A DNA stretch of 52,159 bases, taken from IMG/VR virus record IMGVR_UViG_3300000228_000010, positions 2,335-54,493 of that record; one strand, given 5' to 3'. This document shows, in pieces, positions 1 through 52,159 of this stretch. The position numbers and the translations under genes were made by a program. How positions within the stretch are numbered: the first letter of the stretch is position 1; every line of letters begins with the position of its first letter. Origin of the DNA: a virus. The notes beneath the pieces are model-generated. The model was not told where the DNA came from. It saw nothing but the letters and a program-made list of their open reading frames with translations, and made no database searches.

Positions 1-9
1 AAAGGAGAA

Positions 10-507
10 GTGCGTGAAGGAGTGCAATTAGTAGCATGGGACTGCATACAAGATTGCGATCCTGCCATGTGTCCCCTAGGTCAGGACTGTGATTTCGTAG
101 GCAAATCGCACTCTGCCAACAGCAAATGCGCCTTGCAAACCGAATATATTCAATCTTTCATAGATGTTGTGTTAAAAACCTTCAAATACTTGGATGAATC
201 AGACCTCTACAAAGTTGGTATGCACCTCGTACCACTGTACTCCCAGCTTTGCAGGCACAAGATATTGGAGAAATCTGTAGGTCAGGTAGCATATATTGAC
301 CATAAAGGATGCCCTAAAATACACCCTGTATACAAAGAAATACGTGAAACCATACGCATTATATCAGGATTATGGAAAGATATGGGCGTAACATCCGCAC
401 CTGATCCGTCATTACCACGCGTTGCTGATAATAAAGGATTTGGTGACCCCAACCACTATGCACGATTGATAGAAGGTGCTGAAAACAAACGTAATGTTAC
501 ACGATAG
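10..507 (+). CDS. Probable terminase small subunit
   Basis: A 165-residue protein directly upstream of the large terminase gene, so a DNA-recognition small terminase is the likeliest role. Its C-terminal half (about residues 100-130: HPVYKEIRETIRIISGLWKDMG) has the look of P27-type small terminases, with a helix after a conserved HP and a closing MGVT. The N-terminus carries five cysteines (C12, C16, C21, C27, C40), perhaps a metal site. The GTG start at 10 sits only two bases after AGGAG, and the frame stays open to the window edge, so the true start may lie upstream and outside the window. Identification rests on position and weak motif resemblance. Confidence 0.6.
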   Translation: MREGVQLVAWDCIQDCDPAMCPLGQDCDFVGKSHSANSKCALQTEYIQSFIDVVLKTFKYLDESDLYKVGMHLVPLYSQLCRHKILEKSVGQVAYIDHKGCPKIHPVYKEIRETIRIISGLWKDMGVTSAPDPSLPRVADNKGFGDPNHYARLIEGAENKRNVTR

Positions 508-550
508 CTATTATCCTTGAATAGGGTAATCGAAAAATCGACCGCTAACA

Positions 551-590
551 AGTGTATGTGATTTGATAACACCATAATCACCTATGCACT
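551..590 (+). other. Bulged hairpin upstream of terL
   Basis: AGTGTAT GTGATT (551-563) can pair with AATCAC CT ATGCACT (576-590), leaving a 2-base bulge and a 12-base loop; one pair is G:T. Role unknown. Confidence 0.45.
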
Positions 591-629
591 AAACAAACGA
601 TGCAGATAGCACCCTTGTGTAGATGGTTC

Positions 630-657
630 TTGACAACCTGCTGAACTAAATGATAAT
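630..657 (+). promoter_or_regulatory. Sigma70-type promoter for terL and head genes
   Basis: A consensus -35 TTGACA at 630-635 is followed, after 16 bases, by GATAAT at 652-657 (five of six consensus bases). Transcription would begin near 664 and give a leader of about 180 bases ahead of the large terminase, containing the hairpins at 775-829. This is the best promoter match seen in the window. Confidence 0.6.
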
Positions 658-774
658 GTAACAAGCATTCGATGCAGAATAGTACCAGTATGATACAAGC
701 TAGTTCATGAAAGCACCTGATAATGAAAAACCACTGGTTCCGTAGTCGAAAAATCGACACTACAAACATATAAG

Positions 775-829
775 ACTTAAAAGCGTATTCTTTCAGAATA
801 CTTTCTTTTAAGTCGGCGCCTTCAGCGCC
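775..829 (+). promoter_or_regulatory. Tandem leader hairpins before terL
   Basis: ACTTAAAAG (775-783) pairs with CTTTTAAGT (805-813) and, inside it, GTATTC (785-790) pairs with GAATAC (796-801) around a TTTCA loop. A second, GC-rich hairpin follows: GGCGC (815-819), loop CTTCA, GCGCC (825-829). There is no T tract, so this is not a standard terminator. It lies 9 bases before the terL ribosome site and could shape translation or RNA stability, or be a DNA element for packaging. Confidence 0.5.
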
Positions 830-846
830 TGCAAAGTGAGGTAGTA

Positions 847-2841
847 ATGTTGGTAAGACGTGTGGATGTAGCTAAAGCTGCAGAAATCAAAGCAAACAAT
901 CTTGTAGAAGATGACGAGGTTGCTGAATTGTCACAGGAAGAGATAGACAAAATCGGCATAACACAAGACGAGGTGTACGACCCTGACTTGTACGACCCCG
1001 ATCGTCTAGCACCTTATGAAATATATGAACCATTGGATTATCGTGATGGTCCTGAAGGTTTTATCAAATGGTGCGAAGATAATGTTTGTATCCCTGTATA
1101 TCCTACAGGTTCAGATATTGCACAATGGGTAGGAATAGCCAGTTTGAGTAGTGAAGTAAACCCAAGGTCAGGAAAATCCTATGATTACATATGGCAGATG
1201 CAAAAAGAGGAAATACGAAAGTGCCTACGTATGGTTAATGGTCGTTTCGTGTATCGCCTTATTATTCTTTCATGGATGCGGGGTGAAGGTAAATCCCTAC
1301 TCGCCTGCCTTATACAACTTTGGAAGTTCTTCAGTTGGCCTAAACAGCAGATAGTTCTTGGTGCAAACAGTAAAGACCAGATCAAGTTTGTCCACTTCGA
1401 TATTATGAAGGACATCATTAAAAACTCACCCAATTTGTTTGCTGTCATAGGTGATCGTAACATACAGGAAAAAGAAATACGTTTGAGGGATATGTCAGGA
1501 AACGTATCCTCTGTATTGCGACCTATTTCATCGTTTTCAGGTATTGTTTCAAACATCACAGGATACACCTTCTCTGAAATCTTCGATATGAAGAACCCAA
1601 AGTTCTTCACACAACTTGATGGTTCAATTCGTAACATTCCAAACGCACTAGGAGTTATTGACTCCACTGTATCAGCTAAAACCCACGTCTTGTATAAGAT
1701 GTATCAGGCGTTTGTCACCCGTGCAACAAAAACACTCTTCTTTTCATACCGTTGTTCAAAAAATGCTGTCATTGAAGACTACTGGAACCCAAATATGGAC
1801 CAGCAGCAGCTGGATGACTATAAAGCTAAATTCCCATTGGGTGATTTTGAAAAATACTTTATGAATGTGTGGGGCAGTAATGCACAACAGGTGTTTGGAC
1901 CTGACATGATTGAAGCAACAAACTTCTTAGGTATTGATGGTAAGGTCACCACATACACTGTGTTACTGGAACAGATACAGCGCAAGGTTCACATCAAAGA
2001 TATGATAGAGGAATGTTTGCAGCGCCGCATACCTTCTACATTCGATGATGAACATAAAGAAATGAAGGCAATTGATGAACGCTTATATCCTGTAGAATCA
2101 ATTTACAAACTACGGGATATACATGGACAGGTGCGTAATGCCGAACTAGATGAATTAGAAAGAATAGGTGACCTATACGACACTAACTGGGCAGTGTTAG
2201 CGGGAATAGATAGAGCCGATCCGTTGAAAACAACAAGAACGGCTGCTAGAACCATAGTAACAATAGTAGCAAAAGGATTACCAGGTAGTAGATCAAACCC
2301 TGCTGCAGTAGATGATGGTAACCCTAAATATGTGTATATCACGTTAGCTGTGGCTCACATTGCTGACAGTCTCTTAGATAAGATTAAAGATGCCATACTC
2401 TTAGCCCATGAGATGTTTGAAGGTCTTGATGCGATATGTGGAGAGCGTTGGGGCATATGGGATATGGCAAGTTGGTGTGAAGATCACAATATCCGCTTTG
2501 AACCTATACATCCTTCTTATGATAAACAGAAAGCGGCGTTTGCAGAAGTGCATGGTGCTGTGAGTACCGGCAGATTCAAAATACCACCCTTAGTAGTGTG
2601 GGGCAGTAAAGGTGAAGATATATTCAAAGAAGAAGCAGGCATATTCTTTCACGATGAGGATAAGAGATGGTTTGGTTCCCCTGAAAAGATGGAGAAGTAT
2701 GGTATTCAGGATGACGTAATGTTTAGTTTGGCATGGTGTATATACGGTGGTAGAACTCTGAAACTAGATGATTTCAGAGAGAGACATGGAAGAGCTTATT
2801 TCGGAACATTCGTCCGCAACATGTCCCTGATTGCGAGATGA
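847..2841 (+). CDS. terL: Terminase large subunit (TerL)
   Basis: The packaging motor ATPase and nuclease that drives DNA into proheads. The N-terminal ATPase domain has a Walker A-like loop at residues 144-150 (MRGEGKS). The usual hydrophobic-DE Walker B is not obvious; the segment TFSEIFDMKN (241-250) occupies the expected place. The C-terminal RNase H-like nuclease shows GIDRAD near residue 455, a central acidic region, and QDDVMFSLAW near residue 620. The 664-residue length is at the large end for the family, with an acidic N-terminal extension of about 60 residues. The ATG start follows GAGGT. Probably transcribed from the promoter at 630. Confidence 0.9.
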   Translation: MLVRRVDVAKAAEIKANNLVEDDEVAELSQEEIDKIGITQDEVYDPDLYDPDRLAPYEIYEPLDYRDGPEGFIKWCEDNVCIPVYPTGSDIAQWVGIASLSSEVNPRSGKSYDYIWQMQKEEIRKCLRMVNGRFVYRLIILSWMRGEGKSLLACLIQLWKFFSWPKQQIVLGANSKDQIKFVHFDIMKDIIKNSPNLFAVIGDRNIQEKEIRLRDMSGNVSSVLRPISSFSGIVSNITGYTFSEIFDMKNPKFFTQLDGSIRNIPNALGVIDSTVSAKTHVLYKMYQAFVTRATKTLFFSYRCSKNAVIEDYWNPNMDQQQLDDYKAKFPLGDFEKYFMNVWGSNAQQVFGPDMIEATNFLGIDGKVTTYTVLLEQIQRKVHIKDMIEECLQRRIPSTFDDEHKEMKAIDERLYPVESIYKLRDIHGQVRNAELDELERIGDLYDTNWAVLAGIDRADPLKTTRTAARTIVTIVAKGLPGSRSNPAAVDDGNPKYVYITLAVAHIADSLLDKIKDAILLAHEMFEGLDAICGERWGIWDMASWCEDHNIRFEPIHPSYDKQKAAFAEVHGAVSTGRFKIPPLVVWGSKGEDIFKEEAGIFFHDEDKRWFGSPEKMEKYGIQDDVMFSLAWCIYGGRTLKLDDFRERHGRAYFGTFVRNMSLIAR

Positions 2842-2935
2842 CATTCAAGTAAAGTCTTATGTGATACTATAAAAATGCGGTAGAAGCACAGGCAACGCTG
2901 CGGAGAGCTACTAAATTTACTCAAGTGAGATCAAA

Positions 2936-3136
2936 TTGTTCAATTTTAAAAAGAAACCTGATAAATATCGTATGCAAGAAGTGGAGATAGGCAATGAAAT
3001 TCATTACGAAGTGCAAATATTATTGGCTAATGGTTACTCTGTTTGTAAGCGTGGCACATCAAACCTTCGTTTTAAAAATGAAAGAATGGCAGAGTTTGAG
3101 GTAGATAAACTCAATAACATGGTGTTCCGCAAGTAA
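2936..3136 (+). CDS. Small hypothetical protein
   Basis: A 66-residue basic protein between terL and the portal gene. No family recognised. It begins with several lysines, then has an alternating hydrophobic pattern (YEVQILLANGYSVCKRG) compatible with a small beta-rich fold. The frame closes at a stop at 2912, so the start must be near the TTG at 2936, six bases after a GTGAG; an internal ATG at 2972 lacks a ribosome site. Same strand and spacing as its neighbours support a real gene, but the rare start keeps confidence moderate. Confidence 0.5.
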   Translation: MFNFKKKPDKYRMQEVEIGNEIHYEVQILLANGYSVCKRGTSNLRFKNERMAEFEVDKLNNMVFRK

Positions 3137-3144
3137 ATACCTAT

Positions 3145-3165
3145 TGATTTTTTGAAATAAAATCA
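3145..3165 (+). other. AT-rich hairpin before portal gene
   Basis: TGATTTT (3145-3151) pairs with AAAATCA (3159-3165) around a 7-base loop. With no GC pairs in its core and no T run after it, it would be a weak terminator or simply a structured leader. Confidence 0.3.
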
Positions 3166-3199
3166 GTAAGATTGTCGAAAATTATACCGCGAGGGCACC

Positions 3200-4912
3200 A
3201 TGAACGAATTAGAGCTTCCTGATAACGACCTTGCCGCAAAAGCACTGCTAAAACTTGATGATGATGAATTAAGGGCACTACGGTTTACAATGCCGTGGCA
3301 GACAAATGAAGTATCAGATCAGCCCGCCGATCCTGACGGTTTTAGTGGTCTATCAACAGAGCTTGCAACACAACGGGAAAAGTTGCAGCAGGCTTGTTGG
3401 GATAAGTTTAACAGAAACCCGCAAGTAAGCACTGCAGTTAAAGGTCATGCAGGCAGATTAGCAGGTTATGGTTTTGAAGTTACAAGCGAAATTGTAAAAA
3501 TTCAAGATGTCCTTGAAGAGATTGAACTCGACCCACGCAACAGATTATATACATACTGGCCTAAGTTTGTGGCAAGATCAAACATAGAAGGTGAACTTTA
3601 TTTGTGTCTCACCTTACATGATGATGGCTTTATTGAAGTAGATTTTGTAGACCCCAGCGACATAACAGGCGGTGGGGAAGATGGAATTGTCTATCATCCT
3701 ACTAAAGCAACAATGCCCTTATTCTATTATGTGAATCAGAACGCATCTATTGAGGGTAACATAACATCTGCAACTATCATCCCATCCATCTACATTGCAA
3801 GATATCCTGAGCTTGCAAAGCTTGTACCTGAAACTATCTATAATGGTGGGCAGATAAAGGATAGTAGAAGCAGCAAAGCTAAATATAAAAAGATCGGTGG
3901 TTATAGGAGATTCCTCATATCTTGGGATAAATCTTACATAACCAAACGTAACGTATCTCACCTACGCACTATATTGGAGTGGTTGAATCACTATGAGAAC
4001 CTGAAGAAGTACGAAATTGACCACAAGAAATCTGCAGGATCTTACTTGTGGGTTGTGACAATGGAAGACCCTAAAACTTTCAGAACGTGGTTGACATTGT
4101 CAGATGAAGAACGTAAAAAGACAGGCATCATGGCTAAAAAGACACCCGGCGGTACGATGGTGTTACCCCCAGGTATGAAACTACAGGTAATGAATCCATC
4201 ATTGCCATCTATCTCTGAATCTGATACCGACATATTTCACATGATTACTTCAGGATTGAATGAACCTGAAGATGTAACATCTGGACAATCAAAAGGTACT
4301 TATTCTTCTGTAAAGGCTTCAAGAGGTCCCATGTCAGACAGAATATCAGACGAGGTTTGCTTCTTTGAAAAGTTTTTACGATATGATTTCTGGAGTTCTA
4401 TATTCTTCTTGAAAACTATGATTACTGGGTTCCCTGCAGTATTCGATCAACGTGTAGCCATAGATTTTAAAAACCAAGATCCTGTATTTAAAAATGTCAA
4501 AAAACGCCCTGAAGCACTCATTGAAATAAGCTTTCCAACATCAGAGGTTATTGATTCTGAGTCCAGAGCAAGAGCATTCCTGGGTGTTAAGCATGGCTCT
4601 ACTTACGATGTTTTAGGTATACCCAATCAAGAGATTGCTAAGAAATTGGGCTTTGGTAATTACAGAAGGATGCGTCTGGTACATGCAACTGAGATGGAAA
4701 AGTACCCTGAACTTGCATTATCTGTGGATCAATCTGCAATACCAGGGCAAGATGTTAATCAAGAGGATGGCGATAATAAGGATGCAAAAGATACCAAAGA
4801 TAATAAGGATGCTAAGAAACCAATCAAAAAAGAAGCAGATCAAAAGAACCCAGATGCTGCTCCAGTGAAGAAACCGACACTCAAGCGAAGAGTTGACACC
4901 AAACAAAAATGA
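3200..4912 (+). CDS. Portal protein
   Basis: A 570-residue protein that fits the dodecameric portal at the unique capsid vertex, through which DNA is packaged and the tail attaches. Support comes from its place after terL and before the protease, its length, and a portal-like centre: FVARSNIEGELYLCLT followed by VDFVDPSDI, then later DVTSGQSKGTYSSVKASR, a pattern typical of portal clip and stem regions. The last 50 residues are a charged low-complexity tail of K, D, N and P, probably disordered inside the capsid. The ATG follows GAGGG. I do not assign a specific portal subfamily. Confidence 0.82.
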   Translation: MNELELPDNDLAAKALLKLDDDELRALRFTMPWQTNEVSDQPADPDGFSGLSTELATQREKLQQACWDKFNRNPQVSTAVKGHAGRLAGYGFEVTSEIVKIQDVLEEIELDPRNRLYTYWPKFVARSNIEGELYLCLTLHDDGFIEVDFVDPSDITGGGEDGIVYHPTKATMPLFYYVNQNASIEGNITSATIIPSIYIARYPELAKLVPETIYNGGQIKDSRSSKAKYKKIGGYRRFLISWDKSYITKRNVSHLRTILEWLNHYENLKKYEIDHKKSAGSYLWVVTMEDPKTFRTWLTLSDEERKKTGIMAKKTPGGTMVLPPGMKLQVMNPSLPSISESDTDIFHMITSGLNEPEDVTSGQSKGTYSSVKASRGPMSDRISDEVCFFEKFLRYDFWSSIFFLKTMITGFPAVFDQRVAIDFKNQDPVFKNVKKRPEALIEISFPTSEVIDSESRARAFLGVKHGSTYDVLGIPNQEIAKKLGFGNYRRMRLVHATEMEKYPELALSVDQSAIPGQDVNQEDGDNKDAKDTKDNKDAKKPIKKEADQKNPDAAPVKKPTLKRRVDTKQK

Positions 4913-4968
4913 TTGCATTGTCAAGGGCCAATTGATAATCTTTGTTGCAATTCAGTCCAATAAAACAC

Positions 4969-4995
4969 TTGACAGCTAGTGTTATTGTTGATAAA
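4969..4995 (+). promoter_or_regulatory. Possible promoter for head genes
   Basis: A consensus TTGACA at 4969-4974 is followed after 15 bases by GATAAA at 4990-4995 (or, after 17, by TAAATG). It lies in the 104-base gap between the portal and the protease/scaffold gene, just before a strong ribosome site, as expected for extra transcription of capsid genes. The -10 match is imperfect. Confidence 0.4.
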
Positions 4996-5016
4996 TGGTA
5001 GGCACTCGGAGGATTT

Positions 5017-6159
5017 ATGAAAAAAGAAACTGTAAAGCTGACTAAAGGAGCAATGCAACTAGTAGATGACCAGTGTTTTGCTTCAGTTAAGTTTGCTGAG
5101 GGTGTTGAGGGTGAGAAAAAGCCTCAACTTGAAATGCTCGCCTATTCAGGTGGCATTATTAAGGATCACTGGTACTGGGGCGACCTTGCCATTGACCTTG
5201 AAGGCATGGAATTCCCCAAGAAGAAGTTTCCGCTATTGGAAGATCACGACACAAGTAAAAAACTTGGTTTCATCAAAAAACTGAGTATCGAAAATAACCA
5301 ACTCACTGTTACAGATGCAGAGTTTTTAGACACACCTGAGAGTATCAAGTTTCGGGAAACATCGGCACAAGGGTTTCCATATGAAGCATCTATCTATGCA
5401 AAACCTACAAAGATTCAAAGCTTAACCAAAGATGAAACTGCCGAAGTAAATGGATACACCATGAAAGGTCCAGGTACTATTTGGCGCAAAGCAATTTTTA
5501 AGGAATCATCCGTGTGTACATTCGGATATGATTCTAACACCAAATCGGTCGCCATGAGTGAGACCGAAGATGTAACTATTGAATATGGGGAACGATCAGG
5601 GGAAGAAACGCAGTTAAATAACAAGGAGGATTTACCAAAAATGGATCTGGAAAAATTCAAAAGTGAGTGCCCAGAGGAGTTCTCCAAGTTGCAAGCTCAA
5701 ATCACGGACGCCGTAACGGCACAGTTTTCCGTTGAAAAGAAGCAACTTGAGGACAAACTGACAGCGGCTGCTGAAGCAAATGCCCAACTGTCTGCTGAAA
5801 ACAAGGACAGTGAGAAGCGCCTTATTGCATTGGAGAAGTCGGAATCCCAACGCATTGAGCAAGGCATCAAGCTCTCCGCTGACAATCTGTTTGCAGAGAA
5901 ATTCAAAGAAGCAGGGCTGCCAGACCGCATTCAGGACAAGGTTCGCCGTCTTGTAGGGCATGAGCAATTCGTTGCTGATGGCGCATTTGATACCGAAGCT
6001 TTTGCTGCCGCTGTTGATGTAGAACTGAAAGATTGGTCCGGCGCTACTGAAGGCGCAGTAATCGGTTTTAGCACCTCAACTAAGACTCCTGCTGATAACA
6101 ATAGCGCCACGAAGCTGGCGGATGATGTAGCGGCTCGCATGGCAAGTTACCTGAAGTAA
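5017..6159 (+). CDS. Prohead protease with C-terminal scaffold domain
   Basis: A 380-residue fusion of maturation protease and scaffold. The N-terminal domain resembles HK97-type (S78) prohead proteases: a candidate catalytic His77 in FPLLEDHDTSKKLGF and Ser125 in PYEASIYAKP, separated by the usual spacing. It would cleave scaffold and capsid proteins during maturation. From about residue 209 the protein becomes a charged, Gln/Glu/Lys-rich coiled coil (about 225-300), typical of scaffolds. A strong internal start at 5641 probably makes the scaffold alone. ATG at 5017 follows CGGAGG. Confidence 0.82.
   Translation: MKKETVKLTKGAMQLVDDQCFASVKFAEGVEGEKKPQLEMLAYSGGIIKDHWYWGDLAIDLEGMEFPKKKFPLLEDHDTSKKLGFIKKLSIENNQLTVTDAEFLDTPESIKFRETSAQGFPYEASIYAKPTKIQSLTKDETAEVNGYTMKGPGTIWRKAIFKESSVCTFGYDSNTKSVAMSETEDVTIEYGERSGEETQLNNKEDLPKMDLEKFKSECPEEFSKLQAQITDAVTAQFSVEKKQLEDKLTAAAEANAQLSAENKDSEKRLIALEKSESQRIEQGIKLSADNLFAEKFKEAGLPDRIQDKVRRLVGHEQFVADGAFDTEAFAAAVDVELKDWSGATEGAVIGFSTSTKTPADNNSATKLADDVAARMASYLK
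5641..6159 (+). CDS. Nested capsid scaffold protein (internal start)
   Basis: In frame within the protease gene, AGGAGG at 5624-5629 lies 11 bases before ATG 5641, which would give a separate 172-residue protein starting MDLEKFKSE. The product is the coiled-coil scaffold portion only: helix-forming, Gln/Glu/Lys-rich to about its residue 95, ending in a compact C-terminus. The design matches the known lambda C/Nu3 arrangement, where a scaffold is made from an internal start of the protease gene in greater amounts. The ribosome site is seen directly; separate expression is inferred. Confidence 0.72.
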   Translation: MDLEKFKSECPEEFSKLQAQITDAVTAQFSVEKKQLEDKLTAAAEANAQLSAENKDSEKRLIALEKSESQRIEQGIKLSADNLFAEKFKEAGLPDRIQDKVRRLVGHEQFVADGAFDTEAFAAAVDVELKDWSGATEGAVIGFSTSTKTPADNNSATKLADDVAARMASYLK

Positions 6160-6183
6160 TATTTCTATTCAAGGAGATTAAAC

Positions 6184-6876
6184 ATGAAAAACATTGGTGG
6201 GGATACTCCTCAAATTGTACGGAATCCTGAAGGTCGTGGTATCAAACGGCTTTTTTATTCCGTGCGTGACATTGCCCTTATCAAGGACAAGATGGTAGCA
6301 CCTGGTTACGGTGTACTTTATGCCGGTACTGTGATGTCTGTCAACACTTCTGCTGCAGGCGGAAAAGGAACTTTGGTTCCGTATGTACCTGTATACACCA
6401 AACTTGCTTTCGGCACTGAATCTGCAATTGGAGTTGCACCGATTGTAGCTGATGGTGTTTCTGGAAGTATCAAAGTTTCTCTGGCAGATTCGTATAAGTT
6501 TCAAGTTGGTGACGATCTGGTTGCAGAGAATAACGCAGGTGAAGGTCCTTTGGCACTTGGTGCTATTACGACTATCACCCGCACAGATGCCCGGTTTGCT
6601 ACGATCGCTTGTAGCGCCTACACTGCCACGAACATCACTGTAGCAAAGAATGCCTACATTTATGTTGAGGCAGGTGCTGCTGATCCTTGGTCTACTGCTG
6701 CATTCATCATTGACAAAGATATTGACACTGGCGTTGGCGAAGAAGCAGCTGGAGCGCAAACATCAGTGGTGATTTCTAATGCCGTTCTGTACACTTCCTC
6801 ACTGGTTAACGCAACTTCTGAGGCTCTGTCTGCAATCGGTGGCATCGTTGATGGTCAGCACATCATTCTGAAATAA
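6184..6876 (+). CDS. Putative capsid decoration protein
   Basis: A 230-residue protein between scaffold and major capsid genes, the usual position of a decoration (cement) protein that binds the outside of the expanded capsid. It is rich in Gly, Ala, Val and Thr with alternating hydrophobic residues, suggesting a beta fold, and ends in a motif GIVDGQHIILK. Its first 40 residues are more basic. It follows AGGAG by the usual spacing and is co-directional with the capsid gene. No family was recognised from sequence; the call rests mainly on position and composition. Confidence 0.55.
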   Translation: MKNIGGDTPQIVRNPEGRGIKRLFYSVRDIALIKDKMVAPGYGVLYAGTVMSVNTSAAGGKGTLVPYVPVYTKLAFGTESAIGVAPIVADGVSGSIKVSLADSYKFQVGDDLVAENNAGEGPLALGAITTITRTDARFATIACSAYTATNITVAKNAYIYVEAGAADPWSTAAFIIDKDIDTGVGEEAAGAQTSVVISNAVLYTSSLVNATSEALSAIGGIVDGQHIILK

Positions 6877-6900
6877 TAAATCATAGGGAGGTAGTACACA

Positions 6901-8115
6901 ATGAAAGGATCGTCGGGCATTCCTGCTCTGCATTTGGAGACTCTTAACAAGCTGATTTCTCAGATTGATAAGACTCCCTCCAACTTCTTTACTAACATGT
7001 TCGCTGCAGTAAAGTACCCATCAGATACTATCAAGTGGGAACTTGAATATACTTCAGGCGGCATGACCCCGTTCGTAGCACCTGGTTCAGTGGCACCGAC
7101 TGTAGGAATTGATGGCGTTAGCCAAGGTTCCGCAAAGTCCGCTTACTGGAAAGAGAAGATGTATTTTGACGAGGAATTCCTCAATAATATGCGTCAACCA
7201 GGAACTTCTGCTACCTACCAAACTGCAGAACGCCAACTTGCAAAAGGCGTTAAGAAACTCAAGTATCGCTGTGAGCGGCGCCGTGAGTGGATGTCTTCCC
7301 AAATGCTGACAAAAGGTGCTATCAATTACCAAGTTCCTGGCGGAGCTAAAGTAGCAGTAAGCTACGGTATACCTGATACCCACTTCGTTACTCTGGATGC
7401 TTCACATCGTTGGACTGACGGTGCAAGCCGCAACCCTGTTGAGGACATCTATGATGCCAAATCAGTGTTGTCCACAGATGCTTCTGTGAAGCCTAACTTT
7501 GTGATGATGAACAGCGAACTGCTGAAACTGCTTGTACTGGATACCAAGATTCAAGCTCTGGTAACCAAATCTGCTTTCGGCAACGGCGATCTGTTTGCAA
7601 ATCCTGACAAAGTGATCGGTTCACTGCTCGGCCTTGGTAACATGGTAGTGTACGATGAACTGTATGAAGTTCAGGGTTGGCTGACTGTGACCCCGAGTTC
7701 TGCAGTAATCAGCGTGGATGATGCGTCCGACTTCGAGGTTGGTGGCACCCTGCGCTTTGTCAACATGACTAAGTACAACTCCTGGGAAGACAAAACCATC
7801 ATTGCTGTTGATGTCCTTGCTTCTACTGTAACTGTAAATGCCCAACCTACTGCTACTTTTGTAGGTGGGCGTGATAAGGTTATTATGCGTAAAAAGTTCA
7901 TCCAGGACAACGAACTGCTGATGTTCTCTGACACCGCAGCTGGCGAGAAAATTGCCGAGTTCATGGAAGCACCGTACGGTATGGACCGTCGGTGGGGCTT
8001 TTATGCAGATTCCAAAGATGAATGGGATCCAGAAGGTGTGTGGCTCCGTGTACAGGATAAAGGTCTTCCTGTTCTGTATCATCCGGACACCACGTTCAAA
8101 CTGACTGTATTCTAA
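6901..8115 (+). CDS. Major capsid protein, lambda gpE-like
   Basis: The 404-residue shell protein of the head. The stretch IKWELEYTSGGMTPFVAPGS (residues 41-60) and the following region match the lambda gpE family (Phage_cap_E). A long basic helix spans about residues 103-130 (spine helix of the HK97 fold). Between about residues 258 and 330 lies a Val/Thr-rich segment that could be an inserted beta domain. The C-terminus (GVWLRVQDKGLPVLYHPDTT) is typical for the family. Codon choice is visibly more biased than in neighbours, in keeping with high expression. Strong GGGAGG ribosome site. Confidence 0.88.
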   Translation: MKGSSGIPALHLETLNKLISQIDKTPSNFFTNMFAAVKYPSDTIKWELEYTSGGMTPFVAPGSVAPTVGIDGVSQGSAKSAYWKEKMYFDEEFLNNMRQPGTSATYQTAERQLAKGVKKLKYRCERRREWMSSQMLTKGAINYQVPGGAKVAVSYGIPDTHFVTLDASHRWTDGASRNPVEDIYDAKSVLSTDASVKPNFVMMNSELLKLLVLDTKIQALVTKSAFGNGDLFANPDKVIGSLLGLGNMVVYDELYEVQGWLTVTPSSAVISVDDASDFEVGGTLRFVNMTKYNSWEDKTIIAVDVLASTVTVNAQPTATFVGGRDKVIMRKKFIQDNELLMFSDTAAGEKIAEFMEAPYGMDRRWGFYADSKDEWDPEGVWLRVQDKGLPVLYHPDTTFKLTVF

Positions 8116-8142
8116 CAATCCATTTTTTGGAGGTAGTTCAAG

Positions 8143-8445
8143 ATGAAAGCACAACTGTTGGTTAATCTTAAAATCGGCAGGGGTGTCATTGTTACACGGG
8201 GAGCCGTCTATAGCGATATAGACGGCGAACTGCCTGAGTTTGTAAAACAAAACATTGACAACCCAAAGATTTTCAGCATCCTCGATGCTGCTCCGATGGA
8301 ACAGCCCCAAGAGGAAACTCCTGGGGATGAAGAAGAGGAAACTCCTGAGCAAGAGGAAACTCCTGAAGAGCCGCCTGCGAAAGCAGAACCTGCTGAAGAA
8401 GTGCCATCCAAAGAGAACAAAAAGGCGTTATCACGCCGTAAGTAA
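8143..8445 (+). CDS. Small acidic head-region protein
   Basis: A 100-residue protein right after the capsid gene. The first 45 residues look folded (KAQLLVNLKIGRGVIVTRG, a small beta unit). The rest is low complexity, acidic and Pro-rich, with repeats of EETP at about residues 57-75 and a basic last segment (ENKKALSRRK). Position recalls small head-completion proteins such as lambda gpFI, but no homology is claimed. A perfect 10-bp hairpin lies within its coding sequence at 8203-8226. Ribosome site GGAGG precedes the ATG. Confidence 0.65.
   Translation: MKAQLLVNLKIGRGVIVTRGAVYSDIDGELPEFVKQNIDNPKIFSILDAAPMEQPQEETPGDEEEETPEQEETPEEPPAKAEPAEEVPSKENKKALSRRK
8203..8226 (+). other. Perfect hairpin with GCGA tetraloop inside a gene
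   Basis: GCCGTCTATA (8203-8212) pairs completely with TATAGACGGC (8217-8226), leaving the tetraloop GCGA, a member of the stable GNRA class. It lies early in the coding sequence of the small acidic protein, about 60 bases after its start. It may stabilise or process the abundant capsid mRNA, or it may be chance. Confidence 0.5.
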
Positions 8446-8453
8446 GGTGACTT

Positions 8454-8903
8454 ATGCTGAATACTGTTGATGACACCATTGACTTTGTAAAGATTCAGCT
8501 ATCATCGGCAGCTTCCACTCTCACTACTGAGGGGCTGGAAGCTGCCGTTAATAAAGCTCTGGCCGAGTTAGGCTGGAGCTTACCTATTGATAATGCTGAA
8601 AAAGAAATGTGGCTCGTTATTCGTGCTGCTCGCCATGCTTGCTACATTTTGTGGATTGCATCAGCACAAAAGTTCAAATACAAGCAGGTAAATTTGCAAC
8701 ACAGATTTGAACACTACGAAAAGCTGATTAAACACATGGATTCCGAGTTCGATGCTGCTTTGTCCGCTAATTCTACATTGTTTTCTAATATAGAGTCGTA
8801 CAAACTATTTGGAACAGCGGTAGGGGCAGGGTTTGCGTATGACGATCTAGGACAGGACATCACTTATGATAACCTGATCTTGTTCATAAATTCTGGAGAG
8901 TAA
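8454..8903 (+). CDS. Putative head-tail connector protein
   Basis: A 149-residue mostly helical protein in the slot where HK97 gp6-like adaptors, which form the ring below the portal, are found. Helices are suggested at about residues 6-18, 28-38, 47-75 and 80-100, with a Trp-containing middle (EKEMWLVIRAARHACYILWIA). It begins after AAGGTGA and ends one base before the next gene, consistent with translation as a block. Family not recognised with certainty. Confidence 0.55.
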   Translation: MLNTVDDTIDFVKIQLSSAASTLTTEGLEAAVNKALAELGWSLPIDNAEKEMWLVIRAARHACYILWIASAQKFKYKQVNLQHRFEHYEKLIKHMDSEFDAALSANSTLFSNIESYKLFGTAVGAGFAYDDLGQDITYDNLILFINSGE

Positions 8904-8904
8904 A

Positions 8905-9525
8905 ATGGCCGGTATTGGACCAGACATTTCTGAAGTTATAAATGAACTAGGTGTGGTAATAGAAATATTACGCACACCTACTAATATATCTGAAAAAATT
9001 ATCTATGACATGAACTCCCAAGCTACCAAGCCGTTTATTAGGGAGTTTCATAGAGATGGTTCTTTCTCTTCTGTTACAAAAATAGAAACAGGTGATATCC
9101 TTCATGTTTTAAAAACTGAAGAATACTTAATGGTTATGAATAAAACACCGGATATGTTCGAGGATGAAATTGTCGAATATGCGTCGGTTTTATATAAAAC
9201 AAATCTTCCATCAACTGCTAAAATATCCAGACCTAGTGCTGTAGTGAGAGATGTTGATTACAACCTTACTGAAACATGGGCAGATGTTGTGACCAGGGCA
9301 TATGGTGTAATAGCAGATAAGTTGCAAGGAACAAACATTGACCAAGAAGAACCCACAGGTCAAATTCAAATATGGGCTATTGAAGCATTTGTGCCTTCAA
9401 GTTACGGAGCAAAACCTCTGGATAGATTATACATCACTGCAACTGAATATTACAAGGTAGAAAAGGTTGAGAAATACAGGTATCCAGGTATACACGCACT
9501 GGATCTTGTTGAAGATACGAGGTAG
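8905..9525 (+). CDS. Putative neck or head-closure protein
   Basis: A 206-residue protein in the connector block. The sequence is mixed alpha/beta, with a beta-rich middle (GDILHVLKTEEYLMVMNKTPD) reminiscent of stopper proteins that seal the portal channel until the tail attaches. I do not recognise the family, so the role is inferred from order: capsid, adaptor, stopper, tail completion, terminator. It starts one base after the previous stop, and the next gene starts two bases after its own stop. Confidence 0.45.
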   Translation: MAGIGPDISEVINELGVVIEILRTPTNISEKIIYDMNSQATKPFIREFHRDGSFSSVTKIETGDILHVLKTEEYLMVMNKTPDMFEDEIVEYASVLYKTNLPSTAKISRPSAVVRDVDYNLTETWADVVTRAYGVIADKLQGTNIDQEEPTGQIQIWAIEAFVPSSYGAKPLDRLYITATEYYKVEKVEKYRYPGIHALDLVEDTR

Positions 9526-9527
9526 TT

Positions 9528-10019
9528 GTGATTTATGTGGCATTCGATCAGGATGAGTTCTTAAATGTCTATAATGCTCTTGATAAGGTAAGAGCCGTTG
9601 TAGATGCTATTGCTGAAAACACCCTTAGGCACTTCGCCATACTCACAGCAGCCACACTGAAAAGAAACATCCTATCTCAAACATATGGTGATTATGGTCA
9701 ACCACACGCCGAAACATGGTCTAAAAGAAAAGGTAATGATGCCTACTGGAGACAGACGGACGCATTACTTAATTCGATCATAGGTAACAAGGTATCCCCT
9801 CAGGGGTTATCAAACACCTCATATTTTGCTGGTGTACCTGCAGGTGTTATGAACGGCAATAAGGAAATACTAGATTATGCATTCTCGTTGGAGTATGGCG
9901 GTGGTTCTTCAGGCACTAAATCAAGACCATTGTTTCATAATACAATGGAAGATTTGATGCCATTCTATATGGAAAAGTTCCTGGCATCCAAGACATTAAT
10001 ATTTGAGGTGTGGTCGTGA
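9528..10019 (+). CDS. HK97 gp10-like tail completion protein (putative)
   Basis: A 163-residue protein with a GTG start. The order of features fits HK97 gp10-type neck and tail-completion proteins: an N-terminal amphipathic helix (VYNALDKVRAVVDAIAENTLRH), a central Arg/Lys-rich region, then YAFSLEYGGGSSGTKSRPLF near residues 123-142, where gp10-type proteins usually have an E-x-G-Gly-rich turn followed by RPF. It ends in a 4-base overlap with the next small gene. Confidence 0.6.
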   Translation: MIYVAFDQDEFLNVYNALDKVRAVVDAIAENTLRHFAILTAATLKRNILSQTYGDYGQPHAETWSKRKGNDAYWRQTDALLNSIIGNKVSPQGLSNTSYFAGVPAGVMNGNKEILDYAFSLEYGGGSSGTKSRPLFHNTMEDLMPFYMEKFLASKTLIFEVWS

Positions 10020-10213
10020 GAGTGCTTGACATAGTACCAAAAGACGTTATAATCCGTTTTGAATTGTCCTTAGGTGAAGTTCAGTGCATAACTAAGGCAC
10101 TGGATTATTGCACTATCGGTGACAGTGTTGACGATGATGAAGCTAAGGCTCTTGAAACCTTAAATAAAATGTTTGCTGATGTTTCAAAAGGGTTGGAAAA
10201 TGCCACTATCTAG
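10016..10213 (+). CDS. Small hypothetical neck-region protein
   Basis: A 65-residue acidic protein. The favoured start is GTG at 10016, forming a GTGA overlap with the preceding stop, five bases after GAGGTG; an alternative GTG at 10010 exists. The sequence looks like a short beta-hairpin followed by a helix (DDDEAKALETLNKMFADVSKGLENA). Its last 14 bases overlap the next gene. Such a small linker ORF between tail-completion and tail-terminator genes is common, but its role is unknown. Confidence 0.55.
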   Translation: MRVLDIVPKDVIIRFELSLGEVQCITKALDYCTIGDSVDDDEAKALETLNKMFADVSKGLENATI

Positions 10214-10658
10214 CACGGCAAAAGAACGGAATATCAAGTCATCTATAAAGAAATTCTTTGTGGATTATTTTGGTTCTATCGTTTCTTTTGATAAAACGGT
10301 AGCCCATCCCGACATCAGGGATAGCACTTTAACTAAATGGGTTCTTGTAAACTTCAAAGGGTTTCAACGATCCACGCTTGCAGAATATGTTGTAGAGGTA
10401 TATTGTGCAACAAGAAAAGACCCGGAAGGTGATAGCCTAACAAAACTGACCGATGAACTTTGTGGTCTTTTTTATAATGATATAGCATCAGATGGTCTAA
10501 CAAGAATACCACTGTACGATATTTACACAACTCCTTGGACACTGCTTAGTGGTATGGTAGTGCAAGAGATTATTGATACACCGATATTTAGAATGCCGTC
10601 AGATGAAACAAAAGTAAAAATTCTGACACTGAGGATTCGGTGGGGAATGCAGATATGA
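10200..10658 (+). CDS. Putative tail terminator protein
   Basis: A 152-residue protein from the ATG at 10200. It lies immediately before the major tail region, where tail terminators (lambda gpU class, which cap the tail tube and join it to the head) sit. The sequence is alpha/beta with strands around TLTKWVLVNFKGFQRSTLAEYVVEVYCAT and a C-terminal strand VKILTLRIRWGMQI, similar in layout to gpU-like folds. Its start overlaps the previous gene by 14 bases and its stop overlaps the next ATG (ATGA). Family assignment is by context. Confidence 0.55.
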   Translation: MPLSSTAKERNIKSSIKKFFVDYFGSIVSFDKTVAHPDIRDSTLTKWVLVNFKGFQRSTLAEYVVEVYCATRKDPEGDSLTKLTDELCGLFYNDIASDGLTRIPLYDIYTTPWTLLSGMVVQEIIDTPIFRMPSDETKVKILTLRIRWGMQI

Positions 10659-10942
10659 ATGACAATCATCAAACCTTTGTTGTTTGCGAAATGTGCAAGA
10701 AAAGGTTAATTGAAAGAAAACAAAATGGTTTGTGGTATTTTTGCTTTGGTAAAGGGGAAGCTGGCAGTAATAAGATTCCTGTTGAAATGTATATACACGG
10801 CAGTATAAAGTTGAAATGCTTACGCAGAAATTGTGGTCATTGGAATGTGTTGAATTACTTTCCACAAGTGTTTGAAGAAGTTCAATCGGATAGTCCGAAA
10901 CCCCAGGTCGTTCAAAACAACAACAAACTTAGGAGGATTTAA
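10655..10942 (+). CDS. Com-like zinc-ribbon protein
   Basis: A 95-residue protein with two cysteine pairs: C-E-M-C (residues 11-14) and CLRRNC (54-59), with another Cys near 30, and the segment SIKLKCLRRNCGHWN resembling the second knuckle of phage Mu Com, a zinc-finger translational activator. The gene overlaps the upstream stop as ATGA and sits directly before the major tail protein gene. It could be a regulator or a structural zinc protein. It resembles in layout the small zinc proteins at 30991 and 46335. Confidence 0.65.
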   Translation: MNDNHQTFVVCEMCKKRLIERKQNGLWYFCFGKGEAGSNKIPVEMYIHGSIKLKCLRRNCGHWNVLNYFPQVFEEVQSDSPKPQVVQNNNKLRRI

Positions 10943-10944
10943 CA

Positions 10945-11862
10945 ATGGCTTTAACTCGTACCGGTCCACTAACTAAAAACGCCAGTGCCGTAGCATTGGG
11001 TCTGGCACAAATTCGTGTAGGCAATGCTGCTGCAAACGTAGCAACTGCCACACCAACCCTTCTGCCGGTAAACTCTATTGGTGCATTGGCATCCACTAAG
11101 TTTACAGGTGACACAACTTTCTGGACTCTGGAATCTGGTTTCCCGATGCTGGAAGACCTCACTGTTCCTATTAAGGAATCTTGTTCTTTGGAGTGTGCTT
11201 TCAAAGAAATGACGCCTTTTAACCTGGCACTGGCCCGTGGTATTGATCCTGGTGCTGTAGCTGCATCTGCTACTGCTTCGTTTGTGCGCCAAGATACCAC
11301 TGCAGGTACTCGCACTGGTGTTATCACCGTTACTGATACTGCAGGTCCTGTGAATGATACATTCATTGTTACGTTCACTTCACCTACTGCATTTGACATC
11401 TCCGGTGTTGTGGTAGGTTATGTCGGTTCTGGTACTGTCAGCACTCTGACTGCTCCTGTAAATGGTGCTAACCCGTATTTCAGTATTCCTGCTAACTATT
11501 TCAGCGGTTCGTGGGTTGACAACGATACCATGACGTTTGAAACCACCGCTTATGTTGCCGCAGGTGGTGCTTATGCAGGTATGACTGGTGCAATCAATCT
11601 GGGAGGACTGAAAGCTCCAGATTATGTTCGTATGGAAGCCGTTTATACCTTCCCCGATAACCAAGCTCAGATGGTCATCATCTTCCCACGTGCAAACGTG
11701 ACAAGTAAGATGGAGATGGATCTGAAAGCTGAAGATGCTGCTGCTATCCCAGTGACATTTGGTGCAAAGCGGGCTGATGCAGGTATCATCGGTGGTCACA
11801 CATCTTGGGATGATAAGCCGCTCGGCACGATCTTGTTCCTCACTGGCGTAGACATGGTGTAA
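10945..11862 (+). CDS. Major tail protein
   Basis: A 305-residue tube protein that would stack in hexamers around the tape measure protein. The N- and C-terminal parts form the expected beta-rich core (TGDTTFWTLESGFPMLEDLTVPIKE; VRMEAVYTFPDNQAQM near residue 228). Residues about 120-205 are a Gly/Thr-rich inserted domain probably displayed on the tail surface. That insert is strikingly like the end of the tail protein at 19382. The gene has a strong AGGAGG site and is followed by a terminator, as expected for a very abundant product. Confidence 0.82.
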   Translation: MALTRTGPLTKNASAVALGLAQIRVGNAAANVATATPTLLPVNSIGALASTKFTGDTTFWTLESGFPMLEDLTVPIKESCSLECAFKEMTPFNLALARGIDPGAVAASATASFVRQDTTAGTRTGVITVTDTAGPVNDTFIVTFTSPTAFDISGVVVGYVGSGTVSTLTAPVNGANPYFSIPANYFSGSWVDNDTMTFETTAYVAAGGAYAGMTGAINLGGLKAPDYVRMEAVYTFPDNQAQMVIIFPRANVTSKMEMDLKAEDAAAIPVTFGAKRADAGIIGGHTSWDDKPLGTILFLTGVDMV

Positions 11863-11893
11863 TTGAAGTAATTTGTTCAGCACAATAAAACAA

Positions 11894-11922
11894 CCCTCCC
11901 GGTTAATTCCGGGAGGGATTTT
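11894..11922 (+). terminator. Rho-independent terminator after major tail gene
   Basis: CCCTCCCGG (11894-11902) pairs with CCGGGAGGG (11909-11917) around TTAATT, followed by ATTTT. The T tract is short, so read-through is likely, lowering expression of the chaperones and tape measure relative to the tube. The next ribosome site (AAGGAG) begins immediately after the T tract. Confidence 0.75.
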
Positions 11923-11934
11923 AAGGAGAATATC

Positions 11935-12375
11935 ATGGCATCAACACTCAATCCTGACATCAGGAATATAGAATATGGCAAACGTGAAATCAAATCCCTT
12001 CAAATCTTTCCTCTATCCATTCGTGATCAATTTAAACTGTCTGATATGATTACCAAGGTTGTTACTAGCATTGTAGACGCTCAAGAACAAAATCAGTTTA
12101 GCGACATGGCATTTATGCATCAAGTGATGGAAGCTATTGAAGCCAACATTGCACAGGTATTGTGTGTATCGGCTGATATTTCTATTGAAGAATCAAATGA
12201 GGTTCTTGATATCATGACTAACCCCCAACTCGTTGAGTTGGTTGAAATTATATGGGTTGTGAATTATGAGCCCGCAATAAAAAAAGGGAAAGACCTCTTC
12301 GAGAGGGGGAGGAATCTGTTTCCTTCGAAGAGGTCATCAGCACCTTCCTTGAATGCTTTCCCCAATATAGATTAG
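11935..12375 (+). CDS. Tail assembly chaperone, gpG-type
   Basis: A 146-residue helical protein between the major tail and tape measure genes, the position of lambda gpG. It would coat the tape measure protein before tube assembly. After about residue 116 most ribosomes continue in this frame; a fraction should shift -1 at A7 (12279-12285) to make the longer fused chaperone. Zero-frame codons there are ATA AAA AAA GGG. AAGGAG precedes the ATG, just downstream of the terminator. Confidence 0.85.
   Translation: MASTLNPDIRNIEYGKREIKSLQIFPLSIRDQFKLSDMITKVVTSIVDAQEQNQFSDMAFMHQVMEAIEANIAQVLCVSADISIEESNEVLDIMTNPQLVELVEIIWVVNYEPAIKKGKDLFERGRNLFPSKRSSAPSLNAFPNID
12279..12335 (+). promoter_or_regulatory. 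Programmed -1 frameshift signal
   Basis: The heptamer A AAA AAA (12279-12285) is in the correct phase for a -1 slip. After a 6-base spacer (GGGAAA), GACCTCTTCGA (12292-12302) pairs perfectly with TCGAAGAGGTC (12325-12335), 11 bp. Inside the loop AGGAA can pair with TTCCT, and the loop run GGGGGA could pair with TCCCC at 12359-12363 as a pseudoknot. Spacer and stem match the usual requirements of such signals. Confidence 0.88.
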
Positions 12376-12704
12376 AACATGTGTATTGCAAGTCCTTTAA
12401 GGAAGGAGGACTTGCACAAGGTCAAGTAGAGTATTTGTATGAGGCATCTCAAAAAAGAAAGTCCTGTGAATACAGGTTTTTAGCTGCAATACATGGTGTT
12501 GATTTACCAGCAGAGGATGAAGAAAAATCTACGGTGGCAGTTGAAACTGCAATTGAAAAAGAGTTTGAACAAGCCAAACCCTCAAATGGTTTATTTGGAG
12601 ATCCTGCTGAATATGAAAAAATGAGTGAAAATGAACGATCAATCGCATCCCAGGCTTTAATGGCGAAATTCAAAAACTGGGCAAAAGATACTTCTTTAGG
12701 ATAA
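12285..12704 (+). CDS. gpT-type extension of fused tail chaperone (-1 frame)
   Basis: The -1 frame is open from the slippery site to 12704. The fusion read from 11935 would be about 256 residues. Its extension begins REGEESVSFEEVISTFL and contains FPQYRLEHVY, then a charged helical tail with KSTVAVETAIEKEFEQAK. The ORF has no good start of its own: the GTG at 12381 lacks a ribosome site, which supports expression by frameshift. As in lambda, gpG and gpGT-type proteins would act in a defined ratio on the tape measure. Confidence 0.85.
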   Translation, partial: RERPLREGEESVSFEEVISTFLECFPQYRLEHVYCKSFKEGGLAQGQVEYLYEASQKRKSCEYRFLAAIHGVDLPAEDEEKSTVAVETAIEKEFEQAKPSNGLFGDPAEYEKMSENERSIASQALMAKFKNWAKDTSLG

Positions 12705-12714
12705 GGATGATACA

Positions 12715-15700
12715 ATGGAAGGTACTAAAGAACTTGGTCTTGGCCTTATATTTACTGCCAGATTTAATGAAGTCTCTGCCGCGATTGATGGTTTAAAAGC
12801 AAAGCTTGCAGAACTATCAACAGGATTCAAAGGCGTTGGTAGTCCTGCTGCGGCTGAGACAAAGAAGTTAGAAAAAGCTGCAAAGGATGCAGCCAAAGGT
12901 TTAGATGATGCAGCCAAAGGTGCTGATATATTTAAACGTGCAGTTGCTTCCTCTATGGGTGAATCTGCACAATACCAAAAAGCACTCGCTTCATTGGGAA
13001 AAGAAGCAGGCACCTCACAGATTAGATTTAAGGATCTGACAGGTGCTTTGCGGGCAGCAGAATCCGCAATCTTGCAAACTAAAAAGACCCAGTTTGATTC
13101 TGCTGATGCCGCAGATGCTTGGGCATCTAAGGTTGACAGAGTTAAAGTGGCTCACGCATTTATGCGTGATGAAATCACCAAAGTAGGTGGCCAGTTGCTG
13201 AGTGCTTCTAAAGGCACAAAAGAACTGGTTAATATACAAAACGATTTAGTGAAAGCCTACACAAACTCTGGTGTGCCTGCCAACTATTTGATTAGTCAAT
13301 TAGGCAAGCAAATTCAGACACTACCTGAACTCCGAACGAAACTAACACAACTCACAAAAGATTGGCAATATAATGCTTCTGCTACTGTGGAAGCAACCAA
13401 AGTAATTAATCAACACGCATCTGTAATGAACCAGATGGGGCAGAACGGGGATAAGTGGGCTGCAGGTGTAAACAAATCTGCTGCGGCTCAGGCATTCTTG
13501 CGTGGTGAAGTTATAAAAGCAAATGGTGAACTTATTTCTTATGGTAAATCTTCCCAACAGATTACCACAGAAATGAATAAACTCACAAAAGGGTTTCAAG
13601 ATAGTGACACCAGAGTTAAATCTTTAGCAGGTTCATTTGGAACTGGTATTAAGACTTTTGATGATTTTAAAGCAGCTATAAAAAGCCTAAATGATTCCGA
13701 TGCTACAAAAGTAAAAGCAAGTAAAGCAGTATTGGATAGTCAGAATGCCTTGATTAAGAGTTATCCAACTCTTTCCAGTTCTGTCAGTTACCTCAATGAA
13801 AAAATAAAAGCAGGTAATATTACATATACTCAGGCTGGTGAAGTTCTCAGTAAAATGAGGATAAAGCAGATTGAAAATAGTAAGGCTATGGAAGCTGCTG
13901 CAAAGGCAGAAGCCATAATAGTGGAGCAAAAAGACAATCTTGCGAGGAAGTATGAAAAGCTAGGTTCTGTTGCAGATAACTATATTGGTATGTATGGCAA
14001 AGAAATAAAAAGTATTAAAGATGTTACCGCCGCTTTAGATAGTCAGATGGCTAAATTGAATCAAAAAACCACTGGAACTCTTAAAGCTACTGAAACTGAA
14101 AAAAGCATGGTAGCAGTACACAATGAATCAAGACAGGCTATTGAGCGCCTTAATAAGCAGGTTGAAGCTGGAATTATTACACAGAAGCGGGCGGATGAAG
14201 CATCCAAAAGCATTAAGTCTGGTGCAGCAGCAGAAATGCTGAATAGGCAAGTTCGGGAAGGAATGATTACTCAACAAAAAGCTGATGAAATGCTTAAAAA
14301 ATATAATAAGACCGTAGGAGATCATGAGAAAGAAGCAAACAAGGCCACCAACGCAACAAATAAATTATCGGATACTTTAACCAATGCAGCAAATGGGGCA
14401 AACAAAGCTAAAGATTACTTCCAACAATTAGGATATGCTGTCAAACAATTGTCTGCTTGGATGCCTGCTGCCCTCATCATTGCATCTGTCACTTCAGCAT
14501 TTAATGCAGGTGTGCAGGCGATAATTGAGTACGATCAAGCATTAAAAAACTTGCAAGCAATCACACAGGCAACTGATGCTGAAACGGCTATGATGGGGCA
14601 GAAGATTTTGGAAGTATCCAAAATCACCAAGTATAGTGCATCTGAAATAGGTGCTGCAATGACAACTATTGGACAGGCAGGTTTCAATGCCGCCCAAACA
14701 ATGGACATCATAACACCAGCAGCGCAGTTAGCCCAAGGTGCATTAGAAAAGATGGATGTAACTGCAGACCTTGTGACTACCACATTGACAGTGTTTGGCA
14801 TGAAATCCCATGAAGCTGCAAGGGCTGCAGACGTACTGGCTGCCGCTGCTAACTGGTCAAAAGCAAACCTACAGCAATTACGGACTGCAATGAACTACGT
14901 TGGTCCTGTTGCAAAATCTGCAGGTATATCGTTGGAAGAAACTGCCGCAGCTATGATGCAATTGTTCAATGTAGGTTTAAAGGCATCTACTGTAGGTACG
15001 TCATTTAGACAATTGATAGGGGCAATTGAAGCACCATCAACTAAATTGCGTAAAGCTATGACTGATGCAGGGATGTCCATACAAGAATTAAATCCAAAAT
15101 TTGAAAGAACAAAAGGTGTTGCACAAGGATTCGGCGGCTCTCTTGAGGTTCTGAGTAAGGTATTAAAAGGTGATCTCCAAAAATCGTTACAACTGTTTGG
15201 TATTCGGGTTGCTGGTACTGCACTCGCATTATCAAACTTAGGAAAAGATGGATTTCAATTACTTGTAGAACAAGCAGGCACTGTGGGTTCCGCAGCAAAG
15301 ATGGCAGAGATTCAGATGGGTGGTTTGCAAGTATCCATGAAAAATACTGCAAACGTGGCAAAAAATTTAGCTATAGTTGTAGGTCAGCCTTTAGGAGAGG
15401 CATTTAAAATATTTTTAAATATTGCAAAGTCCGTATTAGAAGTGATGACAGTAATTATGGATACACCATTTCTACGGGAAACTGTGGCATGGGTAGGATT
15501 AACTACTGTAGTGATAGGATTAGGTGTAGCTCTTAAAACATTACATTCTTATTTAACAGTAGGTATAATCACTGTTACCAGTTACATGTATGCGTGGGGC
15601 CCACATGCTGCAATGTGGAGGGCCACACAGACGGCAGTGGCGGCAGGCACAGCATCATTGCTGTCGGCTAACATTGCCACAAATACATTAGGAGGCACAT

Positions 15701-18700
15701 TAACTGCTGTAAGGGGCATGGTTACTGCTTTTTATACAACTCTCTTAGCGAATCCATTTGTAGCTATAGCAGCTGGCATTGCGGCGTTATTAGTGGGATT
15801 AGTAGCTTATAGAACATATTCGGCTCAGGCTTTACAAGCCTCAGAAAAAGCATTTTATACGCACCAAAAAAATACAGAGGCTTTAAAATTTTATTCCGAT
15901 AGTTTAAAAGAGGCTTCAGGGAGTGAAATAAAACATAAAGGTGTGTTGGATAGATTAGTTCAAGCGTATCCTGAATTGCAGGCACAATTGGCTAAAACAA
16001 ATGGCTCTATGGCAGAAGAAACTAAGACTGTAGATGCACAATTGAAAAAAGAAGAGGAATTAGCCAAAAGTAAGTTGGCAGAATACTTTGCAAGATTAGC
16101 TAAGGAATACAACAATACAAAGAAAGAAGCAGAAACATTACGCACGGCTGTTAAATGGTCCAATGACGAACTTACATTTCAACAAAGGACTGTGTTTGTA
16201 GCTACACATTTTTGGACTGCATTTTCCACTGCTGTCCGAAAGTATGCATCTGTATTGCCAGGTGTTGATAGTGCCCATAAAGTTCTTGGTGAGAGGATTA
16301 ATAAAAATAAGGAACTGACAAAAGAGCAAGAAGCGGCATTTATTAAATTAGGTGTAATAATAGGCAGGAATGGACAAACTATAAAAGAGTATGCCGAAAA
16401 GAGTGGTATCTCATTGGGTGAATTGGCTAAACGATTCCCAACATTGCAAAAGGTCATTGAGGCCACCATTGCAGCCCAAGATAGATTTAAAAAAGCTGGA
16501 TTGAACGATCAAGATGCTCAGGAAGCAGCAGATGTATTAGGTGCTATGGGTGATGAATGGGTCAGTATGTATGCCAAAGCTGATAATGCCCAAAAGAATT
16601 TCATTATGTCCACTGTACAAAATCTTAACAAGGAAAAAGATGGGCTTGTTAAGATGTTGGAAGAGAAAAAAATCACCAGGGCGCAGTTTGACCAAATGAT
16701 GATTGAAAAAGAAAGGCAGGCTCTGGATAAAGTAGAAAAGTATCAAGAAGATCATTACCACAAAATTGATAAGATAGTACAGGATGCTTTTAATCGCAAG
16801 AAGAAAGCTATGGAAGATGCCTTTACCAGAGAGCAACAAATGGCAGAGGCTAATCTCAAGGCACAAACAGCCTTGTTAAATGCGTCTAGCAACAACGAAC
16901 CAGCAATTTTAAAGAAAAGAGTTGAACTTGAAAAAGAGTACGGTAGGGCTACTGAAGAGAGGATCAAAAATCAACAAGCTGCAGAATTGGAACTCAATAA
17001 AAAGAAGGAAGAAGTATTAAAGAACTTTGCCTCAAAAGAATCTAATAATGCTGATGTTCAAAAACGGTTAATGGCTAAAGTAAACTCTGATCGCCTCGCC
17101 GATGACATTGCTACTTACACTAAATCTTATGAAGCATATAAGCGTGAGATGGATAAGAAGATAAGTGAAGTGGAGCGTTGGTCTGCCGCAGTAAAAGCGA
17201 CACAAAGAGAAATAGCAAGTGCTTACACTACATACCAAAATAATATGCGGTCTCTTGATGATAAGATGTGGGATGCATCCAGAAAAGGTATGGATGATGC
17301 GAGTAAGAATGCTTCCATAATGGCACAAATGGCACAAAAAGAATCACAGTATCGCCAGAGTTTGGCAAATTCTGATGCTCAAAAAGACACAACATTAAAA
17401 ATGGCTGAATTGGAGAGAGCAAGAAGTACGAGCCAGCAAATAATAGATTTGGCAGGTCAGGTATCATTTAAAAAGATTTCGTATGTAAATGGTGAGAAAA
17501 AAGAGGAAGAGGATGCAGCGGCAAACAGTATATTTCTGCAACAAAAGATTGCTGAAGCTAAAGGAAAAGAAGCCGAGTTGTTCAACAGAACCAAGCAAGC
17601 CCTTGAAGAAAGAATGCAGTATGAACAGAAGATGAAAGAAGAAAGTATAGCTGCAATGAACGCTATCACGAAGTCGGTCACCGAACTCAATACTACTATA
17701 GGGGGATTGAATAAGAAGAAAGTTGAAATAGATACGGAGTCAGCCCTCCTTCAAATAAAGAAACTCGCCCGTGATATTAGCGAAGTTGAAGCCAAGATGA
17801 TAGTAGATTTTGTTGCTGCAGGTACTAATGAAAAGCTTGATGTGGCTTTGCAGAATAATACACAAAAGGTTGAAGAGTTTCATAAAACAGTAAGACAGCA
17901 GACATCTACTTTAAAAGTAGAGGTCACGGATCAAGATGGTAATGATTTTGGTAAAACATTAGATACGTTAATTGAGGATGTAGCTGGATTTCAGCACAAA
18001 ATCAATGATGCTCCGCCGGTAGAATTGGTTACAAAATTTGAGGGAGAAGGATCTGCTAAACTTCCTCTATCAGAAAAGATAGAGGAGATGAAACAGAAAC
18101 TAGAAGATTTTAAATCCAGTCTTTCTGATAATTCAGGAGCAAGTGTTGTAGTTACATTCCAAGGTATAGTACAGGATGGACCTACTCCATTATCTGATGC
18201 TATTTATGCTGTGGAACAACAGATAGCAGGATTGATTGAAAAAGCTGCCGCAACTAAGCCAGTGATAACCATTGATATTGCCCCTGCTGAGGCATCAATC
18301 AATACACTATTAGCGAAGATTGCAGAAATAGCTAAGGAGTGGATTGTAACTGTAAAAGCTAATGTTTATGGTACACGGGATGTAGAAGAACTTATTTCAC
18401 GTATTCGGGAACTCAGGGATAAGACTGTCACTGTGACTACCAAATTTGTAAACAAAGGTGCCGCACCCGCAGGTTATGCCCATGGAGGTGAGATTCCTGG
18501 TACAGGCGATGGTGATACACACCCTGCTATGTTGACACCAGGTGAGTTTGTTCTTCGTAAGTCTGCTGTTAGAAAATATGGAACTCAATTATTGCACATG
18601 ATGAACAGCATGGTAGCACCCATACCCAATATGTTAAACAGTGCATTCGGTGGTATGGCAATGCCGCAAATAGCAATGGCAGTTCCAGGTGCAGGATCAG

Positions 18701-18834
18701 CAGATGTTCCATCATTTATGGGAACCATTAATCTCCAAGCAGGCAATGAAACTTTCCCTGTACAAGCGCCAGTAAGTGTGTTAAATGAACTCAACACTGC
18801 ACTAAGGAGAATGAGAAAGGCTGGTGTACAATGA
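12715..18834 (+). CDS. Tape measure protein
   Basis: A 2039-residue protein setting tail length; at about 0.15 nm per residue the tail would be near 300 nm. Residues about 1-580 and 1220-1690 are long Ala/Lys/Glu-rich coiled coils. Residues about 630-860 match the TP901-type tape measure core (KITKYSASEIGAAM, AMNYVGPVAKSAG, VGTSFRQLIG). Three hydrophobic segments follow or flank it (about 582-600, 926-945 and 1010-1032), possibly used for DNA delivery through the membrane. The C-terminus has the familiar GGEIPG...LTPGEFVLRKSAVRKYG motif (about 1924-1957). Its stop overlaps the next ATG. Confidence 0.93.
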   Translation: MEGTKELGLGLIFTARFNEVSAAIDGLKAKLAELSTGFKGVGSPAAAETKKLEKAAKDAAKGLDDAAKGADIFKRAVASSMGESAQYQKALASLGKEAGTSQIRFKDLTGALRAAESAILQTKKTQFDSADAADAWASKVDRVKVAHAFMRDEITKVGGQLLSASKGTKELVNIQNDLVKAYTNSGVPANYLISQLGKQIQTLPELRTKLTQLTKDWQYNASATVEATKVINQHASVMNQMGQNGDKWAAGVNKSAAAQAFLRGEVIKANGELISYGKSSQQITTEMNKLTKGFQDSDTRVKSLAGSFGTGIKTFDDFKAAIKSLNDSDATKVKASKAVLDSQNALIKSYPTLSSSVSYLNEKIKAGNITYTQAGEVLSKMRIKQIENSKAMEAAAKAEAIIVEQKDNLARKYEKLGSVADNYIGMYGKEIKSIKDVTAALDSQMAKLNQKTTGTLKATETEKSMVAVHNESRQAIERLNKQVEAGIITQKRADEASKSIKSGAAAEMLNRQVREGMITQQKADEMLKKYNKTVGDHEKEANKATNATNKLSDTLTNAANGANKAKDYFQQLGYAVKQLSAWMPAALIIASVTSAFNAGVQAIIEYDQALKNLQAITQATDAETAMMGQKILEVSKITKYSASEIGAAMTTIGQAGFNAAQTMDIITPAAQLAQGALEKMDVTADLVTTTLTVFGMKSHEAARAADVLAAAANWSKANLQQLRTAMNYVGPVAKSAGISLEETAAAMMQLFNVGLKASTVGTSFRQLIGAIEAPSTKLRKAMTDAGMSIQELNPKFERTKGVAQGFGGSLEVLSKVLKGDLQKSLQLFGIRVAGTALALSNLGKDGFQLLVEQAGTVGSAAKMAEIQMGGLQVSMKNTANVAKNLAIVVGQPLGEAFKIFLNIAKSVLEVMTVIMDTPFLRETVAWVGLTTVVIGLGVALKTLHSYLTVGIITVTSYMYAWGPHAAMWRATQTAVAAGTASLLSANIATNTLGGTLTAVRGMVTAFYTTLLANPFVAIAAGIAALLVGLVAYRTYSAQALQASEKAFYTHQKNTEALKFYSDSLKEASGSEIKHKGVLDRLVQAYPELQAQLAKTNGSMAEETKTVDAQLKKEEELAKSKLAEYFARLAKEYNNTKKEAETLRTAVKWSNDELTFQQRTVFVATHFWTAFSTAVRKYASVLPGVDSAHKVLGERINKNKELTKEQEAAFIKLGVIIGRNGQTIKEYAEKSGISLGELAKRFPTLQKVIEATIAAQDRFKKAGLNDQDAQEAADVLGAMGDEWVSMYAKADNAQKNFIMSTVQNLNKEKDGLVKMLEEKKITRAQFDQMMIEKERQALDKVEKYQEDHYHKIDKIVQDAFNRKKKAMEDAFTREQQMAEANLKAQTALLNASSNNEPAILKKRVELEKEYGRATEERIKNQQAAELELNKKKEEVLKNFASKESNNADVQKRLMAKVNSDRLADDIATYTKSYEAYKREMDKKISEVERWSAAVKATQREIASAYTTYQNNMRSLDDKMWDASRKGMDDASKNASIMAQMAQKESQYRQSLANSDAQKDTTLKMAELERARSTSQQIIDLAGQVSFKKISYVNGEKKEEEDAAANSIFLQQKIAEAKGKEAELFNRTKQALEERMQYEQKMKEESIAAMNAITKSVTELNTTIGGLNKKKVEIDTESALLQIKKLARDISEVEAKMIVDFVAAGTNEKLDVALQNNTQKVEEFHKTVRQQTSTLKVEVTDQDGNDFGKTLDTLIEDVAGFQHKINDAPPVELVTKFEGEGSAKLPLSEKIEEMKQKLEDFKSSLSDNSGASVVVTFQGIVQDGPTPLSDAIYAVEQQIAGLIEKAAATKPVITIDIAPAEASINTLLAKIAEIAKEWIVTVKANVYGTRDVEELISRIRELRDKTVTVTTKFVNKGAAPAGYAHGGEIPGTGDGDTHPAMLTPGEFVLRKSAVRKYGTQLLHMMNSMVAPIPNMLNSAFGGMAMPQIAMAVPGAGSADVPSFMGTINLQAGNETFPVQAPVSVLNELNTALRRMRKAGVQ

Positions 18835-19013
18835 TCTCCAATCATACTGAAGCACAAGGTGGTATTATAGAGTGTGACGATGATAAAGAACCTGTTCTTT
18901 TAATACCTGGCGGTTTTAGTGTGGATGATAAAACCCTGAAGTTTTATGGGGCACCATTGTTGCATAAATTAAACAGTACTGGGAAGGTGAACAATGACAC
19001 TAAACGGTATTGA
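18831..19013 (+). CDS. Mini protein repeating the tape-measure C-terminal motif
   Basis: A 60-residue protein overlapping the tape measure stop as ATGA. Residues 18-49 align without gaps to tape measure residues about 1934-1965: P-x2-L-x-PG-x-F, then YG-x2-LLH-x2-NS are shared, 13 identities over 32. The ancestral motif is the conserved end of many tape measure proteins. It may bind the same tail-tip partner or chaperone as the tape measure end. It overlaps the following gene by 20 bases. The gene is real by coupling and similarity; the function is inferred. Confidence 0.7.
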   Translation: MISNHTEAQGGIIECDDDKEPVLLIPGGFSVDDKTLKFYGAPLLHKLNSTGKVNNDTKRY

Positions 19014-19371
19014 TTTAATGGGTTTGGTTATATCAGACAATCTTGCATTCTCAGGTGTTAGAACTGATGTAGCAAAGACCTTAGCTGGAGGCATGGTAGT
19101 TTGGGAACAAAAAGATTTCTTCGGTGAATCAATAACTATAGTAGGTGGTGATTCTTGGGGATGTTTGCAGTATGGTACTTTAAAGCAGATTAAACAACTC
19201 AGCGAAGCAGTTGGTGGTAGGTATATTTTAGATACAGGTGTGGAGCAGAGGCTAGTAAGATTTTTGACTGAAGCACAACCTGTTGTAGATGCAAAACCTC
19301 TAGTATCAGTACCTAATCCTCAGGACACTGATTGGTTTCAAAATATAACGATTAAATTAATGGTGGCATAG
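18994..19371 (+). CDS. Minor tail protein (putative)
   Basis: A 125-residue protein directly after the tape measure block. It begins MTLNGIDLMGLVISDN and contains WEQKDFFGESITIVGGDSWGCLQYGTLKQIKQL, a layout consistent with a small beta-rich tail-tip or distal tail subunit. AAGGTG lies before its ATG, within the end of the preceding ORF. I do not recognise the family. Position between the tape measure and a distal tail-type gene supports a structural role near the tail tip. Confidence 0.5.
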   Translation: MTLNGIDLMGLVISDNLAFSGVRTDVAKTLAGGMVVWEQKDFFGESITIVGGDSWGCLQYGTLKQIKQLSEAVGGRYILDTGVEQRLVRFLTEAQPVVDAKPLVSVPNPQDTDWFQNITIKLMVA

Positions 19372-19381
19372 GGAGGTTCTC

Positions 19382-20506
19382 ATGTCAGTAGTAGCCTCAG
19401 AAATGAAGTTAAAAAAGTCCTACACTGTAATGAATGGTGGTGCTAATGGAGGTGCGTTAGGCATTACTATCATTTTATCAGGTGTAAGGCATAGTATCTT
19501 TCCGCGAGTGTCAAGATCAGAAAGAACCATAGGCATCACTCGACACAGGAAAGTGTTTTTGATGAATGAAAATAACTCACAAGAGATTGCCTATGGAGCA
19601 TTGACTTATCTGAATTTTCCTTCTACTGCAGGCGATAGATTTTACATTGCTGCTGGCACACAAACAGACATTGAAACTGACATTCTTGCAACACCGCCTG
19701 ATTGGACAGGGTGTGGCAAACTATCAGAAAATGTAAATGCAGGTGCTACTACAATAAAGCTGTTGATGGAAAACAACGACTTTGTATTTCCTCCTGCTTC
19801 TATTTTGCATATCTCAAGCAACTATAAAACAGGCCAAGTAGCTGCCACTGGTGTTACTCCTGGTATGTCAGTTGCATACAATACTGGTACATGGGTTTCA
19901 GCCTCACATAATGGCGATACCATGTATCCCAACGGTATTTGGATAGGTGATGGTATAGTTGTCACTGAAGATGGTACTGGACATGAAGAGTGGGTAACCG
20001 TCGCATCATATAGTTATTCAGGAAATGTGGCCACCATTTTGCTATCTACTCCCGTTGTAGATTCTTATTTGACTGCAAACACATGGGGCGGTGGATGTAT
20101 CAGTGGTGATGATTTGCAAGCTTTGACAGATAATTATATAAAGAGCAGTACAGCAGGTTTTTACAATTCAGGCAGTTATCCCGTTGTTCCATATAACAGA
20201 GGATGTATAGAGGACACAATAACTGTATCATTTACCGGTGCTGGTGCATACTCTGCTTCTGGTGCTAATTCTGGTGCATTGGGCGCAGGCACTGTGTCAG
20301 GTGTTTTCTCTCCCATCAACCCGGCAACTTCTACTCCGTATTTTGTAATACCCGTAGGATTTTTTACAGGTACTTGGCAAATAGGTGATTCTTTAACATT
20401 CAAAACTCACCCTGCTGCTATGTCATTTTGGTTGAAAGAAATTGTACCCGCAGGTACCATGCAAAACGCAAACAATGTTTTTGGTCTTAGTTACTACTGG
20501 GAATAA
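19382..20506 (+). CDS. Tail-tip protein with domain shared with major tail protein
   Basis: A 374-residue protein. The first 260 residues are beta-rich (GALGITIILSGVRHS, GAGATTIKLL-type turns) and are unrecognised. Residues 276-342 match residues 137-201 of the major tail protein: DT-x-VTF/VSF, GAGTVS, PYF-x-IP, FF-x-G-x-W, DSLTF. Such a decoration domain may bind host surface sugars or stabilise the tail. Strong GGAGG site. It may act as the distal tail protein that follows the tape measure in many siphoviruses, but that is only a guess from order. Confidence 0.55.
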   Translation: MSVVASEMKLKKSYTVMNGGANGGALGITIILSGVRHSIFPRVSRSERTIGITRHRKVFLMNENNSQEIAYGALTYLNFPSTAGDRFYIAAGTQTDIETDILATPPDWTGCGKLSENVNAGATTIKLLMENNDFVFPPASILHISSNYKTGQVAATGVTPGMSVAYNTGTWVSASHNGDTMYPNGIWIGDGIVVTEDGTGHEEWVTVASYSYSGNVATILLSTPVVDSYLTANTWGGGCISGDDLQALTDNYIKSSTAGFYNSGSYPVVPYNRGCIEDTITVSFTGAGAYSASGANSGALGAGTVSGVFSPINPATSTPYFVIPVGFFTGTWQIGDSLTFKTHPAAMSFWLKEIVPAGTMQNANNVFGLSYYWE

Positions 20507-20529
20507 TCTAACTCAAGGAGGAATTAGTC

Positions 20530-20949
20530 ATGGCAGTTAAAGTTGTTGATATTGGTGGACAGGCGTTACTTAATATTTTGTTCGGTTCTACTGCAAAGAT
20601 GACCGCATTCACGATCCAATTGTTTACTGATTCAAATGCATTAGCTGATACGGACATTAATACTACACATACTGTACCTGATGGTACAGGTGGATATGTG
20701 GATAAGGCGCTGACAAACAATGCTGTTATAGCTCTAAACGGCGGCATTCCTGAGGCTAGTTGGAGTTCCGTGACATGGACATTCACAGGACCCATTCAAG
20801 CAGGCGGCACTATACGCGGTTATCAGATTTTGTCCGGCTCAACTCTGATATGGGAAGAAACGCTTGGTACACCGTTCACTCCTGCAAACAATGGTGACCA
20901 GCTGACATTAACTCCTAAGTTTCAACTCGGTAACGGAACACCTACTTAA
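20530..20949 (+). CDS. Small tail structural protein
   Basis: A 139-residue protein, Thr/Gly/Ala-rich with many short beta strands, e.g. SVTWTFTGPIQAGGTIRGYQ and SGSTLIWEETLGTPFTPANN. This pattern (a strand-rich protein ending in GDQLTLTPKFQLG) is familiar from small tail-fibre or tail-tip accessory proteins of siphoviruses. The ribosome site is AAGGAGG. It lies between two other tail proteins with 12-23 base gaps, so probably part of the same transcript. Exact role unknown. Confidence 0.5.
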   Translation: MAVKVVDIGGQALLNILFGSTAKMTAFTIQLFTDSNALADTDINTTHTVPDGTGGYVDKALTNNAVIALNGGIPEASWSSVTWTFTGPIQAGGTIRGYQILSGSTLIWEETLGTPFTPANNGDQLTLTPKFQLGNGTPT

Positions 20950-20961
20950 TTAGGAGGGTTT

Positions 20962-21765
20962 ATGTCAATTACAACATTAGATCAGGCGGTTGCTGGGATG
21001 CAACCGCCAGTACTCTTCACTAAAGCAGTGACAGGTACTATGGTAGCAGGTAGGTGTCATAGCACATTCTATCAAGCAGGATTTCCTGGCGCAGCAGTGG
21101 CACCAACACCAGGTATTGGCGGTGTAGCATTGACCGTGTATCCTGGGCGGTTACCTTTCAATAATCCTGTATCAGGTGAAACCCGATTAGCTAGACTTCA
21201 AGGACAGTGTACTATTGCAGGTACACTGATGCTTTGTGATCGTCTCTGGCACAACAGTGGGCTTGGCTTAACTATTACAACTGCACAAACCATTAACTCC
21301 GCTACGTGGCCTGCAAGAGATAGAAATGGTTTAACTAACGGTGATGATGTTTTTATTGGATTTGAAGTTTCTTCAGTGTTGGGTGCAGGTACACCAACAT
21401 TGACAATGAGTTACACGAACAGTGCCGGTGTCGCAAGTAAAACTGGTACAAACATCATTGCTACCGCAACAGCGCCCATTGCTGGTACAGTGTATGAGAT
21501 AGGTCTTGCTGCAGGAGATATAGGTGTAAGATCAGTACAGTCTTTTACTCTGTCGGCTACTTATACAAGCGGTGCTGCTCACCTGTTTGCGTATAGGGTA
21601 CTTGCTGCACTAGAATTATCTGCGGCAAACGTACCAAATGCAATTGACTTCCTTACCGGTGGTGCAGTAAAAATGTATGACAATACAGTACCTTTTTTGA
21701 TGTTTAGACCTAGTGCCACTACATCTTCTAATATCTCAGGACAAATAATATACACCCAGGGGTAA
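20962..21765 (+). CDS. Tail protein, unknown role
   Basis: A 267-residue protein, Ala/Thr/Gly-rich. The N-terminus (TTLDQAVAGMQPPVLFTKA) is followed by beta-rich segments and a repeated style of Thr/Ala stretches (GLTITTAQTINSATWPARDR, ATYTSGAAHLFAYRVLAALEL). Similar proteins occur beside tail-tip genes in long-tailed phages and are probably virion parts. AGGAGGG precedes its ATG. It ends four bases before the 1742-codon hub gene, so is probably made in proportion to it. Confidence 0.5.
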   Translation: MSITTLDQAVAGMQPPVLFTKAVTGTMVAGRCHSTFYQAGFPGAAVAPTPGIGGVALTVYPGRLPFNNPVSGETRLARLQGQCTIAGTLMLCDRLWHNSGLGLTITTAQTINSATWPARDRNGLTNGDDVFIGFEVSSVLGAGTPTLTMSYTNSAGVASKTGTNIIATATAPIAGTVYEIGLAAGDIGVRSVQSFTLSATYTSGAAHLFAYRVLAALELSAANVPNAIDFLTGGAVKMYDNTVPFLMFRPSATTSSNISGQIIYTQG

Positions 21766-21769
21766 TTCA

Positions 21770-24700
21770 ATGGGAACCACAAGTAAGGGTTGGTCATTAA
21801 AATCCTCTTGGCATTTATCACTGAAGATAGGTGAGAAAGCCCACTTGCTGCGGAAGCAAGTGGGCCTTAATGCTTCAAGCATAAACGAGTCATTACTTCC
21901 TGCAATGCAGGATTTCTTTTATATATCACCTATACAACATTATAACCATGTAGGCACTGGTGGTGCTGTTGTATCCACAGTTTGTGATTATACAATCATT
22001 GATATGTTGGATGATAATTATCATGCCATAGGTAAAGTTGCGGCCAGGCCTCTTACTAATATGGAGACCTGGTCAAATTCAGGAAATTATGAGTGGGGTG
22101 AATTAGTAAATTCAACAAATGTAGGTGATGCACGATATTTCCATGATGTGCTGTATTCGGGTTGTACAACGCATAATACCATTTTAGGATTTTTTGATAA
22201 TAAAACAGGTACACCTATAATTATTGGAAATGCAAATGTCGAATATCGTGCCCTTTGTGTGTGTCAAGATAAGTTATGGGCATTTGGTGCTAATTCTACT
22301 GATACAAGATATACCATTAATGGTAGAGATTGGTTACCAGGGGCAGCACTACCCATTTCCCTAAATTGGTGTTCAGCAGCGTGTAATGGCAGCACTATGG
22401 TTGTATTAGGTGCAGATGAAGTTTTAAATTTGGCAGTCAGATCCACGGATGGTGGTATTACGTGGATTACAGCCACATTGACAGATCAGCTATGGAGCAT
22501 GGTGGAATGCAGTGCCACAATATTTGTGGCTGTATCGGCCATGCCTAGAGTGAATTATGCAACAAGCACGAACGGTATAGTTTGGTCTAATAGGAGTTTT
22601 GCAGTCAGTATTAGTGTGTTATCATTTACCAATGGCAGATTTTATGCAGTTAATGCAGGAAGTGAAGTTGATTATGTTTTATACTCAACAAATGGTACGT
22701 CATGGACAACAATGACAATGCCTGCAGCCACTGTTTGGAGTGCTCCTGTTTATGTTGACGGTTTGTATCACATTGCAGATGTACACGGCACGAAAACCTA
22801 TATTTCTACAACAGGTACGTCAGGTTGGGTGTTATGGAGACCTGGTTTTAATAATGCATCCTTTACTGGATTTTATGCTATGGTTCGATCTAGCTCAACT
22901 GGTACAAAATGTGCCTTTTATGGGCAAAATTCTAATACTATGGTGTTTTATCAAACTGCAAAATCGTTTTATTTGCGGGGTGGTTTTTCGGTACGCATAG
23001 GGGTATCAGCTTTACCGTGTGATAGTGCAAATGGTGCATTAGTGATAGCACCGACGGTTGTATTCCAATTGAGCAGCACTACGACAGTAGTAACTTACAT
23101 TTTGTTTGGTAATTTAAGTCCTAGGCAATTATTTAGTGCAACCGGCGTTATTCCAAGTACTAATGGTCGTTGGGTCAATCTTGTAAATAGCACTTTATTT
23201 ACTATGGTGAATACAAGCACAGGTGAGGTATTTACAATTGATTCGGAGATGAAATACGGTTTTACTGCGAGGACACAATTAAATTTGACAGGTGAACTTT
23301 TTAGTGCAGGGTTACAGTTTAATAATAAGTTTATTATATATGGTCCGGGTGATTTGCAAGACACCAATAGAACGTCTTATTTGTATTCAAATGATGGTAT
23401 AACTTGGATAAAGTACACAACATTAACAAGTGCTTGTTGGTATAGTGCTGCCTACGATACTACGCACGGTGCGCTTTTATTGGTTTCAAAAACTGGAGTA
23501 ACGGCAGTTTCAAGCGATGGTATAAATTGGGCGTTTGGTACAATACCCAATGAATATGGAAAAACCACACTATACCAAAATGGTGTATTTGTGAGTTTTC
23601 ATCAGTATTATGCACATACTGCTGTTTCAACAGATGGCCTAAATTGGTCCATCCACCTAGATGCACTGCCGGTAGGAATTTGTGCTTGTTCCGCAGCAGG
23701 TGGTGGGTGGTTTGTAGTATGTGGCTACAATGCAAATCAGTTATCAATATCAACAGATGGTATAAATTGGCTACAGTATAGTATAGCCGATGTAATTAGC
23801 CAAGTACAGTACAATCAGTACACTGATACATTTTTAGGAATAAATGGTAATGGTAGTTACCTATCGGATTTTAATATATCTGGCCTATACACATGTGATG
23901 GATTGGGCACCGCTATCTGCTTTGGTTACGCAGAGGCTTATTCCTGTACCCTAGCTTATGTAGCAATTGATGGTGTTTGCCCTTCAGTTGTAAGTAGTAA
24001 TGCCGACGTATCCATATCTTATCACAATTATATTGGCGGCACTGCCGGTTGTGTAGTATCTTGTGCAGGTTATCATGTTGTAGGTGGCACTGTCTTTATA
24101 TCTGGGGAAGGTGGTGCAGTAGTTTCTTCCAGTAGTGATTTTTATGCTCCTCAAAAAGTATCCTATACTGCATTATGTAGTATGGTAGTATCCGGTTATG
24201 GTTTTATAAATACTCCAAAATTTATTGTAGGAAAAGCAGTAATTGCCTGTGAATCCGACATTGTGATTACCATAAATTATCCGGGATTTAGCTGTACTGT
24301 GAATGATACCAGTTACATTGTTTCAGGAGATAGTTTTAATGTTGAGTACCTTTATGCTTTTGGTACATCTTCAATTTATGCATTAGCTGGTAATTCCATT
24401 TGTAAATCTATAAATTATGGTGTTACTTGGGAATTAGTAAATGATGGTTTAACTTTTAGTCATTATAAATTAGCTACAAACAATACAGGTTCCATCATAG
24501 TAAGTATTAGGAGTGATACCTCATCTATTGCAAAGTCATCAAATTCTGGTACTACATTTTCTGAATTAACTACATTAACAACCATCTCCAATGTAGGGAG
24601 TAATGGCGCTGGTAATGATAATTTTAGTGCAGTACACTTATCAAGTACAGGCCAATATCAGATTGTTTGCACTTCTTCCGGATTTGTATATTTATCTACT

Positions 24701-26998
24701 GATTATGGTGTGTCATGGACGGACAAAGGTCAACCAGATCATGTTTCAATCTATTCATGCATGGTATTGGATAGTGGCATAATGTTAGTAGCCTCTGACG
24801 CCAGAAAAATATTAAGAAGTATAGATTTTGGTACTACTTGGGATGAGGTTTTATCTGATTATGCATTTATTAAAATAGCAGGAACTACAGATGGTCGAGT
24901 GTTGTGTGTCATGTCAGATACGATTCATGTATCCTATAATATGGGTTTAACATGGCAATCTATTTCTGGCTTGTTTGATAGCAGCTTACAATCGCTTTCA
25001 TTTTCAAGTGATGGTAATTTTGCTGTTGTTAGTGGGTATGAAAATTCATTTGTTTCCAGTAATAGTGGTGCTTCATGGACCATGGTGTCGTCTTTTATGA
25101 CACCATCGGTGGTATCATTTAATAGTGGCGACTTTTGCTTTATTAACGTAGATGCTACCACTTCAGTTTTATCCGGTAAGCAAATAAAAATAGTTCATAA
25201 TATAGGTGCGCTGGTACAACCATCTTCATCTGTTATTATTAGAATACACCATCCTAGAATTAACAACGGGTTCCCAACATTTCAAGGTACTAATGCCCAA
25301 GTATTGGGTTTAATGAATTACGGTATTTATTACGATGAAAGCATTAGCAGCATAAATGGATTACTTGGTAGTAATGAAGGTTCAAAAAGCAACACATTAG
25401 GGGTGCTGGATTTTGGTGTTGTTAATAAGATTAATATGGATTCGTTGATTGAAATAGGCACAATAGGGGATGGATTACATTTTAATACCTCAGCAATTAG
25501 TGGGTTGATGAATGATACTACGGGATCAAATTCTGTTTTAGTAGCAATTGATAATAACCTAAATATTATTAATAATTCTCAGGTACTTGATCTTGCAAAC
25601 AATGAAGGTAAGGTGAGTGTATCCTCAGTGAATGATCTGACTGATGCAACCATCATCAGTGTAGCCCATACAGTGCAGATAATTTTGGATGGTGCTGACA
25701 TAACTAAATATGTAACTGAAGCAACTATCTCCTCAACAGAGTCAAATATTTTTGACACCATAAACATTTCTATTGCTGATGGTAGGAATTGGAATGTTGA
25801 CGTAGCATTATCAGAGGTTAAGGTTGTGCTGAATGATGCAACATATACATTTTTAGTGGAAGAATTTACTGGTGCTGACAATAAAAGAGAACTATGGGGC
25901 AGATCATTGCCGGCAGTATATGATGAACCGTGGTCATCTGCATCAGTATGGAGTGAGTTGAATGTATCTGCCACAACTGCACACGGGTTAGCAGATGAAA
26001 TAATTGGGACACCAGTTACTTGGCAAGTAGATGATTGGCCACTACCTCCTAAGTTTGAAGTGTCAGGGACACCTATCATGGCAGTCCAGATGATTGCTCA
26101 AGCTGCAGGGGGAATAGTCACTGCTTCTGCAGATTCAAATAGTATCACAGTACGCAGGAGATGGCCCGTCCGATCAGTTAATATGACAAGTGCTAACATT
26201 CTCTTGTCGAGGGAAAATGCTATTGAGGACGTAAGCGTGGATAAGTCAGAAATCACGGCTTATGGCAAAGTCATAGTACATGGATGGGAACCTGAGGATA
26301 CATTGCCTGATTTTGAATTAGAAGGTGAGGCTATTTTAGGGCAGGATGCCTTCATCAGATTGTATTGGAGAGGCCCTGATCATCCATCATTTACAAAATG
26401 GATAACAGATGGTAACGCTACTTTTGTAGAAACTGTAACGGAACCGCTGACTGAGGTTGTAGTATTTGATGATAGTTCAGCCAGTGTTAATAAACCAATA
26501 TGGAGCTTCACAGAGTTTGAATGGTTAGGTAATGATTATGGTGATATTAGCTGGCTTGAGAATGGTTATAGCACAAATTTAGAATCCTCAGATTCTCCTT
26601 ACGGAGTGGCAAAAGTTGTGTATAATACGACTTACGAGCGTTGGAAATTAACCAACCAAGCTGTAGAAACAGTACAATTTGGTGTCGAAGTAACACAAGG
26701 ATCCGTGTCAGCAGAAGTTATTTTTGATAGTGGTGGTATTGCGGCAGGGGAAGAAAAAGTACCGTTATTGGGAAGTGTTGCAGCATGTGTGCAGTATGGT
26801 ACTGCATTCTTGGATGAAACAAGAATCTCTAAAACAGCTACTACCATAATACCAAGAACGACACATTTAGATACAGGTACTGTTGTGAGAGTTGAAGATG
26901 AGGTGTTAGGTGTTTCAACATTTGGTAAGCTGAAATCAGTACAAACACTTATCACGGCAACAAGAATGACACAGAATGTGCAGGTGGATATATGTTAG
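21770..26998 (+). CDS. Tail hub protein fused to Asp-box propeller segments
   Basis: A 1742-residue tail-tip protein. Residues about 160-360, 510-700 and 860-1140 contain repeated S-x-D/N-x-G-x-x-W motifs (STDGGITW, STNGTSW, SIDFGTTW, STDYGVSW), the Asp-box of sialidase-like beta propellers. From about residue 1300 the style changes to a baseplate-hub domain: VQIILDGADITKYV, then strands and IMAVQMIAQAAGG, typical of tail hub proteins. A hub with host-binding propellers would be a receptor-recognition and tail-tip scaffold. Ribosome site AGGGG. An 11-bp hairpin lies in its first 35 codons. Confidence 0.72.
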   Translation: MGTTSKGWSLKSSWHLSLKIGEKAHLLRKQVGLNASSINESLLPAMQDFFYISPIQHYNHVGTGGAVVSTVCDYTIIDMLDDNYHAIGKVAARPLTNMETWSNSGNYEWGELVNSTNVGDARYFHDVLYSGCTTHNTILGFFDNKTGTPIIIGNANVEYRALCVCQDKLWAFGANSTDTRYTINGRDWLPGAALPISLNWCSAACNGSTMVVLGADEVLNLAVRSTDGGITWITATLTDQLWSMVECSATIFVAVSAMPRVNYATSTNGIVWSNRSFAVSISVLSFTNGRFYAVNAGSEVDYVLYSTNGTSWTTMTMPAATVWSAPVYVDGLYHIADVHGTKTYISTTGTSGWVLWRPGFNNASFTGFYAMVRSSSTGTKCAFYGQNSNTMVFYQTAKSFYLRGGFSVRIGVSALPCDSANGALVIAPTVVFQLSSTTTVVTYILFGNLSPRQLFSATGVIPSTNGRWVNLVNSTLFTMVNTSTGEVFTIDSEMKYGFTARTQLNLTGELFSAGLQFNNKFIIYGPGDLQDTNRTSYLYSNDGITWIKYTTLTSACWYSAAYDTTHGALLLVSKTGVTAVSSDGINWAFGTIPNEYGKTTLYQNGVFVSFHQYYAHTAVSTDGLNWSIHLDALPVGICACSAAGGGWFVVCGYNANQLSISTDGINWLQYSIADVISQVQYNQYTDTFLGINGNGSYLSDFNISGLYTCDGLGTAICFGYAEAYSCTLAYVAIDGVCPSVVSSNADVSISYHNYIGGTAGCVVSCAGYHVVGGTVFISGEGGAVVSSSSDFYAPQKVSYTALCSMVVSGYGFINTPKFIVGKAVIACESDIVITINYPGFSCTVNDTSYIVSGDSFNVEYLYAFGTSSIYALAGNSICKSINYGVTWELVNDGLTFSHYKLATNNTGSIIVSIRSDTSSIAKSSNSGTTFSELTTLTTISNVGSNGAGNDNFSAVHLSSTGQYQIVCTSSGFVYLSTDYGVSWTDKGQPDHVSIYSCMVLDSGIMLVASDARKILRSIDFGTTWDEVLSDYAFIKIAGTTDGRVLCVMSDTIHVSYNMGLTWQSISGLFDSSLQSLSFSSDGNFAVVSGYENSFVSSNSGASWTMVSSFMTPSVVSFNSGDFCFINVDATTSVLSGKQIKIVHNIGALVQPSSSVIIRIHHPRINNGFPTFQGTNAQVLGLMNYGIYYDESISSINGLLGSNEGSKSNTLGVLDFGVVNKINMDSLIEIGTIGDGLHFNTSAISGLMNDTTGSNSVLVAIDNNLNIINNSQVLDLANNEGKVSVSSVNDLTDATIISVAHTVQIILDGADITKYVTEATISSTESNIFDTINISIADGRNWNVDVALSEVKVVLNDATYTFLVEEFTGADNKRELWGRSLPAVYDEPWSSASVWSELNVSATTAHGLADEIIGTPVTWQVDDWPLPPKFEVSGTPIMAVQMIAQAAGGIVTASADSNSITVRRRWPVRSVNMTSANILLSRENAIEDVSVDKSEITAYGKVIVHGWEPEDTLPDFELEGEAILGQDAFIRLYWRGPDHPSFTKWITDGNATFVETVTEPLTEVVVFDDSSASVNKPIWSFTEFEWLGNDYGDISWLENGYSTNLESSDSPYGVAKVVYNTTYERWKLTNQAVETVQFGVEVTQGSVSAEVIFDSGGIAAGEEKVPLLGSVAACVQYGTAFLDETRISKTATTIIPRTTHLDTGTVVRVEDEVLGVSTFGKLKSVQTLITATRMTQNVQVDIC
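21839..21865 (+). other. 11-bp perfect hairpin inside hub gene start
   Basis: GCCCACTTGCT (21839-21849) pairs completely with AGCAAGTGGGC (21855-21865), loop GCGGA. It begins about 70 bases after the hub ATG. There is no T run, so it is not an ordinary terminator. It could slow translation of the huge protein or be a chance product of the codons for KAHLLRKQVGL. Confidence 0.55.
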
Positions 26999-27237
26999 CC
27001 GATTTAGCAAAGAAGGAGTCTAAAAAGATTGAGAGTGGTACTGTAGTAGAAAATATGTTGGATGGTTATTATCGTGTGAATATATCAGGAACTATTCACA
27101 CGGTCAATAACCAAACATCAAATACAATGCCTGTAGGTACAATAGTTTCTGTAACAAACACTACTTGGGGCAGATTCATTGTATCAGGTAATAAAAGACA
27201 TGCATCGGATATTCAAAAAATCATAGTAAGGGGATAA
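26992..27237 (+). CDS. Small tail-tip protein
   Basis: An 81-residue protein starting 7 bases inside the end of the hub gene. After a Lys/Glu-rich first 13 residues come alternating hydrophobic strands with Gly/Asn turns (GTVVENMLDGYYRVNISG, VGTIVSVTNTTWGRFIVSG), like a small OB-type barrel. Such barrels follow hub proteins in many phages and close the tip. No family is firmly recognised. Overlap with the hub gene argues for translational coupling. Confidence 0.55.
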   Translation: MLADLAKKESKKIESGTVVENMLDGYYRVNISGTIHTVNNQTSNTMPVGTIVSVTNTTWGRFIVSGNKRHASDIQKIIVRG

Positions 27238-27240
27238 CAA

Positions 27241-27735
27241 ATGGCAACTACAGCAAGATCCACTACAGTCACGTTTGCAATAGTAGGTAGTAGCGGCGGC
27301 GATTCTGCGGATGATATACAAGTAGAATTGGATGAGGTAGCCAATAATAATAAATCAACATTCTTGCCCACTGAAACCTGTCATTTTCTAGTATTCACTA
27401 ATCCATCCTCATTAGGCATAAACCTTGATACGACAATGGGCACCATCACTGCTAACGGCACTAAGAATGCAGATGTGGAGGATACTCTTCAGTTTGTGCA
27501 ATCCAACGCTGAGAATTTGGGTAAGTTGCCTGTAGGTGGTGTCACCACAACATGGTTAGGAAGAGCAGGTGGTTCCCCTTCAGTCAATGGAAGCACTGTG
27601 TCTGTTCCTACTATTATAAATGGTGTTCTCAATTGCAAGTATCAAGCTACCGCAAGAGCTTACAAATTAAGTGGCGTTACAATTCCAGCAGGTATGGAAG
27701 AAGTAGAAGTTTTAATTGTGGTCAGTCCTTCTTAA
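27241..27735 (+). CDS. Tail-tip accessory protein
   Basis: A 164-residue protein beginning MATTARSTTVTFAIVG. Its N-terminus resembles that of the next gene product (both M-A, short strand TV-x-FA, then Gly/Ser/Asp-rich). The remainder is strand-rich and hydroxyl-rich, ending PAGMEEVEVLIVVSPS. It starts three bases after the preceding stop. Probably a virion component near the tip; exact role unrecognised. Confidence 0.5.
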   Translation: MATTARSTTVTFAIVGSSGGDSADDIQVELDEVANNNKSTFLPTETCHFLVFTNPSSLGINLDTTMGTITANGTKNADVEDTLQFVQSNAENLGKLPVGGVTTTWLGRAGGSPSVNGSTVSVPTIINGVLNCKYQATARAYKLSGVTIPAGMEEVEVLIVVSPS

Positions 27736-27745
27736 GGAGTTACAA

Positions 27746-28039
27746 ATGGCAAGCAATGGTTCATTAACAGTCAGGTTCGCATTAACGGCCGGCGGCACCA
27801 GTGGTACAGATCCTAAAGACACTGTAATTGAGGTAAAAGACATTTCCACAGGGGCAGTAATAGCTGGAGCGACTGTCGTTATAGACGGGCCTTCTTATTC
27901 TTTTTCTGGTACAACAGGCACTGAAGGTACAGTACATTTAGGGGTATTACAACCTGGTGAGTATAAAATAGTAACCTCAGCAACAACTTATTTATCCAGT
28001 AATGCCGATAATATTGCAAATGATAGGTTTGTAATATGA
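27746..28039 (+). CDS. Small Ig-like tail protein
   Basis: A 97-residue protein from the ATG at 27746, seven bases after AAGGAG; a longer reading from 27716 has no ribosome site. It looks like one carboxypeptidase-regulatory or PEGA-like beta sandwich: DISTGAVIAGATVVIDG, then GTVHLGVLQPGEYKIVTSA, where a Gly-Glu-Tyr before the last strand is typical. Such domains commonly decorate tail proteins and bind carbohydrates. Its stop overlaps the next ATG (ATGA). Confidence 0.6.
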   Translation: MASNGSLTVRFALTAGGTSGTDPKDTVIEVKDISTGAVIAGATVVIDGPSYSFSGTTGTEGTVHLGVLQPGEYKIVTSATTYLSSNADNIANDRFVI

Positions 28040-30351
28040 GTACCATTACTGTAGAGTTATGTGGAGGTAACCGAAAAGGAATTGAAAAGCAGGATTTTGA
28101 TGCCAACAAACCTGATAATGAAAATTATATTACCATAAATTTAGTACCTGAAAAATATAAACTATCCAATCTTAAAATTACAGTCGGTTTATTAAACCAA
28201 GACTGGGAAGCCATTGAAGCAGATAAGTACAAGTTGGAACTGGAGTGGTCCAGAGTTGATATGTTTTATTTTAGCGCAGGTACTGTAGTTAAAGTAGTTG
28301 ATACAGGCGATAATCTATATTATGGATACACTAAAATCATAGCAACAAATACTGATATATGTGATTTATTATCTATAACGGTAACAGGTGCAAAATCTGG
28401 TGACTTACATCAATTCGTGCCATACGTTGTAGATGATGGATTAATAGGTTCTAGTTATGAGCCTCCTCCTTTTGAACACTTTGCTTCTTTAATACCTGGT
28501 GAGGTTTTATGGTTATCATACAGATTCAGAAAGTCACCAGGTTTTGATACTGTCACAACAGGTTATAGAGCACCAGGTATTACTGGTGGCACTATAACAG
28601 ATAGACAGTGGTATAGGAAAAATGTGGCTTATATTTATGAGGTGTATTATGAAGGATTAACAGGTTGGTTTTTTAATTCACAATGTACTGTTTTAAATAA
28701 GGGTCAATGGGTGTTTCTCAATACTGATTTAGCCACAAGTTTAGAAAATAAAGAGGATTTCAGTATACCTTACGGTACAGAATTAGATGGTGCAAAATCA
28801 TTCATACTACCTATGATGATACAAGGACATGGACCTCCGTGTGATGTATTGTCTGATCAGAGTAAATATTATTCAAATATCAGATATGCCAAAGCTACTA
28901 TAAACAACATTGATAGAAATCTAAAAAGTGCCTATTATATTTGTGATGATTTAAAGATTAAGGGTAGCTGTACTTTTTATTGTCAAGGGCCTGGTATTGA
29001 TCCTGAAAGTGGTGATCAATTTTTAATAGGAGATAACGTATTATTAATGTTAGGTGGTGATGTATCAGCTGGTGGCCCGTATGGTGATATAACAATAATA
29101 GGGTCCTTAGACATAGTTGGTTGTACTGAGCCGGTTGTGCTCCTTAATATTACACAAAGCTCATGCAAAGTATATATTGGATCAAGCTATTATTCCATGA
29201 AATCTTTGGACGATACTGCACCACCCATTGTAGCAGAGGTTGTTGATATATGTATCAATAATGGGTATACCATATGTAATACATGTATTATGGTTAATTA
29301 TGGTCTACATTGTTCATATGGTAGCGCTTCATATGGGTTTAAATCCGGCGGGTTGTACACATATAAAGAATATATGTCAGCAGTAGTACAAGGTACTACA
29401 TATAATCCTGTTGAATTTCCAATAACTGATATTTTCGCAGGTTATGAAGGACCAACACCTACTGTACTATTATTACCAGACACTCAAATACGCACTTATA
29501 ATAGGTTTGGACAAGAATTATCCACCACACCAAGTGTAGGATATGCAAGTGCTGCGGATAAATGTGCGCATAGATCAAACAGCCAAGCTCTCATAACTTC
29601 GTTTAATATTAGTCACGAAGATTGGTGGAGTTGGGAAGATCACTCAAATTGTATTATTGGCATGGAATGCGCCCGATTTGGAGTGTGTTGGGAAAGTGGG
29701 ATAAGTGGTTACTATTGGAAAACACCATATGAAAGTGAGTACATAGCATTTGGGGCCAGTTTTCCGTCACCTCCTGGAGATAATCCAGAAGGTGGCTGGA
29801 CCACTTACGGTATATCGGGTACCTGCACCTATATATTCAATCCTTACACCATGAGTACGCCACTAGTGGGTTGTGCAGATTGTGGTGGATTATATTTAGC
29901 ATGTGTTGATTTGGTCAGTCCTGTACCAAGTATTCCGAGTGAAACATTTACTGATTATTTAGTTTATAGAGTTGTGCCTGATGGTACAACAGATTTAACA
30001 GTATTGGCTATGGGTTCCGGGCAAGTAAATGTGCCCCCAACTGCTACTATAATGATGCCATCAAACACACCAAATATAAATTTACACAAGACCGTTTCTA
30101 AAATTATTGGGCCAGTAGCAGATAACATTTTGAATACCACAGTTTTATTACATGATGAATTTATGTTATTTGATATAAATACAGGTAATGCATCCATCCT
30201 TACCTATGTGGATAATGAGGTATCTTTTATTTCCGGGGATTATGCAATAATGGACTGCAAATTTATACACCAATTAACATGGTCGTATGACACAAAATAT
30301 GCTTTTTATTCATACAAAGATCCATTACCAACAAGTATACACCGAATATAA
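28036..30351 (+). CDS. Cys-rich tail protein of unknown family
   Basis: A 771-residue protein, coupled by ATGA to the previous gene. It has about 22 cysteines, many in close pairs (ICINNGYTICNTC near residue 411; CIIGMECARFGVC near 537; CADCGGLYLAC near 615), unusual for a cytoplasmic protein and suggestive of metal binding or disulphides outside the cell. Aromatic Tyr/Trp content is high in the middle. I do not recognise it. Position after tail-tip genes suggests a host-recognition or virion surface role. Confidence 0.55.
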   Translation: MSTITVELCGGNRKGIEKQDFDANKPDNENYITINLVPEKYKLSNLKITVGLLNQDWEAIEADKYKLELEWSRVDMFYFSAGTVVKVVDTGDNLYYGYTKIIATNTDICDLLSITVTGAKSGDLHQFVPYVVDDGLIGSSYEPPPFEHFASLIPGEVLWLSYRFRKSPGFDTVTTGYRAPGITGGTITDRQWYRKNVAYIYEVYYEGLTGWFFNSQCTVLNKGQWVFLNTDLATSLENKEDFSIPYGTELDGAKSFILPMMIQGHGPPCDVLSDQSKYYSNIRYAKATINNIDRNLKSAYYICDDLKIKGSCTFYCQGPGIDPESGDQFLIGDNVLLMLGGDVSAGGPYGDITIIGSLDIVGCTEPVVLLNITQSSCKVYIGSSYYSMKSLDDTAPPIVAEVVDICINNGYTICNTCIMVNYGLHCSYGSASYGFKSGGLYTYKEYMSAVVQGTTYNPVEFPITDIFAGYEGPTPTVLLLPDTQIRTYNRFGQELSTTPSVGYASAADKCAHRSNSQALITSFNISHEDWWSWEDHSNCIIGMECARFGVCWESGISGYYWKTPYESEYIAFGASFPSPPGDNPEGGWTTYGISGTCTYIFNPYTMSTPLVGCADCGGLYLACVDLVSPVPSIPSETFTDYLVYRVVPDGTTDLTVLAMGSGQVNVPPTATIMMPSNTPNINLHKTVSKIIGPVADNILNTTVLLHDEFMLFDINTGNASILTYVDNEVSFISGDYAIMDCKFIHQLTWSYDTKYAFYSYKDPLPTSIHRI

Positions 30352-30363
30352 TTTTGAGGATTT

Positions 30364-30768
30364 ATGCCGGATCAGATAAAATACAAAGAAGGTTATAAGT
30401 ACCAGTTAGCAGAGGAATACGTCTTTGCTACGGACATCACTGGATACCATATCGTCATGGATTTCATCCAGTTATTATCTGATGGTACTTTAATCATAGC
30501 AAAAGGTTATGCATGGGATGGTGCAAGCGGCCCTACGTATGATAGCAAGAGTTCCATGAGAGCAAGCATGTTACATGATGCACTATATCAACTATTCGGA
30601 GAACACAGAGACCTGCTAAAATTCCGTGACTATGCAGATACTTTGCTGTATAATACTTGTGTGGAAGATGGCATGTGGAGCATACGTGCTTGGATATGGA
30701 AAAAAGGTGTCAACTGGTTCGGTAGTAGTGCTGCTGAAGAAGATGACACCATTTTATTAGCCCCTTAA
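30364..30768 (+). CDS. DUF1353 family protein
   Basis: A 134-residue protein with the DUF1353 hallmarks: GYAWDGASGP (residues 48-57), then SSMRASMLHDALYQL with His71 and Asp72, which could be catalytic or metal ligands. The family is common in phages, usually near tail or lysis genes, and has no established activity; a cell-wall or tail-assembly role is often supposed. Here it directly precedes a holin-like gene. GAGG lies before its ATG. Confidence 0.85.
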   Translation: MPDQIKYKEGYKYQLAEEYVFATDITGYHIVMDFIQLLSDGTLIIAKGYAWDGASGPTYDSKSSMRASMLHDALYQLFGEHRDLLKFRDYADTLLYNTCVEDGMWSIRAWIWKKGVNWFGSSAAEEDDTILLAP

Positions 30769-30778
30769 GGAGTAAATC

Positions 30779-30982
30779 ATGTTTCTTTCAAACTGGAAAA
30801 CTACGTTGTCAGGTGTGGTAACAGGTGCAGCTTTAGGGTATGCCGGTTATGCTACAGGCAATCCCGAACTCATCCTTGCTGGTGTTACTGCTGCGGCAGG
30901 AGGTATTATGGCTAAGGATGCTAAAACTGCCAGAGCCAAAGCCAAAAAGAAATCCAAAGCACCAAAATCAATTCCAGAGTAA
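30779..30982 (+). CDS. Holin-like small membrane protein
   Basis: A 67-residue protein with one or two hydrophobic stretches (about residues 9-26 and 30-44, Ala/Gly-rich), short N-terminus NWKTTLSG and a strongly basic C-terminus (AKDAKTARAKAKKKSKAPK). This layout resembles small phage holins, which pierce the inner membrane to release endolysin. It precedes coiled-coil and membrane genes and lies 8.4 kb before the endolysin gene. AAGGAG lies before the ATG. Other small membrane proteins remain possible. Confidence 0.65.
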   Translation: MFLSNWKTTLSGVVTGAALGYAGYATGNPELILAGVTAAAGGIMAKDAKTARAKAKKKSKAPKSIPE

Positions 30983-30990
30983 GGTTTATC

Positions 30991-31158
30991 ATGCACAGAA
31001 CTTATGATAAATATACTGGAACTAGATGCAACATTTGTCAATCTCCGTTAGTCACAAACGGAGTAGCCATAAAATGTGTGTGTACCACATGCAAGAACAA
31101 TAATCCGTATCTTTGTGGTTGCAAATTAAATGATATAGAGGTTTCAGATGGCAGATGA
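30991..31158 (+). CDS. 55-residue Com-like zinc protein
   Basis: A short ORF after AAGG (30981-30984), ending inside the next gene (overlap 11 bases). The protein has CNIC (13-16), C29, C31, C34, C42 and C44 in a pattern CxxC...KCVCTTCKNNN, which resembles phage Mu Com and zinc ribbons. It is too short to be conspicuous, but the start, the overlaps and the Cys spacing favour a real gene. Function unknown; a regulator or a small metal protein is possible. Confidence 0.55.
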   Translation: MHRTYDKYTGTRCNICQSPLVTNGVAIKCVCTTCKNNNPYLCGCKLNDIEVSDGR

Positions 31159-31591
31159 TCTTGAAAAACGAGTAGCAGCCATGGAGCGGGTTCAAGATAA
31201 ACTGTTAGCCACACTCGACCAGATTAATGCCTCTTTGTTAAAGTTTGAAAAACATATTGATGAACTCTTTGACATGAAAAGCAAGCTGGATTCTGTTGAG
31301 GTGATGTGGCGCCGTATTGATGAATTGCAAAAGAAATGCGGACAATTTGACACGGCTTTTCAGATTCTTAAATCAGAACATACTACATGTAGACCTGTAG
31401 TTGACACATTCACACATTATAAAATGGATTTTGAGCATCGTATAAAAGACCTTGAATTTAAGGCTGCAACATCAAATGCATTTACCACTAAATTATTTTC
31501 TAACCTACTTGAAAAAATAATTTGGAGCATTATTGTGTTCGGTGCTTTATCTGCAGTGTATTTGGCGGGAAAAGGGGTTTTTACAAAATGA
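31148..31591 (+). CDS. Coiled-coil protein with C-terminal membrane anchor
   Basis: A 147-residue protein. Residues about 1-75 are helical coiled coil (DDLEKRVAAMERVQDKLLAT), residues about 121-141 form a single hydrophobic segment (IIWSIIVFGALSAVYLAG) and only a few residues follow. The arrangement resembles XhlA-type haemolysin/lysis accessory proteins. With the upstream holin-like gene it may form part of the lysis system. Its stop overlaps the next ATG by ATGA. Confidence 0.6.
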   Translation: MADDLEKRVAAMERVQDKLLATLDQINASLLKFEKHIDELFDMKSKLDSVEVMWRRIDELQKKCGQFDTAFQILKSEHTTCRPVVDTFTHYKMDFEHRIKDLEFKAATSNAFTTKLFSNLLEKIIWSIIVFGALSAVYLAGKGVFTK

Positions 31592-32247
31592 AGGGTATTC
31601 CAAATTATCAGACTATGTTGCTGCTGGTTATCACTGTTGCAATATCCGCTTGCTGCATAGTGGGTATTAACGGTTTGCAAGAGGTGGCGCATCAGAATAA
31701 GGTTAAGGTTGAATACCACCGACTTCGATCAGGTATTCTTTACACTAACCTCAGAATACGTGATTCAGCATTAGCAGGTAAGGATCTTGAGATACAGCTT
31801 CATCGTATTGATCCTGTTAGGAAAGAAAGTCTGGACGCACTTGAATACTTCCGCATCTATAAGCATAAATTTGATTATGACCAGCGGGTCATTGTTGAAA
31901 ACATCTTGACGGAGCGCCTGAAATACAGGGATGCGCAGGCTGGTGTTTTGACTCTCATTCGGGATAAGGCGTGTTGGCGAAATGATTTTGCAGGTTGCAG
32001 AGAAAAACTATGGAGTAAAATGATTGAGTATGATTTGCACATGGTTGCTTATATAGATAAATGCGATAGTTTGATTAGGATGTCCGAAGTTTCTGCTGCA
32101 AGGGCTGTTGAAAGAACAACTGCCGCTATTCAGTTTACGGGCGGTGCTAGTATTCTACTTATTGTGAGCTTAATAATTGGGCGGTATCGCTGGAGGATTA
32201 AATATGAATGCAGAACATCGGTTGAGGGAATTAGAGGCGGAGAATAA
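31588..32247 (+). CDS. Two-pass membrane protein resembling a chemoreceptor sensor domain
   Basis: A 219-residue protein from the ATG at 31588 (ATGA overlap with the previous stop). A first membrane helix spans about 9-28, then about 150 helical residues (residues 29-182, amphipathic, rich in Arg/Leu/Glu) and a second membrane helix about 183-200, with a basic tail. That is the layout of the four-helix-bundle sensor (4HB_MCP) of bacterial chemoreceptors, but the HAMP and signalling parts are absent. It may be a lysis regulator or interfere with host sensing. Only the membrane topology is well supported. Confidence 0.5.
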   Translation: MKGIPNYQTMLLLVITVAISACCIVGINGLQEVAHQNKVKVEYHRLRSGILYTNLRIRDSALAGKDLEIQLHRIDPVRKESLDALEYFRIYKHKFDYDQRVIVENILTERLKYRDAQAGVLTLIRDKACWRNDFAGCREKLWSKMIEYDLHMVAYIDKCDSLIRMSEVSAARAVERTTAAIQFTGGASILLIVSLIIGRYRWRIKYECRTSVEGIRGGE

Positions 32248-32260
32248 AGACTGCGTATGA
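32204..32260 (+). CDS. Possible 18-residue leader peptide
   Basis: A tiny ORF within and after the end of the previous gene. GGAGG at 32192-32196 lies seven bases before its ATG, an unusually good site for so short an ORF. It ends TGA overlapping the ATG of the next small ORF. It may be a leader that couples translation, or a decayed gene start. Confidence 0.35.
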   Translation: MNAEHRLRELEAENKDCV

Positions 32261-32370
32261 GGTTATCTGCTATCAAGGTTATTATTGCAAGAATTAAGCC
32301 TGTATGTAGTGAGAAGTTATCCAAACTCCTCGAAGAGGCAGAAGAGTGCCAATCATCTTGCACTGATTAA
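32257..32370 (+). CDS. Possible 37-residue protein
   Basis: Starts as ATGA overlap with the 18-codon ORF and stops ten bases before the giant fibre gene. The product is basic at first (MRLSAIKVIIARIKPVCSEK), then acidic with two more cysteines. It lacks its own clear ribosome site and would depend on coupling. A decayed remnant is equally likely. Confidence 0.3.
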   Translation: MRLSAIKVIIARIKPVCSEKLSKLLEEAEECQSSCTD

Positions 32371-32379
32371 GGATAAAAA

Positions 32380-35300
32380 ATGGCTACAATTACTACACCA
32401 ACATATTTGGATGGTGGAACTGCTAGAACTGCAGGGGAAATCATGGCTATAAATACTGGTGGTGTATTGACCATCAGAACTGATACTCGCACCCATCTAA
32501 ATGCCCCTGCCACTATGACCGGTTCACTAGGATCAGTCACTATTACTGAAGGTAAATACATCTGGGATTCCACTGCTATACGTCAATTAAAGTTTTCAGG
32601 TGGTAGTGGAACAGTGCCCGCAATAGGAACCACTATCTCTCAAGGCGGAGTTAGTGGTTATTTGTTGGGTGTATGGGATGATAGAAAAGCCATCACTGCT
32701 GTTGCTTGGCAAGCCCTAGCATGGTCTGAGGAACTATCATGTTTTGCAGCATTACCAAAGATTACTACCTCTTCTGAAACATTAATGACACCCGATGGTA
32801 AGTCTGTTGTCATAGGTTCAAATACTGTTGTACCAACCCAGCAATGGATGTCCATAGCATGGTCACCTGAGCAGATGAAGTTTATTGCTGTTTCTACGGA
32901 TGGTGCCAGTCACCGTGCTATCTTTTCTTTTGACGGATTAACTTGGACTTACCCCAGCAGCATAGCGTCGAGTGTATGGGCAGATATTTGCTGGTGTCCT
33001 GAATTAAAACTTTGGGTAGCGGTAGCTTCATCTGGTACAACAAGGGCAACATCGTCTGTTGACGGAAATACATTCACAAACAGAACTGCATCAGTGGCAG
33101 TATCTTGGAGAGGTCTGTGCTGGGCACCTTCACTCACTAAGTTTATTGCTGTTGCAAGTGACGGTACAGATAGAATAATGACTTCTGCTGACGGCACAAC
33201 GTGGACCACTGTTACAGGTCAGCCTGCTCTTGCTTGGCAGTCAGTGTGTTGGGCACCTTCTCTAGGTATGTTCTGTGCTGTTGCCAGTGACGGCACAACC
33301 CAACAAGTAATGACTTCTACTGATGGTGCTACTTGGACATTGCAGACTTCTGTATCTGGAACGTGGAGTAAAGTTTGTTGGTCTTCTACGCTAAGTATGT
33401 TTTGTGCTGTATCATCAGCAGGTACAAACACCGTAATGACCTCTACAAACGGTGTTGACTGGACCGCTCGCACAGGTATTGCAGCCAATGCATGGCGAGA
33501 TGTGAAATGGGCAGCAGGGCTTGGCAAGTTCATGGCAATTGCCAGTTCTGGCACTTATCGCCACATGATGTCTGATGATGGTATCGCTTGGTACATCCCT
33601 CAAGTAGATCAACCTATTTTAGCGCCTACTGCTCCAGCTGCGGCAATGCCTCCTACGGGGTTTATTAAGTTCAGAGAAGTTACTGGCGGCTCTTTTGCTG
33701 CAGGTGCTTTGACTGGCATAACAGCAAATGCTACAGGTGCAGAAGTGCAGGGTTGGATGGAGATTGTGCATGATACTGCAGCAAACATTACAGTACCTCG
33801 TCTAGGTGAACATAAAGCCAGAGGTGGTAGAGTTTATCTGGGCACTACAAATGGCAAGATAAATCAGATATTTCAGGTACCAACTAATGCTTCGACAGCA
33901 CAAGTGATGCCTGGATTATATATTGAAAAAGAACCTGATTCAGCTAACACCGATGATGATTATGAAATATGGCCAGGTCTGGCAGATACAACAAACGGAT
34001 GGAATCATGTTAATATTGGTGAAGCTCCCACGTTATTAGATGAAAGAAAGAAGTTTGTCAAAGCTTTGCCGGGTGGTATGCTGCAAATAGGAGAACCGTT
34101 TGGTATCCATGCATCTTTTATTCATGTTGCGGCAACCAACGCAACTTATGCAGGTCTAACTTTATCAGGTACATATACGTGGGAATCTAATGTAGTAATA
34201 GTGACGGTTGCTGTAGGTCATTTACTTGATAATGGACAACAGGTGGGATTAGATTTTACTACAGGATCGGCCACAGATGTAATAGCTACCATAACAGTTA
34301 TATCACCTTTTGTATTTACAATACCAGTCTCAGGTTCAGGCACTGGCGGTAACGTGACCGTGCGAGTAGGTTTACTTGTGACTTTCACCAACCATGGACT
34401 GCCGACTGGTAGTCGCCTCTATTGTACTTTTGGAACTGGATCTGTCACAGGTTCAGAAGTATATGAAATTTGGAGAATACCAAGTACTTCCACGTTTGTG
34501 ATAAAATACCCCACAATAACGGCAGTAACAGCAGGTAATGTTGGTTATAATGCAATAGCAACCATAAATCAGTTTACAGCAAATCAAATGGCTGTGGGCA
34601 ACAAGGTAAAAATAAATTTTCTCACAGGTGGTTGGCAATCCCTGAGTGGAACATATACTATTTATACTGCCGCCAGTGCCTCACAGTTTACCATTCAAAT
34701 ACCCTGGCAGGTTGTGGCATCGGCCGAAATGGCAACTGTTCACAGAATAATAGGATCAATACCTCCTGCAGGATGTAGGGTTTGGGTTCCTTCAAACATT
34801 TTGACTGAATGTGGTACTACTACAAGGGCAATAAACAATTTACCACATGCCACCTTAGCATCAAGACCTGAGTGGGTAACTACTTCTGCTGCTACGCTTG
34901 ATCTTGAATATGTGTATGCCACATCAGGTTATCCAAACTTTGCACAGGCATATTCAGTAAAACTGAAGTATTGTCTTTTCTTTGATACCTTGATTATTTC
35001 AGAATGTGCCACTGCATTTGATGTGAGACACACAGGGTGTGGTATGGCAACGGCACTGGATACAGTGACTTTATCATTAACATCAAATTTTGCAGGCGGC
35101 TATATAACAAATGGTAAATTTGAGCGTGGTAATATCCCCGGTGCTTCAGACCATGCAGCTTACCTTCAGTATTGTGATGGTGTAGTGATAGAGAATACAC
35201 AGTTTGGTATTATCCAGTTTGCAAGGAGTTCCGGTGCTTCTATCAATATTGCCTATTGTGCCAATACAGAATTAAATGATTGTCGTGTAATTAATGGTAA

Positions 35301-36582
35301 CGTAGGAGTATTAACTTCCACGGATACTAAAATCAATAACATTGATTATTGTGATAGGTATACTGGTATGACCAACATAACTACAGGGTTGTATGCAGTA
35401 AATATTGCAACCAAAGCTGATAGAACTGTTGTTGACGGCATTACCTTTGGTTTTGGAAACACTATTCCAAATTGTCATCCAGTATCGGGGTTGGTTACAA
35501 TAGCAGGTACTACCGATGCAAAAGTGCGTAATGTAGGTACTTATGCAGCACCGCTATCAGGTGGTACTTACTGGGAAAGCTCCTACGGTTTAACATTATT
35601 AATCAACATAGCAGGCAACAACCGTAATTGCAAGTTTCAGCGTTTGTACGCTGATAAAGTCAGAACTGCACCATATACAACAATAAACTCTAGTAAGAAT
35701 ATTACCTATGAGAATATCCAAGCTGGATTTTATATAAATAGTTCAAAAACCTTGCTCGCACAAGCCCATGCAGATTTGAATGGTGTTATTAGAGGTGTGT
35801 GTGAAATTAACAACACTACTGGTCAGGCTTCGGTGTACGGAACCCACTGGAGAGATATATTCATGGGCACTTCTGCTGGTAGAATAGTGCTTGCATTTAA
35901 TGAACCCACTGTTGAAACTACCCAACAATTTTCAATGCTGTCAGGTACGGCTAAGTTTAACTCTACAGGTGGTTTGCTTCTTTCCACAGTTGGAAATCAA
36001 TGCCAGTGGGAAATGGCGTATTTTGCAAAAGGTCATACTGGTTTTGCAAACGTAGCGGCCACAATGTCAGGCGGCACTATCACCAACTATACATTAGAGT
36101 TTCAATATGATATAGGTGCAGGTTATAACGGAACTTGGTTAACCTTAAATGGCACAAATTTGTCTGCAATTACTGTTGACCCATCAATAGGAATTAAGTT
36201 AAAGTACCGTATAACAACTGTGATTGCTAACACTACAGCGATTACTTTTATACGCATTGATACTGTTTCCACAGCTTTAGGACAAGCTACCGCTCTTTAT
36301 GAATTAGATACTGTCACATTGACAATAAAAGCAAACGTCAGCTTGTTAGGTGCTGAAATCAGGGTATATGACCTTGATAATAGTCCTGCAGGAAGTTTAG
36401 GATCAGAACTTGCAGGTACTGAGTCTTGTGGCTCTTCACAGTTTTCATACGCTGGTATGCCTGGTAATTCAATATGGGTGCAGATTATGAAAACTGGTTA
36501 TGAAGAATTTGGGTTGGCTACAACGATGCCAGCGGCTGATGGGGAATTTGAAGCCCTATTATACATGGATCTTAATACATAA
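32380..36582 (+). CDS. Large tail fibre or receptor-binding protein with seven-bladed propeller
   Basis: A 1400-residue protein. Residues about 106-410 hold seven repeats of about 43 residues with the pattern W-x3-C/A-W-x-P-x-L, F-x-A-V, S-x-D-G-x-x-W, making a complete seven-bladed beta propeller. Residues about 575-790 have three Ig-like units (GLPTGS.., ATINQFTAN..). Residues about 840-1140 look like a right-handed beta helix, as in phage polysaccharide lyases. The C-terminus (about 1310-1400) resembles a carboxypeptidase-regulatory beta sandwich. Together this is typical of a host-binding spike or fibre. AAGGA precedes the ATG. Confidence 0.75.
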   Translation: MATITTPTYLDGGTARTAGEIMAINTGGVLTIRTDTRTHLNAPATMTGSLGSVTITEGKYIWDSTAIRQLKFSGGSGTVPAIGTTISQGGVSGYLLGVWDDRKAITAVAWQALAWSEELSCFAALPKITTSSETLMTPDGKSVVIGSNTVVPTQQWMSIAWSPEQMKFIAVSTDGASHRAIFSFDGLTWTYPSSIASSVWADICWCPELKLWVAVASSGTTRATSSVDGNTFTNRTASVAVSWRGLCWAPSLTKFIAVASDGTDRIMTSADGTTWTTVTGQPALAWQSVCWAPSLGMFCAVASDGTTQQVMTSTDGATWTLQTSVSGTWSKVCWSSTLSMFCAVSSAGTNTVMTSTNGVDWTARTGIAANAWRDVKWAAGLGKFMAIASSGTYRHMMSDDGIAWYIPQVDQPILAPTAPAAAMPPTGFIKFREVTGGSFAAGALTGITANATGAEVQGWMEIVHDTAANITVPRLGEHKARGGRVYLGTTNGKINQIFQVPTNASTAQVMPGLYIEKEPDSANTDDDYEIWPGLADTTNGWNHVNIGEAPTLLDERKKFVKALPGGMLQIGEPFGIHASFIHVAATNATYAGLTLSGTYTWESNVVIVTVAVGHLLDNGQQVGLDFTTGSATDVIATITVISPFVFTIPVSGSGTGGNVTVRVGLLVTFTNHGLPTGSRLYCTFGTGSVTGSEVYEIWRIPSTSTFVIKYPTITAVTAGNVGYNAIATINQFTANQMAVGNKVKINFLTGGWQSLSGTYTIYTAASASQFTIQIPWQVVASAEMATVHRIIGSIPPAGCRVWVPSNILTECGTTTRAINNLPHATLASRPEWVTTSAATLDLEYVYATSGYPNFAQAYSVKLKYCLFFDTLIISECATAFDVRHTGCGMATALDTVTLSLTSNFAGGYITNGKFERGNIPGASDHAAYLQYCDGVVIENTQFGIIQFARSSGASINIAYCANTELNDCRVINGNVGVLTSTDTKINNIDYCDRYTGMTNITTGLYAVNIATKADRTVVDGITFGFGNTIPNCHPVSGLVTIAGTTDAKVRNVGTYAAPLSGGTYWESSYGLTLLINIAGNNRNCKFQRLYADKVRTAPYTTINSSKNITYENIQAGFYINSSKTLLAQAHADLNGVIRGVCEINNTTGQASVYGTHWRDIFMGTSAGRIVLAFNEPTVETTQQFSMLSGTAKFNSTGGLLLSTVGNQCQWEMAYFAKGHTGFANVAATMSGGTITNYTLEFQYDIGAGYNGTWLTLNGTNLSAITVDPSIGIKLKYRITTVIANTTAITFIRIDTVSTALGQATALYELDTVTLTIKANVSLLGAEIRVYDLDNSPAGSLGSELAGTESCGSSQFSYAGMPGNSIWVQIMKTGYEEFGLATTMPAADGEFEALLYMDLNT

Positions 36583-36594
36583 AGGAGAAGAGTT

Positions 36595-38109
36595 ATGGCG
36601 CTAATTGATCACACCAACTACGCAGCAAAACTAAAGCAATCCACAAATCCCCGTGGATCTACCCCAAACGGTAACATATATTTTGATACCGTAAACAATG
36701 AAATCCAATTCATAGGTGCGGATGAACTTGCTACATTAGATTTGACAGCCCAAGGCGGTGGTGCTGCTGATGTAAATCCATTGAATAACTTCGATGGTAT
36801 TACTATGCGGGCACTGTACAACTTTGAAAACAGTCGGCGTAGGGTTGATGAAGTTCTCAGAAAGTTTGAAAGAGGTACATCAGGTTCTTATCGGTTCGCA
36901 GGTGCATTCAACTTTGTCAATGGTATCAAACTTGATGGTGCTGATAGAAACAAATTGCGCGGTTCAGGTTGGATTGAATATGCAAATGTAGGTGATGGTG
37001 CAACTGAAGTAGATCGTATTTATCACGGTGTTCAATCACTGGTTGATATTCAAGCTACAACCGTACCGTTCTATGCGCTCGTTACTGCCACTGATGAAAC
37101 AACTCTCCAAGCTGCAACATGGAACAACTTTGTACGTCTCGGTGACATTAACGAGGCAGTGCAGGTGTTTGGAACTACTACTAACGGGGATGCAGGTGCA
37201 GGTGACTTTGACTACACAACCAGAACTCTTGTGGTTCGTGTTCGTTCTTGGGGTTACAATCCAGGAGAAACCACTTCTATTTTGACTGGTATTGCCGAAT
37301 TTTCTGGTTTCTCTGCAGGTTACGGTGTTGGTGAATCTGTCAACCCATCTAACTCTTACCCCATTGCTGATGTATTTGGTGGTGCAAAAATATCACCATG
37401 GACGGGTATGACACTTGAGAAATTAGGTTCACCACAAGTTGAGACTGGTTTCAATGAAGCAAACGGTAACTTCACTTGGGTATTGAATAATACTCTTGGT
37501 GGTACTGTTCAAGAGTGTGCTGCATATCTTGATGCTCTCACATTGCAGGCCACAGATGTTGATACAGGTGCCGATACTTATATTGGAACTAAAGGTCGTG
37601 TATGGTATTCTCGTAATGCAGCTGGTAAAGTAGTTACTGCTTCCATCGGTGGTGCAGGTCTGTTTATTGAAGGTCTGTCTACTTCTGAAAAGCAGAACGT
37701 GATTATGTCTGATAACGCTGCGGCCACAAAGACCTATCCGTACTTTCCTGAAGTGCAGATCAGTGTTGGTGCTGCTGCTTTGGCTGATGCAAATGCATGG
37801 TATCATTTGTTCTATGTTGATGGTGCTGCAGGTGCTGACTTCGATACTGCAAGTGCCGTGGCTGTTCAAAATGCGGCAGGTGTTGATGTTAAAGGCAATG
37901 TTCAAGCAAGCCAAGTTAGTGGTAAAATTAGCTTTGCTTATGCATACGATACTGACACTGATGCAGGCTTATCCGCTGGTGTAGATAAGGACTGTGTTGC
38001 CATTGTAGAAGGAGATGGTGGTGCAGCTCAAGCCATTACATATTTCACAATTACCCGCAGTCCCGTTGTTGCAGTAACCTGCGCACCGCCTGCAGATAAC
38101 AACGCATAA
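36595..38109 (+). CDS. Virion structural protein
   Basis: A 504-residue protein after the giant fibre. It opens MALIDHTNYAAKLKQSTNPRG with TPNGNIYFD..ELATLDLT, then alternates beta-rich regions with Gly/Ala/Asp turns and a long helix near residues 70-90 (NFENSRRRVDEVLRKFERG). It resembles large virion surface proteins of long-tailed phages in overall style; the fold is not recognised. AAGGAG lies before the ATG and its stop overlaps the next ATG as TAATG. Confidence 0.5.
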   Translation: MALIDHTNYAAKLKQSTNPRGSTPNGNIYFDTVNNEIQFIGADELATLDLTAQGGGAADVNPLNNFDGITMRALYNFENSRRRVDEVLRKFERGTSGSYRFAGAFNFVNGIKLDGADRNKLRGSGWIEYANVGDGATEVDRIYHGVQSLVDIQATTVPFYALVTATDETTLQAATWNNFVRLGDINEAVQVFGTTTNGDAGAGDFDYTTRTLVVRVRSWGYNPGETTSILTGIAEFSGFSAGYGVGESVNPSNSYPIADVFGGAKISPWTGMTLEKLGSPQVETGFNEANGNFTWVLNNTLGGTVQECAAYLDALTLQATDVDTGADTYIGTKGRVWYSRNAAGKVVTASIGGAGLFIEGLSTSEKQNVIMSDNAAATKTYPYFPEVQISVGAAALADANAWYHLFYVDGAAGADFDTASAVAVQNAAGVDVKGNVQASQVSGKISFAYAYDTDTDAGLSAGVDKDCVAIVEGDGGAAQAITYFTITRSPVVAVTCAPPADNNA

Positions 38110-38741
38110 TGAGTACCGTGGCTTCTGTCAATTATCTGGAAAGGCGCATCTATCTGTCTGTAGCGACGGTAGGTGTGCCTTTGGATACTTTGGATGTGTA
38201 CCGAGATGTACGGACTTTACGCCGTACAATTGAGACACACCGAAAATTTAAACCATTGATAATTCAAGGAGGCAACATCAGAAAAACTGAAGCAACGGCA
38301 ACACAACCGTATGTCCAACTATTGCGCGGATGTAGAATTGTACCGTATAATGTGAATCATTCATTGAAAGTAGTGAGGGATACATTTACCGATGATGGTC
38401 TATCCGGCATTGAGTGCTTCGATAGATCCTCAGTGACTTCGGAGGTGGATATTGATTACGCTGTGGATAAAGTAGAAGTACAGATGGTTTCTACTTCGGG
38501 TCCTGCATTCACATTAGAGGACATCATAACAGGCGTGGCACAAGAAACAATGCTAAAGCCTATTGATGGTAAAACAACCGAGGAACTGCTACGATTAATG
38601 GCTGCAGTTTTATTGGGTAAAGTATCAGGAGCAAGTACTGGTACCGAGATTTTCAGAAGTATTACTGACACTAAGAACCGTGTCGTAGCAACAGTGGACG
38701 TGAATGGCAACCGCACGGAAGTGTTATTGGATGCATTGTAA
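38109..38741 (+). CDS. Virion-associated protein
   Basis: A 210-residue protein coupled by TAATG to the gene before and to a small gene after. It begins with a strand-rich domain with LERRIYLSVATVGVPLDTLD-VYRDVRTLRR and ends with a pattern, KTTEELLRLMAAVLLGKVSG, then D-x-NG-R, reminiscent of tail-fibre accessory proteins encoded beside structural genes. I cannot name a family. It is probably a virion part. Confidence 0.5.
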   Translation: MSTVASVNYLERRIYLSVATVGVPLDTLDVYRDVRTLRRTIETHRKFKPLIIQGGNIRKTEATATQPYVQLLRGCRIVPYNVNHSLKVVRDTFTDDGLSGIECFDRSSVTSEVDIDYAVDKVEVQMVSTSGPAFTLEDIITGVAQETMLKPIDGKTTEELLRLMAAVLLGKVSGASTGTEIFRSITDTKNRVVATVDVNGNRTEVLLDAL

Positions 38742-38920
38742 TGAGGCAAAAGTTCTTTGGTGCAAGATACTTTGCAAGTAAATTTCTTGCAGGCAATATC
38801 AGAATTCCAGTGGTGCTATTTAGTGCCATTGCTGATTATGAAAAGATTATTTTTGTATCAATCAGTAATAAGCAAATAGTATTACCATTGGAGGTAAAGG
38901 TTCATGGCAGAGTACACTAG
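38741..38920 (+). CDS. 59-residue tail-region protein
   Basis: A short ORF coupled as TAATG to the gene before and overlapping the next by 17 bases. The protein begins MRQKFFGARYFASKFLAG, containing the F-G-A-R-Y-F-A motif that recurs in tiny proteins of phage tail regions. The rest is hydrophobic strands with a final KVHGRVH. Its position between structural genes is a good argument that it is translated; role unknown. Confidence 0.6.
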   Translation: MRQKFFGARYFASKFLAGNIRIPVVLFSAIADYEKIIFVSISNKQIVLPLEVKVHGRVH

Positions 38921-39239
38921 AAAACAAGGTAATAGTCTGTTTGTAAATATTCAGATACCCGACTTTGCAGACATTGATCTTGATTGGGCTAATTGGTCAG
39001 GAACATTTGCAGTTGTATCAACTTTGGGTGCTGCCCCATTGCTCACTGGTGTATTAACCAAAAGTGCAACAGCCGGTACTTTCTATTTGAGAGTAGGACC
39101 TGTTTCTGGTGGGGATGCTTGGAAAACACTACCTGTAGCCAAGTACAAACTCTTGACAGAAATTATCTGCCCATCGGTTGACTTCTTGTTAGAAGATGAG
39201 GACAAACTTATCATCACTGCACAAGGCATGGTGAGCTAG
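38904..39239 (+). CDS. Small structural protein
   Basis: A 111-residue protein with AAGG/GGAGG before the ATG. It is beta-rich (GNSLFVNIQIPDFADIDL, SGTFAVVSTLGAAPLL, TAGTFYLRVGPVSGG), a pattern seen for small tail proteins with a single beta sandwich. Overlaps the preceding small gene. Likely a virion component; family unrecognised. Confidence 0.5.
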   Translation: MAEYTRKQGNSLFVNIQIPDFADIDLDWANWSGTFAVVSTLGAAPLLTGVLTKSATAGTFYLRVGPVSGGDAWKTLPVAKYKLLTEIICPSVDFLLEDEDKLIITAQGMVS

Positions 39240-39392
39240 ATGGCTACTATTGCAATGGTCAAAAGTGAATCCAGTCTGCAAATGACTAAAACACAAATGA
39301 GTATTGATCTACAAAAGCAAGCGGTACAAGTAGCTGTGAGTAAGGCGCCTGTGCAATTATCAGTGATAAAGACTGAAATACCTTTAGATTGA
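39240..39392 (+). CDS. 50-residue protein, possible tail-region peptide
   Basis: Begins immediately after the preceding stop (TAG ATG) and ends eight bases before the endolysin. The sequence is a repetitive hydrophobic/polar alternation (MATIAMVKSE, VQVAVSKAPVQLSVIKTE), suggesting beta strands. No ribosome site of its own is obvious, so translation would rely on coupling to the gene before it. Moderate support. Confidence 0.4.
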   Translation: MATIAMVKSESSLQMTKTQMSIDLQKQAVQVAVSKAPVQLSVIKTEIPLD

Positions 39393-39399
39393 GGTTATT

Positions 39400-39816
39400 A
39401 TGACACCGTATGAATATGCAAAATCTAAGATGGGCATAAAAGAGATTCCTGGTCCTATAAATAATGAGGACATTATTGAATTTCATGCAACCACTACTCT
39501 TAAAGCTACCACAGATGAAATTAGTTGGTGTTCCAGTTTTGTAAACTGGTGTGTAATTAAAGCTGGTGTTAGAGGTACTAGCAGCGCCGCTGCAAGATCG
39601 TGGTTGAATTGGGGTATTGTGACAAAAGAGCCTCTTGAGGGCGATATTGTTATTTTCAGTAGAGGTAAGAACACTGCATCAGGTCATGTTGGTTTCTTCA
39701 TTAAAAAGGAAGCCGGATTGATTTACGTGTTAGGTGGTAATCAATCCGACCAAGTAAAAATTAGTGCTTATAAGGAAACTGATTTATTAGGTTACCGCAG
39801 ATTCGTCAAAGCCTAA
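39400..39816 (+). CDS. Endolysin, TIGR02594-type (NlpC/CHAP-like peptidase)
   Basis: A 138-residue single-domain cell-wall hydrolase. It has the TIGR02594 pattern: GIKEIPGPINNEDI, DEISWCSSFVNWC with candidate nucleophile Cys44, RSWLNWG, GDIVIFSRG, SGHVGFF with His96 and GGNQSDQV with Asn114. The Cys-His-Asn triad fits peptide-bond cleavage in peptidoglycan. There is no signal peptide, so it needs a holin. It is the last + strand gene and its stop overlaps by four bases the end of the opposite gene. Short proteins of this type may also be tail-associated. Confidence 0.85.
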   Translation: MTPYEYAKSKMGIKEIPGPINNEDIIEFHATTTLKATTDEISWCSSFVNWCVIKAGVRGTSSAAARSWLNWGIVTKEPLEGDIVIFSRGKNTASGHVGFFIKKEAGLIYVLGGNQSDQVKISAYKETDLLGYRRFVKA

Positions 39817-40151
39817 ACATTAAGAAATTTGACATCAATTTCTCTCTGGGCGGCATCTAACTGTGCTGCCCTTTCCTTATATCCCAACAGTGACGGCTCA
39901 ATTCCCCAACGCTTGCACTTTATTGCAATGATTCTGTGGTCCCAGCTACAGTACGGATAGTTATCTCTATTTTGTGGTTGTCCACAAAAGCAAACATTCT
40001 TATGTGTCTTTTTGATGTTTCGATATATTTCTGCACACGCATCGGAGCATGTTTTTCGTTTTTTTAATTTATAATCCGTATCACCATCACGTTTAATCAG
40101 TATATTGGGGCAAACAGCGCACTTCACTTTTATTCTCCTTATAAAAGCCAT
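39813..40151 (-). CDS. Zinc-binding protein, possible HNH-like or regulatory role
   Basis: A 112-residue protein from ATG 40151, six bases after GAGGTG. Two zinc-ligand groups are visible: CAVCPN (residues about 10-15) with CSDAC (about 34-38), and CFCG (about 53-56) with YCSWDHR (about 66-72). This recalls treble-clef or CHC-type zinc proteins; the second group has an SWDH stretch. No nuclease motif is clear. It is the last gene of the - strand block, just after the ligase, and its end overlaps the endolysin by four bases. Confidence 0.6.
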   Translation of the reverse strand: MAFIRRIKVKCAVCPNILIKRDGDTDYKLKKRKTCSDACAEIYRNIKKTHKNVCFCGQPQNRDNYPYCSWDHRIIAIKCKRWGIEPSLLGYKERAAQLDAAQREIDVKFLNV

Positions 40152-40165
40152 TGTAGTCACCTCAA

Positions 40166-41095
40166 TCAGTATTCAGTCATGTCTGAAGAATCCCTGAATC
40201 CTTTCATACGAGGTTGGCGTGGCTTATCAATAGAACCATATTGCTGATACTTGTATTTGACAATCTTACCTATGTATTTATCTTGATTTTCCCATACCTC
40301 TTTACGAAAAGCAATCGTACCGCCGATAATAGTACCGCAATTGAATGTATCATCCCAGCGTTCAGATTTCAAGATAAATCCGCCCAGTGTTCCTTTGGGC
40401 ACTTTATTTTCTTTATGACCAGACCTTGATGATGTACCAAGTTCATTGGTTACTTTTTCGTTTTGATTTTCAAGTTGCTCATAAAAACCAACTATCTCCG
40501 CTTCATCATCGGCAATAGGTTTACGTTTGAAAATAAACTCTTCTCGTAAAGTGGAGCGGCCTTCTTTATAAGGAGCAGAACCATGACGAATCATAATGCC
40601 TTCATAACCTTTTTCAACACATTCTTTTTCGTATGCCAGTACTTCTTCAGGTGAATTGAGTATCTTTTGTTCCAGTACAACAATGAAAGGCAGTGTGGGA
40701 ATCTCGGGCATTTCTTGCAGCAATTCCATCCAACGATAATCATAAGTATTTTTGGTTTCTGTAAAATCATCAAAGACGTAAAACTTAAAGTCCGGCTCAC
40801 CACTTTTCTTGCGTATTGCTCCTGATGTACGGTAGAAAACATCATCTTCATCATCAGCACAATATGGCAAACCTACAACTAATTCACCATCAAATCCTTC
40901 GTAGCAATCATGGGATAAGCACTTTTGTACGTAAGCATTACCGATGGGTTTCAGACTGGCAGATAATACCTGTGTACCATCACATAAAGCTCTAATGCCG
41001 TCTAACTTTGGTGAGCCGTAAAGGGGATAATCTATCCCCTTCAATTGAAAATCTGTTATCGGCTCCCCTGGTGCTTTCATAGGTCGCTTGACCAT
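40166..41095 (-). CDS. ATP-dependent DNA ligase
   Basis: A 309-residue protein from ATG 41095, about eight bases after AAGGAGGA; a longer reading from 41125 has no such site. Motif I lysine is Lys30 in SPKLDGIRA; motif III is FYVFDDF, motif IV EGIMIR and motif V EFIFKRKP, followed by basic C-terminal sequences of an OB domain. It seals nicks left by replication and recombination. Members of similar length occur in T7 and many phages. The upstream reading frame overlaps it by 104 bases. Confidence 0.93.
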   Translation of the reverse strand: MVKRPMKAPGEPITDFQLKGIDYPLYGSPKLDGIRALCDGTQVLSASLKPIGNAYVQKCLSHDCYEGFDGELVVGLPYCADDEDDVFYRTSGAIRKKSGEPDFKFYVFDDFTETKNTYDYRWMELLQEMPEIPTLPFIVVLEQKILNSPEEVLAYEKECVEKGYEGIMIRHGSAPYKEGRSTLREEFIFKRKPIADDEAEIVGFYEQLENQNEKVTNELGTSSRSGHKENKVPKGTLGGFILKSERWDDTFNCGTIIGGTIAFRKEVWENQDKYIGKIVKYKYQQYGSIDKPRQPRMKGFRDSSDMTEY

Positions 41096-41504
41096 TTTCA
41101 AATTCCTCCTTCCATTGAGTTTCAATTTTTCGTTGCTCTTGTCTGGATATTACTGATACTTTTTTCCAGCTTTTATTTTTATAGTTGGCTCTGGGATAGC
41201 TAGTGCTATGTCCTCCGTATTCCTTTCTCATTCTAATTTCTTTTGCACTTCGGTAATTCTCAACATACCTGGATGGTGTGTAGTGACCATCTGCCTGCAC
41301 TTCTCTTGCTGCACGTTCCACAGAATTTGACTTAGGTAATTCTATTGCTAAATTTTTTAACACTTCGGTATCTGTTATACCGTAATGGACTTTATAGAAA
41401 AAGTGAAACAATGCAAAATTACAATCTCTGGCTTCTGGATAATTTTCCAAGATTTGGTACGCTAAATGGTACAGCGTTTCTTTATCTGAATCTACACCCT
41501 TCAT
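40992..41504 (-). CDS. Hypothetical protein overlapping ligase gene
   Basis: A 170-residue protein coupled (ATGA) to the gene before it. It starts with a helical region (LYHLAYQILENYPEARDCNFALFHFF) and then charged helices with ERAAREVQADGHYTPSRYVENYR; this resembles small conserved phage helical proteins but I cannot name the family. The last 104 bases overlap the ligase start in a different frame, a long overlap that may mean a shorter real protein or shifted reading. Basic C-terminus. Confidence 0.55.
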   Translation of the reverse strand: MKGVDSDKETLYHLAYQILENYPEARDCNFALFHFFYKVHYGITDTEVLKNLAIELPKSNSVERAAREVQADGHYTPSRYVENYRSAKEIRMRKEYGGHSTSYPRANYKNKSWKKVSVISRQEQRKIETQWKEEFENGQATYESTRGADNRFSIEGDRLSPLRLTKVRRH

Positions 41505-42115
41505 CGTTCTTTCACCACCGAATAACCATCTACATTTGATACATCGAACACTTTGTCAGCGGCAGAAATCATTTCAGGTATATGGGATACAAGGATTAAT
41601 TGAATGCCTAATTCATCAGATAGTGTACTCAGCATAGTGGAGGCTTTGTCTTGTAAGTCTCTGGAAAGAAACTTAGCTGGTTCATCAAGAACCTGTATGG
41701 CTCTCGTTTTCTTGATAGACCAAACTGCCATTCTTAGTGCAAGAGATGCAATATCTAAAGCTCCACCACCTGAAGAATCAATGGGTTCACACTCGTTGCC
41801 ATTACGAACAAACAGCATATCACATTCGGTTTGATTGCGCCTGGTTACAAATTCAACTTTAAACTCATACGGATCATCAAATACCGCTGATAGTGCCATA
41901 GTGACGATGTTTGTTATCCGTGTTTCCAAACTCTTTTGGAGTGAGTTAGCCACTGTTTGTACCACTGCTCTGGCTTTTTCAATATTCAGCAATTGTTGCT
42001 CTAAATCAGTTATGGTGGCTTTACTCATGGTAGCAAACTTTTCTAAGGACATTTGCTCTGCTTTCATTTTCTGAAAGGCTTCATGCACCTTAACTATGTC
42101 ATATAATGTTACCAT
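41501..42115 (-). CDS. SbcC/Rad50-like ATPase, C-terminal half
   Basis: A 204-residue protein that is the second half of an SbcC/Rad50/T4 gp46 ATPase. It opens with a coiled-coil stretch (about 10-75), then has the ABC signature SSGGGALDIASLALRMA (114-130), Walker B QVLDEP (141-146), D-loop and a switch His178 in ILVSHIPEM. Walker A is missing because that half is encoded at 44647-45744. The two must pair to form a working ATP site. It acts with SbcD in recombination and end processing. ATGA coupling to the next gene. Confidence 0.85.
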   Translation of the reverse strand: MVTLYDIVKVHEAFQKMKAEQMSLEKFATMSKATITDLEQQLLNIEKARAVVQTVANSLQKSLETRITNIVTMALSAVFDDPYEFKVEFVTRRNQTECDMLFVRNGNECEPIDSSGGGALDIASLALRMAVWSIKKTRAIQVLDEPAKFLSRDLQDKASTMLSTLSDELGIQLILVSHIPEMISAADKVFDVSNVDGYSVVKER

Positions 42116-42345
42116 GTGAAATTATCCTTTAAATCTTCAAAGTCGGTATTGATCTTACCATCCAACTTTTTAATATCAGCTTCCATATCAGCAAGTAGTT
42201 CTTTTGCTTCCGCCAAACCATCTACTTGAAATTCCTTTTTAAGACGCTCCAGGATTTCTTCTCTGCGCCCTTCCAATTGATTTACTGATGCCTTAGCTGA
42301 TTCAATCTGTTTACCGAGTTTTGTTAATTCATCTGCAATAGTCAT
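42109..42345 (-). CDS. Short coiled-coil protein between sbcD and sbcC C-half
   Basis: A 78-residue all-helical protein (TIADELTKLGKQIESAKASV, RLKKEFQVDGLAEAKELLAD). The favoured start is ATG 42345, eight bases after AAGG in the end of sbcD; a GTG at 42354 is possible. Heptad repeats suggest it forms or contacts the coiled-coil arms of the split SbcC complex. It overlaps the C-half by 7 bases. Function inferred from position and helix pattern only. Confidence 0.6.
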   Translation of the reverse strand: MTIADELTKLGKQIESAKASVNQLEGRREEILERLKKEFQVDGLAEAKELLADMEADIKKLDGKINTDFEDLKDNFTW

Positions 42346-42346
42346 G

Positions 42347-43258
42347 TTATTCACCTTCCAAACAAGAATTTATAATATCCACTACTCCAACCTCATAATC
42401 ATTTTCTTCCAGATGATTGTGAAGTGCTTCAACAAAATTGAGCTTTATGGCATGTCCTTCAGCAGTTTTAGGTGCTTTTAATGTGGCAATGAAGTCCTGC
42501 ATCTGCTCTTTCTTTTCTTTCTCTTTCTTGGCTTTATCCATCTGCATAATAGTGTTGAATGCCTTGATTTCTAAATCAATTATATCCACAGTGTTTTCGT
42601 TTGTTGAATACATTGCTACTGCAGGATGGTGTTTCTCTTGACTAATATTTGAGCGTAACATACTCCCCATATTAACCAAATGTTTCTTACCTTTTGATAC
42701 CATAAATTGCTGGTGATTATCTCCCGAGCAAATAGCATTGAAATGATTCTTTGTCAGAATGTGGTTTGCCCAAGTATGCCCTTCTTGTTGTGCCCATAAT
42801 TTCTCTTCAATAATCATAAGGTGAGTAACCAAGATATTAGTTTTACTTTCATCCTTTATTTCAGGAATTGGCTCTTTCCATGAAGCACCGTAGAAGTCAA
42901 CATCATCTATTGATACAGGATCGTTACCTAACAGTGTGACAACCTCTGCTGCAATGAGAGTACCTAATGCAGTACCAGTCAAATCTGCATTATGAAACTG
43001 CTGATCGTGCTGACCAGCAACACAAAGAACTCGGACATCAAACTCAAGAATGGTTTTAATTACAGCCTGTACAACCTCATGATTCTCTTTGTAAGTATCA
43101 AACACATCACCAGGCAGTACCATCACCTGACATTTTTCTTCATCCGCTATGCATAATTCTTGCCTAAATTTATACATAACAGTAGAGAAATAATCATCGG
43201 TTCTATTCTTGGGCTTTTTATTCGTAATATGTTGGTCACCACAAAATAAAATTTTCAT
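42347..43258 (-). CDS. SbcD/Mre11-like exonuclease subunit
   Basis: A 303-residue metallophosphoesterase, the nuclease partner of SbcC (T4 gp47 equivalent). Motifs in order: GDQH (residues 7-10), LPGDVFD (48-54), GQHD (82-85), VTHLM with His146, and SGDNHQ (178-183). The typical GNHD and GHxH are here GQHD and GDNH, so two metal-ligand positions are changed. The last 60 residues are helical and Lys-rich, as in the capping region. ATGA coupling at its start, with AAGGA upstream. Confidence 0.88.
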   Translation of the reverse strand: MKILFCGDQHITNKKPKNRTDDYFSTVMYKFRQELCIADEEKCQVMVLPGDVFDTYKENHEVVQAVIKTILEFDVRVLCVAGQHDQQFHNADLTGTALGTLIAAEVVTLLGNDPVSIDDVDFYGASWKEPIPEIKDESKTNILVTHLMIIEEKLWAQQEGHTWANHILTKNHFNAICSGDNHQQFMVSKGKKHLVNMGSMLRSNISQEKHHPAVAMYSTNENTVDIIDLEIKAFNTIMQMDKAKKEKEKKEQMQDFIATLKAPKTAEGHAIKLNFVEALHNHLEENDYEVGVVDIINSCLEGE

Positions 43259-43479
43259 AACGGTCCTTGTTGAATCTGTTCAATCAACTGATCTGTTTTA
43301 ACTATAGCACAACTTTCATCACCGTGCGAAACGGATGCATATTTTTCTTTGCAATCAGTGCAGATATTTTTAATCCCCAAATCCACAACACCAAACATAA
43401 AGCTATGTTCTTTTGTTGAAAGGTTAATACCACATGCTGATAGAGGATAAGTCGCTGAAGTTAAAATATGGATTGCCAT
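43255..43479 (-). CDS. Small Cys-containing hypothetical protein
   Basis: A 74-residue protein from ATG 43479, which forms TAATG with the stop of the gene before; GGGAGG lies upstream. It has the pattern IKNICTDCKEKYASV (a CxxC) with cysteines near residues 16 and 57, which may bind a metal. The N-terminus is strand-rich (MAIHILTSATYPLSACGI). The preceding thyX and following sbcD make this part of one operon. Role unknown. Confidence 0.6.
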   Translation of the reverse strand: MAIHILTSATYPLSACGINLSTKEHSFMFGVVDLGIKNICTDCKEKYASVSHGDESCAIVKTDQLIEQIQQGPL

Positions 43480-44135
43480 TATATCCTCCCACAACTGCGA
43501 GGACCTTCGGGACAAGTACCTTTAGTTTCGCACGGTGCTCCAGCGTTTTCAAATATTACTGGGGCAACATCTTTGCATATATTTTTTATGCGATTAAAAA
43601 GGTCACGTATCTCCCATTGTGCATGGATGCAACACCGCAAAGAAAATGCGTGGTGCAATTCTCTGGCATTCATAGTCATAACAATGTGAGTACAACATGC
43701 ATTTGGCAATAAATACCTTGCATCTTCAGCAGGTATTCCGGCATTCACCATCATTTCATATAACCCTGCAATGTTTTTCATTGCAGCATTAAATTCAGGT
43801 TTAAATCGTTCTGATATAGTTGGTGGTGTTACATACGGAAACTGTTCAGTTACAGTGCAGTACCTTTGTGATTGTTGGCTGTACGATGCATGGCGGAATC
43901 GAACTAACTGGTGGGAACACGCTCTTGATATTCCCTCGATTGAGAACGTGAATGAAACATGTTCTAATACTGATGTATGACCCATACTAATTACTTTTCG
44001 TATCAGAACCTCTTCCATAGTGGAATCCATAGCCATGTAAAAGTTTGATGCCACATCTGTGGAATAACATTGTCTGGCTGCAGCATATACTATAGCCTGT
44101 GGATACGGAGTGTGTTCCAGTAGTTTTACCTGCAT
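43479..44135 (-). CDS. thyX: FAD-dependent thymidylate synthase ThyX
   Basis: A 218-residue flavoenzyme that methylates dUMP to dTMP with methylene-tetrahydrofolate and NADPH, raising the thymidine pool during phage replication. The signature is RFRHASYSQQSQR (residues 79-91), matching RHRxxSxxxxSxR except that the second residue is Phe80 rather than His. EHVSFTF and LPNACCTHIVMTMNARELHHAF also fit. Additional cysteines cluster at the C-terminus (CETKGTCPEGPRSC). The gene overlaps the kinase upstream by 10 bases. Confidence 0.92.
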   Translation of the reverse strand: MQVKLLEHTPYPQAIVYAAARQCYSTDVASNFYMAMDSTMEEVLIRKVISMGHTSVLEHVSFTFSIEGISRACSHQLVRFRHASYSQQSQRYCTVTEQFPYVTPPTISERFKPEFNAAMKNIAGLYEMMVNAGIPAEDARYLLPNACCTHIVMTMNARELHHAFSLRCCIHAQWEIRDLFNRIKNICKDVAPVIFENAGAPCETKGTCPEGPRSCGRI

Positions 44136-44650
44136 GTTAGTGTCTCCATGAATTTTGATGCAAGAATGCTGAGGTCATCCAAAGTACCATTGTTGTCAAT
44201 GTGAATATCATAATGATAATGAAGGACATTGCTATCACCAGTATTAGTATGGTGTTTTTCTGATTCAACACGATGAATACACACTGTTACTGTGGTAGGG
44301 AATGCATCCACAAATTTTTTAATTTCTTTTGGTTCTCGAATGTGAAAGAACAATACATGATCTGGATGATCCTTTTGTGCCTCAGCAATGGTAGAACTCA
44401 TGTATTTCATCGGCAGGTCGTAGGCTGCGGTGCTGAGATCTTTTAAGTCTGACAAGAACTTTCTGCCCTTATCATTCTTGATGTAATCCCAACCCAATAT
44501 CACTGCTGCTTCTTTTATTGGATCAACAGAAGATACTGAACGGGAATAAATACTTAAGTCCCACAGATAGCTTGTACAGCATTCAACAAATGAATCTTTG
44601 CCTGCTAGAGGATAACCATTCACAATGATATACTTTTGGAGATTTTTCAT
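44126..44650 (-). CDS. Deoxynucleoside monophosphate kinase-like protein
   Basis: A 174-residue P-loop kinase with GYPLAGKDS (residues 12-20). The GKD form of the loop is typical of T4 gene 1-type dNMP kinases, which phosphorylate dGMP, dTMP and modified dCMP. A central stretch HVLFFHIREPKEI would carry the Arg-rich lid or substrate region. Its position between the split sbcC half and thyX suggests nucleotide supply for replication. AGGAG upstream, ATGA coupling to sbcC N-half. Substrate is not identifiable. Confidence 0.75.
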   Translation of the reverse strand: MKNLQKYIIVNGYPLAGKDSFVECCTSYLWDLSIYSRSVSSVDPIKEAAVILGWDYIKNDKGRKFLSDLKDLSTAAYDLPMKYMSSTIAEAQKDHPDHVLFFHIREPKEIKKFVDAFPTTVTVCIHRVESEKHHTNTGDSNVLHYHYDIHIDNNGTLDDLSILASKFMETLTCR

Positions 44651-45744
44651 TCTTGTAACTCCTTCAAAATTTTAGCCACCACTGATTTATCTATCTTGCT
44701 CTTGCATGTAGGGCAGACACCTGCATTGCTTATCTTATCAAGGTAATCAACAACCTTAGCAGAAATAGTTTCTTCAAATTTCTCAATTGAGGTTTCTGCC
44801 TGCTCCAATGCAGAGATGATTAATTCCAGTGCCTTTTTAGATTTATTCAATTCCTGCAGTTTAGCAAACATGGGTTTCAGCAGCAAATACGGTGCCTCAA
44901 CTTTGAGCCAATCCGTGTCAGCTTCCAACTGTTCATTAGCTTTTAACAATGAACCACAGTAAGCAACCAACACTTTGTGCTTCTCAAACAAACCTTCCCG
45001 CGTACTTATTTTTTTCAATAAGTCTTTCTGGAATTTCTCAGCTTTTATCAAAACACTTTTGTTTCGTATCTGTTCATCATAATCAGCGATTTTAGATGCT
45101 AATTCCGATGCGGTCCGCTGCTCTCCGATCAGTTTATCACGCTTGTTGCAGTCTTTCATCAAACTATCAATCTTCAACTCAACGGAGGGCAAATGCTCAA
45201 ATTTAGTCAGATCATTTATGGCTTGGTTGAGGCGTTCTGTTTCTGCTTTAATCTGCTGTTTTGCTGCGGAAGATTTTGATCCGAGCTTTTTAAATACACG
45301 ATCAATGATATCCAAACCAACAAGCTCGTTCAGTTTCTTTGCACGTTCTCCTGGTGTATCTTGTAACATGAAGTATGGCTGGAATTGAGTTTGCAGGTTA
45401 TAATCATTGATATTGGCTATATCTTGAATGGGTTGTGGCACATCATGGCGCAATGCCTCATAGAAACCATCATCAGTTTCATATTTATTCTTGCCGTTAG
45501 TTCTGGATTTAGTAAACCAATCATTATCAAATTCCATACTAACTTCAACGGAATCATCAGCTTTTGCTTTCCAAGATTTGAAAGATTCTCCTGAGGGTCT
45601 GTTTTTCAAAGCCCACAACATGGCACGAATAATAGCAGATTTACCTGAATCAGATGTACCTGTTACTACATTCATACCATGATGAAAGGAAAGCAAAGTA
45701 GAACGATGGCTTTGGTAATTCCTTATCTCAAGTGATTTGAGCAT
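44647..45744 (-). CDS. SbcC/Rad50-like ATPase, N-terminal half with zinc hook
   Basis: A 365-residue protein carrying only the first half of an SbcC/Rad50 ATPase. Walker A is GTSDSGKS (residues 29-36), then the Q-loop region and a long coiled coil (about 155-335). It ends just after a zinc-hook motif C344-P-T-C347, the natural apex where Rad50 coiled coils meet. The second half of the ATP site is in a separate gene 2.5 kb downstream (41501-42115). The zinc hook would dimerise complexes. Start follows AGGAG and overlaps the ruvC-type stop (TAATG). Confidence 0.88.
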   Translation of the reverse strand: MLKSLEIRNYQSHRSTLLSFHHGMNVVTGTSDSGKSAIIRAMLWALKNRPSGESFKSWKAKADDSVEVSMEFDNDWFTKSRTNGKNKYETDDGFYEALRHDVPQPIQDIANINDYNLQTQFQPYFMLQDTPGERAKKLNELVGLDIIDRVFKKLGSKSSAAKQQIKAETERLNQAINDLTKFEHLPSVELKIDSLMKDCNKRDKLIGEQRTASELASKIADYDEQIRNKSVLIKAEKFQKDLLKKISTREGLFEKHKVLVAYCGSLLKANEQLEADTDWLKVEAPYLLLKPMFAKLQELNKSKKALELIISALEQAETSIEKFEETISAKVVDYLDKISNAGVCPTCKSKIDKSVVAKILKELQE

Positions 45745-46325
45745 TATTTACTCCTGCGTGTTAGAGTAGGTTTCTTTTCCTTCTTTGGTTTTTTTTCCTT
45801 CTTTGGTTTCTCTTCAGGGTTCAGCACCATCTCAATGATCTCTTTTTGGTATGCCATCAATCCTTCTGTTGATTCTTTTGCAACATGCAAAGCAATCTTT
45901 GCCAAACCAAACGCATCAGCTACGTTGTTATCCTTTGGTTCATATCCAAAGTTCTTATACACTGAAAGCATTATAACATCTTTTTCTGCGACACCTTTAC
46001 CAGTGATGAACTTTTTCAGCTGGGTTGGAGATATAAGATGGTATTTGTAGCCTCGTTGAAAGAGCAGAACTCGAACTACACCGCCGAGTTCACCAATGCT
46101 GAATGATTGTCCTGCACGAATACCCATGGCATAGTTTTCAATGCACATTGATTCAGGGCAGCAATCTTCCAGAACTTCTCCGATCTTGTCCCTGATGTAC
46201 ACAAGACGCTCAGGGCCTGTGCAATTATTCTTTACGGTTTCGGCATGTACTACAGCACCGTGTTCATTGAGAACTACAATGCCGGTACCCGTCAATGATA
46301 AATCCAAACCTAAATGGTAAGTCAT
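45744..46325 (-). CDS. RuvC-like Holliday junction resolvase
   Basis: A 193-residue RNase H-fold nuclease. Catalytic acids are visible: Asp8 in GLDLSLTGTG, Glu63 in CIENYAMG, and Asp137 in NNVADAFGLA (with Asp132 nearby). It would cut four-way junctions and branched DNA before packaging, the role of T4 gp49. The C-terminal 24 residues form a basic repeat (KPKKEKKPKKEKKP) for DNA contact, encoded by a near-exact 18-base tandem repeat. AGGAG lies upstream; its stop overlaps the next gene. Confidence 0.88.
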   Translation of the reverse strand: MTYHLGLDLSLTGTGIVVLNEHGAVVHAETVKNNCTGPERLVYIRDKIGEVLEDCCPESMCIENYAMGIRAGQSFSIGELGGVVRVLLFQRGYKYHLISPTQLKKFITGKGVAEKDVIMLSVYKNFGYEPKDNNVADAFGLAKIALHVAKESTEGLMAYQKEIIEMVLNPEEKPKKEKKPKKEKKPTLTRRSK

Positions 46326-46334
46326 ATTATTCTC

Positions 46335-46511
46335 CTAGAACAAACAAAGTTGGTTGCTGCACTTGAGTATGTACTTTTGTTCATCTCTCAAACCAAAAGT
46401 ACCGCATACAAAGTATCGTTTATTTGAATCACCTACTCTCTTTGTTTTGGTTATATCTATTTCAGAGTGACAAAATGGGCATTTAGAAAATAAGTATTTG
46501 CTGGAGGTCAT
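46335..46511 (-). CDS. 58-residue zinc-ribbon protein
   Basis: A short ORF just below 60 codons. Its ATG at 46511 follows AAGGAG by five bases. The protein has CPFC (11-14), C36 and C51/C56 in a ribbon pattern: CPFC-x(20)-YFVCGTFG-x(12)-LKCSNQLC. A similar layout is present in the zinc protein at 10655 (CEMC ... YFCFG ... LKCLRRNC), suggesting a shared fold. It starts one base beyond the stop of the preceding gene. Role unknown. Confidence 0.65.
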   Translation of the reverse strand: MTSSKYLFSKCPFCHSEIDITKTKRVGDSNKRYFVCGTFGLRDEQKYILKCSNQLCLF

Positions 46512-46814
46512 TTATTGCTCCTTAAAGTTTTTCAAAAGCGAGTTCATATCGGTCTCAATCCACTTTTGATATTTCATAAACTTATTTTCAAACTCTTCGG
46601 TTACATGTCCGTCAAATGTGGTGTTTATTGCTTCAATATCACGCAACAATCTTGCCAGCCAGTATCCTCGTTTTTCTTTTATCTGGCTAGTCGGTGCCAG
46701 ATGCAGCCTATCTTTCATAATGTTTAAGGATGCTTGGCAAGTTGCTAATAATGTGACTTGAAATGCATCCTCACCGTTCAGTGGTTTTGAGAGATTTAAT
46801 GCTTTATCAGACAT
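46512..46814 (-). CDS. Hypothetical helical protein
   Basis: A 100-residue protein from ATG 46814 (Shine-Dalgarno GGAGG four bases earlier); a longer open frame to 46949 has no site. It is helical with several aromatic residues (MKDRLHLAPTSQIKEKRGYWLARLLRDIEAI). I do not recognise it. The start overlaps the preceding gene by 8 bases. It belongs to the recombination operon and may be an accessory factor. Confidence 0.6.
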   Translation of the reverse strand: MSDKALNLSKPLNGEDAFQVTLLATCQASLNIMKDRLHLAPTSQIKEKRGYWLARLLRDIEAINTTFDGHVTEEFENKFMKYQKWIETDMNSLLKNFKEQ

Positions 46815-47136
46815 CTTTCCTCCAATCTGCAAATGCAACATCCCTGCAGAACTTGTAAGCCATAGCAAGTGATTGAATAGCTTCTTTCTGTAAGTGGGAA
46901 AGGCGTAATGTTTTCCTTTCGACTTCTCTTTCCAATTCAAGTACCTCACATTTTAAAGTGAGCAATGAGCATTTGATTTCTTCAGGACTCATTTTATCTT
47001 CCACATATTTGGTATCAGCTTTAGCAAGCTCTATAAACATCTTAGCAAGAATGTTCTGTTCCTGATCATTTTTTCTGCTGTAGGCTTCAATAAAATCTTC
47101 GGTAGTTTTTATCTCATATTTAGGTGCTGTTTCCAT
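46807..47136 (-). CDS. Hypothetical coiled-coil protein
   Basis: A 109-residue protein that begins within the end of the 5' nuclease gene (28-base overlap) with AAAGGAG upstream. Helices dominate: IKTTEDFIEAYSRK, NILAKMFIELAKAD and a clear coiled coil from about residue 52 to 92 (LLTLKCEVLELEREVERKTL). No family recognised. Likely an accessory of the recombination operon. Confidence 0.6.
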   Translation of the reverse strand: METAPKYEIKTTEDFIEAYSRKNDQEQNILAKMFIELAKADTKYVEDKMSPEEIKCSLLTLKCEVLELEREVERKTLRLSHLQKEAIQSLAMAYKFCRDVAFADWRKDV

Positions 47137-47975
47137 TGTGCCAGTATCTCCTTTTTCAGAAAGTATTGAAAATTAAGCTCATTGCAAACATCCATAAAGC
47201 CACATAATGACAGTGGCTTAAAAGGTTTTACGTCAAGCAATGGGAACCCTTTAAAAGGTAATTTAACCAATGGCAGATTCCGCTGATAGATTGAACGACC
47301 CTCAGGACTACATATAGATTTGTAGCCTTTCAGATTGGGTGTCAGTTCATCATTCAAATACTTAATAGCGGTCTTTTCTCCAACGCCTCTAACACCTGGA
47401 ACACCATCAGTATCACAACCTGCGATAGCTTTTACTTCAGCCCAACGATCTGGTAAAATATTATGCTCTTTGTGAAAGTCTACAAAATTGTATACTTTCT
47501 TACCTTTTACCATAGAAACATTTTGCTGCAGGCATTGGTATAAATCTTCATCTCCTGAAGCAATGTAAATTTCATCTTCAGGTGAGGATTGGTTAACCAG
47601 CCCTGCAATAATGTCATCACCTTCAAACCCAATTATTTTATAGTTGTGCTGGCATCCTATAGCAGGTAGTATTTCATCATAGATTTTATCGAACTGGGCA
47701 TAAGCTGCTTTATCAATTTCCAATTCTTCGGGTGTCTTACTCGCAGTGCGGCGCTTTTCTTTATACTCAGGAAACAGTTTTAGTCTGTGGGACTTTTTTG
47801 AATCCCAGGCGTACATAATATTAGCAGTTTCAAATTCTTTTGCATACCTAAGAATCTGCATCATAAAACCAAAAATCACGCCAACATGTATTGTCTCGTT
47901 GGTCAAATCACCAACAGCATGTTTAGCTTTATGGCACAATACATTACCATCAATTATTAAAATAGGATTGGTCAT
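47109..47975 (-). CDS. 5'-3' exonuclease / flap endonuclease
   Basis: A 288-residue FEN1/Pol I 5'-nuclease family protein, which removes RNA primers and flaps. Acidic metal ligands appear in order: LIIDGN with Asp9, GFEGDDIIAGL, IASGDEDLYQ, and GCDTDGVPGVRGVGEKTA, the last being the helix-three-turn-helix that binds DNA. T4 RNase H and T5 D15 are of similar length. GGAGA lies before ATG 47975. A terminator-like hairpin sits just upstream, so its expression may be separated from the recombinase genes. Confidence 0.9.
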   Translation of the reverse strand: MTNPILIIDGNVLCHKAKHAVGDLTNETIHVGVIFGFMMQILRYAKEFETANIMYAWDSKKSHRLKLFPEYKEKRRTASKTPEELEIDKAAYAQFDKIYDEILPAIGCQHNYKIIGFEGDDIIAGLVNQSSPEDEIYIASGDEDLYQCLQQNVSMVKGKKVYNFVDFHKEHNILPDRWAEVKAIAGCDTDGVPGVRGVGEKTAIKYLNDELTPNLKGYKSICSPEGRSIYQRNLPLVKLPFKGFPLLDVKPFKPLSLCGFMDVCNELNFQYFLKKEILAQWKQHLNMR

Positions 47976-47986
47976 ATTTTCTCCAA

Positions 47987-48016
47987 AGAAAGGGGCAGAA
48001 TATTTCTATTCTGCCC
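47987..48016 (-). terminator. Hairpin terminator-like element before the 5' nuclease
   Basis: GGGCAGAATA (47993-48002) pairs with TATTCTGCCC (48007-48016) around TTTC. Read on the - strand it is followed by a pyrimidine-rich stretch (CCCCTTTCTTT), then at once by GGAGA and the next ATG. As with the element at 11894, the terminator abuts a ribosome site, so partial read-through is likely. Confidence 0.55.
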
Positions 48017-48022
48017 TTTAGA

Positions 48023-48469
48023 TTACTTGATTAAATGCAGTCCTGGAATACTGGCCGTTTCAGCCAAATAGAACTTTTCAAACTCTGGATCTGAATTGTC
48101 ATAAAAAAAGTGAATATTGGCTTTGGGTATGATTATTTTTTCCGGGCCACCAATTAACGATTTGACTCTCATTGAATTATTATCAGGATTGAATACTATT
48201 ATTTTTGGCCTGGTTAAAAGCAAATATGGTATCATAGTACATGGTACATCTTGCACAGGATTACTCGTTTGTGATTCCAATGCATTTGTACCATATAACT
48301 CTGCCGCATTTGGTATAATATTAGCCAAATTAGGAGGCACATTTGCTGATACAGGTATTATAGTGCGCATTTTCATTGCATCAGCTTTTGAGGTTTCCAA
48401 ATCAGATTTTTTTTCTGTGCCAACAATTAAAAATTCGCCTACAGATACAATTTTAAGAGTGTCACTCAT
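48023..48469 (-). CDS. Hypothetical protein downstream of uvsX
   Basis: A 148-residue protein coupled to the recombinase gene by ATGA. It is beta-rich in the N-terminal third (LKIVSVGEFLIVGTEKK), then has a Pro/Asn-rich middle (MRTIIPVSANVPPNLANIIP) and a strand-rich end (IIIPKANIHFFYDNSD). AAGGAG lies inside the uvsX end. No family recognised. Being the last gene before a terminator suggests it belongs to the ssDNA-binding/recombinase transcript. Confidence 0.6.
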   Translation of the reverse strand: MSDTLKIVSVGEFLIVGTEKKSDLETSKADAMKMRTIIPVSANVPPNLANIIPNAAELYGTNALESQTSNPVQDVPCTMIPYLLLTRPKIIVFNPDNNSMRVKSLIGGPEKIIIPKANIHFFYDNSDPEFEKFYLAETASIPGLHLIK

Positions 48470-49527
48470 ATCCGCTCCTTCACTTTTCTACTATATTTGA
48501 ATTTACTTTGCACATCGTTCCACAGTTCAATCGTCCTATCCTGCAGTCGCTTTTTCATTCCATTTTGCTCTATATATTCGATTGCCGAATCAAGAGCTAC
48601 AAATGTCTTATCAAAGCAGTTGTAGGATGTTTCACCTGTGTAGTCCTTGAAGTATTGCAGTTCATCACGAATAGTATCAATTCCATAGTTGAAGATGATG
48701 GACACGGGGGCGGTACGATACGGTTCGTCAACAGAACTCTTCACGATGGTACATTCACTGCAAATACCTATCACTTTTTCAACTTCTTTGCGCCCTACCT
48801 TCTTTTTCTTAACAATCTTTGAGCCTTGAAAGAAGGGTTTGACTTGAATACGCAATGAGGCATAGAAAGGTACTCCATGCCCGCCAGGTGTGGACACTTT
48901 ACCGCCGTCACCTGTTCTGATCTGATTTGACATAACAATCAGCCAGTTCTTGTTAGCAATGAGACGGCACGTTTTACGCAGACCTTCGGAGAACTCTTTT
49001 GCTCTCCTCATTCCCATCTTATCACCATCATCATTATCCATTTCAAGATTTGTGGACAGTGCTGCAATGGAATCTGCTGCTATCATATTGATTACATCGT
49101 CTTTGGTAGGCTCCCAACCCCATATCTCTTTTGCAAACATTTCAGAGACGGTATCGGGTCTACAATATTCAAACCGATCACCGATGTTCACACCATATAT
49201 TTGGGAGTAAGCATGATCTAATCTTGCTTCAGGATCACAGAACTTTACTTGACCACCACGGGCTTGACATGATGCAGACAACTCGGAAAGAAGGGCAGTT
49301 TTACCTGCCCCAGAGGGGCCGAACAGCTCAATAAACATGCCGCCCGGTACTCCTCCTCTTTCGATCTTTCCGCCGCTGATTGCTAAGTCAAGCAATGTTG
49401 ATCCTGTAGAAATGACCTTCTGCAGATTAGCAGGTTTATTGCTGCCATGACTGATGGGTTCAGATACAGCATTTGAAATGCCATCAGTCACAGATTCAGC
49501 AGCCGCATTTCTTCTAAGGAGTGCCAT
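48466..49527 (-). CDS. UvsX/RecA-like recombinase
   Basis: A 353-residue strand-exchange ATPase. Walker A is GPSGAGKT (residues 70-77), Walker B lies near VINMIAADSIAAL, and WLIVMSNQIRTGDGGKVSTPGGHGVPFYASLRIQ matches the RecA core before the DNA-binding loops. It would coat single strands with the gp32-like and mediator proteins and start recombination-dependent replication. GGAGA precedes ATG. It lies 11 bases after the gp32-like gene, in the same operon. Confidence 0.92.
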   Translation of the reverse strand: MALLRRNAAAESVTDGISNAVSEPISHGSNKPANLQKVISTGSTLLDLAISGGKIERGGVPGGMFIELFGPSGAGKTALLSELSASCQARGGQVKFCDPEARLDHAYSQIYGVNIGDRFEYCRPDTVSEMFAKEIWGWEPTKDDVINMIAADSIAALSTNLEMDNDDGDKMGMRRAKEFSEGLRKTCRLIANKNWLIVMSNQIRTGDGGKVSTPGGHGVPFYASLRIQVKPFFQGSKIVKKKKVGRKEVEKVIGICSECTIVKSSVDEPYRTAPVSIIFNYGIDTIRDELQYFKDYTGETSYNCFDKTFVALDSAIEYIEQNGMKKRLQDRTIELWNDVQSKFKYSRKVKERI

Positions 49528-49538
49528 TGCTTATCTCC

Positions 49539-50588
49539 TTATGCGCCTGGACGACGGCGCGCCCGGCGACCTTCTGCAGGTTCTGATTCTTTGGTCATAA
49601 TAGCTTCCTCAGCTTTTTCTTCGGAAACACGACCTCTGCGAGTATGCTTTTCTTCAGGCTCTTCTTCTTTCTGAGCTTTCTCCAAAGCTGCTTTTTCTGC
49701 TGCTTCAAATGCATCCTCACACCCATGAACATCAGGACAATTCTCACATTCATCGAACTTGCCGAAATCTTCAGCGAATGTTCCAGGACATTTGAACTTA
49801 GCAGCTTTGTGTGACATTTTTTCTTCCACTTCAGCTTCAGGCTCTTCATCAGCCTCAAGTCCAAAGAAAGCATTTTTCACTTCCTCATAGGTGGGAAGAT
49901 GAATCAGTTCATCCAGAGAAAGGGCAGCATCCAGTACTTCATCGGAAATCGGTTCATCACGATCTACAAACTGGAACGCTTTATACTCGGTGTTTGTCGG
50001 ACCGTTGCCCTTCTTGCGAAAACAAAGAGTTTTGCCATCGTCAGGGTCTGAATAAGTGATGAAACCACCGCCGCGAGGTTTCTTGGAGAGTTCAGCAAGC
50101 TCTTTTTCAAAGAGCCAGTGACTAACCTCAAAGAGTTGGATACCTTTGCGAACCTCTTTGTCGTTGTCCCGTACCACAATGTTGTACAACACGCGGCGAG
50201 TAGGATTCAATGACTTGGCATACTTTTCATCATAGTCATCCTGCTTCCGAATCTCCGCTTGTTCGTCACAGATGGGGCATTTTTTACCGAATGTGCGGGC
50301 GAGACAGACATAGGAATCTTCGTTGACACCAACTTTACGGTGAACATAGAAGTCCAGATTGCAAGCGAGCTTGCCTTCTTTAACTGACGGATGCTGGGTT
50401 CCTGCGATATACGGGATAATGTCAATGAAGTGTTCATCTTCGGAGCACTTCCAGAGTGGAGTGTTTCCTTGCTTGTCTTTTACATAGATGGATTTAAACT
50501 TGCCGCTGTCATCTTTGCTGTTGTACGATTCTTGGAGCCTCTGGCTCATTTCGTCCTTCATAGCTTTTCTACGTTCCGACGGTTTCAT
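49539..50588 (-). CDS. gp32-like single-stranded DNA-binding protein
   Basis: A 349-residue protein matching T4 gp32. Its zinc site is His83-x11-Cys95-x8-Cys104-x2-Cys107 (CLARTFGKKCPIC), the same order as in gp32. The N-terminus is basic (KPSERRKAMKDEM, cooperativity region) and the C-terminus is charged and acidic with Arg-rich end (GRRARRRPGA), with an additional CxxC-type cluster at about residues 268-292 that T4 gp32 lacks. It protects replication intermediates. The leader holds four CTACAA-type repeats, possibly for autoregulation. Confidence 0.9.
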   Translation of the reverse strand: MKPSERRKAMKDEMSQRLQESYNSKDDSGKFKSIYVKDKQGNTPLWKCSEDEHFIDIIPYIAGTQHPSVKEGKLACNLDFYVHRKVGVNEDSYVCLARTFGKKCPICDEQAEIRKQDDYDEKYAKSLNPTRRVLYNIVVRDNDKEVRKGIQLFEVSHWLFEKELAELSKKPRGGGFITYSDPDDGKTLCFRKKGNGPTNTEYKAFQFVDRDEPISDEVLDAALSLDELIHLPTYEEVKNAFFGLEADEEPEAEVEEKMSHKAAKFKCPGTFAEDFGKFDECENCPDVHGCEDAFEAAEKAALEKAQKEEEPEEKHTRRGRVSEEKAEEAIMTKESEPAEGRRARRRPGA

Positions 50589-50602
50589 ACGGTGATTCTC
50601 CT

Positions 50603-50627
50603 TTGTAGTTGTAGTTGTGGTTGTAGT
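50603..50627 (-). promoter_or_regulatory. CTACAA repeat leader of gp32-like gene
   Basis: Read on the - strand the leader is four near-identical hexamers, CTACAA CCACAA CTACAA CTACAA, ending just before AGGAG. It has no G and little folding potential. T4 gp32 is known to repress its own mRNA by binding an unstructured leader near the ribosome site. A similar operator or a translation enhancer is likely. Confidence 0.55.
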
Positions 50628-50642
50628 GGCGCATAGGCCTTA

Positions 50643-50795
50643 TCAACTAAATTTTACTACTGATTCGGTGATACGCTCCTTTCGCTTGATGTTGAGCAAT
50701 GACTTGCCCATACCTAACCCGAACATTCTACCAGCGCAATACGCCAAGAATAGACCTGTTATTATTGAACAGAATATTTGCAGCACCAAAATCAT
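50643..50795 (-). CDS. 50-residue membrane protein
   Basis: A short ORF whose ATG at 50795 overlaps the preceding stop as ATGA. It starts with a hydrophobic stretch of about 18-20 residues (MILVLQIFCSIITGLFLAYC), a probable membrane helix, then a basic tail with MFGLGMGKSLLNIKRKERI. It sits between the UvsY-like and gp32-like genes. Role unknown; it could anchor a complex to the membrane. Confidence 0.55.
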   Translation of the reverse strand: MILVLQIFCSIITGLFLAYCAGRMFGLGMGKSLLNIKRKERITESVVKFS

Positions 50796-51304
50796 TCTGC
50801 TTTCCGTCTTGCTAGACGGGCATTTTTCTCGAGGCTCTCAGTTTGACTGGTTGAAGAAGCTTTGTCAACAACAGCCTGATAGCCCTTATCCAACTCTTTG
50901 TTGCCTGAATAGTAACTGCTGACATACAGTTGAACCAGCACCTCAATCATTTTGCGGCGTTGCTCAAAAGATTCTTTGGCTACTGCAAGAATGTTTACTT
51001 CATGGCATGCAGCCAAGTATTCATCATTGGCAGATTTGAAGTTTTCGTGCCCACTGATAGCTGATGCAATGAATGCCTCAGTAGGAGCTTTTTCATTTAT
51101 CCAACCATAAGAACGAGGATCTTTACGAATTTCCTCGTCACAATCGCTGCGAACGACAGACAGGTAATCTTTTGCACGGTCACGATCATTGACGGCATCA
51201 GCCCACTGTTCACCCCAGTATGCATAAAGCTCAGGTTGCTCCAAAGCACACTTATCAAGGGAGTATTGATCTAACTTAACATCTTGTTTAAAATCTCTGG
51301 ACAT
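50792..51304 (-). CDS. Possible UvsY-like recombination mediator
   Basis: A 170-residue helical protein, the first gene after a promoter and followed by gp32- and UvsX-like genes. The layout, with long charged helices including KLDQYSLDKCALEQPELYAY near the start and AKESFEQRRKMIEVLVQLYVS near residues 108-128, resembles small mediator proteins that load UvsX on gp32-coated DNA. That order matches T4 uvsX-uvsY biology. No sequence family can be proved here. AAGGAG before ATG. Confidence 0.5.
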   Translation of the reverse strand: MSRDFKQDVKLDQYSLDKCALEQPELYAYWGEQWADAVNDRDRAKDYLSVVRSDCDEEIRKDPRSYGWINEKAPTEAFIASAISGHENFKSANDEYLAACHEVNILAVAKESFEQRRKMIEVLVQLYVSSYYSGNKELDKGYQAVVDKASSTSQTESLEKNARLARRKAE

Positions 51305-51327
51305 CTTGTCTCCTTTGTGTTTGTCAG

Positions 51328-51344
51328 CTATTGTTATAATAGCA
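51328..51344 (-). promoter_or_regulatory. Extended -10 promoter with dyad for recombination operon
   Basis: On the - strand TGCTATTAT (51336-51344) is an extended -10 element (TGn plus TATTAT). A dyad CTATT-GTTAT-AATAG (51328-51342) overlaps it, a plausible operator. The -35 region is weak. It lies about 30 bases before the first gene of the gp32/uvsX block, downstream of the stop at 51353. Confidence 0.5.
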
Positions 51345-51352
51345 CAAGATGA

Positions 51353-51529
51353 TTAACCTTTAGTAAATTTTATTTCGGCGTTCCTTGCATCAAACACCGC
51401 ATCAACAAGGTCCTCAAAAGCGTCCTGTATAGCTTCACCTTCATCCACGGTTGCGATCATGTCAATGCGGCTGGATTCGTAGTTACCGTCATTGAACGTC
51501 TTGCCATAAGAAATAGTCTTAATTTCCAT
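51353..51529 (-). CDS. 58-residue hypothetical protein
   Basis: A short ORF overlapping the end of the gene before by 11 bases, with AAGGAGG upstream of ATG 51529. The protein is MEIKTISYGKTFNDGNYESS, then a strand/helix unit with EGEAIQDAFEDLVDAVFDARN. Similar small acidic proteins occur near replication genes in phages. Good ribosome site and coupling make it credible. Function unknown. Confidence 0.65.
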   Translation of the reverse strand: MEIKTISYGKTFNDGNYESSRIDMIATVDEGEAIQDAFEDLVDAVFDARNAEIKFTKG

Positions 51530-51713
51530 TGCCTTCCTCCTTAAAAAGTAGTGGTGTGTCGTCTGATACTGCTGCCGAAATAACTATCATCTCCAAACCC
51601 TTATTCATTACTACTCCTACTGAACCTGTTGTGCCATCTGCAGGATCAAAAACTAGCTGCATCTGCTTGGATGGGTCCTCTTTGTCACGAACTATTACAT
51701 GGATTTTTCTCAT
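51519..51713 (-). CDS. 64-residue hypothetical protein
   Basis: A small protein with GAGGAGG before ATG 51713. It begins MRKIHVIVRDKEDPSKQMQL, with strands around LVFDPADGTTGSVGVVM and a final acidic part. It lies between two other small coupled ORFs. No family recognised. Confidence 0.55.
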   Translation of the reverse strand: MRKIHVIVRDKEDPSKQMQLVFDPADGTTGSVGVVMNKGLEMIVISAAVSDDTPLLFKEEGNGN

Positions 51714-51724
51714 TTCCTACCTCC

Positions 51725-51946
51725 TCAGAACGGAATTTCGTCTAAATCATAAGCTGCTTGGTGAAACCCGGAAACATCAACTTTGATCATGGCAGTGAGG
51801 AACTCTATTCGGAACTCTGCCTCTTCCTCAGTTTCATCATCATATATAGGGTTTTGCATTACTACCTTCAGCCATTCAAACACGGACTTTTTAACAGTAA
51901 AAGTTAAGTAAGGTTCAGCCCTAACCATGACAGATGGCTTTATCAT
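51725..51946 (-). CDS. 73-residue hypothetical protein
   Basis: Its ATG at 51946 forms ATGA with the stop of the gene upstream. The sequence is strand-rich at first (VRAEPYLTFTVKKSVFEWLKVV) and acidic near residue 37 (DDETEEEAEF). Typical of small accessory genes in this position; role unknown. Confidence 0.55.
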   Translation of the reverse strand: MIKPSVMVRAEPYLTFTVKKSVFEWLKVVMQNPIYDDETEEEAEFRIEFLTAMIKVDVSGFHQAAYDLDEIPF

Positions 51947-52159
51947 AGGTTCACCGCAATTTCTATTGCCAATGCACCATCAATACCTATTATGCGTATT
52001 GTATCTTCAACATCCGTAAATCTCGGTGCTCTCATTACAAACAGTTCTTTCCTCTCCCATAAGAAACAAACTTCTATTTCTTGTTGGGAAATAAGTTTGA
52101 TGTTAATTGAATCAAACTTAACACCAGCACCGCCACGAAATTCGATGAAAGGATTTTCA
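51943..52159 (-). CDS. Hypothetical protein, 5' part outside the window
   Basis: The frame is open from the window edge to a TGA at 51943-51945. About 71 residues are visible, including FRGGAGVKFDSINIKLISQQ and VMRAPRFTDVEDTIRIIGID, a mix of strands and helices. It ends in ATGA coupling to the next gene. The start is missing, so length and family are unknown. Confidence 0.5.
   Translation of the reverse strand, partial: ENPFIEFRGGAGVKFDSINIKLISQQEIEVCFLWERKELFVMRAPRFTDVEDTIRIIGIDGALAIEIAVNL

Follow-up and report, generated by a model that had tools for sequence, protein, structure and literature searches.

The closest described systems to the locus presented here are the SbcCD/Mre11-Rad50 complexes, such as E. 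coli SbcC, archaeal Rad50 and the gp46/gp47 pair of phage T4. In T4 (gp46, 560 aa) and in E. coli (SbcC, 1048 aa) the protein is one chain. Viruses are also known to rearrange this enzyme pair in the opposite direction from the one we report, by placing SbcD and SbcC in one chain. An example of such an Mre11/Rad50 fusion is Mimivirus protein R555, while in phage 0305phi8-36 one ATPase segment of the fusion was not observed (Yoshida et al. 2011, PMC3175470). The unsplit phage relatives that we found (e.g. vB_EcoM_IME392) are of this fusion kind, and no published description of a Rad50 split as below was found in the literature searched.

The window is the whole stretch of 52,159 nucleotides that was analysed (positions 2,335 to 54,493 of IMG/VR record IMGVR_UViG_3300000228_000010). 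On its minus strand the Rad50/SbcC ATPase is encoded in two separate genes, here called the N-half and the C-half (Table 1). The original prediction had listed these two together with a kinase, thyX, a Cys protein, sbcD and a small coiled-coil protein (cc), and all of these open reading frames lie where it had placed them. The stop/start joints between genes overlap, that of cc and the C-half reading ATGGTAA. The kinase assignment is weak by Pfam (E 0.044) and is backed by phrog_139 (3e-6), the Cys protein matched no family above the cut-off in Pfam or PHROG, and the region had no match among phages when searched for distant similarity at the DNA level.

Table 1. Features of the split Rad50 locus, in window coordinates
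Feature	Position	Strand	Remarks
Rad50 N-half, 365 aa	44647..45744	-	N-lobe, Walker A, Q-loop, ascending arm, zinc hook
Walker A GTSDSGKS, N-half residues 29-36	45637..45660	-	G29, G34 and K35 invariant in 109 relatives
Zinc hook CPTC, N-half residues 344-347	44704..44715	-	both Cys invariant in 109 relatives
dNMP-kinase-like gene	44126..44650	-	cargo, outside the conserved cassette; ATGA overlap with N-half stop
thyX	43479..44135	-	PF02511, 7.6e-69; cargo
Small Cys-containing protein, 74 aa	43255..43479	-	ATG start at 43479; cargo
SbcD/Mre11-like nuclease, 303 aa	42347..43258	-	predicted to bind Rad50 through its C-terminal helix, ~278-299
Small two-helix (coiled-coil) protein cc, 78 aa	42109..42345	-	ATG start; in every complete cassette
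Rad50 C-half, 204 aa	41501..42115	-	lower return coil ~5-66, signature, Walker B, switch His
ABC signature GGGALD, C-half residues 116-121	41753..41770	-	G116 and G118 invariant, D121 nearly so
Walker B acidic pair D144-E145, C-half	41681..41686	-	invariant

The N-half matches PF13476 (AAA_23, 5e-11) and phrog_77 (SbcC, 3.5e-19), and the features expected of the N-lobe of a Rad50/SbcC ABC ATPase, Walker A and the Q-loop, are present. Its model (pLDDT 90.4) has P. furiosus Rad50 as best structural matches and shows a single ascending helical arm at about residues 145-341. Folding of this arm on itself as a hairpin was considered and rejected: AlphaFold2 predicted a single long helix with a break at 182-184, and no self register dominated. 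The chain stops 18 residues past the CPTC motif. The Rad50_zn_hook match (334-365) is weak. In the 109 aligned N-halves the two hook cysteines, like the Walker A lysine, are invariant; only seven columns are so, and the hook cysteines and Walker A make up five of them. The CxxC hook is predicted to bind zinc.

The C-half supplies the other features tested, namely the signature, Walker B and the switch His (VSH in the translation). It resembles the C-terminal parts of SMC_N (1e-6) and phrog_77 (6e-5), and its family profile finds as best PDB matches 3qkr_B (6e-15) and 1ii8_B (5e-14), both of them separate Rad50 C-domain chains. SbcD matches the calcineurin-like phosphoesterases (PF00149, 3e-9). 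Its metal-site residues D8, GD50-51, HD84-85, H146 and H182 are conserved in 111/111 sequences and H10 in 109/111, and the Mre11/SbcD motifs are present, among them the variants GQHD and GDNH.

The same split had been proposed as something to look for in other phages, and it proved to be recurrent. Each of the 192 distinct complete cassettes recovered from IMG/VR has the order N-half, SbcD, cc, C-half, and 191 of them read so on one strand; the window has the same order on its minus strand. No fusion of N and C occurs among the 192, so that Rad50/SbcC is never encoded as one continuous polypeptide in them. The break at the zinc hook, the apex of the arm, is conserved: in 190/192 N-halves the CxxC falls inside the last 45 residues, and in the first 105 cassettes the N-half ends 2-34 aa past it. 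Simple patterns recovered Walker A in 190 and Walker B in 183 of the 192. The cc gene always precedes the C-half, overlapping its start or lying at most 30 nt from it in 119/191. Only two cultured phages carry relatives. A continuous sbcC, which would speak against the split, was also sought: neither the window nor the 2.3 kb by which the contig (54,493 bp, not closed) exceeds it holds a second or continuous Rad50. A phrog_77 search of this contig gave no match even for the known halves and carries no weight here.

Evidence on whether the two chains belong together comes from coevolution. Since shared ancestry can inflate such signals, registers and not totals were used. C-half residues 1-61 run antiparallel on N-half residues 142-206, in a register where N and C positions sum to 204 (score 0.115; the best parallel register scored 0.060, and among 20 shuffled pairings the highest score was 0.019). 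The top six coevolving pairs all fall at sums of 195-207. This is the pattern of an antiparallel coiled coil in the lower arm, and couplings were also found between the two lobes. Mirror-tree correlations among N, C and SbcD were 0.78-0.82, shuffles giving at most 0.14. Moreover, SbcD 278-291 couples to C 44-59 (sum 335-337), which computationally points to binding of the SbcD C-terminal helix at the base of the Rad50 coil, as in Mre11-Rad50. Given the antiparallel register together with the conservation of motifs and hook, a single Rad50 is very probably formed from the two halves, as had been proposed. As an artificial single chain, we read one relative (L015) through its stops, joining N, cc and C, and folded it. 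The lobes were predicted with pLDDT of about 90 and cc poorly. When the C lobe was present, and only then, the strand ahead of Walker A (25-29) was assigned. Foldseek alignments to the PDB covered roughly a single lobe each, so that this trial bears on the lobes and not on their assembly.

We therefore favour, with a probability of about 0.87, a phage Mre11-Rad50 (SbcCD) complex whose Rad50 comes from two genes as the best explanation. The N chain provides Walker A and the ascending helix ending at the zinc hook. The C chain provides the signature, Walker B and the switch together with the lower part of the return helix, and the two would join through the ABC head and the antiparallel coiled coil. 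SbcD would dock on the coil base and act there as a nuclease, two such heads would close on ATP and hydrolyse it, and zinc would join the hooks of two N chains. Beside the cassette are encoded a UvsX-like recombinase, an exonuclease, a RuvC-like resolvase and a ligase, and because of these recombination and replication neighbours we suggest that the complex processes DNA ends in recombination-dependent replication.

The arms of the two halves are not of equal length. The ascending arm of N has about 194-195 aa and the return arm of C about 62-66 aa, whereas in unsplit phage relatives the two are equal (ascending/return 165/175, 162/193, 219/213, 106/119 and 164/173). The C-half coil thus falls far short of the N arm. 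The return arm being too short and cc always present, cc stands out as the candidate for the missing stretch, and most likely it would pair with N beyond residue 206, in place of the return arm that is absent from the C chain. Whether Rad50 here has three chains (N with the hook, C with the lower return arm, and cc as an exchangeable upper return arm) is to our judgement an even question. The earlier suggestion that cc is a third part is strengthened by its constant presence and by the shortness of the arm without it; a coevolution register placing it was not found. Neither N-cc nor C-cc coevolution gave a convincing register, the enrichment of cc couplings at N 207-290 appeared in part with the controls too (C-lobe and SbcD catalytic domain), and matches of cc to stretches of unsplit SbcC were at the coiled-coil level only. 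In addition, cc and the C coil together (~140-150 aa) remain some 40 aa below the commonest N arm.

A possible but less probable reading is that Rad50 is split in two parts only and that cc is an accessory factor of the phage complex, such as a chaperone, a regulator or a DNA adaptor, the upper N arm being bare or paired with a second N arm. The lack of a clear register extends to SbcD, the lengths of N arm and cc do not covary, and within cc a strong 9-76 pair points to a hairpin or to an antiparallel homodimer, all of which would suit an accessory protein. On the other hand, such a role leaves the return arm about 125 aa short, and it accounts less well for a gene kept in 192/192 cassettes, always before C, whose strongest couplings are with the N chain.

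Joining of the halves into one chain after synthesis, by a split intein, RNA trans-splicing or frameshifting, is very improbable. N and C are invariably encoded together and in the same order, and in one relative (L208) the hook is followed by a fused NUMOD4-HNH homing-endonuclease domain, but the SbcD and cc genes sit between the halves. As judged from lengths, N ends so soon after the CxxC, and C starts so close to its coil, that a split intein has no room. About as improbable is that the halves serve in different complexes, for example the N-half as a RecF-like ATPase. The N-lobe profiles do resemble SMC and RecF heads too, but the antiparallel register, the lobe-lobe couplings, the complementary and non-overlapping motif sets and the conserved linkage all argue against it. 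A sequencing, assembly or rearrangement artefact, raised in the original prediction as a possible undoing of the split, or a decaying SbcC gene, has a negligible chance: nothing was found in its favour, independent cassettes recur alike, Bacillus phage vB_BboS-125 has the same split and the ATPase motifs are all kept.

These results indicate that a normally one-piece Rad50 can be built from parts in nature, in many uncultured phages, the chain being cut at the hook and kept cut, with motifs intact, across a large and diverse group. It is still debated whether signals between the heads and the zinc hook have to pass through an unbroken arm. Pieces that can be separately expressed, mixed and swapped would offer a natural two- or three-part Rad50 for tests of arm and hook. 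If the three-chain Rad50 is true, a zinc-hook arm would exist without a covalent return path, a continuous arm would be dispensable for Rad50 function, and the length, stiffness or opening of the arm could be under the control of cc.

In phage vB_BboS-125 the halves are annotated as unrelated genes, gp32 'exonuclease' (phrog_16465) and gp35 'ATPase' (phrog_15167). These PHROG families would now be read as halves of one enzyme, with one unnamed partner. A 78-aa protein, gp34, precedes its C-half, and its likeness to cc is confined to position, size and helix-turn-helix layout (HMM E 0.12). The phage differs from the cassettes in its longer N arm and in SbcD, which lies in unannotated DNA after the C-half. 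In Microbacterium phage Magritte the C-half (gp2) and N-half (gp155) are likewise separate genes, but they lie about 90 kb apart in the record, the N-half is without CxxC, and no cc was found beside the C-half. Two polypeptides also make one head in the P. furiosus Rad50 structures 1ii8 A/B and 3qkr A/B, which are among the best PDB matches of both families and which are laboratory constructs without hook or long arms. The phage complex shares with SbcCD/Mre11-Rad50 the head motifs, the hook, the arm, the SbcD partner gene and the coevolution of the SbcD C-terminal helix with the coil base. Unlike them, its Rad50 is in two chains broken just past the hook, with a truncated C return coil and a dedicated helical protein of 78-90 aa always co-encoded. 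Judged from its sequences, the arrangement is a two-chain variant of Rad50/SbcC and not a standard member.

Both halves in the window are Rad50 halves. In searches with family profiles, that of the N-halves, which carry Walker A and the hook, matched archaeal Rad50 (3aux, 5e-18) as well as 3qkr_A and 1ii8_A, in which the N part is a chain by itself; that of the C-halves matched the C chains of these two entries, 3qkr_B (6e-15) and 1ii8_B. The AlphaFold model of the N-half, built from a 109-row alignment (mean pLDDT 90.4), shows the Rad50 N-lobe, then a single long helical arm (145-181, 185-341) and then the hook; its top Foldseek matches are P. furiosus Rad50 chains.

Genes of the split Rad50 region, in order of transcription
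Feature	Position	Strand	Remark
RuvC-like resolvase		minus	ahead of N-half
Rad50 N-half	44647-45744	minus	
dNMP-kinase-like protein		minus	
ThyX		minus	
Small Cys protein		minus	
SbcD	42347-43258	minus	
cc, 78-aa helical protein	42109-42345	minus	ATG at 42345
Rad50 C-half	41501-42115	minus	

The gene joints are tight, with ATGA overlaps at N-half/kinase, Cys protein/SbcD and C-half/next gene, and an ATGGTAA overlap at cc/C-half. Genes for an ATP-dependent ligase, an exonuclease (phrog_107), a UvsX-like recombinase and a protein resembling single-strand-binding proteins lie nearby and make up a T4-like recombination set. The original prediction depended on there being no continuous sbcC elsewhere, and no second Rad50 is present in the window or the remaining 2.3 kb of the 54,493-base IMG/VR record.

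Seven viral-contig scans gave several hundred loci, which were annotated with four profile HMMs and, after removal of duplicates by N-half sequence, reduced to 192 distinct complete cassettes. All of them (105/105 in the first round, 192/192 in total) have the order N, SbcD, cc, C, and in none did these HMMs find an ORF matching both N and C, or cc and another part. The predicted division at the zinc hook is real: CxxC lies within the last 45 residues of 190/192 N-halves, followed by a median of 6 residues, the exceptions being L198 (altered hook) and L208 (NUMOD4-HNH domain fused after the hook). Only seven columns are invariant in 109 aligned N-halves, namely G29, G34 and K35 of Walker A, P103, Q120, and the hook cysteines C344 and C347. 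A branch separates 25 split proteins from six one-chain SbcCs in the N-lobe tree (support 92/78) and, with a long-branch warning, in the C-lobe tree (97/90), which is compatible with a single origin, the one-chain sample being small. Across these sequences the split is strict, and it is old.

N, C and SbcD have pairwise-distance matrices that correlate with one another (r 0.78-0.82), and comparisons with cc give r 0.64-0.65; shuffles reached at most 0.14. Direct-coupling analysis of the 192 cassettes (effective number 185) gave antiparallel couplings between the N and C arms (N196-C11, N189-C18, N155-C49, N142-C53/59 and others), and the N+C = 204 register scored 0.115, whereas the best parallel one reached 0.060 and 20 shuffled pairings no more than 0.019. 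SbcD 278-291 is coupled antiparallel to C 44-59 (sum 335-337; register 338: 0.095 versus 0.040). This is the place on the Rad50 coil base that the Rad50-binding helices of Mre11 occupy, so that sequence by itself recovers the expected Mre11-Rad50 geometry across chain boundaries. The N-half, C-half and SbcD thus very probably belong together. Computation shows the split and its conservation, the co-occurrence of the genes, the register of the coil and the signal for SbcD docking, and from these we infer activity, stoichiometry and zinc bridging for such an assembly.

Measured approximately from HMM coordinates, the two arms of five one-chain phage SbcCs have almost the same length (ascending/return 165/175, 162/193, 219/213, 106/119 and 164/173 residues). 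Among the split proteins the median ascending arm is 194 residues long, but the coil of the C-half amounts to only about 66 (83 before F79), so that N residues above about 206 are left without a partner. The obvious candidate for this partner is cc, which is found in every complete cassette (n=192), has a median length of 81 counted from the first start codon, contains a conserved Gly and is predicted, with low confidence, to form two helices. It couples most strongly to the N chain: the mean of the top five is 5.5 with the N arm (4.3 in shuffles), 3.9 with the C coil (3.5) and 3.7 with the SbcD tail (3.5). Since no distinct cc register stood out among the 192 cassettes, and control regions partly share its apparent preference for N 207-290, we only infer this role.

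By tblastn over 50,697 phage records, relatives were found only in Bacillus phage vB_BboS-125, Microbacterium phage Magritte and one uncultured 485-kb phage record, together with one distant one-chain SbcC. One C-half motif, scanned against 84,980 species genomes, hit a single 7.8-kb MAG contig, itself a full cassette. In vB_BboS-125 the two halves carry the labels 'exonuclease' and 'ATPase', and the terms SbcC, chromosome segregation and ATPase are all absent from the paper describing its genome; a 326-aa SbcD gene (L001:8424-9404) lies where the public record has no annotated CDS. In Magritte roughly 90 kb of the record separates the pair (L163:8001-9053 and L002:284-934), and the N-half has no CxxC hook. 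The 485-kb phage (L164, LR745208.1) keeps the order, with N-half at 4341-5717, SbcD at 8535-9518 and C-half at 11986-12621; no cc was matched by HMM, and a 158-codon frame (10376-10849) lies between its cassette genes. L302, L303 and L305 have N, SbcD and cc with no C-half within 5-8 kb downstream; the L156/L253 contig has N and SbcD, likewise with no C-half in that distance, and a more distant one (L183).

In L208 (2423-4015) a NUMOD4-HNH_3 homing-endonuclease domain continues the N-half in frame just past the hook, and in vB_BboS-125 the gene directly 3' of the N-half is an AP2 gene that matches HNH_3 weakly. The presence of mobile endonucleases at the break may be a clue to the way in which the Rad50 gene was first divided. 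The textbook SbcD metal-site motifs are GNHD and GH-x-H; in the window SbcD and 110 relatives, GD-N-H replaces GH-x-H (Asp in 95/111), and among the rows listed nearly all have GQHD in place of GNHD.

These features are best explained by a real and conserved two-chain Rad50, a variant of Mre11-Rad50 in which a third, helical part is probable. Searches of the open-licence literature turned up no description of a natural split in Rad50 or SbcC, an absence that is no proof. According to a survey of jumbo phages (PMC7824862), nearly all of them have SbcC and SbcD, and a different enzyme, a minimal DNA polymerase III, is found there in the form of two separate proteins. The reverse event, fusion of SbcD with SbcC, is already known (Yoshida et al. 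2011, PMC3175470), and most of our one-chain phage relatives are such fusions. Whereas these join both proteins in one chain, the family of the window has Rad50 itself in two chains, and a natural two-chain Rad50 would be an addition to the Mre11-Rad50 kind.
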